NCBI RefSeq assembly: GCF_016900045.1
Contig: NZ_JACSNP010000001.1
Span: 124,001 to 188,000, forward strand
Source: Fusobacterium mortiferum
GTDB lineage: Bacteria > Fusobacteriota > Fusobacteriia > Fusobacteriales > Fusobacteriaceae
DNA length: 64,000 nucleotides
Direction of reading: 5' to 3'
The notes beneath the pieces are model-generated. The model was not told where the DNA came from. It did no database searches and worked only from the letters and a program-made list of their open reading frames with translations. Positions 1 through 64,000 of the stretch are shown piece after piece (position 1 is the first letter of the stretch; each line of letters opens with the position of its first letter). A program made the position numbers and the translations under genes.

Positions 1-32
1 ATAGTTTATGATTATACTGTGATGAAAAAATG

Positions 33-90
33 AATTGGGAGATAAAATTTTGTCACAATAATTTTATAGATAAATTGGGAGGATAAAATT
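33..90 (+). repeat. Duplicated Shine-Dalgarno leader before the first porin
   Basis: Two near-identical copies, AATTGGGAGATAAAATT (33-49) and AATTGGGAGGATAAAATT (73-90), differ by one inserted G. The second serves the porin ATG at 91. The first is followed by TTG-TCA-CAA-TAA, a potential three-codon ORF. A TATACT at 13-18 could be the -10 box, which would put both copies in the transcript; the -35 would lie outside the window. Whether the upstream copy is used by ribosomes is inference. Confidence 0.5.
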
Positions 91-957
91 ATGAAAAGAT
101 TAGCACTATTATTAGCAGCTATGGGAGTTATATCAGTAGGAGCAATGGCAGAAGCACCTGCATTAAAAGTTACAAATATAGGACAAGAATTAGAGATAGA
201 AAATGTATCTGGAAGCACAAATGGAGATATAGGAGCTACTACATTTACTACAACTGTAGGACTATCTTATGAAGACTGGTCGTTTGCAGTTCAAGCTGGA
301 AAAATGTGGACAATTGATACAGATAATGGGTTTGACAGTACAAATGGAAGAATGCAGTTTGATGTTTGGAATAAAGTAAATGAAAATTTAAATCTAGGAT
401 TTAGATATAGAGGACAATCTGACTATGATAGATATTATGGAAGAGCAGCATGGAATTATGGAATGGTATTTGGAGCTGCAGATGTTTGGTATCAATCTGT
501 AAATGGAAATGGAAATGACAATTTAGAGGCAGAAATTTTCCCAGTGGGAGTTAGTTATGGTGCTTTTAAGGCAGCATGGTTTGTAAACTACTGGAAATCA
601 ATAGGAAATACAGTAGATGGAGATAAGACAGAATATTTAGAAAACCAAATCAGATTATATGCTGACTTATATAAAGGGGAAAAATTAACACTTTCAACAG
701 AAGCGAGAATAACTTTAACAGCAGATGTAGATTATGAAGGTGGAAAGAAAACAGCAGCTCCTACAGAGTATGTATATAAAGATTTTGGAAGAAATAGATT
801 TTATTTAGGGGCTTCTTACCAAGTAACTGAATCTTTAAATGTTTATGGAAAATATGCATATGAATTTAGAGAACTTGATGTTGTAAAAACTAGTGAGAGA
901 ACAGATTCACAAAATTATTATGGTGACTTTATAGTTGGATGGAACTATACTTTCTAA
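91..957 (+). CDS. Outer-membrane porin-like protein, fusobacterial family
   Basis: This 288-residue protein should be a secreted outer-membrane beta-barrel. A signal peptide covers about residues 1-20 and ends in an AMA-type cleavage site. The mature part is rich in alternating aromatic and Gly/Asn/Asp strands, and the last residue is Phe (ending WNYTF), the usual BAM-recognition end of a barrel. The first 17 bases of the gene match those of the next porin, so both carry the MKRLALLL start. GGGAGG sits about 8 bases before the ATG. It is monocistronic and followed by a strong hairpin terminator. I recognise the family only as a fusobacterial outer-membrane protein; the substrate and pore properties are unknown. 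Confidence 0.8.
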   Translation: MKRLALLLAAMGVISVGAMAEAPALKVTNIGQELEIENVSGSTNGDIGATTFTTTVGLSYEDWSFAVQAGKMWTIDTDNGFDSTNGRMQFDVWNKVNENLNLGFRYRGQSDYDRYYGRAAWNYGMVFGAADVWYQSVNGNGNDNLEAEIFPVGVSYGAFKAAWFVNYWKSIGNTVDGDKTEYLENQIRLYADLYKGEKLTLSTEARITLTADVDYEGGKKTAAPTEYVYKDFGRNRFYLGASYQVTESLNVYGKYAYEFRELDVVKTSERTDSQNYYGDFIVGWNYTF

Positions 958-999
958 TATTAAGTTGAAATTAAAGTAAAAAATATAAAAAAGTGAAAA

Positions 1000-1042
1000 A
1001 GGAGTTGAAACTATGCTTTAACATAGTGCAACTCCTGTTTTT
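1000..1042 (+). terminator. Rho-independent terminator after the first porin
   Basis: The arms AGGAGTTG (1000-1007) and CAACTCCT (1029-1036) enclose an inner CTATG/CATAG stem and are followed by GTTTTTA. It lies 43 bases beyond the porin stop. Confidence 0.85.
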
Positions 1043-1239
1043 ATTTAGGAAAAAAATAAAATGAAATATTAGAAATAAAACACATTTTCAACAAATAAAA
1101 AAATATTTTTATTTATTGAAAGGATATTATTTTGTTGAAAAGTAGCTAGAAATAAGGAGTTTGATTGATGTGGAGGAAAAATTATATTAAAATCTCTATG
1201 TTTAAAAACAAGAAAAAATAAAAAAAAATAAAAAAACTA
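1043..1239. other. Gene-poor region between the two porins
   Basis: This is part of the 386-base gap between the porins. It holds a nested inverted repeat at 1085-1141 and a possible 17-codon ORF at 1168-1221. That ORF has AAGGAG 8 bases before its ATG and encodes a very basic peptide starting MWRKNY. Nothing here matches a known RNA family that I recognise. The downstream end runs into the fomA promoter. Confidence 0.4.
1085..1141. repeat. Nested AT-rich inverted repeat
   Basis: The outer arms TTTTCAACAAA (1085-1095) and TTTGTTGAAAA (1131-1141) are perfectly complementary over 11 bases. Inside them AAATAAAAA (1093-1101) and TTTTTATTT (1106-1114) form a second perfect stem. There is no T-tract after the outer arm, so it is not a standard terminator. 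It could be a protein-binding dyad or a structured RNA. Confidence 0.45.
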
Positions 1240-1268
1240 TTTACAAATAAGGTAAAATGAGGTATATT
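1240..1268 (+). promoter_or_regulatory. Sigma70-type promoter of fomA
   Basis: TTTACA (1240-1245), a 17-base spacer and TATATT (1263-1268) form a near-consensus promoter. The predicted 5' leader is about 70 bases and contains a weak AAACCT/GGGTTT hairpin before the ribosome-binding site. Confidence 0.75.
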
Positions 1269-1343
1269 TATATCAACGGGAGAATATCAAACCTATTTGG
1301 TGATGGGTTTGAGAAAAATTTATGAAAAAAAGGAGAGATACTT

Positions 1344-2435
1344 ATGAAAAGATTAGCACTTTTATTAGGATCTTTATTAGTTGTTACTGCAGCTGCTTCT
1401 GCTAAAGAAGTTGTACCTGCACCAGTAGTTGTTGAGGAAGCTCCAGTACAAATAATAGAGAAAGAAGTTATCGTTTACAGAGAAAAAGAACAAGGATTCA
1501 GACCAAATGGTTATGTAGATTTACAATACAGATACTATGATAAAACTGAAGATCAAAAAAATCTTTGGAATACAAATGACGAATCTTCAAGAACTCAATT
1601 GAAAACAAAAATCAATATGACTGAAAACCAAACTTTAGAAGCAAGAATAAGAGATTACAATACTTTATCTCAAGATTCGACATATACTACTACAGATGAA
1701 GGGAAAGAAGTTTTAACTTCAGGAACAACAGAAACAAGATTAAGATATTGGTATAACCATGGAAATGTAGGAGATTCTAAAGTTAATTTAGATTCAAGAC
1801 TTGAGTATAAAAACTATGATACAACACAATATGTAGAGTATCAAGCACAATTTGATTTCGCTGAATATTTATTCAACAACGATTTCATCAAAACTGATTA
1901 TTTCCAAATAGCACCAAAATATAGATATACTTGGTCAGATGATAATAGTTCGAACTATACAAATGGTGTAGGACTAGACATCTACTCTTACTATACTTTA
2001 CCAGCAGGATTCTCAGCAGAGTTAAATGTTTATGCAACAGAAAACTTCTATGGACAATCAAAAGCTACTGCTGATGGAAAAACAGCTGAGGATAGTTTTG
2101 GAGTATCTGTAGAGGCTTACTTATATAATACTACAAACCTTTATACAAATGGAAACTATACAGTTGATTTAGGATTTGAAGGAGGATTTGATTCTTATAA
2201 CTGGTCTCAAGAGAAAATATTAAAGAATGCTGATTTAACTTCGACAGATAGCAATTCAACTTATTCATTATATGCGTTACCATATGTAAAAGTTAACTAT
2301 CAAGCAACTGAGTTTGTAAATCTTTATGCAGCTGTTGGAGCAGAATATAGAAACTGGATGATTACAGATAGACATGCTGCTCAAGACTGGAGATGGCAAC
2401 CAACTGCTTGGGCTGGATTTAACGTAGCATTCTAG
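1344..2435 (+). CDS. fomA: FomA-type major outer-membrane porin
   Basis: This is a 363-residue trimeric-porin-like protein of the FomA family, the major general-diffusion porin of fusobacteria. The N-terminus shows a signal peptide ending at about residue 20 (ASA), then a Pro/Val/Glu-rich linker (PAPVVVEEAPVQ) and the family segment VIVYREKEQGFRPNGYVDLQYRYY. That linker followed by PNG-VD-QYR is what I recognise from FomA. The barrel ends in Phe (FNVAF) after a WRWQPTAWAG segment, also FomA-like. AAGGAGAG lies just before the ATG. It has its own promoter and terminator, as expected for an abundant envelope protein. F. nucleatum FomA also acts as an adhesin; whether this one does is not visible. 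Confidence 0.88.
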   Translation: MKRLALLLGSLLVVTAAASAKEVVPAPVVVEEAPVQIIEKEVIVYREKEQGFRPNGYVDLQYRYYDKTEDQKNLWNTNDESSRTQLKTKINMTENQTLEARIRDYNTLSQDSTYTTTDEGKEVLTSGTTETRLRYWYNHGNVGDSKVNLDSRLEYKNYDTTQYVEYQAQFDFAEYLFNNDFIKTDYFQIAPKYRYTWSDDNSSNYTNGVGLDIYSYYTLPAGFSAELNVYATENFYGQSKATADGKTAEDSFGVSVEAYLYNTTNLYTNGNYTVDLGFEGGFDSYNWSQEKILKNADLTSTDSNSTYSLYALPYVKVNYQATEFVNLYAAVGAEYRNWMITDRHAAQDWRWQPTAWAGFNVAF

Positions 2436-2474
2436 TTTTATCCTAACAGTATAAAAAATTAAATATGAATTTTT

Positions 2475-2505
2475 AGTACCTGTGTAAAAGCAGGTACTTT
2501 TTTTA
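2475..2505 (+). terminator. Rho-independent terminator of fomA
   Basis: AGTACCTG (2475-2482) and CAGGTACT (2491-2498) form a perfect 8-base stem with an 8-base loop, followed by a run of T. Confidence 0.92.
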
Positions 2506-2530
2506 TCATTAAAAATATATATGATTTCTC

Positions 2531-2559
2531 TTGAAAAAAATATATAAATTTGATAGAAT
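2531..2559 (+). promoter_or_regulatory. Promoter of the FNT channel gene
   Basis: TTGAAA (2531-2536), a 17-base spacer and TAGAAT (2554-2559), about 40 bases before the ATG. Confidence 0.65.
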
Positions 2560-2598
2560 AATCTCTGGAAAAATTTATATTATATTTTAGGGGGAAAA

Positions 2599-3369
2599 AT
2601 GTATTTGAGTGAAGTGGAGAGTGTAGGGGTAACTGCAAGAAAAAAAGTGGAGTTACTGAAAAATAATTTTTTAGGATATTTTATAGCAGCAATGTTAGCT
2701 GGAATTTATGTAGGTTTTGGAGTTGTATTAGTCTTTGGAATAGGCTCTTGTATTATAGATAATCCATTAATAAAGGTTATAATGGGATTATCCTTTGGAG
2801 TAACTTTAAGCTTGGTTGTAATGGCAGGAGGAGAGTTATTTACTGGAAATAATCTTGTTATGGCAATGGGAGTGTTTAATAAGAGTATTGGTTATAGAGA
2901 AGCTGGTTATGCTCTTTTTATCTCTTTGATAGGAAATTGGGCAGGATCAGTTTTAATATCATTAGGGTTCTATTATTCTGGATTGATGTCAGAGAAATTT
3001 ATTAAATTTTTAGGAATAATTATATCAGAGAGAGTTTTATTAAATGCACATGAATTATTTATTAGAGGGATACTTTGTAATATCCTTGTATGTTTAGCTG
3101 TGTGGTGTTGTTATAGATGTAAATCAGATAGTGGAAAATTGCTGATGATATTCTGGTGTCTATTTGCTTTAGTAACAGCAGGATTTGAAAATAGTGTAGC
3201 TTGTATGACACTTTTAAGTGTAGCTTTTTTAGGACCTTTTGATAATATATTTGGTTTTATGTGGTATGTTTTACACATTGGAATATTAACTGCTGGTAAT
3301 ATGGTAGGTGGAATATTTTTTGTAGCTTTGCCATACTACTTAATCTCAAGAAAAGATAAAAATAAATAA
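2599..3369 (+). CDS. Formate/nitrite transporter family channel (NirC/FocA-like)
   Basis: This 256-residue inner-membrane protein has about six membrane segments and would move a small monovalent anion such as formate, nitrite or hydrosulfide. Family marks are the N-terminal AGIYVGFG, the GGELFTGNN motif (about residues 75-83), GNWAGS in the third repeat, and the MVGGIFFVALPYY end. It is NirC-like in length and lacks the long tails of FocA. In most family members the pore segment reads FEHS with a central His; here it reads FENS, with Asn at residue 198 (codon AAT at 3190-3192). That may change proton coupling or selectivity. The gene is monocistronic, with no formate-lyase or nitrite-reductase gene beside it, so the substrate is unassigned. 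Confidence 0.88.
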   Translation: MYLSEVESVGVTARKKVELLKNNFLGYFIAAMLAGIYVGFGVVLVFGIGSCIIDNPLIKVIMGLSFGVTLSLVVMAGGELFTGNNLVMAMGVFNKSIGYREAGYALFISLIGNWAGSVLISLGFYYSGLMSEKFIKFLGIIISERVLLNAHELFIRGILCNILVCLAVWCCYRCKSDSGKLLMIFWCLFALVTAGFENSVACMTLLSVAFLGPFDNIFGFMWYVLHIGILTAGNMVGGIFFVALPYYLISRKDKNK

Positions 3370-3376
3370 AGGTTTT

Positions 3377-3413
3377 GAAATTTTATCTATGTTAAAGGTA
3401 GAATTTCTTTTTT
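3377..3413 (+). terminator. Rho-independent terminator after the FNT gene
   Basis: GAAATTTTATCT (3377-3388) pairs with AGGTAGAATTTC (3396-3407), with two G-U pairs, followed by six T. Confidence 0.75.
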
Positions 3414-3431
3414 ATTGTTGATAATTAAATT

Positions 3432-3460
3432 TTGTAACTATTGAATAAAAATGTTATAAT
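3432..3460 (+). promoter_or_regulatory. Promoter of mntP
   Basis: TTGTAA (3432-3437), a 17-base spacer and consensus TATAAT (3455-3460). The leader is only about 25 bases, so it has no room for a yybP-ykoY manganese riboswitch. Confidence 0.75.
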
Positions 3461-3492
3461 GTAGCAAATAAAAATTATAAGGTGGAGATTAG

Positions 3493-4035
3493 ATGTATTT
3501 TTTAGAGGTAGTTTTAATAGGTATAAGTTTAGCAATGGATGCTTTTGCAATCTGTCTTTGTCAAGGGCTAGCTTCAAAGAATAAGGGAAGTTTAGCTTTG
3601 AAATTAGGATTAACTTTTGGGGCTTTTCAGGCTATAATGCCGTGGCTAGGTTACAGTGTAGGAAATATCTTTAGTAGTAAAGTTTCTACATATGGTAATA
3701 TACTTGCTTTTATCATATTGGTATTGATAGGAATAAATATGATAAAGGAGGGGAAAGAAGAGGAAGAGAAGTGTGATATTGAAATAGGTTTGAAAGCTCT
3801 ATTAGGAATGGGGATAGCTACAAGTATAGATGCTTTAGCAGTAGGATTATCTTTTGCCATGAATGGACAACAACACATTTATCTTTATGTTATGATAATA
3901 GGTATTGTAACATTTATAATTTCAGTTGTAGGAACAAATCTAGGGAGCAAAGTAGGTGAGCTACTAGGAAGTAAAGCTCACTACTTTGGTGGAACAGTAC
4001 TTATTATTTTAGGTTTGAAAGCTCTAATAGGGTAA
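3493..4035 (+). CDS. mntP: Manganese efflux pump MntP
   Basis: This 180-residue protein with six predicted membrane segments belongs to the MntP (formerly YebN) family, which exports Mn(II) and protects cells from manganese overload. It shows the two-fold family repeat: the AMDAFAICL motif in the first half (about residues 14-22) and TSIDALAVGLSF in the second (about residues 111-122). Each carries the membrane Asp thought to bind metal. The central cytoplasmic linker is short and acidic (KEGKEEEEKCD). The start is supported by GGTGGAG upstream. It is monocistronic and converges on the ygjP-like gene; its terminator lies inside that gene's 3' end. Confidence 0.92.
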   Translation: MYFLEVVLIGISLAMDAFAICLCQGLASKNKGSLALKLGLTFGAFQAIMPWLGYSVGNIFSSKVSTYGNILAFIILVLIGINMIKEGKEEEEKCDIEIGLKALLGMGIATSIDALAVGLSFAMNGQQHIYLYVMIIGIVTFIISVVGTNLGSKVGELLGSKAHYFGGTVLIILGLKALIG

Positions 4036-4041
4036 TATTTT

Positions 4042-4695
4042 TTAGGAAGAGGTTTTTAATAAATCTCTTCTTTTTTTCCAATCTGGCATATATTTTTCTA
4101 CAAAGTTCCAAAACTCTTTTTGATGATGGGGATAGGGGATATGAGCTAGCTCATGTAGTATGACATAATCAATAACTTCAAGAGGTTTTTTATAGAGTTG
4201 GAGATTGAAAGTTATACTTCGAGTAAGGGTATTACAAGAACCCCATCTAGTTTTCATATCTCTAAATTTAATAATTGAAGGAAGATAGCCAATTCTCTTT
4301 CCGAATTCTATAGTTCTGTTTTTTACAAGAGTACAAAAATTATCAGTGAGCCATTTACTGATAATTTTTTTTCTATTTTCAAAATTGTTAATTTTTATAT
4401 TTAATATAAAATGCTCCTCAGTTAGCTCACAATATTCAACAGAGGATATTTTTATTTTGATGGTATATTTTTTACCAAGATATATAAATTCATCTCCCTC
4501 TTCAAAAGTAGAAATCTTCTCCTGTTTATTTTTTATTTGTTCAATTTTTTCTTTTATCCACTCCTTTTTCTCTTGGAGAAGATTTTCTATATATGAATTA
4601 GGAACTTTATAGGGAGCAGAGACTAAAACTTCTCCCTTTTCATTGACTTTTATAATTATATTTTTAATCTTTTTTCTAGTTATTTTTATCTCCAT
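4042..4695 (-). CDS. YgjP-type M48-like zinc metallohydrolase
   Basis: This 217-residue protein (DUF45/YgjP family) is a putative zinc-dependent hydrolase. The zinc site is HELAHIPYPHHQKEFW near the C-terminus, an HExxH pair with a third His, followed by the typical Trp-rich end (MPDWKKRRDLL). The family segment RDMKTRWGSCNT is also present. An ATG nine bases upstream (4704) exists, but it lies inside the -10 box of a strong promoter, so I chose the ATG at 4695, which falls where transcription should begin. Neither start has a Shine-Dalgarno sequence. The cellular substrate of this family is poorly defined. Convergent with mntP. Confidence 0.85.
   Translation of the reverse strand: MEIKITRKKIKNIIIKVNEKGEVLVSAPYKVPNSYIENLLQEKKEWIKEKIEQIKNKQEKISTFEEGDEFIYLGKKYTIKIKISSVEYCELTEEHFILNIKINNFENRKKIISKWLTDNFCTLVKNRTIEFGKRIGYLPSIIKFRDMKTRWGSCNTLTRSITFNLQLYKKPLEVIDYVILHELAHIPYPHHQKEFWNFVEKYMPDWKKRRDLLKTSS
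4046..4077 (+). terminator. mntP terminator embedded in the 3' end of the ygjP-like gene
   Basis: GAAGAGGTTT (4046-4055) and AAATCTCTTC (4061-4070) form a 10-base stem with one G-U pair and a 5-base loop, followed by seven T. The hairpin lies within the last codons of the opposite-strand gene, so the same bases serve as coding sequence and terminator. Confidence 0.85.
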
Positions 4696-4702
4696 AATAA
4701 CC

Positions 4703-4731
4703 ATTATATCATAAATAAATAAAGGTGTTAA
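4703..4731 (-). promoter_or_regulatory. Promoter of the ygjP-like gene, probably giving a leaderless mRNA
   Basis: On the minus strand TTAACA (4731-4726), a 17-base spacer and TATAAT (4708-4703) form a near-consensus promoter. The start codon at 4695 is 8 bases beyond the -10 box, where the +1 is expected. No Shine-Dalgarno sequence is present. Confidence 0.7.
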
Positions 4732-4756
4732 AAAAATAGTGGATTAAATTGTTATA

Positions 4757-4785
4757 TTGAAAAAATGCTATAAATATGGTAAAAT
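4757..4785 (+). promoter_or_regulatory. Promoter of dusB and the downstream block
   Basis: TTGAAA (4757-4762), a 17-base spacer and TAAAAT (4780-4785), with GGAGG just before the ATG at 4847. No good terminator is visible until after secF, so this may be the main promoter for much of the block. Confidence 0.7.
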
Positions 4786-4846
4786 TTTTAGATTGAGATA
4801 TCTTTATTTTAGAGAGATATGAGATAGAAAACGGAGGAAAAAATAG

Positions 4847-5800
4847 ATGAAAAAAATATATATAGCTCCAATAGCTGGAGTTACAGATTATACATATAGA
4901 GGTATATTAAGAGAGTTTAATCCAGATATGTTATTTACAGAGATGGTAAGTATCAATGCTATGGAGTGTGCTTCTGAAAAAACTTTGAAGGTAATCTTAA
5001 GACTTAGAGAGGGAGACTCTGTACAACTTTTTGGTAAGGATATTCCAAAGATGGTAGAGAGTGCAAAATTTGTAGAGAAATTAGGAGTAAAACACATAGA
5101 TATAAACTCTGGATGTCCAATGAAAAAGATAACAAGTAATGGTTATGGATCAGCACTGATGGCAAATCCAGAGCATATAAGAGCTATATTATCAGAGTTA
5201 AGAAGTGCTTTAAATGATGATACAGGCTTATCAATAAAGGTAAGAGCTGGGTATAAAGAGTTTAAAAATCCTGTAGAGATAGCAAAAATTGCTCAAGAGA
5301 CAGGATGTAAACATATAACTGTACATGGTAGAACAAGAGAGCAGATGTATACTGGAAAAGCTGATTGGAGCGTAATAAAGGCGGTAAAAGAGAGTGTAGA
5401 TATTCCAGTAATAGGAAATGGAGATATATTTACAGCTGAGGATGCAAAGGAGAGAATAGATTTCTCTGGAGTAGATGGGGTAATGTTAGCAAGAGGAATA
5501 TTTGGAAATCCATGGTTAATAAGAGATATTAGAGAGTATTTAGAGCATGGAAAGGTACTAAATCCTGTAACTCCATTAGATAGAATAAATATGGCAATAG
5601 AGCATACTAGAAGAACTCAAATAGAGCATCCAGAGAGACCATTTATATTTGAGTTAAGAAAGCATATATGTTGGTATTTAAAAGGGATTAGAAACTCTAA
5701 TGCAATAAAGGATAAGATAAACCATACAGATAAGTATGAAGAGGTATTGGAGTTATTACACTTAATAAAAGCGGGAATTGAACAAGAGGGAGTTGAATAA
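4847..5800 (+). CDS. dusB: tRNA-dihydrouridine synthase (Dus family)
   Basis: This 317-residue flavoenzyme reduces uridines in tRNA to dihydrouridine using FMN and NADPH. The FMN-binding TIM barrel starts with IAPIAGVTD; the catalytic Cys is C90 in NSGCPMKKI. Later family motifs include HGRTREQMYTGKADW and GNGDIFTAEDA with GVMLARGIFGNPW, which close the phosphate-binding site. The length fits bacterial DusB (about 320 residues); the exact Dus subtype is inferred. The stop is followed after two bases by the mutS ATG, so the two are probably translationally coupled. Confidence 0.9.
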   Translation: MKKIYIAPIAGVTDYTYRGILREFNPDMLFTEMVSINAMECASEKTLKVILRLREGDSVQLFGKDIPKMVESAKFVEKLGVKHIDINSGCPMKKITSNGYGSALMANPEHIRAILSELRSALNDDTGLSIKVRAGYKEFKNPVEIAKIAQETGCKHITVHGRTREQMYTGKADWSVIKAVKESVDIPVIGNGDIFTAEDAKERIDFSGVDGVMLARGIFGNPWLIRDIREYLEHGKVLNPVTPLDRINMAIEHTRRTQIEHPERPFIFELRKHICWYLKGIRNSNAIKDKINHTDKYEEVLELLHLIKAGIEQEGVE

Positions 5801-5802
5801 TA

Positions 5803-8427
5803 ATGGCAGAAACGCCACTTATGAGTCAATATAAAGAGATAAAATCTCAATATACAGATAGTATTTTACTTTTTAGACTTGGAGATTTTTATGAGATGTT
5901 TTTTGAAGATGCTGTAATAGCTTCAAAGGAGTTAGGTCTTACTCTCACAAGTAGAAATAGAGAAAAAGGGTATGAAGTTCCTTTAGCAGGAGTACCATAT
6001 CACTCTGTAGCTTCATATATAGCAAAGCTTGTAGCAAAGGGGCATAAGGTAGCTATCTGTGATCAAGTAGAGGATCCAAAATCATCTAAGGGTATTGTAA
6101 AAAGAGAGGTTACAAGGGTTATAACTCCGGGAACAATTATAGATACAGATTTCTTAGATGAAAAGAGTAATAACTATCTAATGGGAATAAAGATATCTGA
6201 TAATATTGGAGCTTTAGCCTATATAGATATAACAACTGGTGAATTTAAGACAAGTGAAATAGTTGGAGAAGATATACTATTTAGATTATTAGGAGAGATA
6301 AATAAGATTGCTCCGAAAGAGATAGTGTTGGATGAAAAGACTTATGATAACTATATAGATGAGTTCAAAAAGCACAACTCTCTAAGAGAGATAAAGTTTA
6401 CTAAGAGTGTAGAGAGAAAAAAAGCAGAGGAGTATTTAAAAAATTACTTTAATGTAATCTCTTTGGAAAGTTTTGGAATGAAAAATAGAAAAGAAGCCAT
6501 TACGGTATCTGCTTTGGTATTAGAGTATGTTGTAGATTTACAAAAAGGTAAGGAATTGCCAATCACAAACATAAGCTATGTAAGTAGTGAAAATGTGATG
6601 GAGCTAAATATTACTACTCAAAGAAATTTGGATATAGTAGATAACCAAAGGGAGAAGAGTGGAGCTGGAACACTTCTTTGGGTAATGGATAACTGTATGA
6701 CATCTATGGGAAGTAGATTACTAAAAAAATTCTTAAAAAACCCTCTTTTAGATGTTGAAAAGATAAAAGCAAGACAAAGAGATGTAAGTTTCTTTATAGA
6801 GAATGTATTACTTAGAGAGGAGATAAGAGAGAAACTAAAGGATACATATGATATAGAGAGAATAATAGGAAAACTAATTTTAGAAACAGAGAATGGAAGA
6901 GATTTAATAGCTTTAAAGACTTCTATAAAGAGTTCACTAGAAATTTTCAAATTGCTAAAGGGAAATCCACTGTTTGAAATAGATGTAAAAGCATTGGTAG
7001 AGATATATAATATGATAGAGAAAGCCATAGTAGACGAGCCACCATTCTCAGTTAGGGAAGGTGGAGTTATAAAGAGTGGATATAACTCTGACTTAGATGA
7101 GTTACATGGTATCTCAAAAGATGGAAAGGATTATATTCTTGAGATAGAGAATAGAGAGAGAGAAAGAACAGGAATAAAAGGGCTAAAGATAAAATATAAT
7201 AAGGTTTTTGGATATTTTATTGAGGTAACTAAGGCAAACTCAGCTCTTGTTCCAGAGGATTACATAAGAAAGCAAACTTTAGCTAATGCAGAAAGATATA
7301 TAGTGGCAGATTTAAAAGAGTATGAGGAAAAGGTACTTAATGCCAAGGAGAGAATAGAATCTCTTGAATACTATCTATTTAAAGAGTTGACAGCAGAGAT
7401 AAAAAAATATAGAGAGGAGTTACAAAATCTAGCTTATAAAGTAGCATATCTAGATGTAATTACTGACTTTGCTCATATAGCTGTTAAAAACTCATATATT
7501 CAACCAGAGATAAATGATGGTGATGAGATAGAGATAATAGCTGGAAGACATCCAGTAGTAGAGAAACTTATTCCAGCAGGAGAGTTTGTAAAAAATAATA
7601 TAGTATTTGATGATAAAAGAGAGATAATAATACTTACAGGTCCAAATATGTCTGGTAAATCAACATATATGAAGCAGACAGCTCTAATAATAATAATGGC
7701 TCACATAGGGTCATATGTTCCAGCTAACTATGCTAAAATTGGACTTGTAGATAAGATATTTACAAGGGTAGGTGCTAGTGATGACCTACTTACTGGACAA
7801 TCGACATTTATGCTAGAGATGAGTGAGGTAGCTAACATAGTAAACAGTGCTACAAAAAAATCATTTATTATCTTAGATGAGATTGGAAGAGGAACTTCTA
7901 CTTTTGATGGTATATCAATAGCAACAGCTATCACAGAGTATATACATGAGAAAATTGGAGCTAAGACAATATTTGCCACTCACTATCACGAGCTTACTCA
8001 ATTAGAGGATAAGTTAGAAAAAGCTGAAAACTTTAGAATTGAGGTAAAGGAAGATGATAAGGAGATAATCTTCTTAAGGGAGATAGTTAAAGGGGGAGCA
8101 GATAAATCTTATGGAATAGAGGTGGCAAGACTTGCTGGACTACCAAAGGAGATATTAGATAGGTCAAAATCTATTCTTAAGAGATTGGAGGAGAGAAAGG
8201 AGATAGTTGAAAAGAATCTAGGTGGAGAACAACTACTTCTTTTTGGAAATATGGCTCCAAAAGAGGAGGAGACTCAATGTAAAAAAGAGGCTCTAAAAGG
8301 TAAGGAGTTAACTAAAGAGCAAAAAATAGTAATGAGAGTACTAGATGAGATAGAGCCAGATAAATTAACACCATTAGAAGCACTATTGAAACTTAATGAG
8401 TTGAAAAAAATATTGAATGGGAGTTAA
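5803..8427 (+). CDS. mutS: DNA mismatch repair protein MutS
   Basis: This 874-residue protein recognises mismatches and starts methyl-independent or methyl-directed repair with MutL. The mismatch-contacting Phe-X-Glu is F29-Y30-E31 in GDFYEMFFEDA. The Walker A loop GPNMSGKST is at residues 613-621, followed by the ST[FM]LEMSE signature, Walker B (FIILDEIGRGTSTFDG) and the ATHYHELT switch. The C-terminal tail (PDKLTPLEALLKLNELKKI) resembles the tetramerisation helix-turn-helix. All expected domains are present and the length is normal. mutL is about 35 kb away, so the pair is not an operon here. Confidence 0.97.
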   Translation: MAETPLMSQYKEIKSQYTDSILLFRLGDFYEMFFEDAVIASKELGLTLTSRNREKGYEVPLAGVPYHSVASYIAKLVAKGHKVAICDQVEDPKSSKGIVKREVTRVITPGTIIDTDFLDEKSNNYLMGIKISDNIGALAYIDITTGEFKTSEIVGEDILFRLLGEINKIAPKEIVLDEKTYDNYIDEFKKHNSLREIKFTKSVERKKAEEYLKNYFNVISLESFGMKNRKEAITVSALVLEYVVDLQKGKELPITNISYVSSENVMELNITTQRNLDIVDNQREKSGAGTLLWVMDNCMTSMGSRLLKKFLKNPLLDVEKIKARQRDVSFFIENVLLREEIREKLKDTYDIERIIGKLILETENGRDLIALKTSIKSSLEIFKLLKGNPLFEIDVKALVEIYNMIEKAIVDEPPFSVREGGVIKSGYNSDLDELHGISKDGKDYILEIENRERERTGIKGLKIKYNKVFGYFIEVTKANSALVPEDYIRKQTLANAERYIVADLKEYEEKVLNAKERIESLEYYLFKELTAEIKKYREELQNLAYKVAYLDVITDFAHIAVKNSYIQPEINDGDEIEIIAGRHPVVEKLIPAGEFVKNNIVFDDKREIIILTGPNMSGKSTYMKQTALIIIMAHIGSYVPANYAKIGLVDKIFTRVGASDDLLTGQSTFMLEMSEVANIVNSATKKSFIILDEIGRGTSTFDGISIATAITEYIHEKIGAKTIFATHYHELTQLEDKLEKAENFRIEVKEDDKEIIFLREIVKGGADKSYGIEVARLAGLPKEILDRSKSILKRLEERKEIVEKNLGGEQLLLFGNMAPKEEETQCKKEALKGKELTKEQKIVMRVLDEIEPDKLTPLEALLKLNELKKILNGS

Positions 8428-8430
8428 AAT

Positions 8431-11115
8431 ATGAATAAGAAAAAAATAATATATGGAATAGCTATAATAGTAGTAGTTATATTGGGGTATTTAAACTACT
8501 TTGGTGATGAGGGAGAAGTAGGAAAGACAGAACAAGTAGTAGAAACTACTAATGTAACATATAGAAACGAGGATTATTTGGTTGAAGCCCAAAAACAAAA
8601 GGACTATATAAAAGAGAATGAGACGGGATTTGAAAAGGCGAAAGCAAAGGTAAATGATATGTTTCTAAGTGGAGATAATATCTTTATTGATAAAGTAAGA
8701 AACTTAGCCTTAAAAAATAATATCCTTGGAATAAGTCCTAATGGTTGGAGCTTTAAAGCTGAGAATATAGACTATAATAAATTAAAAGATGAGATAACTT
8801 CAACAACTGGAGTTACAGCTATAAATGATGAAAGAGGTTTGACAATCTCTGGACAAAACTTCACAACTGACTCAAAGATGAGTTATATTGAGTTGGAGAA
8901 AGATGTTACTTTAGAGGATAAAAATATAATCTTAAAGGGAGATAAGGGAAATTATGATGACTTATCTAAGATAGTTATTCTTTCTGACAATATTAAATTG
9001 GAAGGAAAGGGAGAGAATCAAGGTGTCATAGATGGAAACTTCAAAACTTTAAGATATAATATGGAGAGTAAAATTTTAGAAGCTTGGGAGCCTTTTGATG
9101 CTATATATAAAGGGGTAAAGTTATCAGCTGAATCCCTATATTTTAAAGAAGATACGGAAACTCTAAAGATCTCTAAAAATGTAGTTATTGAAGTAAATGG
9201 CTTTAAAATAAATGTAACTAGATTGGATAAGGGAGCAAATAGTGATATCTTAAATATTGTAGGAAAAATAAAGGGAAGTAACGGAATTTACTCTTTTGTA
9301 GGAGATGGGGGAACATATAACACTCAAAGCAAAGTACTAACTATTACAGGTAATATAGTTGGAACTTCTACAAAGGGAGAGAAGATAACAGGAGAGAAAC
9401 TTGTATATGATAGCAATACTCAACTGTTGACACTTTCTGGTAAAAAAGATGTAAGATACTCATCAGCAGATGGAGAATTAGTTACAAAATCTTTTACTTA
9501 TAATAATGCAACAAAGGAGCTTGTAACAGATGGAAGTTATAGTTTCATCGGACCAAAATATGAGAGTAAGGGTAAAAAACTTTACTTTAATAATACTACT
9601 AAGGATATAAAGATAACAGATGGGTATATCCTAGATAAGAGCAAAGGACAAAAACTTCAAGGAGAGCAACTTGCCTATAATACTAATACACAAGATAGTA
9701 GTGCAGTAGGTAAAGCTTATATGGAAGATAAGAGATATTCACTTTTAAGTGATAGTATTATCTATACAGGAGCAGATAAAAATGCTAAAATAAATGGTAA
9801 GTATACAGTGAAAGCTTTAGATGGTAGTATGATGTTTCAAGGTAAAGATGCTACATATAATCAAGGGAATGGAGAGTTTTTAAGTAGTGGTGATGTAACT
9901 CTTCAAAGTGATGGTTATACAGCTAAGGGAAGTAACTTAACTTATAATACAGAGAATGGACTTGGAAAATTAGGAAGTAGTATTGAGATAGTTAATCCTA
10001 AGGACAATGTAAGAATAACAGGAGATAACTTCTCTTTTAAAAATGGAGAGTATCTAGAGATAGATGGAAATCTTCATATGGAAAGTGATACTGTAATAGT
10101 TAATTCTCAAAGTGCTAAGTATAATTTAAAGGATAAAAATATCTATATTCCAGAAAAAATAGATTTTAAATCAAAAGATGGTAAAACTTATGGTATAATG
10201 GATAGAGGAGTTTACTATACTGAGGATTCAAAATTTGTAGGAGACAATTTTAGCGGAAAGAGCAATACAAGTACTTTGACAAGTAAAAAGATGACATATT
10301 TTTCAAAGGAAGAGAAATTACTTTTCCAAGATAAAGTTGTGATGAAAGATATTGATTCTACATTTAGAGGAGAAAGTGTAGAATATTATCCAAAGACTGA
10401 GACAATTAAATCATTAGATAAATATACAATTGACTATAAAGATTTTACATTTAAGGGAGATAGTGGAGTATTTAATAACAAAACAGGAATCTTAGATGGA
10501 AATAGATCTGATATAACAACAGTAAATGGTGATAGATTTACATCTGATAAGATACATGGAAACTTAAAAGAGATGATAATGGATTTTATAGGAGATGTAA
10601 AGGGTGAAGTCAAGGATAAGGGAGTTGTAACAACTTTTGAAGGAGACTTTGCAAGAGTATACTTTAAAAATAGTGGAAAGTATGAGATATTAAGAAGTGA
10701 GATAAGAGAAAATGCTGTCTTTGTACAAGGAGATAAAAAATTAGAGTCTGATTATATAGAGATAGATTCAAATAGAAGATTAGTTTTTTCTAAGGAGAGT
10801 ACAAAATTGACTATTGTTGATGATGTAAATGGTGAAACAATAATAAAATCAGCAGTGGCAGAAGTAGATATAGAGAATGATATAGCTACTTTGATAGGAA
10901 ATGTGTATATTGAAAATAGAAACTCTGAATATGGATTGACAACAGTAAAAGCCGATAGAGGAATAATTAGACAAAAAACTGGAACAGTAGAATTAATTGG
11001 ACATGTAGAGATAGAAAATGAAGAATCTATAGTTCAGGCCGATAGAGGAATTTATAATATGGAAACTAAGAAAATAAAAGCCTCTGGAAATGTTTATGTA
11101 GACTATAAAAAATAA
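8431..11115 (+). CDS. Giant LptC/LptA (OstA)-like periplasmic LPS bridge protein
   Basis: This 894-residue protein has a single N-terminal membrane anchor (about residues 5-22, IIYGIAIIVVVILGYL) and an otherwise periplasmic chain. It is made of many short OstA/LptA-type beta repeats such as GEKLVYDSNTQLLTLSG and ADRGIYNMETKKIKASGNV. Standard LptC (about 190 residues) has one anchor plus one beta-jellyroll, and LptA (about 185) is one jellyroll. By length this chain could hold around five jellyroll units. It lies three bases after mutS and 11 before lptB, as lptC-lptA-lptB do elsewhere, so it most likely connects LptB2FG to the outer membrane. I infer that one chain replaces LptC plus an LptA oligomer. 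Confidence 0.8.
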   Translation: MNKKKIIYGIAIIVVVILGYLNYFGDEGEVGKTEQVVETTNVTYRNEDYLVEAQKQKDYIKENETGFEKAKAKVNDMFLSGDNIFIDKVRNLALKNNILGISPNGWSFKAENIDYNKLKDEITSTTGVTAINDERGLTISGQNFTTDSKMSYIELEKDVTLEDKNIILKGDKGNYDDLSKIVILSDNIKLEGKGENQGVIDGNFKTLRYNMESKILEAWEPFDAIYKGVKLSAESLYFKEDTETLKISKNVVIEVNGFKINVTRLDKGANSDILNIVGKIKGSNGIYSFVGDGGTYNTQSKVLTITGNIVGTSTKGEKITGEKLVYDSNTQLLTLSGKKDVRYSSADGELVTKSFTYNNATKELVTDGSYSFIGPKYESKGKKLYFNNTTKDIKITDGYILDKSKGQKLQGEQLAYNTNTQDSSAVGKAYMEDKRYSLLSDSIIYTGADKNAKINGKYTVKALDGSMMFQGKDATYNQGNGEFLSSGDVTLQSDGYTAKGSNLTYNTENGLGKLGSSIEIVNPKDNVRITGDNFSFKNGEYLEIDGNLHMESDTVIVNSQSAKYNLKDKNIYIPEKIDFKSKDGKTYGIMDRGVYYTEDSKFVGDNFSGKSNTSTLTSKKMTYFSKEEKLLFQDKVVMKDIDSTFRGESVEYYPKTETIKSLDKYTIDYKDFTFKGDSGVFNNKTGILDGNRSDITTVNGDRFTSDKIHGNLKEMIMDFIGDVKGEVKDKGVVTTFEGDFARVYFKNSGKYEILRSEIRENAVFVQGDKKLESDYIEIDSNRRLVFSKESTKLTIVDDVNGETIIKSAVAEVDIENDIATLIGNVYIENRNSEYGLTTVKADRGIIRQKTGTVELIGHVEIENEESIVQADRGIYNMETKKIKASGNVYVDYKK

Positions 11116-11126
11116 GGAGATAAGTT

Positions 11127-11852
11127 ATGATAAATTTATCAGCTCAAAATCTATGTAAAAGTTATAAAAAAAGAAAAGTTGTAACTGATGTAAGTCTAGA
11201 AGTAAAAAAAGGTGAGATAGTTGGACTATTAGGACCAAATGGTGCTGGAAAGACTACTACTTTCTATATGATAACTGGAATAGTAAGACCAGATAGTGGA
11301 AGTGTATTCTGTGATAATATAGAGGTTACAGATTATCCAATGTATAAGAGAGCTAATATGGGAATAGGATATCTTGCCCAAGAGCCATCAATATTTAGAA
11401 ACTTGAGTGTAGAGGAGAATATAGCTGCTGTACTTGAGATGAAAGGTATTAGTAAAGGGGAGCAAAGAGAGACAATAGATAAACTTTTAGAGGAGTTTAA
11501 ATTAACTCATGTTCAAAAATCTTTAGGATTTTCTCTTTCAGGTGGAGAGAGAAGAAGGGTAGAGATAGCTAGAACAATAGCTAATAATCCGAGCTTTATC
11601 CTACTGGATGAGCCTTTTGCTGGAGTTGACCCAATAGCAGTAGAGGATATTCAACAGATAATAAGATATCTAAAAAATAGAGGATTAGGAATACTTATCA
11701 CTGATCACAGTGTAAGAGAGACTTTAAGAATTACAGAGAAAGCCTATATAATGGCTCAAGGAAAAGTACTTATAAGTGGAACACCAGAAGAGATAGCTGA
11801 GAATGAAACTGCTAGAAAAATTTACCTAGGTGAAAAGTTTAAACTTGATTAA
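11127..11852 (+). CDS. lptB: LPS export ABC transporter ATPase LptB
   Basis: This 241-residue cytoplasmic ATPase powers lipopolysaccharide extraction by LptFG. The Walker A loop GPNGAGKTT is at residues 36-44. The Q-loop region reads GYLAQEPSIFRNLSVEENI, a typical LptB sequence, followed by the signature SLSGGERRRVEIAR, Walker B FILLDEPFAGVDPIAV and the H-loop ITDHSVRETL. It follows the giant LptC/A-like gene directly. Its membrane partners LptF and LptG are encoded at 20.1-22.3 kb. Confidence 0.95.
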   Translation: MINLSAQNLCKSYKKRKVVTDVSLEVKKGEIVGLLGPNGAGKTTTFYMITGIVRPDSGSVFCDNIEVTDYPMYKRANMGIGYLAQEPSIFRNLSVEENIAAVLEMKGISKGEQRETIDKLLEEFKLTHVQKSLGFSLSGGERRRVEIARTIANNPSFILLDEPFAGVDPIAVEDIQQIIRYLKNRGLGILITDHSVRETLRITEKAYIMAQGKVLISGTPEEIAENETARKIYLGEKFKLD

Positions 11853-11904
11853 TAAGTAGAAAAATTAAAATTAAAAATAGAAATAAAATAAAACTGGAGG
11901 AACT

Positions 11905-14505
11905 ATGTTAACAGGAAATCAAATTAGAAAAGAGTTCATAGAATTCTTTAAGAAAAAAAATCACAAACATTTTGAGAGTGCATCTTTAATTCCAGATGAT
12001 CCATCTCTATTATTAACAGTAGCAGGAATGGTGCCTTTCAAACCATATTTCTTAGGACAAAAAGAAGCTCCATATCCAAGAATAACAACTTATCAAAAGT
12101 CAATCAGAACAAATGACTTAGAAAACGTAGGAAGAACTGCTAGACACCATACTTTCTTTGAAATGTTAGGAAACTTCTCGTTTGGAGATTATTTCAAAGA
12201 GGAAGCTATAGTTTGGTCTTGGGAGTTCGTAACAGAAGTATTAGGACTTGATAAAGATAAACTATGGGTATCTGTATTTACAACTGATGATGAAGCAGAA
12301 CAAATTTGGATAGAAAAATGTAACTTCCCAAAAGAGAGAATTGTAAGACTTGGAGAAGATGAAAACTGGTGGGCAGCAGGACCAACAGGTTCATGTGGAC
12401 CATGTTCAGAGATACATGTAGATTTAGGACCAGCTTATGGTGGAGATGAAAATTCAAAACTTGGAGATGAGGGAACAGATAACCGTTTCATTGAGATTTG
12501 GAACCTAGTATTCACAGAGTGGAACAGAATGGAAGATGGTTCATTACAACCATTACCTAAGAAAAATATAGATACTGGAGCTGGATTAGAGAGAGTTACA
12601 GCTATGGTACAAGGAAAACCAAATAACTTTGAAACTGACCTATTATTCCCATTAGTAGAGGAAGCTGGAAGATTAACAGGTGCTAAATATGGAGAGGACA
12701 AGGAAAAAGACTTCTCATTAAAAGTTATAACTGACCACTCAAGAGCAGTTACATTCCTAATAAATGATGGAGTAGTACCATCAAATGAAGGAAGAGGATA
12801 TGTATTAAGAAGAATCTTAAGAAGAGCTGTAAGACACGGAAGATTACTAGGTCAATCAGAGTTATTCCTATACAAGATGGTAGATAAAGTTGTAGAGATA
12901 ATGAACGAAGCTTATCCAGACTTAAATGATAACTTAGAGCACATCAAAAAAGTTGTTAAGATAGAGGAAGAAAAATTCTCTCGTACTCTAGACCAAGGAA
13001 TACAACTTGTAAACCAAGAGATAGAAAAGGTAAAATCAGAGGGTGGAAAGAAACTTTCTGGAGAGATAACATTCAAACTATATGATACATATGGATTCCC
13101 TTATGAATTAACAGAAGAGATCTGTGAAGAGAAGGGAGTGGAGGTTTCAAGAGAAGAGTTTGAAGCTAAAATGGAAGAGCAAAAAGAGAAAGCTAGATCT
13201 GCAAGAGAAGTAGTAATGGAAAAAGGGCAAGATAGCTTTATAGAGGAGTTCTATGATAAGTATGGAACCACTAAATTCGTAGGATATGAAACTTTAAAAG
13301 AGACAGCTAAATTATTAAGTATCAGAGAGGGAAAAGATGGAAAAACTCTTATGATATTTGATGCGACACCATTCTATGGAGAGTCTGGAGGACAAGCTGC
13401 AGATACTGGAGTAATATCTGGAAATGGATTTGAAGGAAAAGTAGTAGATGTCCAAAAACAAAAGGGAATATTTACACACACTGTTGAAATAATAAAAGGA
13501 GAAGCTAAAGAGGGAGCAGAGTATCTATTAGAAGTAGATGAGATGAATAGAGTAGCTACAGCTAAGAACCATACAGCAACTCACTTATTACATAAGGCTT
13601 TAAGAGAGGTATTAGGAGCTCATGTACAACAAGCTGGTTCATTAGTAAATGGACAAAGATTAAGATTTGACTTCAACCACTATGAAGCTATGACAGCTGA
13701 AGAGATTGAAAAAGTAGAAAATTTAGTAAATGAAAAAATTGCAGAATCACTATGTGTAACTGTAAGAGATATGAGCATGGACGAAGCTAAGAAAGAGGGA
13801 GCTATGGCTCTATTCGGAGATAAGTATGGAGATATAGTTAGAGTTGTAAAAGTAGATGACTTCTCTATCGAGCTTTGTGGAGGAACTCACATAGATAATA
13901 TAGCTAAGATAGGATTATTCAAAATAGAATCAGAAAGTGGAGTAGCAGCTGGAGTAAGAAGAATAGAAGCAGTTACAGGACTTGGAGCATATGAATTAGT
14001 TAAGAGAATGGAAAGAACTCTAAAAGAGATAGCTAAGACAGTAAAAGCTGATGAGGCTAACGTTGTAGAAAGAGTAGAAAAAATGACAGAAACTCTAAGA
14101 GAAAACTCTAAAGAGATAGAGTCATTAAAAGCTAAGATAACTAACTATGAAGCAGGTTCATTAAATGATGCAGCTGAAGAGATCAATGGTGTAAAAGTTG
14201 TAATAAAGACTTTCAAGGATAAGACAGCAGAAGAGTTAAGACAAATGGTAGACTCTCTAAAGGATAAATTAGGAAGCTGTGTAGTTGTGCTTGCATCTGG
14301 AGAGGATAAAGCTATATTTGCTGTAGGAGTAACTAAGGATTTAATAGGAAAAGCTAAAGCTGGAAATCTAGTAAAAGAAGCAGCTCAAATAGCTGGAGGA
14401 AATGGTGGAGGAAGACCTGATTTTGCTCAAGCTGGAGGAAAAGATGCTTCTAAGATAGAGGAAGCTGTAGCAAAAGTTAGAGAAACTTTAAAAACTTTAT
14501 TATAA
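11905..14505 (+). CDS. alaS: Alanyl-tRNA synthetase
   Basis: This 866-residue class II synthetase charges tRNA-Ala. The N-terminal catalytic core contains the TARHHTFFEMLGNFSFGDYF segment and the GPTGSCGPCSEIH motif. The editing domain has the zinc-binding HTATHLLHKAL and CGGTH. The C-Ala domain ends with GGNGGGRPDFAQAGGKD. The length is normal for bacteria. GGAGG lies 6 bases before the ATG. There is no T-box leader in the 52-base gap after lptB. ruvX follows after 9 bases, the alaS-ruvX order also seen in Firmicutes. Confidence 0.97.
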   Translation: MLTGNQIRKEFIEFFKKKNHKHFESASLIPDDPSLLLTVAGMVPFKPYFLGQKEAPYPRITTYQKSIRTNDLENVGRTARHHTFFEMLGNFSFGDYFKEEAIVWSWEFVTEVLGLDKDKLWVSVFTTDDEAEQIWIEKCNFPKERIVRLGEDENWWAAGPTGSCGPCSEIHVDLGPAYGGDENSKLGDEGTDNRFIEIWNLVFTEWNRMEDGSLQPLPKKNIDTGAGLERVTAMVQGKPNNFETDLLFPLVEEAGRLTGAKYGEDKEKDFSLKVITDHSRAVTFLINDGVVPSNEGRGYVLRRILRRAVRHGRLLGQSELFLYKMVDKVVEIMNEAYPDLNDNLEHIKKVVKIEEEKFSRTLDQGIQLVNQEIEKVKSEGGKKLSGEITFKLYDTYGFPYELTEEICEEKGVEVSREEFEAKMEEQKEKARSAREVVMEKGQDSFIEEFYDKYGTTKFVGYETLKETAKLLSIREGKDGKTLMIFDATPFYGESGGQAADTGVISGNGFEGKVVDVQKQKGIFTHTVEIIKGEAKEGAEYLLEVDEMNRVATAKNHTATHLLHKALREVLGAHVQQAGSLVNGQRLRFDFNHYEAMTAEEIEKVENLVNEKIAESLCVTVRDMSMDEAKKEGAMALFGDKYGDIVRVVKVDDFSIELCGGTHIDNIAKIGLFKIESESGVAAGVRRIEAVTGLGAYELVKRMERTLKEIAKTVKADEANVVERVEKMTETLRENSKEIESLKAKITNYEAGSLNDAAEEINGVKVVIKTFKDKTAEELRQMVDSLKDKLGSCVVVLASGEDKAIFAVGVTKDLIGKAKAGNLVKEAAQIAGGNGGGRPDFAQAGGKDASKIEEAVAKVRETLKTLL

Positions 14506-14514
14506 GGGGTACAG

Positions 14515-14934
14515 ATGTTTAAAAAGTATATTGCCTTAGATGTTGGTGATGTAAGAATAGGTGTGGCTAAATCTGATATAATGGGGATATTAGCCACTCC
14601 CCTTGAAGTTATTGACAGAAGAAAAGTAAAGGCTGTAAAGAGAATAGAAGAGATACTTACTCAAGAGAATACAAAATCTCTTGTAATAGGAATACCAAAG
14701 AGCCTAGATGGAACAGAGAAAAGACAGGCTGAAAAGGTAAGAGAGTTTATAGAGAAACTAAATAAAAATATTGAAGGATTAGAGATATTTGAAGTAGATG
14801 AGAGATTGACTACAGTATCAGCTGATAGACTTCTAAATGAGAGTAATAAAAAAGGAGCTCTTGAAAAGAGAAAAGTAGTTGATAAGGTAGCTGCAGCGAT
14901 AATTCTTCAAAGTTTCTTAGACAGAAAAAGATAG
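14515..14934 (+). CDS. ruvX: RuvX/YqgF family pre-16S rRNA processing nuclease
   Basis: This 139-residue RNase H-fold protein belongs to the YqgF family, which matures the 5' end of 16S rRNA and was earlier called a Holliday junction resolvase. The first strand carries the catalytic Asp (YIALDVGDVRIGVAKSD), then IGIPKSLDGT, and the second acidic site is VDERLTTVSADR. The C-terminal VDKVAAAIILQSFLD is typical. It overlaps no neighbour and lies in the alaS-secDF block. Confidence 0.93.
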   Translation: MFKKYIALDVGDVRIGVAKSDIMGILATPLEVIDRRKVKAVKRIEEILTQENTKSLVIGIPKSLDGTEKRQAEKVREFIEKLNKNIEGLEIFEVDERLTTVSADRLLNESNKKGALEKRKVVDKVAAAIILQSFLDRKR

Positions 14935-14952
14935 TTAAAATAGGAGGGGAAA

Positions 14953-16173
14953 ATGAGTTCAAAACTAATGATGAGATTACTCCTTGTCATAATGGTAGTT
15001 TGTGGAGCTGTATGGCTGAGTTTTGCTAAGCCAACTAAGCTTGGACTAGACTTGAAAGGTGGAGTATATGTAGTACTAGAAGCAGTACCTGAAGAGGGAG
15101 TTACTATAGATAGTCAGGCTATGGATAGACTGATAGAGGTACTAGATAGAAGAATCAACGGACTAGGAGTAGCAGAATCAGTAGTACAAAAAGCTGGAGA
15201 TAATAAGGTAATAGTTGAATTACCAGGAGTAAACAATACAGAAGATGCTATAAAGATGATAGGGAAGACAGCTCTTTTAGAGTTTAGAATAGTAAATTCT
15301 GATGGTACATTGGGAGATACTCTTCTTACAGGAAGTGCTTTAAAGAAAGCTGATGTATCATATGATAATTTAGGAAGACCTCAAATCCAATTTGAGATGA
15401 ATCAAGATGGAGCAGTAAAATTTGCAGAGATAACAAGAAATAATATAGGAAAACAACTTGCTATAACTCTTGATGGAGTTGTACAGACAGCTCCTATGAT
15501 AAACTCTGAAATCCCTAGTGGAAATGGAGTTATTACAGGAAACTATACAGTTGAAGAGGCTAAGGCTACAGCTACGCTTTTGAATGCTGGAGCTCTTCCA
15601 GTGAAGGCAGAGATAGCTGAAACTAGAACGGTAGGAGCATCATTAGGAGATGAATCTATAGCTCAAAGTAAAAATGCTGGAATATTAGCTATGGGATTAA
15701 TAGGGATATTTATGCTAGTTTTCTATAGATTACCGGGAATAGTTGCCGATATAGCTCTTGTTATATTTGGACTTATTACTTTTGGAGCTTTAAACTTTAT
15801 CGATGCAACTTTAACACTTCCAGGAATAGCTGGACTTATTCTTTCAGCTGGAATGGCAGTTGATGCCAATGTAATTATCTTTGAAAGAATAAAAGAGGAG
15901 TTAAGGTTTGGAAATAGTGTAATAAATAGTATAAATGCTGGATTTAACAAGGGATTTGTAGCAATATTTGACTCAAATATTACAACACTTATAATAACAG
16001 CAATACTATTTACATTTGGTACTGGACCAGTTAAAGGGTTTGCAGTAACTTTAACAATAGGAACACTTGCATCTATGTTTACAGCAGTAACTATTACAAA
16101 AATACTTCTTCTTACATTTGTAAAGGTTTTCAAGTTTGAAAGACCAGAATTATTTGGAGTAAGGGGGAGATAG
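14953..16173 (+). CDS. secD: Protein translocase subunit SecD
   Basis: This 406-residue inner-membrane protein works with SecF to drive protein export with the proton gradient. It has an N-terminal membrane segment, the FAKPTKLGLDLKGGVYVVLE motif, a periplasmic P1 domain, and a C-terminal five-helix RND block containing AGMAVDANVIIFERIKEEL. It is shorter than E. coli SecD (615 residues), with a reduced periplasmic region as in many Gram-positive and thermophilic homologues. secF follows after two bases. Confidence 0.95.
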   Translation: MSSKLMMRLLLVIMVVCGAVWLSFAKPTKLGLDLKGGVYVVLEAVPEEGVTIDSQAMDRLIEVLDRRINGLGVAESVVQKAGDNKVIVELPGVNNTEDAIKMIGKTALLEFRIVNSDGTLGDTLLTGSALKKADVSYDNLGRPQIQFEMNQDGAVKFAEITRNNIGKQLAITLDGVVQTAPMINSEIPSGNGVITGNYTVEEAKATATLLNAGALPVKAEIAETRTVGASLGDESIAQSKNAGILAMGLIGIFMLVFYRLPGIVADIALVIFGLITFGALNFIDATLTLPGIAGLILSAGMAVDANVIIFERIKEELRFGNSVINSINAGFNKGFVAIFDSNITTLIITAILFTFGTGPVKGFAVTLTIGTLASMFTAVTITKILLLTFVKVFKFERPELFGVRGR

Positions 16174-16175
16174 TA

Positions 16176-17126
16176 ATGCAAATAGGAGTTATAAGAAATT
16201 ATAAAAAATACTTAGGACTTTCACTTGTATTAGTGATAATTTCAATAGCTGTTCTTATATTCAAGGGTCTCAACTATGGAATTGATTTCTCAGGAGGAAA
16301 TCTTATCCAAGTTAAATTTGAAAATAATATAACACTAAAGGAAATAAATAGTGTTTTAGATAATGTAGCTAAAGAGGTTCCACAATTAAGTCCAAATAGT
16401 AGAAAAGTACAGGTTTCAGAAGATAATACAGTTATTATAAGAAGCCAAGAGTTAAGTGAAGCTCAAAAAGAACTTGTACTAGAGGATTTAAAAGAGGTAG
16501 GAACATATAAATTAGATAAGGTAGATAAGGTTGGTGCTAGCATAGGTAAGGAGTTAAAAACATCAGCTATCTACTCTTTAGCAATAGGAACATTATTAAT
16601 AATTTTATATATTACACTAAGATTTGAATTTTTATTTTCAATAGGTGCAGTAACAGCTCTTTTACATGATATAATTATAGCTGTAGGAGTGATAGCTATC
16701 TTAGGTTATGAGGTAGATACACCATTTATAGCTGCAGTATTAACAATATTAGGTTACTCAATAAACAATACTATTGTTGTATTTGATAGAGTAAGAGAAA
16801 ATTTAAGACGTAAAACGAAGGAAAAACTTTCTTTTGAGGAGATATTAGATAGAAGTATCAACCAAGTTATGATCAGAACTATTAATACATCGGTGACAAC
16901 TTTATTTGCTATAGTAGCTATACTAATATTTGGTGGAGACTCACTTAGAACTTTTATTGTGACTCTATTAGTTGGTATTTTAGCAGGAACGTATAGTTCT
17001 ATATTCGTTGCTACATCGATTATGTATTTATTAGATAGAAAAAAGACAAAAAATGGAGGTTCTGGAATAGAGAAGAAACTTCAAAGGGAAGAAAAAAAAG
17101 AATCTAAAGAAAAGATTGTAGTATAA
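16176..17126 (+). CDS. secF: Protein translocase subunit SecF
   Basis: This 316-residue partner of SecD has six predicted membrane segments. It shows the N-terminal GLNYGIDFSGGNLIQVKF motif and, in the membrane block, LGYSINNTIVVFDRVRENLR followed by SVTTLFAIVAILIFGG. The C-terminal tail is short and Lys/Glu-rich. It is the last gene of the block that starts at dusB; a perfect inverted repeat without a T-tract follows 18 bases later. Confidence 0.95.
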   Translation: MQIGVIRNYKKYLGLSLVLVIISIAVLIFKGLNYGIDFSGGNLIQVKFENNITLKEINSVLDNVAKEVPQLSPNSRKVQVSEDNTVIIRSQELSEAQKELVLEDLKEVGTYKLDKVDKVGASIGKELKTSAIYSLAIGTLLIILYITLRFEFLFSIGAVTALLHDIIIAVGVIAILGYEVDTPFIAAVLTILGYSINNTIVVFDRVRENLRRKTKEKLSFEEILDRSINQVMIRTINTSVTTLFAIVAILIFGGDSLRTFIVTLLVGILAGTYSSIFVATSIMYLLDRKKTKNGGSGIEKKLQREEKKESKEKIVV

Positions 17127-17144
17127 AAATTAAGTTAGAATAAA

Positions 17145-17169
17145 AGAGTAACTATAATATAGTTACTCT
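17145..17169. repeat. Perfect 10-base inverted repeat between secF and alr
   Basis: AGAGTAACTA (17145-17154) and TAGTTACTCT (17160-17169) are perfectly complementary around a TAATA loop. It is followed by GATATTCTTT rather than a T-run, so it is at best a weak terminator. It lies upstream of the candidate alr promoter and could instead be an operator. Confidence 0.6.
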
Positions 17170-17186
17170 GATATTCTTTAAAGAGA

Positions 17187-17215
17187 TTATTACTCTTCAA
17201 AAGCTGAATTATAAT
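17187..17215 (+). promoter_or_regulatory. Candidate alr promoter
   Basis: A consensus TATAAT lies at 17210-17215, with a poor -35 (TTATTA, 17187-17192) at 17-base spacing. The expected +1 near 17222 is downstream of an ATG at 17218, which supports the alr start at 17257. Confidence 0.4.
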
Positions 17216-17256
17216 TTATGGTGAAAGTGAGATTATTGCAAAAGAGAGGGAACAAA

Positions 17257-18354
17257 ATGAGAGCATGGTTAGAAATAGAGATGGACAATTTACTTTTTAA
17301 CATAGATAAAATAAGAAAAAAAGTTGAGAATAGAGAGATTATGGCAGTAGTCAAAGCTAATAGCTATGGATTTGGAGCAAAGGAGACAGTGAGATATCTC
17401 TCTGAACATGGAGTAAAAAAATTTGCTGTAGCATGTTTAGATGAAGCTTTAGAATTGAGAGAGTTAAAATTACCAGTGGAGATATTGATTTTAGGAGTAA
17501 TATTTTTAGATGAGATTGATATAGCTGATAGGAATGATATTCAGATAACAGTGGGAAACTGGGATCAGATAGAGTATATAAAAAAGAATAATTTAAAAGT
17601 TGGAGTACATATCAAGATAGATACTGGTATGGGAAGATTAGGATTTTTGCCAGAAGAGGGAGAAAGAGTAGTAGAATATTGCTTAGCTAATAATATAAAT
17701 ATTGTGGGTATCTATTCACATCTTTCTGATGCAGATGGATTTAATAGGGAATCAGATAATTATACAGAAACTCAGATAAAGAAATTTCAAATTTTTGAAA
17801 AATATAAGGATAGAGTAAAGTATATTCATATTTTAAATAGTGGTGGAATCTTAAGATTTAACCATGAGCTAAGTGGAAACTTAGTAAGAGCTGGAATCTG
17901 TATGTATGGAATGATAGCAAACTATAGAGTACCAGAATTAAAAAGAGTATTTTGTGTAAAGACTAAGATTCTCTCAATAAGAACTGTAGAGGAGGACTCT
18001 TTTATTTCTTATGGAAGAAAGTATACTCTTCATAAGGGAGAAACTTATGCAACCATAGGAGTTGGTTATGCAGATGGAATAAAGAAAGAGTTTTCAAATA
18101 GAAGCTATGTTATTATTGAAAATGAGAAATGTCCAATAATTGGAGAGATATGTATGGATATGTGTATGGTAAAAATACCGGACTCTATAAAGGATAAAGT
18201 TCAGATTGAAACAGAGGTAATAGTTGTAAGAGATGATATTATAGAGGAGATAAATGTAGAATATAAATGTTCTTGGGATATTCTAACTGGTATAGGTAGA
18301 AGAGTATATAGAGTATATAAGGAAAATGGGAAACCATATTTGATAACAAGATAA
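17257..18354 (+). CDS. alr: Alanine racemase
   Basis: This 365-residue PLP enzyme interconverts L- and D-alanine for peptidoglycan. The PLP-binding Lys is K33 in AVVKANSYGFG. The second-domain catalytic Tyr lies in ISYGRKYTLHKGE, and GVGYADGIKK and GEICMDMCMV are family motifs. The frame stays open upstream to an ATG at 17218, but GAGAGGG at 17244-17250 fits the ATG at 17257, and the family normally starts at this RAWLEI segment. The rRNA methyltransferase gene follows after 9 bases. Confidence 0.93.
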   Translation: MRAWLEIEMDNLLFNIDKIRKKVENREIMAVVKANSYGFGAKETVRYLSEHGVKKFAVACLDEALELRELKLPVEILILGVIFLDEIDIADRNDIQITVGNWDQIEYIKKNNLKVGVHIKIDTGMGRLGFLPEEGERVVEYCLANNINIVGIYSHLSDADGFNRESDNYTETQIKKFQIFEKYKDRVKYIHILNSGGILRFNHELSGNLVRAGICMYGMIANYRVPELKRVFCVKTKILSIRTVEEDSFISYGRKYTLHKGETYATIGVGYADGIKKEFSNRSYVIIENEKCPIIGEICMDMCMVKIPDSIKDKVQIETEVIVVRDDIIEEINVEYKCSWDILTGIGRRVYRVYKENGKPYLITR

Positions 18355-18363
18355 GGAGAGAAA

Positions 18364-19545
18364 ATGGCTAAAATAATTTTACAAAATGGAAAAGAGAAAA
18401 AAATTCAAAATTTTTATCCTAATGTATTTAAAGATGAGGTAAAAAGTACAATAGGAAAGATAGAGAATGGAGATATAGTTGATGTTTGTACTGAGGATAT
18501 GACATTTGTAGGAAGAGGGTATGTAACTGACTCTACATCTGCTTATGTTAGAGTATTGACAACAAAGGATGAAAAAATAGATAAAGATTTTATATTAAAT
18601 AAGATAAGATCAGCTTATAAAAAAAGAGAGCATCTTTTTAATGAAACAAACTGTGTAAGAGCTTTCTTTTCAGAGGGAGATGGAATACCCGGACTTATTA
18701 TAGATAAGTTTGATAAATATGTAGCTGTACAATTTAGAAACTCAGGAGTAGAGAGATTTAGACAAGAGATAATAAATGCTATAAAAAAAGTTATGAAACC
18801 TAAGGGAATATATGAGAGAAGTGATGTTGAAAACAGAACTCATGAGGGAGTAGAGCAAAAGACAGGAATTATCTTTGGAGAGATCCCAGAAAGAGTAATT
18901 ATGGAAGATAATGGACTTAAGTATGGAATAGATATTATAGATGGACAAAAAACAGGATTTTTCTTAGATCAAAGAGATTCAAGAAAGTTTATCAGAAAAT
19001 ATTTGAATAAGGATACTAGATTCTTAGATGTATTCTCAAGTAGTGGTGGATTCTCAATGGCTGCTTTAAAAGAGAATTGTAAAAAAGTTGTAGCTATAGA
19101 TAAAGAGCCTCATGCTTTAGAGTTATGTAGAGAAAACTACGAATTAAATGGATTTGAAGGGGATTTTGTAACTATGGAAGGAGATGCTTTCCTACTTCTT
19201 AAAACATTAGTTGGAAGAGGAGAGAAATATGATGTGATTACGTTAGATCCTCCATCTTTAATAAAAAGAAAGGCTGATATTCATAGAGGAAGAGACTTCT
19301 TCTTTGATCTATGTGACGATAGTTTTAAACTTTTAGAAGATGGTGGAATGTTGGGGGTAATAACATGTGCTTACCATATCTCTTTACAAGATCTATTAGA
19401 GGTAACAAGAATGGCAGCCTCTAAAAATGGTAAGTTATTACAAGTTATAGGAATAAATTACCAACCAGAGGATCATCCTTGGATCTTACATGTTCCAGAG
19501 ACACTATATTTAAAAGCACTATGGGTAAGAATAATAAATAATTAA
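18364..19545 (+). CDS. Class I rRNA (cytosine-5) methyltransferase, RlmI-like
   Basis: This 393-residue protein has an N-terminal PUA-like domain (about residues 1-75) and a C-terminal Rossmann methyltransferase. It shows DRGQ-like FFLDQRDSRKF, the SAM loop LDVFSSSGGFSMAAL, the acidic AIDKEPHALELC and the catalytic-loop motif LDPPSL. This architecture matches RlmI (23S rRNA m5C1962) and its relatives; the target base here is inferred only from the family. Confidence 0.87.
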   Translation: MAKIILQNGKEKKIQNFYPNVFKDEVKSTIGKIENGDIVDVCTEDMTFVGRGYVTDSTSAYVRVLTTKDEKIDKDFILNKIRSAYKKREHLFNETNCVRAFFSEGDGIPGLIIDKFDKYVAVQFRNSGVERFRQEIINAIKKVMKPKGIYERSDVENRTHEGVEQKTGIIFGEIPERVIMEDNGLKYGIDIIDGQKTGFFLDQRDSRKFIRKYLNKDTRFLDVFSSSGGFSMAALKENCKKVVAIDKEPHALELCRENYELNGFEGDFVTMEGDAFLLLKTLVGRGEKYDVITLDPPSLIKRKADIHRGRDFFFDLCDDSFKLLEDGGMLGVITCAYHISLQDLLEVTRMAASKNGKLLQVIGINYQPEDHPWILHVPETLYLKALWVRIINN

Positions 19546-19555
19546 AGGGGTAAGT

Positions 19556-20089
19556 ATGTATTTAGATATTGTTATATTGGTTGTATTGGTATTAGCAATT
19601 TTAGATGGATTAAAAAATGGGTTATTTGTGGAGTTTTTATCAGTATTTGGCTTAATAATAAATTTTGTTGCAGCTAAGTACTTTACTCCAATTTTGATGG
19701 AGTTTTTAAAATTTAAAGTAAATGAGACAAATTATTTTATAATTTATATTATTATATTTTGGGCTGTATATATAGTTATGGGAATTTTCCTACATTTCCT
19801 AAGAAATATTATGGATAGTCAAAATAAAGGATTTATTTTAAGAATATTAGGAGGATTAATTGGATCAATAAAAGGTGCTATATTGGCCGTAGTAGTTATA
19901 TTTATATTTAACTTTGTAAGTGATCTAATACCTGATGTAAAGAAATATGGAGAGAAGAGTAAAGCAGCGGAGACAATGTTAAAAGTTTCTCCGTTAATTG
20001 AAAAATATATTCCAAAAGTTTTTAAAGATAAATTAAATGAGATAAAGAATGAGAAGCTTATTGACAAGTATATGAATAAAATTTTTTAG
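19556..20089 (+). CDS. CvpA family membrane protein
   Basis: This 177-residue protein has about four membrane segments: an N-terminal one preceding LAILDGLKNGLFVE, a typical CvpA motif, then two central ones, and one at GGLIGSIKGAILAVVVIFIF. The C-terminal part is soluble and Lys/Glu-rich. CvpA proteins were named for colicin V production and are linked to envelope integrity; the mechanism is unknown. Its place directly before lptF-lptG fits an envelope role. Confidence 0.82.
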   Translation: MYLDIVILVVLVLAILDGLKNGLFVEFLSVFGLIINFVAAKYFTPILMEFLKFKVNETNYFIIYIIIFWAVYIVMGIFLHFLRNIMDSQNKGFILRILGGLIGSIKGAILAVVVIFIFNFVSDLIPDVKKYGEKSKAAETMLKVSPLIEKYIPKVFKDKLNEIKNEKLIDKYMNKIF

Positions 20090-20098
20090 GAGAGGTAT

Positions 20099-21175
20099 AT
20101 GAAACTTATAGATAAATATATTTTAAATGAGATAAAGATACCAGTTCTCTTTGGAGTTTCATTATTTACATTTATATTTTTAATAGATATCATAGTAGCT
20201 ATGATGGAAAATATTATAGTAAAAGGAATTTCGATCATAGATGTAATAAGAATTTTGTCTTTTTATCTTCCACCAATTTTATCCCAAACTATACCGATGG
20301 GGATGTTTTTAGGAATAATGTTGACATTTTCTAAGTTTACTAGAACAAGTGAGGCAACAGCAATGAGTGCGGTTGGAATGTCTTTAAAAGATATAGTTAA
20401 GCCTGTCTTTATAGCAGCGTGTTGTATAACACTTTTTATCTTTTTTTTACAAGAGAGTATAATTCCAAGATCTATGGCTAAATTACAGTTTTTAACTGCT
20501 AAGATAGCTTATGAAAATCCTGTATTTCAGTTAAAAGAGAAAACATTTATTGATGAAGTAGATGAGTATAATCTTTATATAGATAGAATGGATGGAAAAG
20601 ATAAGATTGCAAAGGGGATTTTAATATTTCAAAAAGCTGAAGATAAGCCATTTCCTACAGTTGTAGTTGGGGAGGAAGCTTATTGGAAAGATTCGGCAAT
20701 GGTATTAAAGAACTCGAAATTTTATAACTTCAATGATAAGGGAAAAGAGGTTTTAAGAGGAGAGTTTGATGAGAAGAGAATACCTTTAGCCGCTTACTTT
20801 AGTGAGATAGAGATAAAGGTAAAAGATTTAGAGGCTATGGGAATTGGTAAACTTTTAAAGGAGATGAAAGACAAATCACCAGCTGAACAGATACCATATA
20901 AAGTAGAGATAAATAAAAAGTTAGCAGTACCATTATCAACAATTATGCTATCTCTATTGGGAGTATTTCTATCAATAGGACATCATAGAAGTGGAAAGGG
21001 AGCTAATTTTGCTCTAAGTCTAATAGTAATATTTTCATATATCACTTGCCTAAATGTAGGAATGGTAATGGCAACAAAGGGAATAGTTCCTGCTTTTATA
21101 GGAGTATGGATACCAAATATAATACTTTTCCTACTGACTCTATTTATGTATAAGAAAAAAGCAGAGGTGATATAG
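20099..21175 (+). CDS. lptF: LPS export permease LptF
   Basis: This 358-residue YjgP/YjgQ-family permease has three N-terminal membrane helices, a periplasmic beta-jellyroll (about residues 125-270) and three C-terminal helices. Conserved points are the N-terminal DKYILNEI, the TFSKFTRTSEATAMSAVGMS coupling-helix region that contacts LptB, and the late VPLSTIMLSLLGVFLSIG. It overlaps the next gene by one base, so LptF and LptG are translationally coupled. Confidence 0.92.
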   Translation: MKLIDKYILNEIKIPVLFGVSLFTFIFLIDIIVAMMENIIVKGISIIDVIRILSFYLPPILSQTIPMGMFLGIMLTFSKFTRTSEATAMSAVGMSLKDIVKPVFIAACCITLFIFFLQESIIPRSMAKLQFLTAKIAYENPVFQLKEKTFIDEVDEYNLYIDRMDGKDKIAKGILIFQKAEDKPFPTVVVGEEAYWKDSAMVLKNSKFYNFNDKGKEVLRGEFDEKRIPLAAYFSEIEIKVKDLEAMGIGKLLKEMKDKSPAEQIPYKVEINKKLAVPLSTIMLSLLGVFLSIGHHRSGKGANFALSLIVIFSYITCLNVGMVMATKGIVPAFIGVWIPNIILFLLTLFMYKKKAEVI

Positions 21176-22257
21176 TGAGAATTATAGATAGATATATCAG
21201 TAAAAATTTCATAAAATCCTTTATGTTGAGCTTAATGGCTTTTATGGGAATATTTATAGTTAGCCAGCTTTTTAGAGTTGTGAAATATCTGAGTGATGGA
21301 AGATTTACTCCAAGTGATGCTGTATATTATATAGTAACTCTTCTTCCTAGAACTTTTATTGATGTTGCTCCTCTAGCTATACTATTGGGAAGTATGATGA
21401 CAATAAGTAGTATGGCTTCAAATCTTGAAATAATATCTCTTAAAACATCTGGAATAAAATTTAAGAGAATAGTTTTATTCCCAATAATAATTTCAGGTAT
21501 AATATCTGGAGTAGTATTCTTTGTAAATGATACTTTGTATCCTATCTCTTTAAAGATAAATAGAGATTTAAGAAGTGGAGAGGTACAAAAAAGAGTTGCT
21601 CCTGTTGAAAAAAGAAATGCCTTCTTAAGAGGAGAGGATTCTAACTATATCTATTTGATGCAAAAAATAAATAGAGAGAGTGGATTAGCTGAAAATATAG
21701 AGATAATAGATATGAATGAAAATTTTAATAGGGTAGAGAGAATAATAACTGCCCCTCAAGGAAGATACAATTTTACAAAAAAGGTATGGGTATTAAAAGA
21801 TGCTAATATCTATTATGGAGATGATAATAAAAAATCTAAAAGTAAGGAGTATTTTTCAGAAAATAAATATAAAGATAATCCAGAAAATTTCATAACTTTA
21901 ACAGTTGAACCTAGAACACTTACAATAAAAGAGTTAAAAAAGACTATTAGAGAGATGAAGAGCATAGGTGGAGATACAAGAGAGTTATTAGTTGAATTAG
22001 CAAATAGATACTCTTTCCCATTTGCAAGTTTTGTAATTTCATTTTTAGGACTTGCTTTAGGCGGAAGATATGTAAGAGGAACTTCGGCAGTAAGTTTAGG
22101 AGTTTGTGTCTTACTTGGATACGGATACTATGTTGTACAAGCTTCGTTTGAAGCTATGAGTTCAAATGGATTTTTAAATCCATTTGTAGGTGGATGGATT
22201 CCAAATATAATATTTTTAGTTGTTGGAATATATTTTATGAATAAAGCAGAATACTAG
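21175..22257 (+). CDS. lptG: LPS export permease LptG (GTG start)
   Basis: This 360-residue second permease of the YjgP/YjgQ family completes LptB2FG. It starts at GTG, overlapping the lptF stop (TAGTG), with GAGGTGA upstream. It shows IIDRYISKNFIKSF, the coupling-helix segment SNLEIISLKTSGIKFKRI, a central periplasmic domain, and the C-terminal FPFASFVISFLGLALGGRY. The assignment of F versus G follows gene order and sequence style and could be reversed. Confidence 0.9.
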   Translation: MRIIDRYISKNFIKSFMLSLMAFMGIFIVSQLFRVVKYLSDGRFTPSDAVYYIVTLLPRTFIDVAPLAILLGSMMTISSMASNLEIISLKTSGIKFKRIVLFPIIISGIISGVVFFVNDTLYPISLKINRDLRSGEVQKRVAPVEKRNAFLRGEDSNYIYLMQKINRESGLAENIEIIDMNENFNRVERIITAPQGRYNFTKKVWVLKDANIYYGDDNKKSKSKEYFSENKYKDNPENFITLTVEPRTLTIKELKKTIREMKSIGGDTRELLVELANRYSFPFASFVISFLGLALGGRYVRGTSAVSLGVCVLLGYGYYVVQASFEAMSSNGFLNPFVGGWIPNIIFLVVGIYFMNKAEY

Positions 22258-22280
22258 AATATCAAAAATGGAGTGAATAT

Positions 22281-23504
22281 ATGAGTATTGATGTAAAAAA
22301 ATTAAGTAATGGAATTCCTGTACTTATGGATAATATAGAGAGTATTAACACTATAAGTTTAGGAATTTTTGTAAAAACTGGATCAAGAGATGAGTATCCA
22401 GAAGAGAGTGGAGTTTCACACTATATAGAGCATATGATGTTCAAAGGGACAACTACAAGAAGTGCTAAAGATATCTCCGAAGAAGTAGATAATGAAGGTG
22501 GAATGATAAATGCTTATACAAGTAGAGATACTACTTGTTACTATATTCAGATGCTATCAAATAAGATAGAAAAGGGTATAGATATATTAGCAGATATGTT
22601 TTTAAATTCTACTTTTACAGAGGAAAATTTAGAAAAAGAGAGAAATGTAATAATAGAAGAGATAAGAATGTATGAGGATATTCCAGAGGAAACTATACAT
22701 GATGAAAATATAAAATATGCTGTAACTGGAACACAATCTAATACAGTATTAGGAACAATAGAGAGTTTAAAGGGAATAGATAGAGATAGATTTATAAAAT
22801 ACTTTAAAGATCAATATAGAGCTTCAAATATTGTTATATCAGTTGCTGGAAAAATGGATTGTGATAGAGTATTTGAACTATTAGAAAAGGGATTTGGAAA
22901 ATTAGCAGATTATCCAGTAGATAGAAAAATAGATAATAGTTATACTATAAATGCTGGAGAGAACAAAATAGTTAGAGATACTAATCAAGTACATCTATGT
23001 TTTAATACTAAGGGAGTTAGCTTAGTAGATGAAAAGAAATATCCAGCGGCTATAATCTCTAGTGTTTTAGGTGGAAATATGAGTTCAAGACTTTTCCAAA
23101 AGATAAGAGAGGAGAGAGGACTAGCTTACTCTGTATATACATATTCAAGTGCCTTTTTAGAGGGAGGAGTTTTTACTGTTTATGCAGGAACAACTCATGA
23201 GAGTTATAGAGATGTAATTGAAATAATAAAAGCAGAGTTTGAAGATATTAGAGAGAATGGTATAACAGCCTATGAGCTTCAAAAATCAAAAAATCAATTT
23301 TTAAGTATGTTGACTTTTAGTTTAGAGGGAAGTAAAGGGAAAATGAATAGAATGGCAAACTCATATCTACTATATGGAGAGGTAATTGATATAGATACTA
23401 TAATAAACTCTATAGAGAAGATAACTCTTGAAGATATAAAAGAAACTGCTAAGATCATGTTTGATGAAAAGTATTATTCATGGACAATTCTAGGAAATAT
23501 ATAA
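22281..23504 (+). CDS. M16 family zinc peptidase (processing-peptidase-like)
   Basis: This 407-residue protein is a single-chain M16 metallopeptidase. The inverted zinc site is H47-Y-I-E50-H51 (GVSHYIEHMMFKGT), and the third ligand is E127, exactly 76 residues later. The second half carries the substrate-binding RGLAYSVYTYSS segment. The length and both lobes match bacterial YmxG/PqqL-type peptidases. The substrate is unknown. It lies in the lptF-lptG-dut-rodA block. Confidence 0.9.
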   Translation: MSIDVKKLSNGIPVLMDNIESINTISLGIFVKTGSRDEYPEESGVSHYIEHMMFKGTTTRSAKDISEEVDNEGGMINAYTSRDTTCYYIQMLSNKIEKGIDILADMFLNSTFTEENLEKERNVIIEEIRMYEDIPEETIHDENIKYAVTGTQSNTVLGTIESLKGIDRDRFIKYFKDQYRASNIVISVAGKMDCDRVFELLEKGFGKLADYPVDRKIDNSYTINAGENKIVRDTNQVHLCFNTKGVSLVDEKKYPAAIISSVLGGNMSSRLFQKIREERGLAYSVYTYSSAFLEGGVFTVYAGTTHESYRDVIEIIKAEFEDIRENGITAYELQKSKNQFLSMLTFSLEGSKGKMNRMANSYLLYGEVIDIDTIINSIEKITLEDIKETAKIMFDEKYYSWTILGNI

Positions 23505-23515
23505 GGAGATAGAGA

Positions 23516-23956
23516 ATGGAAAAAGTAAAAGTACAAGTTTTAATAGCTAATGGGGTACAATTACCAAAATATGAAACATCTGGATCAGCAGGAATGGATG
23601 TAAGAGCAAATATATCAGAACCAATAGTATTAGGATCGTTAGAGAGAGCTTTAATTCCAACAGGGATCAAGATGGCAATACCAGAAGGGTATGAGGTTCA
23701 AGTAAGACCTAGAAGTGGATTGGCTTTAAAACACGGAATAAGTATGGCAAATGCTATAGGAACTATTGATAGTGACTATAGAGGAGAGATAGGAGTGATA
23801 CTTATTAATCTTAGTAAAGATGAGTATGTAGTTCAACCCCAAGAAAGAATAGGACAACTTGTTTTAAATAAAGTAGCACAGATGGAGTTTGAGGTTGTTG
23901 AAAGTTTAGATGAAACTGAAAGAGGTAGTGGAGGATTCGGACACACTGGGAAATAA
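23516..23956 (+). CDS. dut: dUTP diphosphatase
   Basis: This 146-residue trimeric dUTPase hydrolyses dUTP to dUMP and keeps uracil out of DNA. All five motifs are present: AGMDVRAN, RPRSGLALKHG, IGTIDSDYRGEIGVILIN, RIGQLVL and the C-terminal RGSGGFGHTGK arm that closes over the active site. Normal length. It sits 11 bases after the M16 peptidase and 10 before rodA. Confidence 0.96.
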   Translation: MEKVKVQVLIANGVQLPKYETSGSAGMDVRANISEPIVLGSLERALIPTGIKMAIPEGYEVQVRPRSGLALKHGISMANAIGTIDSDYRGEIGVILINLSKDEYVVQPQERIGQLVLNKVAQMEFEVVESLDETERGSGGFGHTGK

Positions 23957-23966
23957 GGAGTAGTAG

Positions 23967-25073
23967 ATGAAAAGTAGTAGAGATATAAAACTTCTTTTTA
24001 AAAGATTAAAAAAAATGAATAATTTTCTTGTTCTTAATGCACTTTTGATAGTTTGTATAAGTATCTCTACCATATATAGTGCAACTATTTCAAGAACAAC
24101 ATCATTCTATATGAAAGAAAGTATTTGGACTGTGATAGGATTAGTAGCTTATTTAATCGTTACAATGATAGATTACAGAAAATACTTGAAATATTATAAA
24201 GTATTATATATTATTAATATTTTTATATTACTTTCAATTTTTTTTATAGGAGTAAGCAGATTAGGGGCACAAAGATGGATAACTTTTGGACCTGTTAGTT
24301 TACAACCATCAGAGATGGGAAAAGTTTTGGTAGTATTAACACTTTCAGCTTTTTTATCCACTTATTTTAAAGATAAATTGGTAGGAGTAAAGAGTGTTTT
24401 TATAGCTGGAGCACATATTGCTCCAATTTTGTTATTAATTTTAAAACAACCAGATTTAGGAACTACACTTATTATAGTAATGACTTTTAGTGTAATGATA
24501 TTTATGTGTGATTTGGATTGGAAAACAATTATATTGTTAGGTACAAGTGCTGTGGCTTTTGTTCCATTTGCTTATTTTTTTCTATTGAAAGATTATCAAA
24601 GACAAAGGGTACTTACATTTTTAAATCCAGAAGCAGATGTTCTTGGAAGTGGATGGAATGTAACTCAATCAATGATAGCTATAGGATCTGGAGAGTTATA
24701 TGGAAAGGGTTTTTTAAATAGTAGTCAAAGCAAATTAAGATTTTTACCTGAAGCACATACAGATTTTATAGTATCAGTATTTTTAGAAGAAAGAGGTTTC
24801 TTAGGTGGAGTATTATTATTTGGATTATATTTTATTTTGATTATGCAGATACTTTATATTGCTGAAACAACAACTGATAGATTTGGAAAACTTATATGCT
24901 ATGGAATAGGATCTATTTTTTTCTTTCACTTTGTAATAAATGTAGGAATGACTATGGGAATTATGCCTGTAACTGGAAAACCTTTATTATTGATGAGCTA
25001 TGGTGGAACATCACTTTTAATAAGTTTCATAATGTTAGGGATAGTACAAAGTGTAAGAATATATAGAGATTAG
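23967..25073 (+). CDS. rodA: Rod-shape SEDS glycosyltransferase RodA
   Basis: This 368-residue polytopic SEDS protein polymerises lipid II during side-wall elongation, together with a class B penicillin-binding protein. About ten membrane segments are visible. Conserved points are GAQRWITFGPVSLQPSE, KQPDLGTTL (bearing the catalytic-region Asp), FLPEAHTDFIVSV, and the C-terminal GKPLLLMSYGGTSL. The RodA rather than FtsW assignment rests on the FGPVSLQPSE and PDLGT sequence style and on the absence of division genes nearby. Confidence 0.92.
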   Translation: MKSSRDIKLLFKRLKKMNNFLVLNALLIVCISISTIYSATISRTTSFYMKESIWTVIGLVAYLIVTMIDYRKYLKYYKVLYIINIFILLSIFFIGVSRLGAQRWITFGPVSLQPSEMGKVLVVLTLSAFLSTYFKDKLVGVKSVFIAGAHIAPILLLILKQPDLGTTLIIVMTFSVMIFMCDLDWKTIILLGTSAVAFVPFAYFFLLKDYQRQRVLTFLNPEADVLGSGWNVTQSMIAIGSGELYGKGFLNSSQSKLRFLPEAHTDFIVSVFLEERGFLGGVLLFGLYFILIMQILYIAETTTDRFGKLICYGIGSIFFFHFVINVGMTMGIMPVTGKPLLLMSYGGTSLLISFIMLGIVQSVRIYRD

Positions 25074-25081
25074 GAGAAGAG

Positions 25082-25954
25082 ATGGAGTATATAATAGATA
25101 AAGAGTTTGAAGATGTAAGAGTAGATAAATTTTTGAGAAAAAAGCTTTCAAATATGCCACTAACAGAGATATTTAAATGTATAAGAGTTGGAAAAATAAA
25201 AGTAAATGGGAAAAAAACAAAAGAAAATTATAGACTTAAATTAAATGATGTGGTAAAATTATTTATGAAAGTTAATCTAGAAAGTATACAATCTGAAGAA
25301 AATAAAATTAAAGATTCTGATTTAGAAGAGATAAAGCAATTTATCGTTTATGAAGATGAAAATCTTTTAATTTTAAATAAAAAACCAAATATGGTTATGC
25401 ATAAAGGAAGCGGACATGAATATGGAGTTTCTGAAATTTTAAAAGAATACTTAAAAAATCCTAACTTCAATTTTATAAATAGAATAGATAAAGCAACTTC
25501 TGGTTTAATAATAGGAACGAAGAGTTTAGTTATAAATAGAGAACTTTCTGAAGAGATAAGAGAGAGAAATATAGAAAAGAAATACTATATTTTAGTTGAA
25601 GGAAAGTTTAAGAAAAAAGAATTTACAATAAAAAGCTTTTTAAAAAGATTGGAAGATAGAGTAGTTGAATTAGAAAAATATGAAGTGGGAGCAAAGGAGA
25701 GTATAAGTTATTTTAGAGTTGTAGAAACTGGTAAAGATTGTACTCTTTTAGAGGGAACTTTAGGAAGTGGAAGAACACACCAATTAAGAGTTCAACTTGC
25801 TTCAATGGGAAATCCCATATTAGGTGATACTAAATATGGAAAAGGTAAAGAAAAAATAATGTATCTATTTTCACACTATCTAAAGATAGATAAGTATGGA
25901 ATAGAAATAGATTTACCTATTCCAAAGGAGTATATTAAAAGGTTGTCTAAGTAA
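25082..25954 (+). CDS. RluA family pseudouridine synthase
   Basis: This 290-residue enzyme converts uridine to pseudouridine in rRNA. An N-terminal S4-like domain (FECIRVGKIKVNGK-type, about residues 11-62) is followed by the catalytic domain. The catalytic Asp is D136 in INRIDKATSG. The LEGTLGSGRTHQLRVQLASMG and GDTKYG motifs are typical of the RluC/RluD group. The target positions cannot be read from sequence alone. Confidence 0.92.
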   Translation: MEYIIDKEFEDVRVDKFLRKKLSNMPLTEIFKCIRVGKIKVNGKKTKENYRLKLNDVVKLFMKVNLESIQSEENKIKDSDLEEIKQFIVYEDENLLILNKKPNMVMHKGSGHEYGVSEILKEYLKNPNFNFINRIDKATSGLIIGTKSLVINRELSEEIRERNIEKKYYILVEGKFKKKEFTIKSFLKRLEDRVVELEKYEVGAKESISYFRVVETGKDCTLLEGTLGSGRTHQLRVQLASMGNPILGDTKYGKGKEKIMYLFSHYLKIDKYGIEIDLPIPKEYIKRLSK

Positions 25955-25983
25955 ATATTTTTATATAGGAGGAAAAATAAAAA

Positions 25984-27285
25984 ATGGAAAACACAGGAAT
26001 GCTAGAAAGACTGTATAAGATTTCTGAAAGAGGAAGTACAGTAAAACAAGAGGTGATAGGAGGATTAACTACATTCTTAGCTATGTCTTATATCATCTTT
26101 GTTAACCCTTCAATTTTAGGAATGACTGGAATGGACAAGGGAGCTTTAATAACTGTAACTTGTTTAGCATCAGCACTGGCAACAATAATATCAGGAGTAT
26201 GGGCAAATGCACCATTTGCATTAGCACCAGGAATGGGACTAAACGCTTTCTTTACTTTTACTCTAGTATTAGGAAGAGGATTATCTTGGGAAACATCATT
26301 AGGTATTGTTTTTATGTCTGGAGTTTTCTTCTTTTTCTTATCTTTAGGTGGAATTAGAGAAAAAATAGCTAATGCTATTCCAATACCATTAAAGATAGCT
26401 GTTGGAGGAGGAATAGGATTATTCATAACATTTATTGGACTTATAAATATGGGACTTGTAGTAGCTAATCCAGCTACTATAGTAGGACTTGGAGAAATGA
26501 AAATAACAACTATTATAGGTATCGTAGGACTAATAGTAGCAATAGTTTTAGAAATAAAACAAGTAAAAGGTGGAATGTTATTAGGAATAGTTGTAACTAC
26601 AGTATTAGGATTTGTAACAGGGAATATAGCTGTTCCAGAAAAAATAGTATCTTTACCACCTAGTATTGCACCAATAGCTGGAAAGTTAGATATCGTAGGA
26701 GCTTTTAAACTATCTTTAATAGGACCAATATTTTCATTTATGTTTGTAGATTTATTTGATACATTAGGAACTTTAATATCTTGTTCAAGACAAGCTGGAA
26801 TACTTGATAAAGATGGAAAGATTAAAGGATTTGGAAGAATGCTTTATACAGATGTACTTTCTACAATGGTAGGAGCAGTTTTAGGTACAAGTACAGTTAC
26901 AACTTATGTTGAATCAGCAGCAGGAGTAGCAGTAGGAGCTAAAACTGGACTTGCTTCAGTAGTAACAGGAATAATGTTCCTATTTGCATTATTCTTCTCG
27001 CCATTAGTAGCTGTTGTACCTGGTTATGCTACAGCATCTGCTCTTATAATAGTTGGTGTATATATGTTTAAACAAGTTAGAGATTTAGATTTTGGAGATC
27101 TTAAAACTTTATTCCCATGTTTTATAATAATAGTAATGATGCCACTTACTTATAGTATAAGTACAGGACTAAGTTTAGGATTCTTATCATATATATTTAT
27201 CCATGTAATAACAGGAGATTTCAAAAAACTAAATATAACATTAATATTTATTGGAGTACTTTGTTTAGTAAATTTATTAGTATAA
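25984..27285 (+). CDS. NCS2/AzgA family purine permease
   Basis: This 433-residue inner-membrane protein has 12-14 predicted helices and imports adenine, guanine or hypoxanthine by proton symport. Family marks are TFLAMSYIIFVNPSIL, WANAPFALAPGMGLNAFFT, FMFVDLFDTLGTLISC and GTSTVTTYVESAAGVAVGAKTGL, which form the substrate site in PbuG/GhxP-type permeases. GGAGG precedes the ATG. No purine riboswitch is visible in the 29-base gap upstream; it may be the last gene of the preceding block. Confidence 0.92.
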   Translation: MENTGMLERLYKISERGSTVKQEVIGGLTTFLAMSYIIFVNPSILGMTGMDKGALITVTCLASALATIISGVWANAPFALAPGMGLNAFFTFTLVLGRGLSWETSLGIVFMSGVFFFFLSLGGIREKIANAIPIPLKIAVGGGIGLFITFIGLINMGLVVANPATIVGLGEMKITTIIGIVGLIVAIVLEIKQVKGGMLLGIVVTTVLGFVTGNIAVPEKIVSLPPSIAPIAGKLDIVGAFKLSLIGPIFSFMFVDLFDTLGTLISCSRQAGILDKDGKIKGFGRMLYTDVLSTMVGAVLGTSTVTTYVESAAGVAVGAKTGLASVVTGIMFLFALFFSPLVAVVPGYATASALIIVGVYMFKQVRDLDFGDLKTLFPCFIIIVMMPLTYSISTGLSLGFLSYIFIHVITGDFKKLNITLIFIGVLCLVNLLV

Positions 27286-27470
27286 TTTAAAAATGTTTAC
27301 AGGTTAATGTATACTTAGAGGCTATATAAAATAAGAGTTTATTCACTATATTGATATTGTTTATGTGATGTATATATATCATTAATTTGACAAAGTTTGG
27401 ATATTATAGTAAATTCTTAAATGTATAATAGAGGTTTCATTATTTAAAAAAAGTAAGTATTTTAGTAATT

Positions 27471-27503
27471 AGAGTATTGTGAGAAGTTTTTCCACAATAC
27501 TCT
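27471..27503. repeat. Perfect 11-base dyad upstream of dppA
   Basis: AGAGTATTGTG (27471-27481) and CACAATACTCT (27493-27503) are perfectly complementary around an 11-base loop. It is followed by A residues, so it is not a plus-strand terminator, and there is no suitable minus-strand gene. The right arm overlaps the candidate -35 box of dppA, so a repressor operator is the simplest reading. The rest of the 288-base gap (27286-27573) is AT-rich sequence with no other clear feature. Confidence 0.6.
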
Positions 27504-27519
27504 AAAAAAATATTATAAT
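27491..27519 (+). promoter_or_regulatory. Candidate dppA promoter
   Basis: TCCACA (27491-27496), a 17-base spacer and TATAAT (27514-27519). The -35 lies in the right arm of the perfect dyad. A second candidate, TTGACA (27387-27392) with TAAATT at 17 bases, lies further upstream and would place the dyad in the leader. Confidence 0.5.
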
Positions 27520-27573
27520 TGAAAAATTTTTTTTAAAAAAGTGAAATATAAAAAAGTAGGAGGAAGTTTAGTT

Positions 27574-29100
27574 ATGAAAAGAAAATTTTATTTAGCACTA
27601 GTAGCACTATTATCAGTTTTCTTATTCGTTGCTTGCGGTGGAGATAAAGAAACTGCCAAAAAAGATAAGGATACAATAGTAGTGGCAAATGGAGCAGATG
27701 CTAAATCTTTAGATCCACATGCTACTAATGATGCACCATCATCAAGAGTAACAGTACAAATTTATGACAGATTAGTAGAACAAGATGATAATATGAATAT
27801 AGTTCCAAGTCTTGCAGAGTCATGGGAACAACCAGATGGAAAAACAACTATATTTCATTTAAGAAAGGGAGTAAAATTTCATAATGGTGAAGAATTAAAA
27901 GCATCAGATGTAAAATTTTCTTTAGATAGAATGAAAGCATCTCCTCAAGTTTCTCATATTATAGGTACTGTAGATAAGGTAGAAGTAATAGATGATTATA
28001 CAGTAAAAGTAACAACTGTAGAACCATTTGGAGCTTTATTAAACCACTTAACACACCCTACAGCAGCTATTTTAAATGAGAAAGCTGTAAAAGAGAGTAG
28101 AGATTCATATGGACAACATCCAGTAGGAACAGGACCATATAAATTCGTATCTTGGCAATCAGGAGATAAAATAGTATTAGAAGCTAACCCAGATTATTTC
28201 TTAGGAGTAACTCCTATAAAATATGCAATATTTAGACCAGTTAGTGAAGCATCTAACAGAACAATAGGTATAGAAACTGGTGAACTTGATATTGCTTATG
28301 ATATTGAGGGATTAGATAGAGAAAAATTAAAAACTGATAATTCAATAGTATTCTTAGAAGAGCCTTCTTTTGGAATTGATTATATAGGATTCAATACAAA
28401 AAAAGCTCCTTTCAATAATGTTAAGGTAAGACAAGCAATAGCTTTAGCAATTAATGCAGATGATTTTATTACTGCTGTTTATAAAGGATCAGGAGAGAAA
28501 GCAAACTCATTAATTGGACCAAAAGTATTTGGATACACAACAGATGCTAAAGCTTGGGAATACAATGTAGAGAAAGCTAAAAAACTTTTAGCAGAAGCTG
28601 GATATCCAAATGGATTTAAAACAAAAATTTGGGTAAATGAAAATGTTGAAAGAAGAGATATAGCTATAATTCTTCAAGCTCAATTAAAAGAGATTGGAAT
28701 AGATGTTGCAGTTGAAACACTTGAGTGGGGAGCATATTTAGATGGAACAGCTAGAGGAGACCATGATATGTTCATGCTAGGTTGGGTAACTGTAACAGGA
28801 GATGCTGATTATGGATTATTCCCATTACTTCACACTTCAAGTTTTGGTGGAGCTGGAAACAGAGCATTCTATTCTAACCCACATGTTGATGAGCTATTAT
28901 CAAAAGCTAGAGTATCTATAGATCAAGATGAAAGAAAAGAATTATATAGAGAAGTACAAATTATAGCTCAAGAAGAGGTTCCATATTATGTAACTGCATA
29001 TAAAGCACAAAATGCAGCATTACAAAAAAATATAGAAAACTTTAAACTTAAACCAGCAGGACATCATAGACTTTATGGAGTAAAATTTAAAGAAAATTAA
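27574..29100 (+). CDS. dppA: Dipeptide/oligopeptide ABC substrate-binding lipoprotein
   Basis: This 508-residue family 5 solute-binding protein delivers peptides to DppBCDF. It has a lipoprotein signal peptide ending FLFVAC, with C21 as the lipidated residue. Family marks are the early LDPHATND and the EPFGALLNHLTHP, GTGPYKFVSW and KKAPFNNVKVRQAIALAIN segments. An in-frame GTG at 27541 exists, but TAGGAGGAAG at 27557-27566 and the signal peptide fix the ATG at 27574. The gene is separated from the permeases by a hairpin that could lower downstream expression. The exact peptide preference is unknown. Confidence 0.93.
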   Translation: MKRKFYLALVALLSVFLFVACGGDKETAKKDKDTIVVANGADAKSLDPHATNDAPSSRVTVQIYDRLVEQDDNMNIVPSLAESWEQPDGKTTIFHLRKGVKFHNGEELKASDVKFSLDRMKASPQVSHIIGTVDKVEVIDDYTVKVTTVEPFGALLNHLTHPTAAILNEKAVKESRDSYGQHPVGTGPYKFVSWQSGDKIVLEANPDYFLGVTPIKYAIFRPVSEASNRTIGIETGELDIAYDIEGLDREKLKTDNSIVFLEEPSFGIDYIGFNTKKAPFNNVKVRQAIALAINADDFITAVYKGSGEKANSLIGPKVFGYTTDAKAWEYNVEKAKKLLAEAGYPNGFKTKIWVNENVERRDIAIILQAQLKEIGIDVAVETLEWGAYLDGTARGDHDMFMLGWVTVTGDADYGLFPLLHTSSFGGAGNRAFYSNPHVDELLSKARVSIDQDERKELYREVQIIAQEEVPYYVTAYKAQNAALQKNIENFKLKPAGHHRLYGVKFKEN

Positions 29101-29117
29101 TCTAGAGAAGTTATATA

Positions 29118-29144
29118 GGCTGTGTCTTAAAAGATACAGCCTTT
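29118..29144 (+). terminator. Hairpin between dppA and dppB, probable partial terminator
   Basis: GGCTGTGTCTT and AAGATACAGCC form an 11-base stem with one G-U pair and a very tight loop, followed by four T. The short T-tract and intact genes downstream suggest partial termination that would leave the binding protein in excess over the permeases. Confidence 0.7.
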
Positions 29145-29170
29145 TAATGTAAAATAAAAATTTAAAAGAA

Positions 29171-29211
29171 AGGAGAAGACACCTAAAACATAGAGTGTCA
29201 AAAAAGATATG
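29171..29211 (+). promoter_or_regulatory. Hairpin between Shine-Dalgarno and start codon of dppB
   Basis: AGGAG (29171-29175) lies 33 bases before the dppB ATG (29209), far beyond the normal distance. The intervening GACAC (29178-29182) and GTGTC (29195-29199) can pair; folding them would bring AGGAG to about 11 bases from the ATG. No alternative in-frame start exists, because TAG occurs at 29191-29193. Confidence 0.45.
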
Positions 29212-30135
29212 CACAAATATGTATTAAAAAGAATTTTACTACTTATTCCTGTATTATTAGGAGTATCATTATTAGTTTTTGCTATCATGTCTTTAACACC
29301 AGGAGACCCAGCACAATTAATATTAGGAGAAAATGCACCAAGAGAAGCTGTTTTAAAATTGAGAGAAGAGATGGGATTAAATGATCCGTTTTTTATACAA
29401 TATCTTAGATTCGTAAAAAATGCAATATTAGGTGATTTTGGAAGATCATATACAACTGGTAGAGAGGTATTTGGAGAGATATTTGCAAGATTCCCAAATA
29501 CATTTATCTTAGCAATATTAGGAATAATTATCTCTGTTTGTATAGGTATTCCAATTGGTATAATCTCTGCAACTAGACAATACTCTTTCCTAGATAGTTT
29601 TAGTATGATAATAGCATTACTAGGAGTATCAATGCCAGTATTCTGGTTAGGATTAATGTTAATTTTAATGTTCTCAGTAAAGCTAGGATGGCTACCATCT
29701 GGAGGATTTGATGGCTTTAAGAGTATCATACTACCTGCAGTAACACTAGGTGTAGGATCTGCAGCAATCATAACGAGAATGACTCGTTCTTCTATGCTTG
29801 AAGTAATAAGACAAGACTACATAAGAACAGCAAGAGCAAAAGGTGTTGCTGAAAAAGTAGTTATAAATAAACATGCTTTAAAAAATGCTCTTATTCCAAT
29901 AATTACAGTTGTAGGATTACAATTTGGTAACCTATTAGGAGGAGCAGTTTTAACAGAATCAGTTTACTCATGGCCAGGTGTAGGAAGATTGATGGTAGAT
30001 GCTATCAGACAAAAGGATACACCAACAGTATTAGCAGCAGTTGTTTTCTTAGCTGCAGCATTCAGTGTGGTAAACTTATTGGTAGATATATTATATGCTT
30101 ATGTTGATCCTAGAATTAAATCTCAATATAAGTAG
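29209..30135 (+). CDS. dppB: Dipeptide ABC transporter permease DppB
   Basis: This 308-residue inner-membrane permease has six predicted helices. It begins with YVLKRILLLIPVLLGVSLLVF, and the FGRSYTTGREVFGEIFARFPNT segment is typical of the DppB/OppB family. The EAA coupling loop is VIRQDYIRTARAKGVAEKVVINKHALKNAL, where the ATPases dock (given here only as a landmark at about residues 200-229). The start is forced by an upstream stop. dppC follows after 15 bases. Confidence 0.94.
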   Translation: MHKYVLKRILLLIPVLLGVSLLVFAIMSLTPGDPAQLILGENAPREAVLKLREEMGLNDPFFIQYLRFVKNAILGDFGRSYTTGREVFGEIFARFPNTFILAILGIIISVCIGIPIGIISATRQYSFLDSFSMIIALLGVSMPVFWLGLMLILMFSVKLGWLPSGGFDGFKSIILPAVTLGVGSAAIITRMTRSSMLEVIRQDYIRTARAKGVAEKVVINKHALKNALIPIITVVGLQFGNLLGGAVLTESVYSWPGVGRLMVDAIRQKDTPTVLAAVVFLAAAFSVVNLLVDILYAYVDPRIKSQYK

Positions 30136-30150
30136 TAAGGGGGATAAATA

Positions 30151-31026
30151 ATGTCGAATATAAATACTTCAAATAAAAAAAGAAGTCAATGGTTAGAAGT
30201 ATGGAGAAGATTAAAAAGAAATAAGATGGCAGTTTTAGGATTAGTAATCTTAATAATTCTTGTTTTACTTGCTGTATTTGCTAATGTAATAGCAAATTAT
30301 GATAATGTAGTTATAAAGCAAAATTTATCACAAAGATTACAAGCTCCAAGTGCTGCACATTGGTTGGGAACAGATGAATTTGGAAGAGATATATTTGCAA
30401 GACTTGTACATGGAACAAGAGTTTCTTTACAAGTTGGTATTATAGCTGTTGGAATTTCAATAGTAATAGGTGGAATTTTAGGAGCAATAGCTGGTTATTA
30501 TGGTGGAAAATTAGATAATATAATAATGAGAATTATGGATATATTCTTAGCTGTACCAAGTATATTACTAGCAATTGCAATAGTTTCAGCATTAGGACCA
30601 AGTATTTTAAACTTAATGTTAGCTATTAGTATTTCAAGTGTTCCAAGTTATGCAAGAATAGTTAGAGCATCAGTTCTTTCAATTAGAGACCAAGAGTTTA
30701 TAGAAGCAGCTAAAGCGATTGGAGCAAGTAATACAAGAATTATATTTAGACACATAATTCCTAACTCATTAGCTCCTGTTATTGTTCAAGCAACATTAGG
30801 AGTTGCAAGTGCAATATTATCAACAGCAGGTTTAAGTTTTATAGGACTTGGAATTCAACCGCCAGCTCCAGAGTGGGGATCTATGCTATCTGGAGGTAGA
30901 CAATACCTAAGATATGCTTGGTGGGTAACAACTTTCCCAGGAGTTGCTATAATGATAACAATTCTTTCTCTTAACCTATTGGGAGACGGATTAAGAGATG
31001 CCTTAGACCCAAGATTGAAACAGTAG
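30151..31026 (+). CDS. dppC: Dipeptide ABC transporter permease DppC
   Basis: This 291-residue second permease has an N-terminal cytoplasmic segment with WRRLKRNKMAVLGL, then six helices. Family marks are HWLGTDEFGRDIFARLVHGTR (residues about 71-90), the EAA-type loop EFIEAAKAIGASNTRIIFRH and the C-terminal NLLGDGLRDALDPRLKQ. All of this is standard for DppC/OppC. Confidence 0.95.
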   Translation: MSNINTSNKKRSQWLEVWRRLKRNKMAVLGLVILIILVLLAVFANVIANYDNVVIKQNLSQRLQAPSAAHWLGTDEFGRDIFARLVHGTRVSLQVGIIAVGISIVIGGILGAIAGYYGGKLDNIIMRIMDIFLAVPSILLAIAIVSALGPSILNLMLAISISSVPSYARIVRASVLSIRDQEFIEAAKAIGASNTRIIFRHIIPNSLAPVIVQATLGVASAILSTAGLSFIGLGIQPPAPEWGSMLSGGRQYLRYAWWVTTFPGVAIMITILSLNLLGDGLRDALDPRLKQ

Positions 31027-31047
31027 TTAATGTAGGAGGAAGTATCA

Positions 31048-32037
31048 ATGAGTAAATTATTAGAAATAAAAGATTTAACTATACAGTATGTAACTGAAGA
31101 TGAAGTAGTTTCTGCTGTAAATGGACTTGAGATAGAGTTAGAAGAGGGAGAAACGATTGGACTTGTTGGAGAAACAGGAGCAGGAAAAACAACAACTGCT
31201 CTTGGAATAATGGGATTAGTTCCAAATCCTCCTGGAAAAATATTAAGTGGAAAGATTACTTTTGAAGGTAAGGATTTACTTTCTTTATCGGAAGAAGAGA
31301 TGAGAAATATCAGAGGAAATAAAATATCAATGATATTCCAAGATCCAATGACATCACTAAATCCAGTAATGACAGTTGGAGAGCAAATTGCTGAAGTAAT
31401 AGAGATACATGAGCAATTAGGAAAAGAAAAATCTTTTGAAAAAGCAAAAGAGATGTTAGAATTAGTTGGAATTCCAGGAGCAAGAGCAAATGATTTCCCA
31501 CATCAATTCTCTGGTGGAATGAAGCAAAGGGTTGTTATAGCTATTGCTTTAGCTTGTAATCCAAAACTTCTAATAGCTGATGAACCAACAACAGCTCTAG
31601 ATGTTACTATTCAGGCACAAGTACTAGATTTAATGAATGATCTAAAAGAGAAGTTTAAAACAGCAATGATACTTATAACACATGATCTTGGAGTAGTTGC
31701 TCAAGTATGTGATAAGGTAGCTATAATGTATGCTGGAGAGATAGTAGAAGCAGGAAGTTTAATAGATGTATTTGAAAATCCAAAACACCCATATACTCAT
31801 GGATTATTTGGATCTATACCAAGTCTTGATGAAGAGTGTGATAGATTAAAACCAATACAAGGACTTATGCCAGATCCTACAAACCTTCCATCAGGATGTA
31901 AATTCCACCCTAGATGTCCACATGCAACTGAACTTTGTTCAAAAGAGCAACCAAGAGTTACAGAGATAGAAGCTGGACATAAAGTAAGATGTCTTATATG
32001 TGAAGGAAAAGTAAAGGCTATAGGGGAGGAAAAATAA
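31048..32037 (+). CDS. dppD: Dipeptide ABC transporter ATPase DppD
   Basis: This 329-residue ATPase has Walker A GETGAGKTTT (about residues 38-47), the Q-loop MIFQDPMTSLNPVMTVGEQ, the signature FSGGMKQRVVIAIALAC, Walker B LLIADEPTTALDVT and the H-loop ITHDLGVVAQ. The C-terminal extension carries the four-Cys oligopeptide-transporter motif (GCKFHPRC...C...C). It is two bases from dppF. Confidence 0.95.
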   Translation: MSKLLEIKDLTIQYVTEDEVVSAVNGLEIELEEGETIGLVGETGAGKTTTALGIMGLVPNPPGKILSGKITFEGKDLLSLSEEEMRNIRGNKISMIFQDPMTSLNPVMTVGEQIAEVIEIHEQLGKEKSFEKAKEMLELVGIPGARANDFPHQFSGGMKQRVVIAIALACNPKLLIADEPTTALDVTIQAQVLDLMNDLKEKFKTAMILITHDLGVVAQVCDKVAIMYAGEIVEAGSLIDVFENPKHPYTHGLFGSIPSLDEECDRLKPIQGLMPDPTNLPSGCKFHPRCPHATELCSKEQPRVTEIEAGHKVRCLICEGKVKAIGEEK

Positions 32038-32039
32038 TA

Positions 32040-33014
32040 ATGGAAAATAAAGTATTATTAGAAGTAAAAAATCTAAAAAAATATTTCAATACTCCTAAGG
32101 GACTTTTACATGCAGTTGATGATATAAACTTCACTATATGTGAAGGAAAAACACTTGGAGTGGTTGGAGAATCAGGATGTGGAAAATCTACAACTGGAAG
32201 AGTAATTTTAAGACTTCTTGAGGCTACAGATGGGGAGATCCTATTTGAGGGAGAGAATATAAGAAATTATTCAAAAGAGCAAATGAGAGAGATGAGAAAG
32301 AAAATGCAAATCATATTCCAAGACCCATTTGCATCTTTAAATCCAAGAATGACAGTAAGTGAGATTATAGCAGAACCATTAGTAATACATAAGATATGTA
32401 AATCTAAAGCTGAATTAGAAGCTAGAGTAAAAGAGCTTATGGATACAGTTGGACTTAGTGAAAGACTTATGAATACTTATCCTCATGAATTAGATGGAGG
32501 AAGAAGACAAAGAATAGGAATAGCAAGAGCATTAGCTTTAAAACCTAAATTTATAGTTTGTGATGAGCCAGTATCAGCTCTTGACGTATCAATTCAAGCA
32601 CAAGTTCTAAACCTAATGAAAGATTTACAAGAGGAATTTGGACTTACATACATGTTTATAACTCATGACTTATCAGTTGTAAAACATTTCTCTGATGATA
32701 TAGCTGTAATGTATCTAGGACAATTAGTTGAAAAAGCACCGTCTAAGATGCTTTTCAAAAATCCAATACACCCATATACAAAAGCTTTATTATCAGCAAT
32801 TCCAGTACCAAGTGTAAGAAAGAAAATGGAAAGAATAAAACTTCAAGGAGAGATAACTTCACCTATCAATCCAGATAAAGGATGTAGATTTGCTAAGAGA
32901 TGTGTGTATGCAAAGGATATTTGTAGACAACAAGAGCCAGCATTGAAAGAGGTAGGAGAAGGACACTTCTTTGCTTGTCATCTAGCTGAAGAGTTAGGAT
33001 TTGTAGAAAAATAG
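32040..33014 (+). CDS. dppF: Dipeptide ABC transporter ATPase DppF
   Basis: This 324-residue second ATPase has Walker A GESGCGKSTT, Walker B FIVCDEPVSALDVSIQ and the H-loop FITHDLSVVKH. Its ABC signature reads ELDGGRRQRIGIARALA in place of LSGGQ; this variant also occurs in other DppF/OppF proteins, so it does not imply loss of function. The C-terminal four-Cys motif (GCRFAKRC...C...C) is present. It is the last gene of the operon, followed by a strong terminator. Confidence 0.94.
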   Translation: MENKVLLEVKNLKKYFNTPKGLLHAVDDINFTICEGKTLGVVGESGCGKSTTGRVILRLLEATDGEILFEGENIRNYSKEQMREMRKKMQIIFQDPFASLNPRMTVSEIIAEPLVIHKICKSKAELEARVKELMDTVGLSERLMNTYPHELDGGRRQRIGIARALALKPKFIVCDEPVSALDVSIQAQVLNLMKDLQEEFGLTYMFITHDLSVVKHFSDDIAVMYLGQLVEKAPSKMLFKNPIHPYTKALLSAIPVPSVRKKMERIKLQGEITSPINPDKGCRFAKRCVYAKDICRQQEPALKEVGEGHFFACHLAEELGFVEK

Positions 33015-33052
33015 GAAATAGTTAAATTAGCGGGGTTTAAAATTAAAATAGA

Positions 33053-33102
33053 AAGAGGGATAGTAGTTGAAAAGATTCCAGATACTATCCCTCTTAATTT
33101 TT
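33053..33102 (+). terminator. Rho-independent terminator of the dpp operon
   Basis: AAGAGGGATAGTA (33053-33065) and TACTATCCCTCTT (33083-33095) form a perfect 13-base stem with a 17-base loop, followed by AATTTTTTA. Confidence 0.9.
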
Positions 33103-33159
33103 TATAAATTATATAATTCTTGACGTTTATTTGGAATTATTTCAATAGTCGAGTAAGTA

Positions 33160-33191
33160 TAAAAAAAGGGAGAAGATCTAAAATCTTCTCC
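33160..33191 (-). terminator. Rho-independent terminator of the cystine transporter operon
   Basis: Read on the minus strand, GGAGAAGAT (33191-33183) and ATCTTCTCC (33177-33169) form a perfect 9-base stem with a 5-base loop, followed by CTTTTTTT. Confidence 0.88.
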
Positions 33192-33218
33192 TATTTTGAA
33201 TAAACTATTAAGTTTTTA

Positions 33219-34643
33219 TTATTCCATTTCAGCAGATGAAGCTTCATTTCCTGCGTTAGGATCATTATAAGTATTCATATTGATTAATCCTAAGCTCTTA
33301 TCTACCATTAATGCGTTAGTAACTGAACCGATAACGTTTAACATAGTTCTTGGCATATCTATGATAGGATCTATAGCAAGGATAGGGTTGATTAATGGGA
33401 ATAGAGCAGCAAGTCCTGTTCCTGATAATCCAACTGAAGCAGCCATTGTAGCTGTACCAGGTATTCCAGCTATTCCTAGAGAACTGATAGCAACAACTAT
33501 AATAGCCATAGCAAACATAGTCATATCAATTGAGTGTCCACTCATATGAGTAACGAATACGATTGTTAAAGCAGGGAATATTCCAGCACATCCTTGCATT
33601 CCTGCTGTAGTTCCGAAACTTCCAACAAAGCTAGCTGTAGACTCAGTAACACCTAATTTGTTAGTTAAAGTAGAGATAGTTACTGGTAAACATCCAACAC
33701 TTGATCTAGAAGTGAAAGCTAGTAAAAGTAATGATGTACATTTTTTTACATAAGTAAATGGGTTCATTCCAAATACAGCAACAGCTATCATTTGAACAAC
33801 AAACATAACAGCAACTGCAAGGTAAAGAACAACTATAAATTTACCAACTTCAGCTATAGCATGAACACCTTTTTGAGCTATTGTGTTAGCAAGTAATGGT
33901 ACAACAGCAGCTGGCATCCATTTTATGATACTCATAGCCATAGAAACAATAATTTTTTGGAAAGCATTTATTAAATCAAAGAAAGGTTTAACTATAGCCA
34001 TATATTTCTTTGACATTCTCTTAGCAGCAACTCCAACGATTGAAGAGAAGATTACTAAACCAACGATGTTTAAGTTAACCATTGCTTCAACTGGGTTAGA
34101 AGGGATAAGAGCTTTTAATGTGTCAACGATATTCTTAACTTCTCTGATTTGTCTTCCACCTTCAGTGATAACAGAAGTAGCCTCATCAAATTTTCCAACT
34201 TTGAATAAAATTCCGAAAACTAATCCAACTGCAACAGAAATAGCAACCATAGCTAAAGATATAGTAAGAGTTCTCTTTACTAATGATCCAAGGTTTGCAT
34301 CTTCTTTCATGTTGATAATAACGTGGATGATAGAAACCATAACTAGAGGAATAACAAGCATTCTAATTAAAGAGATGAATCCTCCACCAAGTAAGCTATA
34401 CCATAAAGTAGTTTCTCTAACGAATGTAAGTTTCATAGGATCATGAGGGAATCCAGCAACAACTTGAATAACTAATCCTAAGATTAATCCTATAAAAGTA
34501 GCAGTCATAACTTTAGCTGAGAAGTTAAATTTTTCCTTTGGTAATCTGTTGATAACCATGATTATAGCAACTAGTGCTATTAAGAAAATGATAGTTTTGA
34601 TATCACTAATCATTAAAAATTGTTTAAAAAATACGCTATTCAT
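33219..34643 (-). CDS. tcyP: TcyP-like L-cystine/dicarboxylate symporter (DAACS family)
   Basis: This 474-residue inner-membrane symporter belongs to the glutamate-transporter fold family and is closest in style to the TcyP/YdjN sodium:cystine transporters. Marks are GGGFISLIRMLVIPLVMVSI in the N-terminal half, the re-entrant AFTSRSSVGCLPVTI loop (a Ser-rich HP1) and FGTTAGMQGCAGIFPALTI in the HP2 region, and GIPGTATMAASVGLSGTGL. These match TcyP better than GltP/DctA, whose HP1 differs. GGAGAG precedes the ATG. It follows the flavoprotein gene on the same strand after 37 bases, so the two are likely co-transcribed. Confidence 0.85.
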   Translation of the reverse strand: MNSVFFKQFLMISDIKTIIFLIALVAIIMVINRLPKEKFNFSAKVMTATFIGLILGLVIQVVAGFPHDPMKLTFVRETTLWYSLLGGGFISLIRMLVIPLVMVSIIHVIINMKEDANLGSLVKRTLTISLAMVAISVAVGLVFGILFKVGKFDEATSVITEGGRQIREVKNIVDTLKALIPSNPVEAMVNLNIVGLVIFSSIVGVAAKRMSKKYMAIVKPFFDLINAFQKIIVSMAMSIIKWMPAAVVPLLANTIAQKGVHAIAEVGKFIVVLYLAVAVMFVVQMIAVAVFGMNPFTYVKKCTSLLLLAFTSRSSVGCLPVTISTLTNKLGVTESTASFVGSFGTTAGMQGCAGIFPALTIVFVTHMSGHSIDMTMFAMAIIVVAISSLGIAGIPGTATMAASVGLSGTGLAALFPLINPILAIDPIIDMPRTMLNVIGSVTNALMVDKSLGLINMNTYNDPNAGNEASSAEME

Positions 34644-34680
34644 TTTTAAAATATCTCTCCTTTTATTTTATATATTAAAT

Positions 34681-36024
34681 TTATTTTGCAACATTTCCAG
34701 CAACGTTCATAACATCCCAAGTTCTAGCGAATGGTGGAGCATAACAGAAGTCCATCATTCCAATTTCATCAACAGTAAGTCCTGAATAGATAGCAGTAGC
34801 TAAAGCGTCAACTCTTAGAACAGCTCCTTTTTTACCAGCTATTTGAGCACCTAAAAGAACTCTTGTATCAGCATTGTATATTAATTTAACAAATATATCC
34901 TCTCTTCCAGGATAGTAGTTTGTTTGGTTTTTATCTTTTACAAATACAGTTTTGTAGTTGATTCCCATTTTTATAGCTTCATTCTCAGTAATTCCTGTTC
35001 TACCAGCTTCAACATCTAAAACTTTTATAGCTGCAGAACCTAGAGTTCCTTTGAATGCAGTATTTTTACCAGCTAGGTTTTCTCCTACAATTCTACCAAT
35101 TTTGTTAGCAGTAGTAGCAAGAGGAATGTATACATTCTCCTTTCTTACTATATGGTAAACAGTAGCACAGTCTCCAGCTGAATAGATAGAATCTATACTT
35201 GTTTTTCCAAACTCATCTATAACAAGAGCTCCGTTTGGTAACATTTCGATTCCAGTATCTTTTAAGAAAGCAGTATTAGGTCTAACTCCAGTAGAGATAA
35301 CTACTAAATCAGCTTTGTACTCCCCTTTATTAGTTTTGATACCAACAACTTTTCCATCTTTTTCAACTATCTCTTGAACAGCCTCTTCAAGATGTAATTC
35401 TACACCCTCGTGAGATCTGATCTCTTCTTCCATAACATCAGTAATCTCTTTATCAAAGCTTTCAAGTAATACTCTTTCTCCTAATTGTATAAGTCTAACA
35501 CTTCTTTTTCCTAAGTGCTTAGCAGCTTCTACAACTTCGATTCCAATATATCCAGCTCCAACAACTATGATATCTTGGATTTCATCTTTCATCATCTCTT
35601 CCTTTAAAACTATACCATCAGTATAATCTTTTAAAGTGTAAACTCCTTTTGTTGAAAGATTTTTAATTGGAGGCATAATAGCGTGAGCTCCAGTTGCTAC
35701 CATAAGTTTATCATAGTTATCTGTAAATGTTTCTCCAGTAACTAGATTTTTAATAGTAACCTCTTTCTTTTCAACATCAATTCCAACAACTTCGTGTTTA
35801 ATTTTGATGTTCATTCCTGCTTCGATGAATTTCTCAACAGGTCTTGCAATCATGTTGTTAGGATCTTCATAGAAGTTTCCAACATAGTAAGGAAGTCCAC
35901 AAGCTCCCCATGAAACAATTTCAGTTTTTTCATAGATAACAATTTCAGCATTCTTATCTATTCTACTAGCTTTTGCAGCAGCTGACATTCCAGCGGCAAC
36001 TCCACCAATAATGATGATTTTCAT
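34681..36024 (-). CDS. CoA-disulfide-reductase-like FAD/NAD(P)H oxidoreductase
   Basis: This 447-residue flavoprotein has the FAD motif IIIGGVAAGMSAA at the N-terminus, a redox Cys at C42 in SWGACGLPYYVG, an NAD(P)H-binding GAGYIGIEVVEAA at mid-length, YSAGDCATVYH for FAD closure, and the dimerisation domain ending FCYAPPFARTWDVMNVAGN. A single active-site Cys and no C-terminal rhodanese domain point to the CoA-disulfide reductase/NADH oxidase/polysulfide reductase group. Being upstream of a cystine transporter suggests a thiol-disulfide role, possibly reducing imported disulfides; that is inference. GGAGG lies just before the ATG. Confidence 0.85.
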   Translation of the reverse strand: MKIIIIGGVAAGMSAAAKASRIDKNAEIVIYEKTEIVSWGACGLPYYVGNFYEDPNNMIARPVEKFIEAGMNIKIKHEVVGIDVEKKEVTIKNLVTGETFTDNYDKLMVATGAHAIMPPIKNLSTKGVYTLKDYTDGIVLKEEMMKDEIQDIIVVGAGYIGIEVVEAAKHLGKRSVRLIQLGERVLLESFDKEITDVMEEEIRSHEGVELHLEEAVQEIVEKDGKVVGIKTNKGEYKADLVVISTGVRPNTAFLKDTGIEMLPNGALVIDEFGKTSIDSIYSAGDCATVYHIVRKENVYIPLATTANKIGRIVGENLAGKNTAFKGTLGSAAIKVLDVEAGRTGITENEAIKMGINYKTVFVKDKNQTNYYPGREDIFVKLIYNADTRVLLGAQIAGKKGAVLRVDALATAIYSGLTVDEIGMMDFCYAPPFARTWDVMNVAGNVAK

Positions 36025-36070
36025 AATACCCTCCTACAAAATAAAATTTAAAAAACATATCACATAGTAT

Positions 36071-36079
36071 AGTATAGCA
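36071..36079 (-). promoter_or_regulatory. Candidate extended -10 promoter of the flavoprotein-tcyP pair
   Basis: On the minus strand TGCTATACT (36079-36071) is an extended -10 element (TGnTATACT), about 50 bases before the ATG. No good -35 is visible. Confidence 0.35.
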
Positions 36080-36204
36080 CAAAATATCAAATAAAACCAG
36101 TAGTATCTATTAATTTTCTAAAAAATATTGTATAATTACTATATAAGATAACATTATGAAATAAAATGTTAAAAATTAATATTAAAACATCATTAGGAGG
36201 AAAA

Positions 36205-37668
36205 ATGGTAAAATTTAATAAAAAAAAATACTCAACAACTTTGAAATTGATACTTTTAAAAGCGATAAATGACATTTTACCAAGTGAAGAAGTAATAATA
36301 GATAATTCATTAAACAATGGTATCTATGGATATGTAGAAGGTTTTTCTATGACAGAGGAAAAAGTAGAAGAGATTTCTAGTAAAATGCAAGAGATTATAG
36401 AGAAGAATTATCCCATTGAATTAATTAGTAGTAATAGTGAAGAGTTAAAAGCTAGAAGCAATAAGATAGAGAGAGAAGATGTTAGAAAACTATTAGATAA
36501 TAGTGGTTGGACGAGCATAATGGAGTATGCTATAGATGGATACCATGATTTTGTATATGAGAGACCATATAAATTTACTGGAGATTTGAATCTGTTTGAG
36601 TTAACTAAATATAATGGGGGATTTATATTGAAGTATCCATTGACTGAGGAGATGGTACTTCCACCAAATATAAACACTCCAAAGATAGCTAAAATATTTG
36701 AGGAGTCTGGAGCATGGAATCAGATATTAGGAGTGGATACATTAGGAAGTTTAAATGAGAAGGTACTTCATAAAGAGATTGGTGAGTTGATTAGAGTAAA
36801 CGAAGCTCTACATCACAAGGAGATAGCTAAAATAGCTGAACAGATTTCTGATAACAAAAAAATAAAATTAGTAACAATAGCAGGACCTTCATCTTCTGGG
36901 AAAACAACATTTAGTAAGAGATTATATATTCATCTAAGAGCAAATGGAATAAATCCAATTGTCATATCTTTAGATAACTACTATATAGGTAGAGCTAATG
37001 TTCCAGTTGACGAGAACGGAAAGAAAGACTTTGAGACAATAGAAGCTCTAGATTTAAAACTATTGAATCAAAATTTAAGAGATTTAATAGCAGGAAAAGA
37101 GGTAGAGATTCCAGAATATAACTTTGTAACTGGAGAGAGAGAAGAAAAAGGAACTATGATGAAAGTACCAGAGAAAAATGGAATAATCATCATAGAGGGA
37201 ATACATGGTTTGAATGAAAGATTAACTTCTGAGATACCAAGAGAGAATAAGTTTAAAATATATATAAGTTGTTTAACTCAATTAAATATAGATAAACACA
37301 ATAGAATATCTACAAGTGATGTAAGAGAGATTAGAAGATTGGTAAGAGATAGCCTTTCAAGAGAGGAGAAGGGAGAGGGAACTCTAGCTATGTGGTCTAT
37401 CGTAAGAAGAGGAGAAGAGAGACACATATTCCCTTATCAAGAGGAGGCAGATGCACTATTCAATAGTAATCTTGTATATGAGTTAGGAGTTTTAAAAAGC
37501 TATGCTCTAAGAGAGTTGATTAAGATAAGTCCAAGTAGCCCATATTATGAAGAGGCTAAAAGAATAATGAGATTTTTATACTGCTTTGTAGATATAAAGG
37601 CTGATTTAGTACCTGATGACTCTATTCTTAAAGAGTTTATTGGTGGAAGTATCTTCTATAAATATTAA
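36205..37668 (+). CDS. Nucleoside/uridine kinase-like P-loop protein
   Basis: This 487-residue protein resembles the long nucleoside kinases of Clostridia and fusobacteria. An N-terminal TGS/threonyl-tRNA-synthetase-like part of about 200 residues, including LHHKEIAKIAEQI, precedes a uridine-kinase/phosphoribulokinase domain. That domain shows Walker A TIAGPSSSGKTTFSKRLY, ISLDNYYIGRANVPVDENG, and IIIEGIHGLNERLTSE as the Walker B and lid region. AGGAGG at 36195-36200 fixes the ATG at 36205, although the frame opens earlier. The phosphorylated nucleoside is not known. Monocistronic, with a terminator downstream. Confidence 0.85.
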   Translation: MVKFNKKKYSTTLKLILLKAINDILPSEEVIIDNSLNNGIYGYVEGFSMTEEKVEEISSKMQEIIEKNYPIELISSNSEELKARSNKIEREDVRKLLDNSGWTSIMEYAIDGYHDFVYERPYKFTGDLNLFELTKYNGGFILKYPLTEEMVLPPNINTPKIAKIFEESGAWNQILGVDTLGSLNEKVLHKEIGELIRVNEALHHKEIAKIAEQISDNKKIKLVTIAGPSSSGKTTFSKRLYIHLRANGINPIVISLDNYYIGRANVPVDENGKKDFETIEALDLKLLNQNLRDLIAGKEVEIPEYNFVTGEREEKGTMMKVPEKNGIIIIEGIHGLNERLTSEIPRENKFKIYISCLTQLNIDKHNRISTSDVREIRRLVRDSLSREEKGEGTLAMWSIVRRGEERHIFPYQEEADALFNSNLVYELGVLKSYALRELIKISPSSPYYEEAKRIMRFLYCFVDIKADLVPDDSILKEFIGGSIFYKY

Positions 37669-37724
37669 TGTAGAAAAAATTAATAAAATTTTCTAATAAA
37701 TTTAGGATAATGGAAAATTATAGG

Positions 37725-37757
37725 AAGAGGAGTTGTATAAAAAGAGACTCCTCTTTT
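37725..37757 (+). terminator. Rho-independent terminator after the nucleoside kinase
   Basis: AAGAGGAGT (37725-37733) and ACTCCTCTT (37747-37755) form a perfect 9-base stem with a 13-base loop; TT continues the T-tract. Confidence 0.8.
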
Positions 37758-37839
37758 CATATTTTTTGAAAAAATAGTGAGTTAAAAACTGGAATAATAT
37801 GATAAAATATAAAAAATATATAAAAAAAGGGTGGGGAGA

Positions 37840-38139
37840 ATGTCAGAACAAGAATTAGAGAAAAAATTGATAGAGCAACTATCTTCACAAGGGTATGAGA
37901 TTGTTAATATAAAAAATGAGGAAGAGTTGGGAGCTAATTTTAGAGAACAGATTGAAAAATTTAAAAAAATTAGGGAAACAGATTGTTATTATATAGATAA
38001 AACAAAATTTATAGAGGATATATTAATAGATAGAACAGATGTTAAACTTTTTTGTCGTCTAAGAAGAATTAGAAAAGGAGAGATATATAATCCTAGGAGT
38101 ATTTTAACTATTATAAAAAAAGAGGCAATTGGAAACTAA
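37840..38139 (+). pseudogene. Chimeric remnant: HsdR N-terminus joined to an AAA-ATPase-like N-terminus
   Basis: This 99-codon ORF has two recognisable parts. Residues 1-41 (MSEQELEKKLIEQLSSQGYE, then IKNEEELGANFREQIEKF) look like the start of a type I restriction subunit HsdR. Residues 42-77 (FKKIRETDCYYIDKTKFIED, then VKLFCRLRRI) look like the start of the AAA-ATPase-like/DUF1703 family. In that family RRFGKT forms the P-loop; here it reads RRIRKG, and the protein then runs into unrelated sequence and stops inside a terminator. Neither catalytic domain is present. A GGGTGGGG stretch lies before the ATG. I read it as a recombination fossil; expression as a small protein cannot be excluded. 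Confidence 0.6.
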
Positions 38140-38169
38140 TTATATCTTAGTTTTTCCACGCCTCTTTTT
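38115..38169. terminator. Bidirectional terminator between the chimeric ORF and metQ
   Basis: AAAAGAGGC (38118-38126) pairs with GCCTCTTTT (38160-38168), with an inner GGAAACTAA/TTAGTTTTTCC stem. T-runs lie downstream on both strands. The stem covers the last codons of the chimeric ORF and ends 7 bases from the metQ stop. Confidence 0.8.
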
Positions 38170-38175
38170 ATATAA

Positions 38176-38967
38176 CTAAAAAGCTGCAATTACCGATCCT
38201 TTATATGTTTCGTTAATAAAGTTTTTAATATTTTCGGTTCTAAGCTCATCAACTAAAAGTTTTACATCAGGATCATTAATGTTCTCATCTCTAACAGCTA
38301 CTATATTAGCATAAGGAGATTCAGGACCTTCAATAGCTATAGAGTCTTTTGTAGGGTCTAATTTTGCTTGAAGAGCATAGTTACAATTTATAACAGCCAC
38401 ATCAACATCTTTTATTACACGTGGTAATTGTGGGGCTTCAATAGATTTAAATTTTAATTTTTTTGGATTTTTTATAATATCAAATTCAGTAGCACTAAGG
38501 TCAGTAGGGTCTTTTAATGTAATAATTCCCTTGTGATGAAGAAGTAATAAAGCTCTTCCACCGTTTGTAGGATCACTAGGTATAGCAACTACTCCACCTT
38601 TTTTTACCTCATCTAAAGATTTATATTTGTCAGAGAAAGCAGCTATCGGAGAGATAAAAACTCCTTCACCAACTTGAGAGATTTTTAGATTTCTTTCTGT
38701 TCTGAATTTTTCAAGATAAGGTGCATGTTGGAAAAAGTTTGCATCTAAATCTCCACTAGCTAGAGCTAAGTTAGGAGTAACATATTCATTAAATTCAATA
38801 ATCTCCAAGTCTACACCCTTTTCCTTTAGTTGAGGTTTAACAGCTTGTAAAATCTCTGCATGTGGAACAGCTGAAGCCCCAACTTTAAGTGATTTAGCAA
38901 AGGAATAACTTCCTAGTATAGAAAAAGCTAAAAGTGTTGTACATAGTTTTTTTGATAAATTTGTCAT
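38176..38967 (-). CDS. metQ: Methionine ABC transporter substrate-binding protein MetQ (NlpA family)
   Basis: This 263-residue binding protein captures methionine for MetNI. Family marks are LKVGASAVPHAEIL, the FNEYVTPNLALASGDLDANFFQHAPYL region (about residues 56-82), and IAIPSDPTNGGRALLLL. The signal peptide ends in SFA before KSLKVG and has no lipobox Cys, unlike most MetQ proteins, so it appears to be a free periplasmic protein. AGGAGATGA supports the ATG at 38967 over an in-frame ATG at 39012 that lies in the riboswitch terminator. metN and metI are not adjacent. Controlled by a SAM-I riboswitch. Confidence 0.92.
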   Translation of the reverse strand: MTNLSKKLCTTLLAFSILGSYSFAKSLKVGASAVPHAEILQAVKPQLKEKGVDLEIIEFNEYVTPNLALASGDLDANFFQHAPYLEKFRTERNLKISQVGEGVFISPIAAFSDKYKSLDEVKKGGVVAIPSDPTNGGRALLLLHHKGIITLKDPTDLSATEFDIIKNPKKLKFKSIEAPQLPRVIKDVDVAVINCNYALQAKLDPTKDSIAIEGPESPYANIVAVRDENINDPDVKLLVDELRTENIKNFINETYKGSVIAAF

Positions 38968-39011
38968 AATAAAATCATCTCCTAAAAAGTTTTTTATTAC
39001 AAAAATATCCA

Positions 39012-39158
39012 TAAAAAAAATCTCTAAAATTCACATCAAGAATTTTAGAGATAAAGGTCATAGACTATTGATCTTAAACCATCTACATGGAATTAGCACC
39101 ACACTAAAAGTAGGTTGCTGAAACGTCATAGGGCCAGTCCCTCAGTTTCTCTTGATGG
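39012..39158 (-). promoter_or_regulatory. SAM-I (S-box) riboswitch with intrinsic terminator, upstream of metQ
   Basis: On the minus strand the aptamer runs from about 39158 to 39079. It has P1 CCATC/GATGG, then the conserved AAGAGAAACTGAGGGACTGG, CCCTATGA, CAGCAACC and GGTGCTAATTCC blocks. The terminator is ATCTCTAAAATTC (39052-39040) paired with GAATTTTAGAGAT (39032-39020), a perfect 13-base stem followed by eight T. GTTTAAGAT after P1 can pair with the left terminator arm as an antiterminator. High SAM should therefore switch metQ off. Confidence 0.95.
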
Positions 39159-39176
39159 ATATTTATTGTTTCAATT

Positions 39177-39205
39177 ATGATATAATAAAAAAGTGTGTTT
39201 GTCAA
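39177..39205 (-). promoter_or_regulatory. Promoter of the SAM riboswitch-metQ transcript
   Basis: On the minus strand consensus TTGACA (39205-39200), a 17-base spacer and TATCAT (39182-39177). The start falls about 10 bases before the aptamer. Confidence 0.82.
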
Positions 39206-39222
39206 TAAATTTCTATAAAATT

Positions 39223-41784
39223 TTATAAATATAGTAATATATCCCTATTACAATAAAGCACAGAGTACTTATTAAGTGAAGCTAAAATCTCTTTTCTCAT
39301 ACTAATTGGGAGTATATTAGAAAAGATATCTCTTTTAGTTAATAACTCTTCATCTACAAAAACTATATTTTCAGGTAGAGTATAGTTATCAACTATCTTA
39401 TTAAATCCCTCTATTTCAATATTTTCATTTGAGAAAACAAGTGAATTTTTATCTGAAAAAGGTGAAAAATCCATTTTCTTATCAACTATGTAGTAAGAGT
39501 ATCCCTCTTGGAATTCATCAGCTACATCTACACAGCTTAAAGTTCTCTTAGAAGGAACATTGTCAGTAACAAGAAGCACCTTTTCTCCCATACTTTTATA
39601 GTATAGTCCAATAGTTTGGATAATAGTATTTACTCCTCTTCCCTTTTCTACAATAGCAAGGGTATTTTTTTTCTCTTTGAAAACAGAGGCAAGAACAGTT
39701 TTTTGTATAGAGTTATAGTTAAAATCACCAAGTAGGAAATTCTTTATATCTCTAAATAGTTCTCCCTGTTTTAAAGAGTATGATACAAACTCATAATCTC
39801 TATCAATTACAATATGTACATTATAGTTTTCATCTTTTAGTATAATATCCTTTATACTAACTTTGAAGTTATAACCATAGTTTTTTCTTAATTCCAATAG
39901 AAGATAAGAGGTTTGATTATCCAGTGTAGTTAGATAGTTTCTATTAAGAGTAACATCTACCTCATAATCATGGTAAATAAGTTTCAATTCAGAGTTTTCT
40001 AAATTTTTTCTAGTATAGATTACAGTTTCAATAGGAAAAACTGTATTATATAGAGAGTAATATCTCTCATATAGATTTTCTTTGTGACTAGGGAGTTGCA
40101 TATCCTCAACATACATCTTATATTGGTATCTATCCTTATAAGTTTCAAGTTTTAGTTTGAAAGCTATATCAGCATGTGTAATAGAAGCAACTTCACTAAA
40201 TACATCATCACTATTAAACCAAACGCAGTTTTTTATCTCAAGATTATCTTTTTTTACATTGAACATAGTGTGAGTCTTCTCTTTTCCAATAGGACGAAGC
40301 CCAGATATCTCACAGTTATTTAGAGCAAAAAGAGGAGAAGGGTTTCCAAAACCAAAAGGCTCTAAAAGAGATATCTTATCTATAAAATCATAAGAGATTT
40401 TATAGGCTGGAATAGTGATATCCAACTTAACAGGTTTTATCAAAGAAGATTCAGGAATATTTTTCTTAGCATACTCATTAATTCTTCTAGAGAACTCATC
40501 TATATTCTCAATCTTGATAGAAAATCCAGCTGCCCCAGCATGTCCACCATATTTTACAAAAAGTTCCTTCATAGAGTTGAGAGCCTCTATCATATTGAAT
40601 CCCTCAATACTTCTACATGAAGCAGTGGCTATCCCTTCCTCTGGTTTTATCTCCATGATTATAGTAGGTTTGTAGTATCTATCCAGTATCTTAGAAGCAA
40701 CTATTCCTATTACTCCATGATGGAAGCCCTCTTCTGCCACTACTAGAACACTATTTTCAAAGAGTTTTTCATTTTCTATCTTAAAGATAGCTCTCTCTAG
40801 GATAGTTTCCTGTATCTCTTTTCTTTCACTATTATTATTTAACAGTTCATTTATTATCTCTGTACATACTCTATGGTCTTTTTCTATAAAGAGTTCCACA
40901 GCTCTCTTAGCATCCTCTAATCTTCCAGCAGCATTGAAGATTGGAGCTATAATAAATCCAATATCATAGGTAGAGAATTTTCTAGTTTGATAGTCCTCAA
41001 ATATTTTTTTTATAAGCATACTTATTCCAAGCCAATGACTTCTATTAAGTTGCTCCATTCCAAATTTAGTGAATATTCTATTCTCTTCTAAAAGTGGAAC
41101 TATATCAGCAACAGTACCTATCGCTACAATATCAAGGTATTTATATAGGTCCTCTTTTTTACCAAGTTTATCAAATAGGGCATAGATAAGCATAAAGGCA
41201 GTACCTACACCAGCAAGATATTTATATGGAAACTCATTATCCTCTCTTTTAGGATTTATTACAGCATAGGCTGGAGGATTTCCATTGTTGATTTCATGGT
41301 GGTCAGTAACAATTATATCCAGTCCTAATGAATTAGCATACTCTATCTCTGGATGGGCAGATATTCCACAGTCAACAGTGATAATCACCTTTCCACCTTG
41401 AGATTTTATATAGTCCATAGCCTCCTTATTTAATCCATACCCCTCATCTCTCAATGGGATATAGTACTTAGGAGAGATACCAAGTTCAGATAGAGCCAGA
41501 TAACATAAAGAGGTAGAGGTGATACCATCTACATCATAATCTCCATATATCCAGATATCCTCACCATTTTCTTTAGCTTTTAGTACTCTTTCAACAGCCC
41601 TATCCACATCCTTAAGAAGTAGAGGGGAGTGTATATTATCTAGAGATGTATTTAAAAAATTGTGAATCTCTTCAGAGTCCTTTATATTTCTATTGTATAG
41701 AAGATTAAGAATATCTCTATCTATATTAGGTTCAATATTGTGAGAGATTTGATTCTCTCTATATATCCATCTTGTGTTTCTCAT
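39223..41784 (-). CDS. recJ: Single-stranded-DNA-specific exonuclease RecJ
   Basis: This 853-residue DHH-family 5'-3' exonuclease acts in recombination and mismatch repair. The metal ligands are in GDYDVDGITS (D82, D84, D86) and in DHH at residues 161-163 (IVTDHHEINNG), with VDCG just before. The DHHA1 part contains HHGVIGIVASKI and KYGGHAGAAGFS. The C-terminal third (about residues 560-853) is an extension beyond the E. coli enzyme (577 residues), as in Firmicutes-type RecJ. It follows the TPR gene after 9 bases on the same strand. Confidence 0.94.
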   Translation of the reverse strand: MRNTRWIYRENQISHNIEPNIDRDILNLLYNRNIKDSEEIHNFLNTSLDNIHSPLLLKDVDRAVERVLKAKENGEDIWIYGDYDVDGITSTSLCYLALSELGISPKYYIPLRDEGYGLNKEAMDYIKSQGGKVIITVDCGISAHPEIEYANSLGLDIIVTDHHEINNGNPPAYAVINPKREDNEFPYKYLAGVGTAFMLIYALFDKLGKKEDLYKYLDIVAIGTVADIVPLLEENRIFTKFGMEQLNRSHWLGISMLIKKIFEDYQTRKFSTYDIGFIIAPIFNAAGRLEDAKRAVELFIEKDHRVCTEIINELLNNNSERKEIQETILERAIFKIENEKLFENSVLVVAEEGFHHGVIGIVASKILDRYYKPTIIMEIKPEEGIATASCRSIEGFNMIEALNSMKELFVKYGGHAGAAGFSIKIENIDEFSRRINEYAKKNIPESSLIKPVKLDITIPAYKISYDFIDKISLLEPFGFGNPSPLFALNNCEISGLRPIGKEKTHTMFNVKKDNLEIKNCVWFNSDDVFSEVASITHADIAFKLKLETYKDRYQYKMYVEDMQLPSHKENLYERYYSLYNTVFPIETVIYTRKNLENSELKLIYHDYEVDVTLNRNYLTTLDNQTSYLLLELRKNYGYNFKVSIKDIILKDENYNVHIVIDRDYEFVSYSLKQGELFRDIKNFLLGDFNYNSIQKTVLASVFKEKKNTLAIVEKGRGVNTIIQTIGLYYKSMGEKVLLVTDNVPSKRTLSCVDVADEFQEGYSYYIVDKKMDFSPFSDKNSLVFSNENIEIEGFNKIVDNYTLPENIVFVDEELLTKRDIFSNILPISMRKEILASLNKYSVLYCNRDILLYL

Positions 41785-41793
41785 TATACCTCC

Positions 41794-43641
41794 TTAAAAA
41801 TTATAGATTCTCGAATAGAAAATATATGTCATAAACATATTTTGTAAGAAAAATCTTTCCTCTGGAATAGTAACAGAGGCAAAATTAATATCATTAGTAT
41901 AACCGAAAAATATCAGGTCAAGGTACTCCTCCCCATATACATAGGCTATCAGTGTTTTTATCTTATTCCCATTATACTTTGTTAGAAGATTTTTTAATAT
42001 CTTAGTTCCCTCTTCAATATTTGTATTCACATCAAAAAGCTCAAAGAATCTTAGAGAGTTATCATCTGTATACGGAATATTCATAATACCAAATTTTGAA
42101 TCATCAGAAATATAGAATGGATTAAATCCAGTAATAGTATGTATGATAGTATATATTAATTCCTGTGGAACATCATATTTTTTTGAGCACTCTCTAATTA
42201 TATCTTGATAGTAAAGGGGGAAGTTATATCTAAATAACTCCTTGTAATCAGCAAAATCCTTTAGAGATAAAAGTGAGTTTTTAAATGCTAATTCATAGAA
42301 ATTCCCACTCTCTAATATTAAAGTTGTAGCTAAAGTACCCTCTGGATTTCTCTTTTTAGCAAAGCTACTTTTTTGAAAAGCAACTTTTAATATCTCTCTA
42401 TCTTCAAGTTCAGCTATTTGAGAAAGTTGATCTAACTCTAAAATATCAGCCTTTGGGATAAAATCTTGAGGTAGAGGTAGTTGAGTACTTAAAATAGTGT
42501 TAGAGAAGTTTATTAAATCCTCTAATGAGCTAAATTGTGTAAGAGGAAGATTCTCCTTCTCTAATAATCTTTTGAAATAAAGACCTATATAGGTATCTGG
42601 ATATTTTTGAGCTAACTTAGTGATAGCTTTTTGTGAGTTTTTCTCATCGTTTAGGTAAAGATATGAGAAAGCAGCCATAGAATCAGTAATAATATTCTTA
42701 TCCTTTACATTTTTTAAATTAGCAATAACATTGTTATAGTCATTCAGAGTAAAATATATACCAGCTGAATAGTAGTTAGCTTTAGAGTAAAAATCTCCCT
42801 TTCCAATAGAGTTAAAAAGATAAAGTGCTCTGGAAAAATCTCTCTTCTTGTAGAAAGTGATCCCTCTATAGTATTTGAATATATCTGAAAACTCATTGTT
42901 ATAGTTCTTAGTAAGCTTTAAAATCTCATCATACTCTTTATTTGCCATTAAAAGCTCAAAATAGTCAGTATATATCTCAGCCTTTTCCTTTTGAGAAAGA
43001 TTATTCTTACTTAATAGAAGTGTATAGAACTCTACAGCTTTTTCATAATCTTTCTTTGAAGAGAAGAATTTACCGATTTTTAATAATTCTGGAACAGAGA
43101 AATCATCCATTACAGAAAAGTTATATTCAAATTTTAATTGTAATTTTTTCTCGTAAATGGGTGAATACTCCTTCAATATTTCCAAAGCTTTTTTTTCATA
43201 GTAAGATATGAAAGGATAGTAAGTATTAGAGCCTACTCTGTTTAGATAAGTTATAGCTTTTTGAGTTTCACCAATTTTCATAAGGGAATCTCCAAGAGCA
43301 AAATCTCTTTCTGCAAAAAGGTGTAAATTTTCAGTTTGACTATTATCTGTTAATAGGTTAGTTGAGATATATACAGCTTTTTCTAAATAGTAAGCAGCCT
43401 TTTCATAATTTTCTAAATGGTAGTAATTCATACCGATATAGAAATAGGCATAGTTATTTGATAAAATTAATGACAAAGGAAAAGTCTTCATCAGTGTTTC
43501 AAAGTTAAGTTGAGCCAGTGAATAATTTTTACTGTAATAGGCTTTTTTCCCATCTAGGAAAAGAGTATAGTCTTGATTTTTATAGGAAAAACCAAGATTG
43601 AAATATATAAAAAATATAAAAATAGATATAATTTTTTTCAT
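41794..43641 (-). CDS. Periplasmic TPR protein with a degenerate lytic-transglycosylase-like domain
   Basis: This 615-residue protein has a signal peptide (about residues 1-20), many TPR-like helical repeats (for example YEKAAYYLEKAVYIS, YEKAVEFYTLLL, FSRALYLFNSIG) and a C-terminal region built like the Slt lytic transglycosylase domain: YDVPQELIYTIIHTITGFNP followed by KFGIMNIPYTD. In active enzymes the segment reads QESGFNP and GLMQLMP; here the catalytic Glu aligns with Ile, and GLMQ is GIMN. It may therefore be a scaffold or binding protein rather than a peptidoglycan lyase. GAGGTG before the ATG at 43641 decides the start. First gene of the pair with recJ. Confidence 0.75.
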   Translation of the reverse strand: MKKIISIFIFFIYFNLGFSYKNQDYTLFLDGKKAYYSKNYSLAQLNFETLMKTFPLSLILSNNYAYFYIGMNYYHLENYEKAAYYLEKAVYISTNLLTDNSQTENLHLFAERDFALGDSLMKIGETQKAITYLNRVGSNTYYPFISYYEKKALEILKEYSPIYEKKLQLKFEYNFSVMDDFSVPELLKIGKFFSSKKDYEKAVEFYTLLLSKNNLSQKEKAEIYTDYFELLMANKEYDEILKLTKNYNNEFSDIFKYYRGITFYKKRDFSRALYLFNSIGKGDFYSKANYYSAGIYFTLNDYNNVIANLKNVKDKNIITDSMAAFSYLYLNDEKNSQKAITKLAQKYPDTYIGLYFKRLLEKENLPLTQFSSLEDLINFSNTILSTQLPLPQDFIPKADILELDQLSQIAELEDREILKVAFQKSSFAKKRNPEGTLATTLILESGNFYELAFKNSLLSLKDFADYKELFRYNFPLYYQDIIRECSKKYDVPQELIYTIIHTITGFNPFYISDDSKFGIMNIPYTDDNSLRFFELFDVNTNIEEGTKILKNLLTKYNGNKIKTLIAYVYGEEYLDLIFFGYTNDINFASVTIPEERFFLQNMFMTYIFYSRIYNF

Positions 43642-43724
43642 AAATAAGCACCTCATAATTTAGCATCTACATATAATTATCTCAAAATAATAAGAAAATA
43701 GCAATTAATTTTATAAAAAATATC

Positions 43725-43753
43725 TTGAAATTCTCTGTAAATTATTAGATAAT
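43725..43753 (+). promoter_or_regulatory. Promoter of the mutL-lysS block
   Basis: TTGAAA (43725-43730), a 17-base spacer and GATAAT (43748-43753), about 38 bases before the mutL start. Confidence 0.65.
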
Positions 43754-43790
43754 TAAGGGGAACAATAAAATTTTTTAAGGAGGTGAGATT

Positions 43791-45680
43791 TTGGGAAGAA
43801 TAAGAATATTGGATGAATCTGTATCAAATATTATTGCTGCTGGAGAGGTTGTAGAAAATCCAGCAAGTATGATAAAGGAGTTATTGGAGAACTCATTAGA
43901 TGCAGAAAGTAAAAGCATAAGAGTAGAGGTAAAAAATGGTGGAAGAGATGTAGCTATAATAGATGATGGAGTAGGAATGTCTCAAGAGGATATATTGCTT
44001 TCTATTGAAAGACATGCTACAAGTAAAATTTCTAAAAAGGATGATTTATACAATCTATATACCTATGGATTTAGAGGAGAGGCTCTCTCTTCAATAAGTG
44101 CAGTTTCTAAGATGACACTATCTTCTAGGAGTGAAGAGGATGAGGTAGGCTCTCAGATTACAGTTTTAGGTGGAAAGGTTACAAGCTTAAAAGATGTTCA
44201 AAGAAATAGAGGAACAACCATTGAGATAAAAGAACTATTTTTTAATACTCCAGCTAGATTAAAGTTTTTAAGAAAACCAACAACTGAATATATTAATATA
44301 AAGGATATAATAATACAGGAGGCTCTATCTAATCCAGATGTAGCTATAATGCTAATATTAGATGGAAAGGTAAGTATAAAAACTAGTGGAAATGGAATAG
44401 ACAATACCATTGTAGAGATATTTGGTAAAAACGTTCTAAAGAATATGAAGAAGTTTAAATTGGGATATCTAGGAAATGGAGCTATATATAGGAGTACAAA
44501 GGATTCAATATTTACCTTTATAAATAATAGAATGGTAAAATCTAAAATTGTAGAGAATGCAGTAATAGATGGATATTATACAAAACTTATGAAAGGGAAA
44601 TACCCATTTGCTATTATATTTTTAGATGTTAATCCAAGAGATGTAGATGTGAATGTACACCCATCTAAAAAGGTTGTAAAATTTGCTGATGAAGAGGGGA
44701 TATACAACTATGTCCTAAAGGAGATAGAGGAAACCTTTGCTAGAGATGATGATTTTGTATCTCCAACACTTCAAGAGAGAATAGAAAAAGAGGAGAGTAA
44801 ATTTTTAGATTTCTCAGAATTTGAAAAATTTACTCCGATGAAATCTGAACCTCAAAGATTTGAAGAGATGTTAGTAGAAAAAGAGGAGAAAAAGGAGAGT
44901 AAAGTTGAAAGTATCATCTATGAAGATGAGGAGTTAGAGAGTGAAGAGGAGATACTTTCATCTAACTATACTGAAACAGATGATATAATAGATGAGTATC
45001 CTATTCAAGAGATAAAAGAGGAAGAGAGTAATTTTAAAGTAGAGGAGCCTCAAGAGGAAGAGAAAGAGAAGGCTAGTGTTGAAGTAGTTAAGACTCAAAG
45101 AGTTGAAGAGAGAAAGAAAATAGAGTTTAGAGTTATTGGACAGGTGTTTGGAACATTTATTCTAGTAGAGAGAGATGGAATATTTGAAATATATGATCAG
45201 CATATAGTTCACGAAAGAATACTCTATGAAAAATTAAAATCTCAATATTATGGAACAGAGGTAAGTATGCAACAACTTCTAGTTCCAATAAGAGTGATGG
45301 TAGACCCAAGGGAAAGGGAGTTAATATTTGAAGAGGAGGAGAATTTTTCTAAGGCAGGTTTTGAAGTGGATAGATTTTCTGATAATGAGATATTAATAAG
45401 AGCTGTTCCTATGATAGATTTTAGAGATAGTATTGAAAATATATTCAAAAATATTTTAAAGAATATTAAAGAGAATAGAAATGTAGATATAAGAGAGAGT
45501 ATATTGATATCTATGTCTTGCAAGGGGGCGATCAAGGCAAATGAGAGGTTGACATATGAGGAGATGGAGAAGATAGTAGGAGAGCTACATGAGATAGGAG
45601 AGTATACATGTCCACATGGTAGACCAATCATAGTTAAGATAAGTAGAGATGATTTGGAAAAACTTTTTAAAAGAAAGTAG
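43791..45680 (+). CDS. mutL: DNA mismatch repair protein MutL (TTG start)
   Basis: This 629-residue protein couples MutS to downstream repair. The GHKL ATPase motifs are ELLENSLDAES, IIDDGVGMS and GFRGEALSSIS in the first 100 residues. A long acidic linker (about residues 330-440) leads to the C-terminal endonuclease domain with DQHIVHERILYE, matching the DQHA(X)2E(X)4E metal site except A to I, and CPHGRPI. The protein should thus nick DNA, as expected where there is no MutH. The start is TTG, with a very strong AAGGAGGTGA at 43778-43787. Its stop overlaps the rlmH ribosome-binding site. Confidence 0.95.
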   Translation: MGRIRILDESVSNIIAAGEVVENPASMIKELLENSLDAESKSIRVEVKNGGRDVAIIDDGVGMSQEDILLSIERHATSKISKKDDLYNLYTYGFRGEALSSISAVSKMTLSSRSEEDEVGSQITVLGGKVTSLKDVQRNRGTTIEIKELFFNTPARLKFLRKPTTEYINIKDIIIQEALSNPDVAIMLILDGKVSIKTSGNGIDNTIVEIFGKNVLKNMKKFKLGYLGNGAIYRSTKDSIFTFINNRMVKSKIVENAVIDGYYTKLMKGKYPFAIIFLDVNPRDVDVNVHPSKKVVKFADEEGIYNYVLKEIEETFARDDDFVSPTLQERIEKEESKFLDFSEFEKFTPMKSEPQRFEEMLVEKEEKKESKVESIIYEDEELESEEEILSSNYTETDDIIDEYPIQEIKEEESNFKVEEPQEEEKEKASVEVVKTQRVEERKKIEFRVIGQVFGTFILVERDGIFEIYDQHIVHERILYEKLKSQYYGTEVSMQQLLVPIRVMVDPRERELIFEEEENFSKAGFEVDRFSDNEILIRAVPMIDFRDSIENIFKNILKNIKENRNVDIRESILISMSCKGAIKANERLTYEEMEKIVGELHEIGEYTCPHGRPIIVKISRDDLEKLFKRK

Positions 45681-45689
45681 GAGAAAATT

Positions 45690-46157
45690 TTGAATATAAA
45701 TGTTGTGTGTATAGGGAAGGTAAAGGATAAGTATATCTTAGAGGGAATAAATGAGTTCTTGAAAAGAATGCAATCTTTTGCTAAAATGAAGATAGTAGAG
45801 TTAAAAGAAGATGGAAATGATAGTAATAGAAATGTTTCTATTGAGAAAGAGTCCGAGGATATCTTGAAAACACTTGAAAAATTAGGTGGATATAATATAC
45901 TATTAGATATACAAGGAAAAAACTACTCATCAGAGGAGATGGCTACTGAGATAGAGAGATTGACTGTGAATGGAGTCAGTACAATAAACTTTGTGATAGG
46001 TGGTTCATATGGTGTATCTCAAAGAGTAAGAGAGAATAGTCAGATGAGACTTAGTTTTTCAAAGATGACATTTCCACATCAACTTATGAGATTGATACTT
46101 ACTGAACAGATATACAGATGGTTCAGTATAATAAACAATGGAAAATATCATAAATAA
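45690..46157 (+). CDS. rlmH: 23S rRNA pseudouridine-1915 N3-methyltransferase RlmH (TTG start)
   Basis: This 155-residue SPOUT methyltransferase modifies pseudouridine 1915 in the ribosomal decoding region. It shows the knot motif FVIGGSYGVS, the SFSKMTFPHQLMRLILTEQIYRW segment (about residues 119-141) and the invariant YHK at the C-terminus. The start is TTG, with TAGGAG at the mutL stop and the spacer AAAATT. The length matches the family (about 156-159 residues). Confidence 0.95.
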   Translation: MNINVVCIGKVKDKYILEGINEFLKRMQSFAKMKIVELKEDGNDSNRNVSIEKESEDILKTLEKLGGYNILLDIQGKNYSSEEMATEIERLTVNGVSTINFVIGGSYGVSQRVRENSQMRLSFSKMTFPHQLMRLILTEQIYRWFSIINNGKYHK

Positions 46158-46223
46158 AATTAGTTAAAATTTAGATTTGAGGTGGAAAACCTTAAGTCGT
46201 TTAAATATCAAGGAGGAATTTAT

Positions 46224-46565
46224 ATGTATTTACAAGGAGAAACTTTTTATCACGATATAGATGACGAGGAGTTTGAGTTAAGCGTAGTTGAAAATATAAC
46301 TATGAGAGATAAGGAGTATATAATAGCTGAGGACTTAGATGGAGAGCTACATGTTTTTGTATATGATGAAGATGAAGAGGAGATCTATCCATTAGAAGAT
46401 TCAGAGGCTATGGAAGTAATCGAGTATTGGCAAGATGAGTATATGGGTGGAGATGATATCGGAGATTACGAAGATGATGAGTACTACGATAGAGAAGATG
46501 AGGATTATAACGATAGATATGACAATGAAGATTACTATGAAGATGATGAAGAGGATTACTATTAA
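46224..46565 (+). CDS. DUF1292 family acidic protein
   Basis: This 113-residue protein has an N-terminal DUF1292-like domain (LSVVENITMRDKEYIIAED, then VFVYDEDEEEIYPLED) and a very acidic, Tyr-rich C-terminal tail of about 45 residues. The frame opens at a GTG at 46182, but AAGGAGG at 46209-46215 clearly serves the ATG at 46224. The function is unknown; the family is common in Firmicutes beside genes for translation and RNA processing. Its stop overlaps the next ATG by one base. Confidence 0.8.
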   Translation: MYLQGETFYHDIDDEEFELSVVENITMRDKEYIIAEDLDGELHVFVYDEDEEEIYPLEDSEAMEVIEYWQDEYMGGDDIGDYEDDEYYDREDEDYNDRYDNEDYYEDDEEDYY

Positions 46566-46936
46566 TGAAAAAATTTATAATTAAGAATACAGATAGCTAT
46601 GGAGAAAAGAGTTTTGAAGTTGTTAAAGGAACTCTAAGAGTAGAAGAGTCACAAGCTATCTATGAATATGAGAGTAAATTAGGAAGATGTGAAGTAACTG
46701 TTTCAGATAGAAGAGTTATAATCTCAAGAAAAGGTGAAGTATCTGCAATAGTAGATGTAGACCTAGATAGGAAGACTGAGTTTGTATATGTTACAAAGGA
46801 GATGAAGAAACTTTTTCATATTGAAGGGGAGAGTATCCAAAGAGATAGTGAAAATGGAATCATAGAGTTTTCTTATAAGATTTATGAGGGGAATGAGGAG
46901 CTAAATAGAATAACTATAGCCATAAAGGAATATTAG
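46565..46936 (+). CDS. DUF1934 (YwiB-like) family protein
   Basis: This 123-residue protein looks like a small lipocalin-type beta-barrel of the DUF1934/YwiB group: RRVIISRKGEVSAIVDVD, TEFVYVTKEMKKLFHIEGESI and IIEFSYKIYEGNEELNRITI are the recognisable strands. No signal peptide. It starts at TAATG, overlapping the DUF1292 stop, so translation is probably coupled. Function unknown. Confidence 0.7.
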   Translation: MKKFIIKNTDSYGEKSFEVVKGTLRVEESQAIYEYESKLGRCEVTVSDRRVIISRKGEVSAIVDVDLDRKTEFVYVTKEMKKLFHIEGESIQRDSENGIIEFSYKIYEGNEELNRITIAIKEY

Positions 46937-46946
46937 TGGAGGAGAT

Positions 46947-48407
46947 ATGAAAAAAGTCGTGTACTTGTGCTTAGCACTGTTTTTAGCAAGCTGTACAAGT
47001 TTAGAGAATCTAAAAAATGAAACAGCTAAAACAGATAGTAGCACAGAAAAAAATTGGAATATAGGTGGAGAGCTTAAGACTGAAAAAATTATTTTAAATA
47101 CTTCAGCCACAGAGGGTATTCTTTCTGATATTTCAAATAGCTTAAAAAGAGGTTATGTAAAGGAGTATAACACCACATATAGAGATAATTATGAGGTATA
47201 TGTTGGTGATTATGTATCTCTACCATTGGGGATAGGAGAGGACAGTTATAATATGTTTTTTTCTCCATTGGGAACATCTTATGAGTTAGAGATAAAAGAT
47301 GGAAAATTATACTTTAGGAGTATCTATCAAGGTAACTATGAGATAATGATATATTCTGCTGGTTCTTTTAGTAGAAAGATAACAATTATAAATAAGTTAA
47401 AATATGAATTTACAGAGCAAAACAACTATGAGGTAATAGCCCAAAACTATCAAAGTAATAATTTAAAGGGGTTATCTAACAGTGTAGCTGTTCATAGAAT
47501 AGCTTTTCCAAATAGTTTTAGAGATAAAGAGATATCTTTTATGTTAATAGATTTAGCTGGAAAAGATGGAAATACTAAGATAATAAAAGAAGAGATAGAT
47601 TTCTTGCAAAAATATACAAAGCTAGATGAATATGACAAGCTTAATATAGTAAACTCTTTGAAAAAGGTACAGGATAAAAACTTTGAATTGAGCTCATCAC
47701 TACTTGAGTTTGATAGTTCAGCACAAAACTTAAATCAAGAGATAGCAAATCTTATAATGACTAAGGATAATCCTACTCAAGATGAGATAATATTTTTAGA
47801 GAAAGTTTATAGTGTAAACTCAACTCCAGATGAGAATTTGGGAAATTACATCGGAAACTGGTATGTGAAAAATGGAAATGCTCTAAAGGGAGCTGAATAT
47901 CTAAATAAGGGAACTATGGGAAATGTAGGGGAGCTACTACCAGCTTTACCTACAACTAATGGTCAACTTACAGGTAACCTACCAGCTACAGAAAACCTAG
48001 AGGCTAAAAATTATACTCAATATTTGACTTTCTTTGAAGAGGGAAAGAAAAACTTCGAGAAGGAAAACTATGTAGAGGCTGTAATATATTTTGAAAAGGC
48101 TTTAGAGATAGATAAAAATTATATAGAGAAAAAGGACATATATTTTTATCTTGGACAGAGCCATTTTAGAACAGAGAATTATTCAGAAGCTGTAAAAGAT
48201 TATAAAAATTCTCTAAATTTAGAAAAAAATGATGAAAAAAAAGCAGAAATATATTATAATATAGGAATGACATACGATAAGCTTGGAGATAGTGAGCAAG
48301 CTGTAAATTATCTAACTTATGTAAGACAAAACTACAAGAACTCACCTTGGAGTGTAAAGAGTAGTTTATATCTATTACAGCAGATGCAACAATATCCACA
48401 AAATTAA
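46947..48407 (+). CDS. TPR-containing lipoprotein
   Basis: This 486-residue protein has a lipoprotein signal ending LASC with Cys at residue 16, a central region of unknown fold (about residues 60-330), and at least two C-terminal TPR repeats (NYVEAVIYFEKALEIDKNY and NYSEAVKDYKNSLNLEKND, then IYYNIGMTYDKLGDSEQAV). The TPR end resembles BamD/YbgF-like assembly lipoproteins, but the N-terminal two thirds do not match those families, so I give no function. A second lipoprotein or cell-wall scaffold role is plausible. It lies 10 bases after DUF1934 and 37 before lysS. Confidence 0.75.
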   Translation: MKKVVYLCLALFLASCTSLENLKNETAKTDSSTEKNWNIGGELKTEKIILNTSATEGILSDISNSLKRGYVKEYNTTYRDNYEVYVGDYVSLPLGIGEDSYNMFFSPLGTSYELEIKDGKLYFRSIYQGNYEIMIYSAGSFSRKITIINKLKYEFTEQNNYEVIAQNYQSNNLKGLSNSVAVHRIAFPNSFRDKEISFMLIDLAGKDGNTKIIKEEIDFLQKYTKLDEYDKLNIVNSLKKVQDKNFELSSSLLEFDSSAQNLNQEIANLIMTKDNPTQDEIIFLEKVYSVNSTPDENLGNYIGNWYVKNGNALKGAEYLNKGTMGNVGELLPALPTTNGQLTGNLPATENLEAKNYTQYLTFFEEGKKNFEKENYVEAVIYFEKALEIDKNYIEKKDIYFYLGQSHFRTENYSEAVKDYKNSLNLEKNDEKKAEIYYNIGMTYDKLGDSEQAVNYLTYVRQNYKNSPWSVKSSLYLLQQMQQYPQN

Positions 48408-48426
48408 AAATATAAAATAAATATAG

Positions 48427-49926
<1,500 letters not shown>

Positions 49927-49961
49927 TTGTTAGAACTAAATAAAAGATAAAAAAGAATAAA

Positions 49962-50035
49962 AAAAGGAGAAAAATTTACCTATAATATCCTGTTTTATAT
50001 AGGAATGAATAGATAGATTATTCTCCTTTTAACTT
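49962..50035 (+). terminator. Long-stem terminator after lysS
   Basis: AAAAGGAGAA (49962-49971) and TTCTCCTTTT (50021-50030) form a perfect 10-base outer stem. CCTATA (49979-49984) and TATAGG (49998-50003) form an inner one. A T-run ends the right arm. Confidence 0.72.
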
Positions 50036-50110
50036 TTGTATATCACTTATAAGTAACTACTTAGCTACTAAAATATAAAAATTTTAAAGGGTCTGTAGTA
50101 AGGAGAAAAG

Positions 50111-50458
50111 ATGATTAAAGAATTTTTACTGATATTTATTATAAACTACATAGGAGTAATTCTAACAGAGATTTTACATCTACCTATTCCTGGAACTATT
50201 ACAGGGATGTTATTACTGTTTGCGTTACTATATTTTAAGATTTTAAAACTTTCTCATATAGAGAATGCTGGGAACTTTTTACTTTTAAATATGACAATAT
50301 TTTTTCTACCTCCTTCAGTGAATCTGATAGAGAGCTTATATTTATTGAAAACAGGAATATTTAAAATCTTATTTTTAGTGATTTTTTCAACACTATTAAC
50401 TATGGTAGTTACAGCTTGGACTGTACAATATCTTATTGAAAGAGGAGAGAGAAAATAA
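50111..50458 (+). CDS. lrgA: LrgA/CidA family membrane protein
   Basis: This 115-residue protein has four predicted membrane segments and the family motif LPIPGTITGMLLLFALL near the N-terminus, followed by FFLPPSVNLIE. CidA/LrgA proteins were described as holin-like; the LrgAB/PftAB pair has also been shown to carry pyruvate in other bacteria. The stop is shared with the start of the next gene (TAATG), so the two are coupled. Which role applies here cannot be seen. Confidence 0.88.
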   Translation: MIKEFLLIFIINYIGVILTEILHLPIPGTITGMLLLFALLYFKILKLSHIENAGNFLLLNMTIFFLPPSVNLIESLYLLKTGIFKILFLVIFSTLLTMVVTAWTVQYLIERGERK

Positions 50459-51147
50459 TGGAAGGAATAACAAATAATCCACTTTTTGGAGTAATAATAA
50501 GCCTTGTAGCTTTTGAAATAGGAAAATTTATATTTGGTAAAACTAAGTTGGCAATACTTAATCCTCTATTGATAGCAACAGTAATTGTTATGGGGTTTTT
50601 ACATTTTTTTCATATATCAGTTGGAGATTATATGTTAGGAGGAAATCTAATAGTTTTCTTTTTGGCTCCTGCTACAGTTGTACTAGCTATACCACTTTTT
50701 CAACAGGTAGATTTATTGAAAAAACATTTTATCCCAATATTAGGTGGGGGGATAGTAGGGGCTGTAGTGGCTATACTTTCAGTTATAATACTTGGAAAAG
50801 TTTTAGGAATAGATCATCAAATATTAGTATCTTTTATGCCTAAATCAATAACTACACCAATTGGAATAGAGCTTTCAAAGATGTTAGGTGGAATTCCATC
50901 ACTTACAGTTTTTGCAATAGTTATTACAGGAATAACAGGAAATGTGACAGCTCCTTTTATATATTCAATTTTTAAAATAAGAAATCCAATAGCTAGAGGA
51001 TTGGGACTTGGAATATCTAGTCATGCTGTAGGAACAAGTAGAGCTATTGAAATGGGAAAAGTAGAAGGGGCTATGAGTGCACTTTCTATAGTAATAGCTG
51101 GAATACTTACAATAATATTAGCTCCTATATTGAATATGTTCTTATAA
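50458..51147 (+). CDS. lrgB: LrgB/CidB family membrane protein
   Basis: This 229-residue protein has about six to seven membrane segments. Family marks are GDYMLGGNLIVFFLAPATVVLAIPL, FMPKSITTPIGIELSKMLGG and the C-terminal GISSHAVGTSRAIEMGKVEGAMSAL. It pairs with LrgA. No LytTR regulator is adjacent; a Crp/Fnr regulator converges from the other side of a shared terminator. Confidence 0.9.
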   Translation: MEGITNNPLFGVIISLVAFEIGKFIFGKTKLAILNPLLIATVIVMGFLHFFHISVGDYMLGGNLIVFFLAPATVVLAIPLFQQVDLLKKHFIPILGGGIVGAVVAILSVIILGKVLGIDHQILVSFMPKSITTPIGIELSKMLGGIPSLTVFAIVITGITGNVTAPFIYSIFKIRNPIARGLGLGISSHAVGTSRAIEMGKVEGAMSALSIVIAGILTIILAPILNMFL

Positions 51148-51205
51148 AAAAAACTCAGATATTAAATAACCTCTAAAAATTAGAGTAAAAATATCTGAGT
51201 TTTTT
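51148..51205. terminator. Bidirectional terminator between lrgB and the Crp/Fnr gene
   Basis: AAAAAACTCAGATAT (51148-51162) is perfectly complementary to ATATCTGAGTTTTTT (51191-51205), with an inner CTCTAA/TTAGAG hairpin. It exactly fills the gap between the two stop codons. Confidence 0.9.
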
Positions 51206-51886
51206 CTATTTTTCATTAAAGTAGTTAAGAAGCTTATTAGGATCATGTATAGTGAATCTTTTTCTAACAACAGTAATTAATCCTAATTCTGAAAGAACTT
51301 TAACCTGTCTAGAAACAGTTTCTCTTTTAGCTCCTAAAACTTCACTTAGATATGTTATAGAAAGATCAAAATTAATTTCAATTCCTTTATCTGTAATTAC
51401 ACCAAAATCTTGAGCTAGCTTATGAAGTTTCAAAGCAATTTGTTTATCCACAGTGATAGAGTTTGATGTATTCTTTATTTGATGAGACATAACTCTATTT
51501 TTATATATTAATGATTCAATAACTCCCTTAGCTAAAGGATAGCTTTTTTCTAATACTTTTACAAAATCCTCTCTATCTATTTCAAGAAGTTTTGTTGGAG
51601 CAAGGAATTCACAACTAAGTAGAGTTGTATTTTCATATATGATAACCTCGTTTAAAACTACTCCACTACCAAATAGGAAAACAACCTTCTTAGTATTATC
51701 AGGATTTGGTTTATAAAGAGAAGCCACTCCTTCTAAAACAAAATATATAGTATGAATTTTCTCTTTATCAGAGTAAAGTAATTCTCCCTTTTTATACTCT
51801 TTTATCTTAGCAATTGAAGCTAATTCCTTTATTGTTTCTTTGTCAAGATTTTGAAATAACTTTATCTTTGAAAGTTCTTTTTTCAA
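51206..51886 (-). CDS. Crp/Fnr family transcriptional regulator (TTG start)
   Basis: This 226-residue regulator has an N-terminal cyclic-nucleotide-like beta-roll (KKGELLYSDKEKIHTIYFVLEG) and a C-terminal winged helix with ITYLSEVLGAKRETVSRQVKVL as the recognition helix. It lacks the N-terminal Cys cluster of FNR, so no [4Fe-4S] sensing is expected; the ligand is unknown. An ATG at 51901 exists, but GGAGGTGA lies inside that frame and is correctly spaced for the TTG at 51886, which I chose. Regulatory targets are not visible; neighbours are lrgAB and the glucuronate genes. Confidence 0.85.
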   Translation of the reverse strand: MKKELSKIKLFQNLDKETIKELASIAKIKEYKKGELLYSDKEKIHTIYFVLEGVASLYKPNPDNTKKVVFLFGSGVVLNEVIIYENTTLLSCEFLAPTKLLEIDREDFVKVLEKSYPLAKGVIESLIYKNRVMSHQIKNTSNSITVDKQIALKLHKLAQDFGVITDKGIEINFDLSITYLSEVLGAKRETVSRQVKVLSELGLITVVRKRFTIHDPNKLLNYFNEK

Positions 51887-51971
51887 AATTTTCACCTCCA
51901 TAGCATGTTATCTATATTATATAAAAAATAATAGAAATTTACAATTAAAAAAATATAATTTGTTCTAAAAT

Positions 51972-52003
51972 AAAAAAAACTGCCATCTGGGAGGATGGCG
52001 GTT
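51972..52003 (-). terminator. Rho-independent terminator of the eda-kdgK operon
   Basis: Read on the minus strand, AACCGCCATC (52003-51994) pairs with GATGGCAGTT (51987-51978), with one wobble and a 6-base loop, followed by a run of eight T broken only at its end. Confidence 0.85.
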
Positions 52004-52038
52004 CTTTTGTCATATATAATAATTTAAGTTTAGGTGGC

Positions 52039-53076
52039 TTATCTATTCATCTCAGATGTGCTTCCATTATCATGGTCAGCAATGATACTTTCTACAAGAG
52101 AGGCATCAGCACAAGAGATATCTCCAACAATAGTATTTTTTAATACAGAGTTTGCATTTCCATATTTCATAGCTTTTTCAGCTTCGTTGAAGTGTAGTAA
52201 TCCGAATAATACTCCAGCTACATAAGCATCTCCACTTCCAATTCTGTCAACTATTTCAATATTTTCATAAGCTCTTTCAGAATAGAAAGTATCAGCTTTT
52301 CTATCGTATACTAATGATGAGAAATTATGAGATTTTGGAGAATTTACAACTCTTTGAGTAGAAGCTATGAAAGCTAAGTCATACTCTTTTGCAAAAGCTC
52401 TTATTATCTCTTTTAAATCTCCAGTTTTTTCAAACATTTTTCTGAAAGTTTCTTCAGAAGCAAATAGTATATCTACATCTGGAAGAATTTTTTCTATTTC
52501 AACTTTAGCTTCAGGTTCAGACCATAAATTTCTTCTAAAGTTAACATCAAAAGAAACTAGAGCCCCACCTTTTTTAAAATTAGCTATTAAATCCTTTGTA
52601 AGTTGCATTGAAGTTTCACAAAGTCCTAAAGATATTCCACTTGTATGGAAAATTTTTGTTTTTCCATACACTTCAGGATTAACATCATTAACTGTCATTC
52701 TTTGGAATGAAGAGTTTAATCTATCATAAGTTACATTTGGTTTTCTAGGTGAAGAACCATACTCATAATAGTATATTGGCATACGTTTGTATTTACTATC
52801 ATCAAATATTAGAAAATCATCAGCTACTCCGCTTAGAGTCATAGATTTTCTAGCAAATTTACCTAATTCGTTATTAGGTAGAGTAGTTAACATAGCTGTT
52901 TTTTCTCCAAGAGTAGATACAGAGCTAGCTACATTAAACTCTGCTCCTCCCATCTGTTTAGTAAGTAGGTTTCCTTGGATAAGCATCTCGTTATTAAGAG
53001 GAGATAATCTCATTATCATCTCTCCACAACAGATTAATCCAAACTCTTTATCTGGGTAGTTAAATATTTTATTCAT
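52039..53076 (-). CDS. kdgK: 2-keto-3-deoxygluconate kinase (PfkB family)
   Basis: This 345-residue sugar kinase phosphorylates 2-keto-3-deoxygluconate to KDPG. It shows the early GEMIMRLSPLNNEMLIQ and GGAEFNVASSVSTLG, and the catalytic DRIGSGDAYVAGVLFG (Asp base in GSGDA). Identity as KdgK is supported by eda immediately upstream (19 bases) and by the divergent uxaC-uxuA-uxuB operon. A TTG at 53091 keeps the frame open, but GGAGGGAG fits the ATG at 53076. Confidence 0.9.
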   Translation of the reverse strand: MNKIFNYPDKEFGLICCGEMIMRLSPLNNEMLIQGNLLTKQMGGAEFNVASSVSTLGEKTAMLTTLPNNELGKFARKSMTLSGVADDFLIFDDSKYKRMPIYYYEYGSSPRKPNVTYDRLNSSFQRMTVNDVNPEVYGKTKIFHTSGISLGLCETSMQLTKDLIANFKKGGALVSFDVNFRRNLWSEPEAKVEIEKILPDVDILFASEETFRKMFEKTGDLKEIIRAFAKEYDLAFIASTQRVVNSPKSHNFSSLVYDRKADTFYSERAYENIEIVDRIGSGDAYVAGVLFGLLHFNEAEKAMKYGNANSVLKNTIVGDISCADASLVESIIADHDNGSTSEMNR

Positions 53077-53095
53077 TAAATCTCCCTCCAAAATA

Positions 53096-53731
53096 CTATT
53101 TACTTCTAATTTCTAATAATTTTTTTCTGAAAGCTTGAGCAGTTGCTATTATCTCTTCATCAGTTCCAGAAGCTAATTTTCCTCCAGCTCCAACAGCGAT
53201 TACTCCATTTTTGAACCATTCTTCCATATTTTCTAAGCTTACTCCACCAGTAGGCATAATGTTAGCTTGAGGTAATGGAGCTTTTACAGCTTTTACAAAT
53301 GATGGTCCAAAAGCACTTCCAGGGAATAATTTTATGATGTCAGCTCCATATTGCATAGCTGTTGTCATTTCAGTTATAGTCATACATCCAGGCATATATG
53401 GTACTTGGTAAAGGTTACATAATTTAGCTGTTTCCTTATCAAATGCAGGTGAAACAATAAACTCTGCACCAGCTAAAATAGCTATTCTTGCAGTAGCTGC
53501 ATCTAATACTGTTCCAGCTCCTATTACCATTTCATTATTTGTATCTTGCTCTTTAAGAGCTTTTATTACTTCAGTTGCTCCAGGTACTGTATAAGTAACC
53601 TCTATAGCTGGAATTCCACCTTTAGCACAAGCTTTAGAGATTCTTACTCCCTCTGCTACACTCTCTCCTCTTACAACTGCTACTATTCCTATATCAGCAA
53701 GTTTTTCTAAAATTTTCCCTTTTTTTAACAT
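53096..53731 (-). CDS. eda: KDPG/KHG aldolase
   Basis: This 211-residue class I aldolase splits KDPG into pyruvate and glyceraldehyde 3-phosphate. Catalytic residues are E44 in AIEVTYT and the Schiff-base K134 in DIIKLFPGSAFGP. The VIGAGTVLDAAT and FIVSPAFD motifs are conserved. AGGAGG precedes the ATG. First gene of a two-gene minus-strand operon with kdgK. Confidence 0.95.
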   Translation of the reverse strand: MLKKGKILEKLADIGIVAVVRGESVAEGVRISKACAKGGIPAIEVTYTVPGATEVIKALKEQDTNNEMVIGAGTVLDAATARIAILAGAEFIVSPAFDKETAKLCNLYQVPYMPGCMTITEMTTAMQYGADIIKLFPGSAFGPSFVKAVKAPLPQANIMPTGGVSLENMEEWFKNGVIAVGAGGKLASGTDEEIIATAQAFRKKLLEIRSK

Positions 53732-53769
53732 GTTATTTCCTCCTAAACTTAACTTGTTCTTACAATATA

Positions 53770-53798
53770 ACTATATAATAAATAAATGAGAAAAACAA
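53770..53798 (-). promoter_or_regulatory. Promoter of eda-kdgK
   Basis: On the minus strand TTGTTT (53798-53793), a 17-base spacer and TATAGT (53775-53770), about 40 bases before the eda ATG. Confidence 0.6.
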
Positions 53799-53902
53799 CA
53801 TAAGTATAGCGTTAAAAGTTCTGTATATGAAACTATTTTGGAATTATAGAGATTAAAAATCTTAAAATACAAAGTTTTTATAATTTTCAATAAAAAATAA
53901 AA

Positions 53903-53916
53903 TTTCATATATGAAA
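53903..53916. promoter_or_regulatory. 14-base perfect palindrome in the eda/AEC divergent region
   Basis: TTTCATATATGAAA (53903-53916) is a perfect palindrome. An imperfect relative, GTTCTGTATATGAAAC, lies near 53817-53832. They sit between the divergent eda-kdgK and AEC transporter genes and could be operator sites; no regulator gene is adjacent. Confidence 0.4.
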
Positions 53917-53997
53917 AAATATAAAGAGTTATATCTTTGAAAATTGTAAAAAAATTAGTTATAATCTAAATGAATTAGAGAAAAAAGGAGGAAAATT

Positions 53998-54894
53998 GTG
54001 TTAGAAATATTTACAACAAAACTGATGCCTATAATTCTATATTTTTTAATAGGATATAGTTTAAAAAGATTTGGAGTGTTAAAAAAAGAGGAAGCTGGTG
54101 TATTGATAAGATTGGTATTTTATCTTATGTCACCAGCAGTAATAATAACCTCTATGAGTAGTATGAAATTTAGTGAAACCTTAATTTACTATCCAATTTC
54201 AGCTATATGTATTCATATATTTATGTACTTTTTAACTTTGATAATTGCTAATAAATTGAAAATTAGTGATAAAGAAAAAGTTATTTTTAGAGGCTCTACA
54301 TTGATTATGAATATGACCTTTGTTTTACCGTTTTTTATTGTATTTTTTGGAGAGGAGAATGTATATTTATTATCACTTTTTGATGCTGGAAATCTTCTAA
54401 TGGTTACGACAGTTGTATATTCAATTTTTATAACTAATAGTGGAAGCTTATTAAATAAAATTAAAACAGTATTAAAATCTCCATTGATTATCTCAATGAT
54501 AATAGGAGCTTTATTGAATATAATAGGAATAAGATTACCTAAAGGAGTAGAGATAACGATTCAGAATATAGCTAGTATAACAGGAACAGTCATAATGATA
54601 GCATTAGGTGCTTATTTTACACCTAAATTTTCAAAATTAAAATTGAGTGTTATTGTTATTTTAGTTAAGATGTTAGGGGTTCTTTTTATAGGAACTATTT
54701 TAGGAAAGGTTTTACCAATAGATGAGATGGGAAAAATGTTGATTCTATTGGGAGCTATGTCACCAGTGGGAAATAATGTATTGAGCTATGCTTTAATAAC
54801 AGATGGAGATGTTGAAATGGCTACTAATGTTATTTCATTATCTAATATAGTAAGTTTTATTGCGATATCTGTATTATTAGTTTTGTTTAATTAA
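53998..54894 (+). CDS. AEC (auxin efflux carrier) family transporter (GTG start)
   Basis: This 298-residue protein has about ten membrane segments in the family's two five-helix repeats: YFLIGYSLKRFGVLKKEEAG at the start, LVFYLMSPAVIITSM in helix two, and the C-terminal AMSPVGNNVLSYALITDGD. AEC proteins move organic acids such as malate, malonate or lactate. Located between the two arms of the glucuronate pathway, it may export or import a related acid; that is inference. AGGAGG precedes the GTG. Confidence 0.85.
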   Translation: MLEIFTTKLMPIILYFLIGYSLKRFGVLKKEEAGVLIRLVFYLMSPAVIITSMSSMKFSETLIYYPISAICIHIFMYFLTLIIANKLKISDKEKVIFRGSTLIMNMTFVLPFFIVFFGEENVYLLSLFDAGNLLMVTTVVYSIFITNSGSLLNKIKTVLKSPLIISMIIGALLNIIGIRLPKGVEITIQNIASITGTVIMIALGAYFTPKFSKLKLSVIVILVKMLGVLFIGTILGKVLPIDEMGKMLILLGAMSPVGNNVLSYALITDGDVEMATNVISLSNIVSFIAISVLLVLFN

Positions 54895-54956
54895 AGTAAA
54901 TAAATTGATAATTAAAACAATTTTTAACTATTAAAAAAATATAGTTTTATTGAAGA

Positions 54957-54990
54957 AATGAGATAGAGCTAAAAACTATCTCATTTTTTT
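54957..54990 (+). terminator. Rho-independent terminator after the AEC transporter
   Basis: AATGAGATAG (54957-54966) and CTATCTCATT (54976-54985) form a perfect 10-base stem with a 9-base loop, followed by a T-run. Confidence 0.92.
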
Positions 54991-55088
54991 AATGAGTTTT
55001 GTAAACTATTATTTAATTTTACAACTTTTGAACACTGTACTATAATAGTGCTATTAATATTTTTTTAGAAAAAAAAGAGAAAAAACTA

Positions 55089-55117
55089 TTGACATTTTTT
55101 TATAAATAATTTATTAT
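55089..55117 (+). promoter_or_regulatory. Promoter of the hexuronate operon
   Basis: Consensus TTGACA (55089-55094), a 17-base spacer and TATTAT (55112-55117), about 38 bases before the uxaC ATG. Confidence 0.82.
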
Positions 55118-55118
55118 T

Positions 55119-55130
55119 CTAGTATACAAG
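55119..55130. promoter_or_regulatory. Candidate GntR-type operator upstream of uxaC
   Basis: CTAGTATACAAG (55119-55130) is palindromic except at two positions and contains a GTATAC core, similar in shape to UxuR/ExuR-type operators (GGTATACC). It directly follows the -10 box, a normal place for a repressor. No GntR gene is in the window. Confidence 0.45.
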
Positions 55131-55154
55131 TATAAAAATAAGAGGAGGTTAAAG

Positions 55155-56561
55155 ATGATAAGTTTTATGAATGAAGATTTTTTACTAAAAAATGAAGTGA
55201 GTAAAAAATTATATCATGAATTTGCAAAAGATATGCCAATCTTTGATTATCATTGCCATTTAAACCCAAAAGAGATAGCAGAAAACAAAGGATATGACAA
55301 TTTAACGCAAATATGGCTATATGGAGACCACTATAAGTGGAGAGCTATGAGAAGTAATGGAATAGATGAGAAGTATATTACAGGAGATGCTAGTGATTAC
55401 GAAAAGTTCTTAGCTTTTGTTGAAACAATAGAGTATTGTTTTGGAAACCCACTATATCATTGGTCACACCTTGAATTAAAAAGATTCTTTGGAATAGAAG
55501 AGGTAATAAATAGAAAAAATGCTGAAGTTATCTGGAATAAAGCAAATGAACTTTTAAGAACTCCAGAATTTACAACTAAAAACTTAATAAAAAGAGCAAA
55601 TGTAACAGCACTATGTACGACAGATGATCCTATAGACTCATTAGAGTATCACTTAGAGATAAGTCAAGATAAAGAGTTTGGAGTAAAAGTATTACCTACT
55701 TATAGACCAGATAAGGCTATGGGGATAGAGAGAGTTGGATATGTTGAATATGTATCTAAGTTAGCAGAAGTAAGTGGAGTGGAGATAAACTCTTTTAAAA
55801 CTTTTGTAGAAGCTTTAAAATTGAGAGTTAAATTTTTCGTAGAAAGAGGTTGTTTAGTAACAGATTTAAGTTTAGAAGATCCATTTTTCAGAATAGTTAG
55901 CGATGAAGAGATTGAAAGAGTATTCCAAAAAGCTTTATCAGGAATAGAATTAACTTCAGAAGAGAAAGAAGCATATAAGACAATGTTATTTGTAGAACTA
56001 GGAAGAGAGTATAAAAAGTATGACTTAGGAATGCAGATACATATGGGAGCTCTAAGAAATAACAATACAAGAATGTTTAATAAATTAGGAGCAGATATAG
56101 GGATGGATTCGATAGCTGATAATGATTACGCTAGATCTTTATCATCACTATTAAATGAACTAGAAAAAACTGGAGAGTTACCAAAAACAATTCTTTATTG
56201 CTTAAATCCTAAAGATAACGAAGTTTTAGGAACTATGATAGGAAACTTCCAATGTGGAGAGATGCCAGGAAAAATGCAATTTGGTTCTGGTTGGTGGTTC
56301 CTTGATCAAAAAGATGGAATGATAAAGCAGATGACAGCTCTAGCTAATCTAGGATTATTAAGAAGATTTGTTGGAATGTTAACTGACTCAAGAAGTTTTA
56401 TCTCTTATACAAGACATGAGTATTTTAGAAGAATTATGTGTAACTTAATAGGTACTTGGGTAGAAGAGGGAGAAGTTCCATTCGATGAAGAGATTTTAAA
56501 GGCTATGATACAAGAGATTTGTTATCTAAATGCTAAAAATTATTTTAAATTAGAAATATAA
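55155..56561 (+). CDS. uxaC: Glucuronate (uronate) isomerase
   Basis: This 468-residue amidohydrolase-superfamily enzyme converts glucuronate to fructuronate (and galacturonate to tagaturonate). It has the metal-binding FDYHCHLNPKEIAE (H33, H35) near the N-terminus. Other family segments are WLYGDHYKWRAMRSNG, TTDDPIDSLEYH and the C-terminal GMLTDSRSFISYTRHEYFRR. Normal length. GAGGAGG precedes the ATG. First gene of a long operon. Confidence 0.96.
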   Translation: MISFMNEDFLLKNEVSKKLYHEFAKDMPIFDYHCHLNPKEIAENKGYDNLTQIWLYGDHYKWRAMRSNGIDEKYITGDASDYEKFLAFVETIEYCFGNPLYHWSHLELKRFFGIEEVINRKNAEVIWNKANELLRTPEFTTKNLIKRANVTALCTTDDPIDSLEYHLEISQDKEFGVKVLPTYRPDKAMGIERVGYVEYVSKLAEVSGVEINSFKTFVEALKLRVKFFVERGCLVTDLSLEDPFFRIVSDEEIERVFQKALSGIELTSEEKEAYKTMLFVELGREYKKYDLGMQIHMGALRNNNTRMFNKLGADIGMDSIADNDYARSLSSLLNELEKTGELPKTILYCLNPKDNEVLGTMIGNFQCGEMPGKMQFGSGWWFLDQKDGMIKQMTALANLGLLRRFVGMLTDSRSFISYTRHEYFRRIMCNLIGTWVEEGEVPFDEEILKAMIQEICYLNAKNYFKLEI

Positions 56562-56595
56562 AAATTAAAAATACATAAATTTTAAGGAGGCATAA

Positions 56596-57645
56596 ATGAA
56601 ATTATCATTTAGATGGTATGGAGATTCAGATCCAGTAAAATTACAGTATATCAAACAAATACCTACTATGCATAGTATAGTTACTGCTATATATGATGTA
56701 CCAGTAGGACAAGTATGGGAAATGGATAAAATATTATCTCTTAAGGAAAAAGTTGAAAAAGCTGGACTAAAATTTGAAGTAATAGAGAGCGTTCCTGTAC
56801 ACGAAGATATAAAATTAGGATTACCTACAAGAGAGGTATATATCGAAAACTATAAGAAAAATATAGAGAACTTAGCAAAAGCAGGAGTAAAAGTTATATG
56901 CTATAACTTCATGCCTGTATTTGACTGGACAAGATCTCAATTAGATAAAGAACTAGAAGATGGATCAACAGCGTTAGTTTACTATAAAGATCAAGTGGAT
57001 AAATTAGACCCTTTAAATAGCGAACTATCTTTACCAGGATGGGATTCAAGCTATACAAAAGAAGAGATGGCAGATCTTTTTGCTAAATATAAAGCATTAG
57101 GAGAAGAGGGATTATGGGAAAACTTAAAATATTTCCTTGAGCAAATAATTCCAGTAGCAGAACTTAACGACATTAAGATGGCTATACACCCAGATGATCC
57201 ACCTTGGCCAATATTTGGATTACCAAGAATCATAACAAAAGAGGAAAACCTAGATAGATTCTTAAAATTAGTTGACAATAAATACAATGGACTTACTTTA
57301 TGTACAGGTTCATTAGGATGTGCTAACTTCAATAATATGCCAAAATTAGTAGATAAATATAGTGCTATGGGAAGAATTCACTTCATGCACGTAAGAAATG
57401 TAAAGTTACTAAATGATGGTGTAAGCTTTGAAGAGTCAGCTCACTACTCTGGATGCGGATCATTAGATATCGTTGAAATAATGAGAGTATTACATAAAAA
57501 TGGATTTGATGGTTACCTAAGACCAGATCACGGAAGAATGATTTGGGGAGAAACTGGAAAACCAGGATATGGATTATATGATAGAGCTTTAGGAGCAAGT
57601 TATATAACAGGAATTTGGGAAACTTTAACTAAATTAGGAAAATAA
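56596..57645 (+). CDS. uxuA: Mannonate dehydratase
   Basis: This 349-residue enzyme dehydrates D-mannonate to 2-keto-3-deoxygluconate. It starts [12 protein letters not shown] and has the family's [46 protein letters not shown] and [13 protein letters not shown] motifs around the Mn/Fe site (His and Asp/Cys ligands). The ribosome-binding and start region, AGGAGGCATAAATGAAATTA, is identical over 20 bases to that of uxuB. Confidence 0.96.
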
Positions 57646-57676
57646 TTATAGAGATAGAGATATTCAGGAGGCATAA

Positions 57677-59281
57677 ATGAAATTAAACTTAAATGAGATG
57701 AAAAATATAAAAAATATAAGTGAAGTAGTAACTCCTGCATATGATATAGAAACTGTAAAAGAAAATACAATGAAGGCACCAAAGTGGTTACACTTTGGTG
57801 CTGGAAATATTTTCAGAGCTTATGTTGGGAAGATGCAACAAAATCTTTTAAATAAAGGGCTTGAAAATACAGGGATTATCGTTGCAGAAAGTTTTGATAC
57901 AGAGATTATAGATAAAGTGTATAAGCCACATGATAACTTAACACTATCAGTAATTTTATCAAAAGATGGAAACTTCTCAACAGAGGTTATAGCTAGTATA
58001 GTTGAATCTTTAAAAGCTGATACAGATAGAGAGATATTAAAAGAGATAGTAAAAGCTCCAACTCTTCAAATGATAAGTTTTACAATAACAGAAAAAGGAT
58101 ACAACTTAAAAACTCCAAATGGTGAGTATATGAAAGTTATTGAAGAGGATTTCCAAAACTCTCCAGAAAAATCAAAACATATAATGAGTATAGTAACAGA
58201 GCTATTATATGTGAGATTTAAAGCAGGAGCAACTCCAATAGCTTTAGTAAGTATGGATAACTGTGCTGGAAATGGAGATAGAGTAAGAGCAGCTGTTCTT
58301 GATATAGCAGAGCATTGGGCAGAGAAAGGATATGTAGAAAAAGAGTTCTTAGCTTATATAGCTGATGAGAAAAAAGTAGCTTATCCTATTTCAATGATAG
58401 ATAAAATTACTCCAAGACCTGCAGAAGTTGTAAAAGAACACCTAGAAAAATTAGGTTTTGAAGATATGAATATAGTAGTTACTTCTAAAAATACATATAC
58501 TGGAGCTTTTGTTAATGCTGAAGCACCTGAATATTTTGTAGTAGAAGATAAATTCCCTAATGGAAGACCAGAATTAGAGAAATCTGAAGCAGGAGTGTAT
58601 GTAACAGATAGAGAAACAGTTGAAAAAACAGAAAGAATGAAAGTTACTACATGTTTAAATCCATTACATACAACATTAGCTGTTTATGGATGTTTATTAA
58701 ATGAAAAAACAATATTTGATGCTGTATCTAATCCTGAATTAAATAAGTTAATAAAAAATATAGGATATGGAGAAGCATTAAAAGTTGTAGATGATCCAAA
58801 AATTTTAAGTCCAAAAGCATTTATTGATGAAGTTATTAATGAAAGATTTGCTAATAAATTTATACCAGATCAACCAGAGAGAATAGCAACTGACACTTCT
58901 CAGAAAGTAGGAATAAGATTTGGAGAGACAATTAAAGCTTACTTAGCAAGTGATGAGTTAAAAGTAGAGGATATTAAATATATTCCATTAGTTTATGCTG
59001 GATGGTTTAGATATCTATTAGGAATAGATGACAATGGAAATGAGAGAAGTATTAGTCCAGATCCAATGTTAGATATGTTAAAAGAGAAAATGTCTGGAAT
59101 AGAATTTGGAAAGCCAGAAACTTATAAAGGACAATTGAGAGAAATATTAAAAAATAAAATGATATTTGGAGTAGATTTAGAAGAGGTAGGTATGGCAGAT
59201 AGAGTTGAGCAGTACTTCGTAGAGATGTTAGCTGGAAAAGATGCTGTTATAAATACTTTAAAAAAATATTTAGGAGAATAG
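57677..59281 (+). CDS. uxuB: Fructuronate reductase (mannitol dehydrogenase family)
   Basis: This 534-residue long-chain polyol dehydrogenase reduces fructuronate to mannonate with NADH. The NAD-binding start is WLHFGAGNIFRAYVGKM, and the catalytic region has SMIDKITPRP and TCLNPLHTTLAVYGC with the family's Lys/Asn/His residues. Placement between uxuA and the TRAP genes supports the fructuronate rather than mannitol or tagaturonate substrate. Shares its translation start region with uxuA. Confidence 0.93.
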   Translation: MKLNLNEMKNIKNISEVVTPAYDIETVKENTMKAPKWLHFGAGNIFRAYVGKMQQNLLNKGLENTGIIVAESFDTEIIDKVYKPHDNLTLSVILSKDGNFSTEVIASIVESLKADTDREILKEIVKAPTLQMISFTITEKGYNLKTPNGEYMKVIEEDFQNSPEKSKHIMSIVTELLYVRFKAGATPIALVSMDNCAGNGDRVRAAVLDIAEHWAEKGYVEKEFLAYIADEKKVAYPISMIDKITPRPAEVVKEHLEKLGFEDMNIVVTSKNTYTGAFVNAEAPEYFVVEDKFPNGRPELEKSEAGVYVTDRETVEKTERMKVTTCLNPLHTTLAVYGCLLNEKTIFDAVSNPELNKLIKNIGYGEALKVVDDPKILSPKAFIDEVINERFANKFIPDQPERIATDTSQKVGIRFGETIKAYLASDELKVEDIKYIPLVYAGWFRYLLGIDDNGNERSISPDPMLDMLKEKMSGIEFGKPETYKGQLREILKNKMIFGVDLEEVGMADRVEQYFVEMLAGKDAVINTLKKYLGE

Positions 59282-59291
59282 AGGAGGAAAG

Positions 59292-60302
59292 ATGAAAAAA
59301 TTTTTAAATCTATTATTGATAATAGGGTATTTATTTTTGTTAGGTGCTTGTGGAAAAGAAAATAAAAGAATAATAAGAATAGCACACAATCAAATTCAAA
59401 CTCATCCTACAAATATAGGATTATTAGCTTTTGAAGAGTTCATAGAGAGTAAATTAGGGGATAAGTATGATGTACAAATATTTCCTAATGAGTTATTAGG
59501 ATCACAAGTAAATACTGTAGAGTTAACACAAACAGGGGCAATAGATTTTGTAGTAGCTAGTAATGCTATCTTAGAAAGTTTTGATAATATATATCAAATT
59601 TTTAACTTACCATATCTTTTTAATAGTACAGAGCATTATCATGCTGTAATGGATAATGCTGAATTAATAGAACCTATATTTACATCTACTGAAAAATCAG
59701 GATTTGAAGCTGTTACTTGGTTAGATGCAGGACAAAGAAGTTTTTATACTAAAAAACCAATAAATACACCTGATGATTTAAAAGGTTTAAAAATTAGAGT
59801 TCAACAAGGGGCTACTAATATAAGAATGATGGAATTATTTGGAGGATCTGCAACTCCAATGGGATTAGCAGAAGTTTATACAGCTTTACAACAGGGAGTA
59901 ATCGATGGAGCTGAGAATAATGAACTTTCATTAACAACTACAAAACATGGGGAAGTAGCTAAATTTTATTCATATGATATGCATCAGATGGTTCCAGATA
60001 TTTTAATAGGAAATGTAAAATTTTTAAATGGACTTTCATCTGAAGAGAGAGAAATCTTTAATGAAGGTTTTAAATTATTATCTAAAGTTCAAAGAGGAGC
60101 TTGGGAAGCTTCTGTAGAACAAGCTAAATTACAAGCTCAAAATGAGATGAATGTTCAATTTATATATCCAGATGTAGCTTTATTTAAAGAGAAAGTATTA
60201 CCTTTACATGGAGAAGTATTAAATAACAATCCTAAACTAAAACCTATTTATGATAAAGTTCAAGAGATAGGAAAAAATGTAAAAGAGGGAGGTAATATTT
60301 AA
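59292..60302 (+). CDS. TRAP transporter substrate-binding lipoprotein (DctP family)
   Basis: This 336-residue binding protein has a lipobox ending LLGAC with Cys at residue 20. Family marks are the LGSQVNTVELTQTGAIDFV segment, GLKIRVQQGATNIRMMELFGGSATPMGLAEVYTALQQGVIDGAENN (about residues 160-205), with the Arg that binds the carboxylate. Most DctP proteins of Gram-negative bacteria are not lipidated, so the Cys anchor is noteworthy. In this operon the ligand is probably a hexuronate. Confidence 0.92.
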   Translation: MKKFLNLLLIIGYLFLLGACGKENKRIIRIAHNQIQTHPTNIGLLAFEEFIESKLGDKYDVQIFPNELLGSQVNTVELTQTGAIDFVVASNAILESFDNIYQIFNLPYLFNSTEHYHAVMDNAELIEPIFTSTEKSGFEAVTWLDAGQRSFYTKKPINTPDDLKGLKIRVQQGATNIRMMELFGGSATPMGLAEVYTALQQGVIDGAENNELSLTTTKHGEVAKFYSYDMHQMVPDILIGNVKFLNGLSSEEREIFNEGFKLLSKVQRGAWEASVEQAKLQAQNEMNVQFIYPDVALFKEKVLPLHGEVLNNNPKLKPIYDKVQEIGKNVKEGGNI

Positions 60303-60781
60303 TGGAAAATATCAAAAAGTATATGGATAAAATAATAATGGGAGTATGTATAATATTATTTATATTCATGTTAATAATGGGAAGTTATCAAATTATATCA
60401 AGATATGTATTAAAAGATCCAAGTACAATATCAGAAGAATTAGTAACATACTCATTTACTTGGATGTCAATGTTTGCAGGAGCATATGTATTTGGAAAAA
60501 GAGAACATATGAGTATGGTATTTTTCGTAGAAAGATATTCTAAAAAAATTCAATTAAATTTAGCAGTTTTATCAGAAATTGTAATATTATTATTTGCTTT
60601 TGGAGTTTTGGTATGTGGTGGAAAGGCAATAACAACATTAACATTAACTCAAACTTCACCTGCTCTTAGAGTATCAATGGGATATATATATTTTGTATTA
60701 CCAACTTGTGGAATAATAATTTCTGTATATAGTATTTTAAATATAGTAGAGCTATTAAAGAAAATAAAGGAGGAAGTATAA
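60302..60781 (+). CDS. TRAP transporter small permease (DctQ family)
   Basis: This 159-residue protein has four predicted membrane segments. It shows the family's SYQIISRYVLKDPSTISEELV and SMFAGAYVFGKREHMSM segments. It overlaps the DctP gene by one base (TAATG) and the DctM gene by one base, as expected for tightly coupled TRAP subunits. Confidence 0.92.
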   Translation: MENIKKYMDKIIMGVCIILFIFMLIMGSYQIISRYVLKDPSTISEELVTYSFTWMSMFAGAYVFGKREHMSMVFFVERYSKKIQLNLAVLSEIVILLFAFGVLVCGGKAITTLTLTQTSPALRVSMGYIYFVLPTCGIIISVYSILNIVELLKKIKEEV

Positions 60782-62085
60782 TGATATTAACAACAGCTTT
60801 AATAATGTTTGCTGTACTAATAATAACTTTATTATTAGGATTTCCTATTGCTATCAGTATAGGTTTATCTTCAATCTTAGCAATATTACCATCACTAGCT
60901 TTTGATAATACATTAGTAACAGGTGCTCAAAGAATATTTTCAGGAATATCAAGTTTTACCTTGATAGCAATTCCTTTCTTTGTTTTAGCTGGAAATATAA
61001 TGAATCAAGGTGGAATAGCTAAAAAACTAGTTGCTTTTGCTCAGTCGTTAACGGGAAAAATACCAGGGTCACTAATGCAAACAAATGTTTTAGCAAATAT
61101 GATGTTTGGTGCAATCTCTGGATCAGCTACAGCTGCTTGTGCTGCTATGGGAGGAATTTTACTTCCTATGGAAGAGGAGCAAGGTTATGATAAAAAGTTA
61201 GGAACTGCAGTTAATATAGCTTCAGCTCCAACTGGATTATTAATACCACCGACGAATGCGTTTATAGTATATTCTCTAGTAAGCGGTGGAACTTCAGTAG
61301 CCGCTCTATTTATGGCAGGATATATTCCAGGAATTTTATGGGGATTAGGATGCATGTTGTTGACATTTTATCTATGTAAAAAAAGAGGTATGAAATCAAC
61401 AAGTACATTTAGATTAAAAGTTGTTTTAGCAACATTTATAGATGCATTACCAGCTTTAGCATTAATTATTATAGTTATAGGTGGAATTATCAAAGGAATA
61501 TTTACTCCAACAGAGGGATCTATAGTTGCTGTAGTATATACTTTAATTCTTTCAATGATATTTTATAGAAGTATAACATTCAAGCAATTAATAAATATAT
61601 TTGCAGAGAGTGCTAAAATTACTGGAATAATAGTATTTTTAATAGGAGTATCAACAATTATGTCTTGGGTAATGGCATTTACTGGAGTACCACAAGCTAT
61701 TTCAAACCTGATTTTAGGGTTAACAGAAAATAAAATTATAGTTCTTTTATTGATGAATCTACTATTATTATTTATAGGAACATTTATGGATGTTACCCCA
61801 GCAATTTTAATATTTACTCCAATATTTTTACCAATAGTTCAATCTTTTGGAATGAGTGCTGTTCATTTTGGTGTTGTTCTTATATTTAATTTATGTATAG
61901 GAAATATTACACCACCAGTTGGAAATACTCTGTTTATAGGAGTTAGGGTTGGAAATTTAAAAATTGAAGATGTTATTGGAGAATTATTAAAGTATTATGC
62001 TGTTATAATTTTAGTATTAATGTTAGTAACATATATACCAGCTGTATCATTATATTTACCTACATTAGGTGGATTTATAAAATAA
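60781..62085 (+). CDS. TRAP transporter large permease (DctM family)
   Basis: This 434-residue protein has about twelve membrane segments. It shows the DctM marks FPIAISIGLSSILA, IPFFVLAGNIMNQGGIAKKL, FGAISGSATAACAAMGGILLPMEEEQGY, APTGLLIPPTNAFIVYSLVSGGTSVAALF (about residues 149-177) and LCIGNITPPVGNTLFIG. It completes the importer, which uses a sodium gradient in characterised relatives. A GH31 gene follows after 34 bases. Confidence 0.94.
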   Translation: MILTTALIMFAVLIITLLLGFPIAISIGLSSILAILPSLAFDNTLVTGAQRIFSGISSFTLIAIPFFVLAGNIMNQGGIAKKLVAFAQSLTGKIPGSLMQTNVLANMMFGAISGSATAACAAMGGILLPMEEEQGYDKKLGTAVNIASAPTGLLIPPTNAFIVYSLVSGGTSVAALFMAGYIPGILWGLGCMLLTFYLCKKRGMKSTSTFRLKVVLATFIDALPALALIIIVIGGIIKGIFTPTEGSIVAVVYTLILSMIFYRSITFKQLINIFAESAKITGIIVFLIGVSTIMSWVMAFTGVPQAISNLILGLTENKIIVLLLMNLLLLFIGTFMDVTPAILIFTPIFLPIVQSFGMSAVHFGVVLIFNLCIGNITPPVGNTLFIGVRVGNLKIEDVIGELLKYYAVIILVLMLVTYIPAVSLYLPTLGGFIK

Positions 62086-62119
62086 TTCTAAATTTTATTG
62101 AAATATTGGAGGAAGTTTT

Positions 62120-64000
62120 ATGGGAATCAAGAAGAATTATTTCTTCAAATTAAAATCTGAAGACAAGAATATTATAACTTTTAAATTAGAAAACGAGAAT
62201 TTAGAAACAAAAGTTTCAGTTTTAGAAGAAGATATCATTAGAATAACTTTTATAAAAAATAATGAGCTAAAGCTAAATAGTACTTGGACAGTTGCACCTG
62301 GTCAAGAAGATGTCGCTTTTGAAGGAAGAGATAAGTTTGATTATTCAGTATATAGTTTGCCAAAATATAAATTTAATTTAGAAGATAATCAAGCAGAAAT
62401 AGAAACTAAAGAATTGAAATTAAAAATAAATTTAGATGGATTCAAAATAGAATGGTTTGGAAAACAAGATGAAAAGTGGTTGAAAATAGCTCAAGATAGG
62501 AAAACTCAAGCATATAATTTTGGATATTGGGGAGATAAACTTTATCACTATTTAGAAAGAGACCTAAAGGAACAATATTTTGGATTTGGAGAAAGAACAG
62601 GAAAGGTAAATAAACATTTTAGAAGAATGAAGATGCAAAATGTTGATCCAATGGGGTATGATGCTGAATACTCAGATCCGTTGTATAAACATATTCCTTT
62701 TTATATAACAAGAAATAAAGAGACGAAATACTCTTTTGGAATATTTTATGATAATACTTCAACAGTTGTTTTTGAAATGGGAACAGAATTAGATAATTAT
62801 CACGGATTATATAGATATTTTGAAGCTGAAGATGGAGATTTAGATTATTATGTTATAGCTGGACCTACAGTAAGTAAAATAACTGAAAGATTTTCTTGGT
62901 TAACAGGAAAAACTATATTTTCACCAAAATGGAGTATAGCTTACTCAGGTTCAACAATGACATATACTGATTTACCAGATTCTCAAAAGCTTTTAAATAA
63001 TTTCCTAGAGGATTGTAGAAAATATAATATTCCATGTTCTTCATTTCAATTATCATCAGGATATACCTCAATAGGAGATAAAAGATATGTTTTTAACTGG
63101 AATAGGGAAAAATTTCCGGATATAAAAGCTTTCACAGAACATTTTCATAAAAATGGAGTAAGACTTTGTGCAAATATAAAACCAGGATTTTTAAATGATC
63201 ATCCTAAATTTGAAGAAATGAAAGAAAAAGATTTATTTATAAAAGAAGCTAATTCAAATGATCCAGAATTAGTACAATTTTGGGATGATACAGGAGCTTA
63301 TATAGATTTTACAAATAAAGATTCTATTAATTGGTGGAAAAATAATGTAACAAAACAATTATTAGAATATGGTATAGATTCTACATGGAATGACAATAAT
63401 GAATATGAAGTATGGGATTCTAAAGCAAGATGTAATGGGTTTGGAAAGGGGATAGAGATAGGTTTAATAAGACCAATTCAAACATTTCTTATGTTAAAAA
63501 GTTCATTTGATGCTCAAAAAGAGTTTGCACCAAATATAAGACCATACTTAATATCTAGATCTGGTTGCCCAGGAATTCAAAGATATGTTCAAACTTGGAC
63601 TGGGGATAATAGAACGGAATGGAAAACATTGAGATTTAATAATTATATGGCGATAGGATTGTCATTGTCAGGAGTTTATAATCTAGGACACGATATTGGT
63701 GGTTTTTCAGGCTTAGCTCCAGATCCAGAATTATTTGTAAGATGGGTACAAAATGGAATCTTCTATCCAAGATTTACAATCCACTCATGGAATGATGATA
63801 AGACAGTAAATGTTCCTTGGATGTATCCAGAAGTACTTCCACAAATAAAGAAAGCGATGAATTTTAGAAGAATGATAACACCTTATATTTACAATTTGAT
63901 TTATAAGGCTCATAATGAATATACACCAATAATGAAACCGACTTTCTATAATTATGAAAGTGATGAAAATACATTTAATGAAAATGATGAATTTTTATTA
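62120..64000 (+). CDS. GH31 family glycoside hydrolase, 3' end beyond the window
   Basis: This is 627 codons of an ORF that is still open at the window end. TTGGAGGAAG precedes the ATG at 62120. An N-terminal beta-sandwich with FGFGERTGKVNKHFRRM leads into the GH31 barrel. The predicted nucleophile is D425 in STWNDNNEYEVWD, and the acid/base is D496 in YVQTWTGDNRTEW; LGHDIGGFSGLAPDPELFVRW is also a GH31 motif. No signal peptide is visible, so it probably acts in the cytoplasm on an imported disaccharide. GH31 enzymes are mostly alpha-glucosidases or alpha-xylosidases. Its place at the end of the glucuronate operon suggests an alpha-linked glucuronide, which is inference. Confidence 0.88.
   Translation, partial: MGIKKNYFFKLKSEDKNIITFKLENENLETKVSVLEEDIIRITFIKNNELKLNSTWTVAPGQEDVAFEGRDKFDYSVYSLPKYKFNLEDNQAEIETKELKLKINLDGFKIEWFGKQDEKWLKIAQDRKTQAYNFGYWGDKLYHYLERDLKEQYFGFGERTGKVNKHFRRMKMQNVDPMGYDAEYSDPLYKHIPFYITRNKETKYSFGIFYDNTSTVVFEMGTELDNYHGLYRYFEAEDGDLDYYVIAGPTVSKITERFSWLTGKTIFSPKWSIAYSGSTMTYTDLPDSQKLLNNFLEDCRKYNIPCSSFQLSSGYTSIGDKRYVFNWNREKFPDIKAFTEHFHKNGVRLCANIKPGFLNDHPKFEEMKEKDLFIKEANSNDPELVQFWDDTGAYIDFTNKDSINWWKNNVTKQLLEYGIDSTWNDNNEYEVWDSKARCNGFGKGIEIGLIRPIQTFLMLKSSFDAQKEFAPNIRPYLISRSGCPGIQRYVQTWTGDNRTEWKTLRFNNYMAIGLSLSGVYNLGHDIGGFSGLAPDPELFVRWVQNGIFYPRFTIHSWNDDKTVNVPWMYPEVLPQIKKAMNFRRMITPYIYNLIYKAHNEYTPIMKPTFYNYESDENTFNENDEFLL

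What the first reader, a model, noticed from the sequence alone, without database searches (positions are those of the whole stretch)
8431..11115. Single-chain LptC/LptA-type bridge of 894 residues
Seen: one N-terminal anchor, then a continuous array of OstA-like beta repeats with no second signal peptide or linker, directly before lptB. Established: in E. coli, separate LptC and oligomerising LptA connect LptB2FG to LptD. Inference: here one chain replaces LptC plus several LptA copies and might span the periplasm alone, which would fix the bridge length genetically rather than by oligomerisation.
Basis: partly seen in the sequence, partly recalled or inferred. Interest (0 to 1): 0.6.

Follow-up and report, generated by a model that had tools for sequence, protein, structure and literature searches.

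The report
Single-chain lipopolysaccharide bridge in Fusobacteria
In Fusobacteria, one long membrane-anchored protein appears to do the job that two proteins (LptC plus several copies of LptA) share in E. coli, carrying lipopolysaccharide towards the outer membrane, and its length changes between species in steps of one structural repeat.

Summary
Window 8431-11115 (+) encodes 894 aa: one N-terminal membrane helix (4-23), then unbroken LptA/LptC-type beta-taco (about 40-892), 11 bp before lptB. It scores as LptC (TIGR04409, 108.8 bits). The 99.95%-complete genome has LptB, LptF, LptG, LpxC and a divergent LptD on another contig, but no second LptA/LptC-like gene, even with a 16-sequence profile at E<=10. 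AlphaFold2 gives one continuous beta structure; solved LptC, LptA and LptD-N structures match at several places along it. The arrangement is phylum-wide: the same mutS-chain-lptB-alaS locus, mostly 713-1093 aa, and lost together with LptFG and LpxC in nine genomes. The chain is a ~29.7-residue repeat array. Indels of 20 aa or more between relatives are multiples of ~30 residues (90-93% within 3 aa; 23% expected). Three genomes have natural half-length forms that keep both conserved ends. Most likely it is a single-chain LptC+LptA replacement, roughly 7 LptA-equivalents (up to ~27 nm, inferred). Whether one chain spans the periplasm, and sets its width, is untested. It is a new variant of a known kind (the Lpt bridge); I found no description in the open-access papers searched.

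The parts
8431..11115 (+). Single-chain LptC/LptA-type bridge protein, 894 aa
   Evidence: ORF; Pfam LptC/LptD_N/OstA_2; TIGR04409 LptC 108.8 bits; AF2 model; phylum-wide homologues
8440..8499 (+). N-terminal transmembrane helix (aa 4-23), uncleaved anchor, no lipobox
   Evidence: AF2 N-terminal model H4-23, low confidence in this stretch; hydrophobic sequence IIYGIAIIVVVILGYLNYF; LptC 6mit_C aligns from residue 2
8548..11106 (+). Continuous beta-taco, aa 40-892, about 57 rungs of ~14.85 residues (about 29 repeats of ~29.7)
   Evidence: alternating hydrophobic face kept along the whole chain
8431..8880 (+). Conserved N-terminal end (aa 1-150), inferred LptF/G docking end
   Evidence: mean pairwise identity per 30-residue block 0.38-0.47 against 0.22-0.26 in most of the middle; kept in natural half-length forms
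11041..11112 (+). Conserved C-terminal end (aa 871-894), inferred LptD N-domain docking end
   Evidence: mean pairwise identity 0.43; kept in natural half-length forms
11127..11852 (+). lptB, LPS export ATPase
   Evidence: TIGR04406 378.7 bits; 11 bp after the chain
20099..22257 (+). lptF and lptG permease genes (20099-21175 and 21175-22257)
   Evidence: PF03739 E 1.9e-79 and 3.8e-81; ORFs
5803..8427 (+). mutS, conserved upstream neighbour (synteny marker)
   Evidence: ORF; same order mutS-chain-lptB-alaS in relatives

Best explanation
The protein is the Fusobacterial Lpt bridge in one piece. Its N-terminal helix anchors it in the inner membrane, and its first rungs play the LptC role at LptB2FG. 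A hydrophobic beta-taco groove of about 57 rungs (about 7 LptA-equivalents) carries LPS. The conserved C-terminal end hands it to the N-domain of a divergent LptD. Shown: gene, anchor, continuous predicted fold, absence of separate lptA/lptC, presence of LptB, LptF, LptG, LptD and LpxC, and co-loss with LPS synthesis. Inferred: docking at each end, groove transport, spanning by one molecule, and genetic setting of bridge length by gain and loss of ~30-residue (two-rung) units in the middle.
For: TIGR04409 LptC equivalog above cut-off. The only LptC/OstA-type gene found in a 99.95%-complete genome. LptB adjacent, LptF/G 9-11 kb downstream, LptD of 1252 aa found, LpxC present. Nine genomes lack PF03968, LptFG and LpxC together. 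AF2 gives a continuous beta structure (mean pLDDT 75.7; mostly 80-89 over aa 121-780), with the N-terminal part joining TM helix to beta-taco from aa 40. Foldseek: LptC TMt 0.85, LptA 0.78; Lpt structures match at 44-217, 105-270, 212-346 and 701-894. Repeat period 29.7, strand period 14.85. Indels come in ~30-residue units. Ends conserved, middle free. Amphipathic alternation along the whole chain.
Against: No experiment. The structure rests on a two-sequence alignment, the five models vary (54-76 mean pLDDT) and pTM is 0.47, so overall shape and length are unreliable. Two genomes (G067, G001) carry the chain or OstA hits and LptFG without a detected LpxC, so the cargo may not always be LPS, or those assemblies are incomplete. 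A straight ~27 nm chain plus LptF/G and LptD domains exceeds the 21 nm periplasm of E. coli (PMC5575297).
Confidence: 0.85

Rival explanations
1. The chain is the LptC/LptA replacement, but one molecule does not span: two or more chains, or additional unrecognised proteins, complete the bridge, so its length is not fixed by this gene alone. (This shares the core of the best explanation and disputes only the spanning step.)
For: Natural half-length chains of 433- and 471-codon frames in three genomes with LpxC and LptFG; outgroup G097 has chain genes in tandem plus one beside lptD; E. coli LptA oligomerises through its ends (PMC5575297).
Against: Only one such gene in this genome; the chain already holds more LptA-equivalents than the E. 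coli bridge needs by the published estimate (PMC5575297); an N-terminal membrane anchor on each copy makes head-to-tail stacking awkward.
Confidence: 0.25
2. A TamB/AsmA-like bridge for phospholipids rather than an Lpt component.
For: Same architecture principle (N-terminal helix, long beta-taco; PMC5719984, PMC8593681); no Pfam TamB hit in this genome, so phospholipid carriers are unaccounted for.
Against: Best family matches are LptC/LptD_N/OstA; adjacent to lptB in relatives; co-lost with LptFG and LpxC; if it were not LptC/LptA the genome would have LptBFG and LptD but no bridge.
Confidence: 0.05
3. An Lpt bridge whose cargo in some lineages is not LPS, as proposed for Borrelia.
For: G067 and G001 have chain or OstA hits and LptFG but no LpxC hit; Borrelia has an Lpt system without LPS (PMC10353723).
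Against: This genome has LpxC; those two assemblies are only 88 and 91% complete.
Confidence: 0.05
4. A false reading: a long repeat protein (for example MORN-like) that merely resembles OstA repeats.
For: MORN proteins give Z 13-14 in structure comparison.
Against: Sequence families LptC and OstA score far above cut-offs; a family profile finds LptA structures first at 1.7e-7; membrane anchor, synteny and co-loss.
Confidence: 0.02

Closest known systems
E. coli LptC (YrbK) and LptA (YhbN)
   Same: Beta-taco fold; N-terminal anchor as in LptC; encoded immediately upstream of lptB; TIGR04409 match; structural match to both
   Different: Two genes there, with one jellyroll each and LptA oligomerising; here one chain of about 7 domain-equivalents and no separate LptA
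LptA/LptC-like pair of Negativicutes and Halanaerobiales (PMC5007114)
   Same: OstA-domain proteins clustered with lptB
   Different: Two ~200-aa proteins and one LptF/G there; one 894-aa chain and two permeases (LptF, LptG) here
Borrelia BbLptC/BbLptA (PMC10353723)
   Same: Beta-taco bridge from LptB2FG to LptD
   Different: Separate short proteins, 41.9 and 55.2 Angstrom long; no LPS in that organism
TamB, YhdP, YdbH (AsmA-like) bridges
   Same: Long beta-taco proteins tied to lipid traffic between the membranes; TamB is reported to span the periplasm (PMC5719984, PMC8593681); the single-chain, N-terminally anchored layout is from general knowledge
   Different: Different sequence family, linked to phospholipid traffic, not encoded with lptB

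Membership tests
LptC (TIGR04409) | Sequence above the curated cut-off | tested here: met
   108.8 bits against 38; Pfam LptC 72.8 against 21
LptC (TIGR04409) | N-terminal inner-membrane helix followed by a beta-jellyroll | tested here: met
   H4-23, strands from aa 40; 6mit_C aligned 2..300
LptC (TIGR04409) | One jellyroll domain, about 190 aa in all | tested here: not met
   894 aa, about 7 domain-equivalents
LptC (TIGR04409) | Binds LptF/G | not testable with these tools
   Only genome context: lptF and lptG present
LptA (TIGR03002) | Sequence above the curated cut-off | tested here: not met
   49.1 bits against 71.7
LptA (TIGR03002) | Soluble periplasmic protein with a cleaved signal peptide | tested here: inconclusive
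   N-terminal hydrophobic helix runs into a charged linker; no cleavage-type motif seen by eye and no Cys; no signal-peptide predictor was available
LptA (TIGR03002) | LptA beta-taco fold | tested here: met
   2r1a_H TMt 0.78, rmsd 2.1; 2r1a_G Z 13.9 at 227-346
Lpt trans-envelope system | LptB, LptF, LptG and LptD in the same genome | tested here: met
Lpt trans-envelope system | Exports LPS | not testable with these tools
   LpxC present and co-lost phylum-wide
TamB (PF04357) | TamB sequence family | tested here: not met
   The chain matches no TamB model at E<=1 and no TamB hit in the genome at E 0.01

The most novel reading that the evidence does not exclude
In Fusobacteriota the LPS bridge is one polypeptide that acts as a genetic ruler: the number of ~30-residue two-rung units in its middle sets bridge length and co-varies with periplasm width, and lineages with half-length chains have a correspondingly narrower periplasm.
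Probability: 0.35. Interest if true: 0.8.

Novelty: new variant of a known kind. Interest (0 to 1): 0.6.

Why it matters
In E. coli it is not settled how many LptA copies form the bridge or whether stable oligomers are needed (PMC5575297). A phylum that encodes the whole bridge in one gene, with lengths that step by one repeat and natural half-length versions, would let bridge length be read from sequence and compared directly with periplasm width. It could also be shortened or lengthened by whole repeats in a laboratory strain.

Tried and rejected
Pfam LptD families PF04453 and PF19838 find nothing in this genome. That was misleading: a Fusobacteriota LptD profile (A1) also missed it here, but the LptD of a genome of the same species found it. 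This also means a Pfam-only absence of lptA/lptC is weak, so it was repeated with a 16-chain profile; that profile did not report LptD's own OstA domain either, so a very divergent LptA cannot be fully excluded. Viral contigs hold no relative. PDB sequence search with the single chain was uninformative; with the alignment it works. LptF-LptG fusions suggested by ~720-aa open frames were checked and are separate genes. A 752-aa chain in G041 is an ~899-aa chain interrupted by a frameshift. Other phyla could not be surveyed for single-chain forms with the searches left. No published width of the Fusobacterium periplasm was found.

Full report
Observation. The ORF at 8431-11115 (+) is 894 aa, starts 3 bp after mutS with a ggag motif upstream, and ends 11 bp before lptB. 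Pfam LptC, LptD_N and OstA_2 all match over cut-off in several stretches, and NCBIfam TIGR04409 (LptC) reaches 108.8 bits against a cut-off of 38. TIGR03002 (LptA) stays below its cut-off, 49.1 against 71.7. The downstream gene is lptB (378.7 bits). The relative found in named genomes is a Fusobacterium MAG at 33-34% identity, which genome search places in the same family (G018), so the window is Fusobacteriaceae.

Is it the only bridge gene? The window's genome is 99.95% complete with 283 contigs. LptC and LptD_N profiles hit only this ORF. Because Pfam profiles also missed this genome's LptD, I repeated the search with a profile of 16 Fusobacteriota chains at E<=10: again only this ORF. A separate but extremely divergent LptA cannot be formally excluded. 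LptF and LptG lie at 20099-22257, LpxC is present, and LptD is a 1252-aa ORF on contig C55, found with the LptD of a genome of the same species. LptD homologues across the phylum were first recognised from ~1230-aa ORFs with an N-terminal OstA domain and sit beside thrS in relatives.

Phylum-wide distribution. Of 98 genomes, 88 have PF03968 hits. One more (G049) has the chain without reaching the threshold. Seventy-seven loci were read. Each has a long chain gene; 75 give 713-1093 aa (one of these, the 752-aa G041 reading, is interrupted by a frameshift) and two are the short forms discussed below. The median is 894. Where flanks were inspected the order is mutS-chain-lptB-alaS. Lengths are near-constant within many genera (893-896 in the window's genus; 918 in nine of ten genomes read of genus g3). 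Nine genomes lack PF03968, LptF/G and LpxC all at once. That co-loss ties the chain to LPS transport.

Structure. AlphaFold2 on a two-sequence alignment gave mean pLDDT 75.7 and one beta structure from aa 98 to 892 with no non-strand run over 7 residues. A separate model of aa 1-310 shows a helix at 4-23 and beta-taco strands from aa 40 on (pLDDT about 80-95 over aa 91-190, pTM 0.70); the helix itself is predicted at low confidence. Foldseek matches LptC (TMt 0.85, rmsd 2.1) and LptA (TMt 0.78) crystal structures. VIA-align places LptD-N, LptC and LptA at several places along the chain: 44-217, 105-270, 212-346, 701-894. One LptA equals about 120 residues of chain and one LptC about 127, so aa 40-892 is about 7 domain-equivalents, that is LptC plus about six LptA. 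Strand period is 14.85 residues, giving about 57 rungs. At 4.8 Angstrom per strand (textbook spacing) that is at most about 27 nm; twist and curvature would shorten it. The E. coli periplasm is quoted as 21 nm and a bridge with one LptA as about 16 nm (PMC5575297). Hydrophobic alternation is kept on one face along the entire chain (odd-even difference 2.28 against 1.54 +/- 0.12 for shuffles), as a lipid groove needs.

Repeats and length. Profile self-comparison gives peaks at lags 29, 59, 88-90, 119, 148, 178 and 207, a ~29.7-residue unit, two rungs. Among 398 pairs at 42% identity or more, 249 internal indels of at least 20 aa fall almost all at 28-35, 54-66, 88-97 and 120-126. Of these, 90-93% are within 3 residues of a multiple of 30-30.5, against 23% by chance; after removing duplicates by length and place, 79-84% of 62. 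Pairs share ancestry, so independent events are fewer than these counts. Two genomes of one genus (G031, G034) have 471-codon frames and G048 a 433-codon frame. In G034 and G048 this is an in-frame loss of about 450-470 central residues with the N-terminal 160-255 and C-terminal 190-260 residues kept; G031 has the same length and closely similar termini as G034. Conservation has the same shape: identity 0.38-0.47 over aa 1-150 and 0.43 over 871-894, against 0.22-0.26 in most of the middle. I infer two docking ends and a spacer that evolves by whole repeats.

Outgroup. G097 (another family in the same class, outside the window's order) has a 942-codon chain followed by a second OstA chain split over two overlapping frames (153 and 645 codons; probable frameshift) with its own N-terminal helix, then lptB. 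A third, 906-aa chain lies beside an lptD. Long chains are thus old in the phylum.

Mechanism. Shown: one gene, anchor, continuous predicted groove, full remaining Lpt set, co-loss with LPS synthesis. Inferred: the N-end replaces LptC at LptB2FG, the groove replaces stacked LptA, the C-end meets LptD. Not shown: that a single molecule spans, and that its length sets periplasm width. The main rival is that chains still associate or that another protein completes the bridge, as half-length forms might suggest.

Known or new. The fold and system are the Lpt bridge. Open-access papers searched describe separate LptA/LptC in proteobacteria, diderm Firmicutes (PMC5007114) and Borrelia (PMC10353723), and long beta-taco bridges for TamB/YhdP/YdbH (PMC5719984, PMC8593681). 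None that I found described the Fusobacterial chain. The library lacks most subscription papers, so absence of a description is not proof. I could not survey other phyla for single-chain forms.

Noticed in passing
G031 C1 (L152), G034 C22 (L140), G048 C1 (L139): Natural half-length bridge chains (471-, 471- and 433-codon frames) in the Lpt chain locus (beside lptB, and mutS/alaS where read), with the central ~450-470 residues missing in frame.
   Followed up: partly
G097 C58 and C60 (L056, L057): Outgroup genome with tandem long OstA chains before lptB (the second split over two overlapping frames) and a third chain beside an lptD; several lptD-like genes.
   Followed up: partly
G067, G001: OstA chain or hits and LptFG present but no LpxC hit (88 and 91% complete): possible Lpt without LPS, as in Borrelia.
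   Followed up: no
G064, G082, G083, G091-G096: Nine genomes of one family lack the chain, LptFG and LpxC together: LPS-less Fusobacteriota.
   Followed up: yes
G000 C55:7619-11374 (-) (L090): Divergent LptD (1252 aa) missed by both Pfam LptD families and by a phylum profile at E 0.001; annotation pipelines may report Fusobacteriaceae as lacking LptD.
   Followed up: yes
whole genome G000: No Pfam TamB hit at E 0.01, so the phospholipid bridge of this genome is unidentified.
   Followed up: no
window 91-957 and 1344-2435: Two secreted, beta-barrel-like outer membrane protein ORFs upstream, each with an MKRLALLL-type signal peptide.
   Followed up: no
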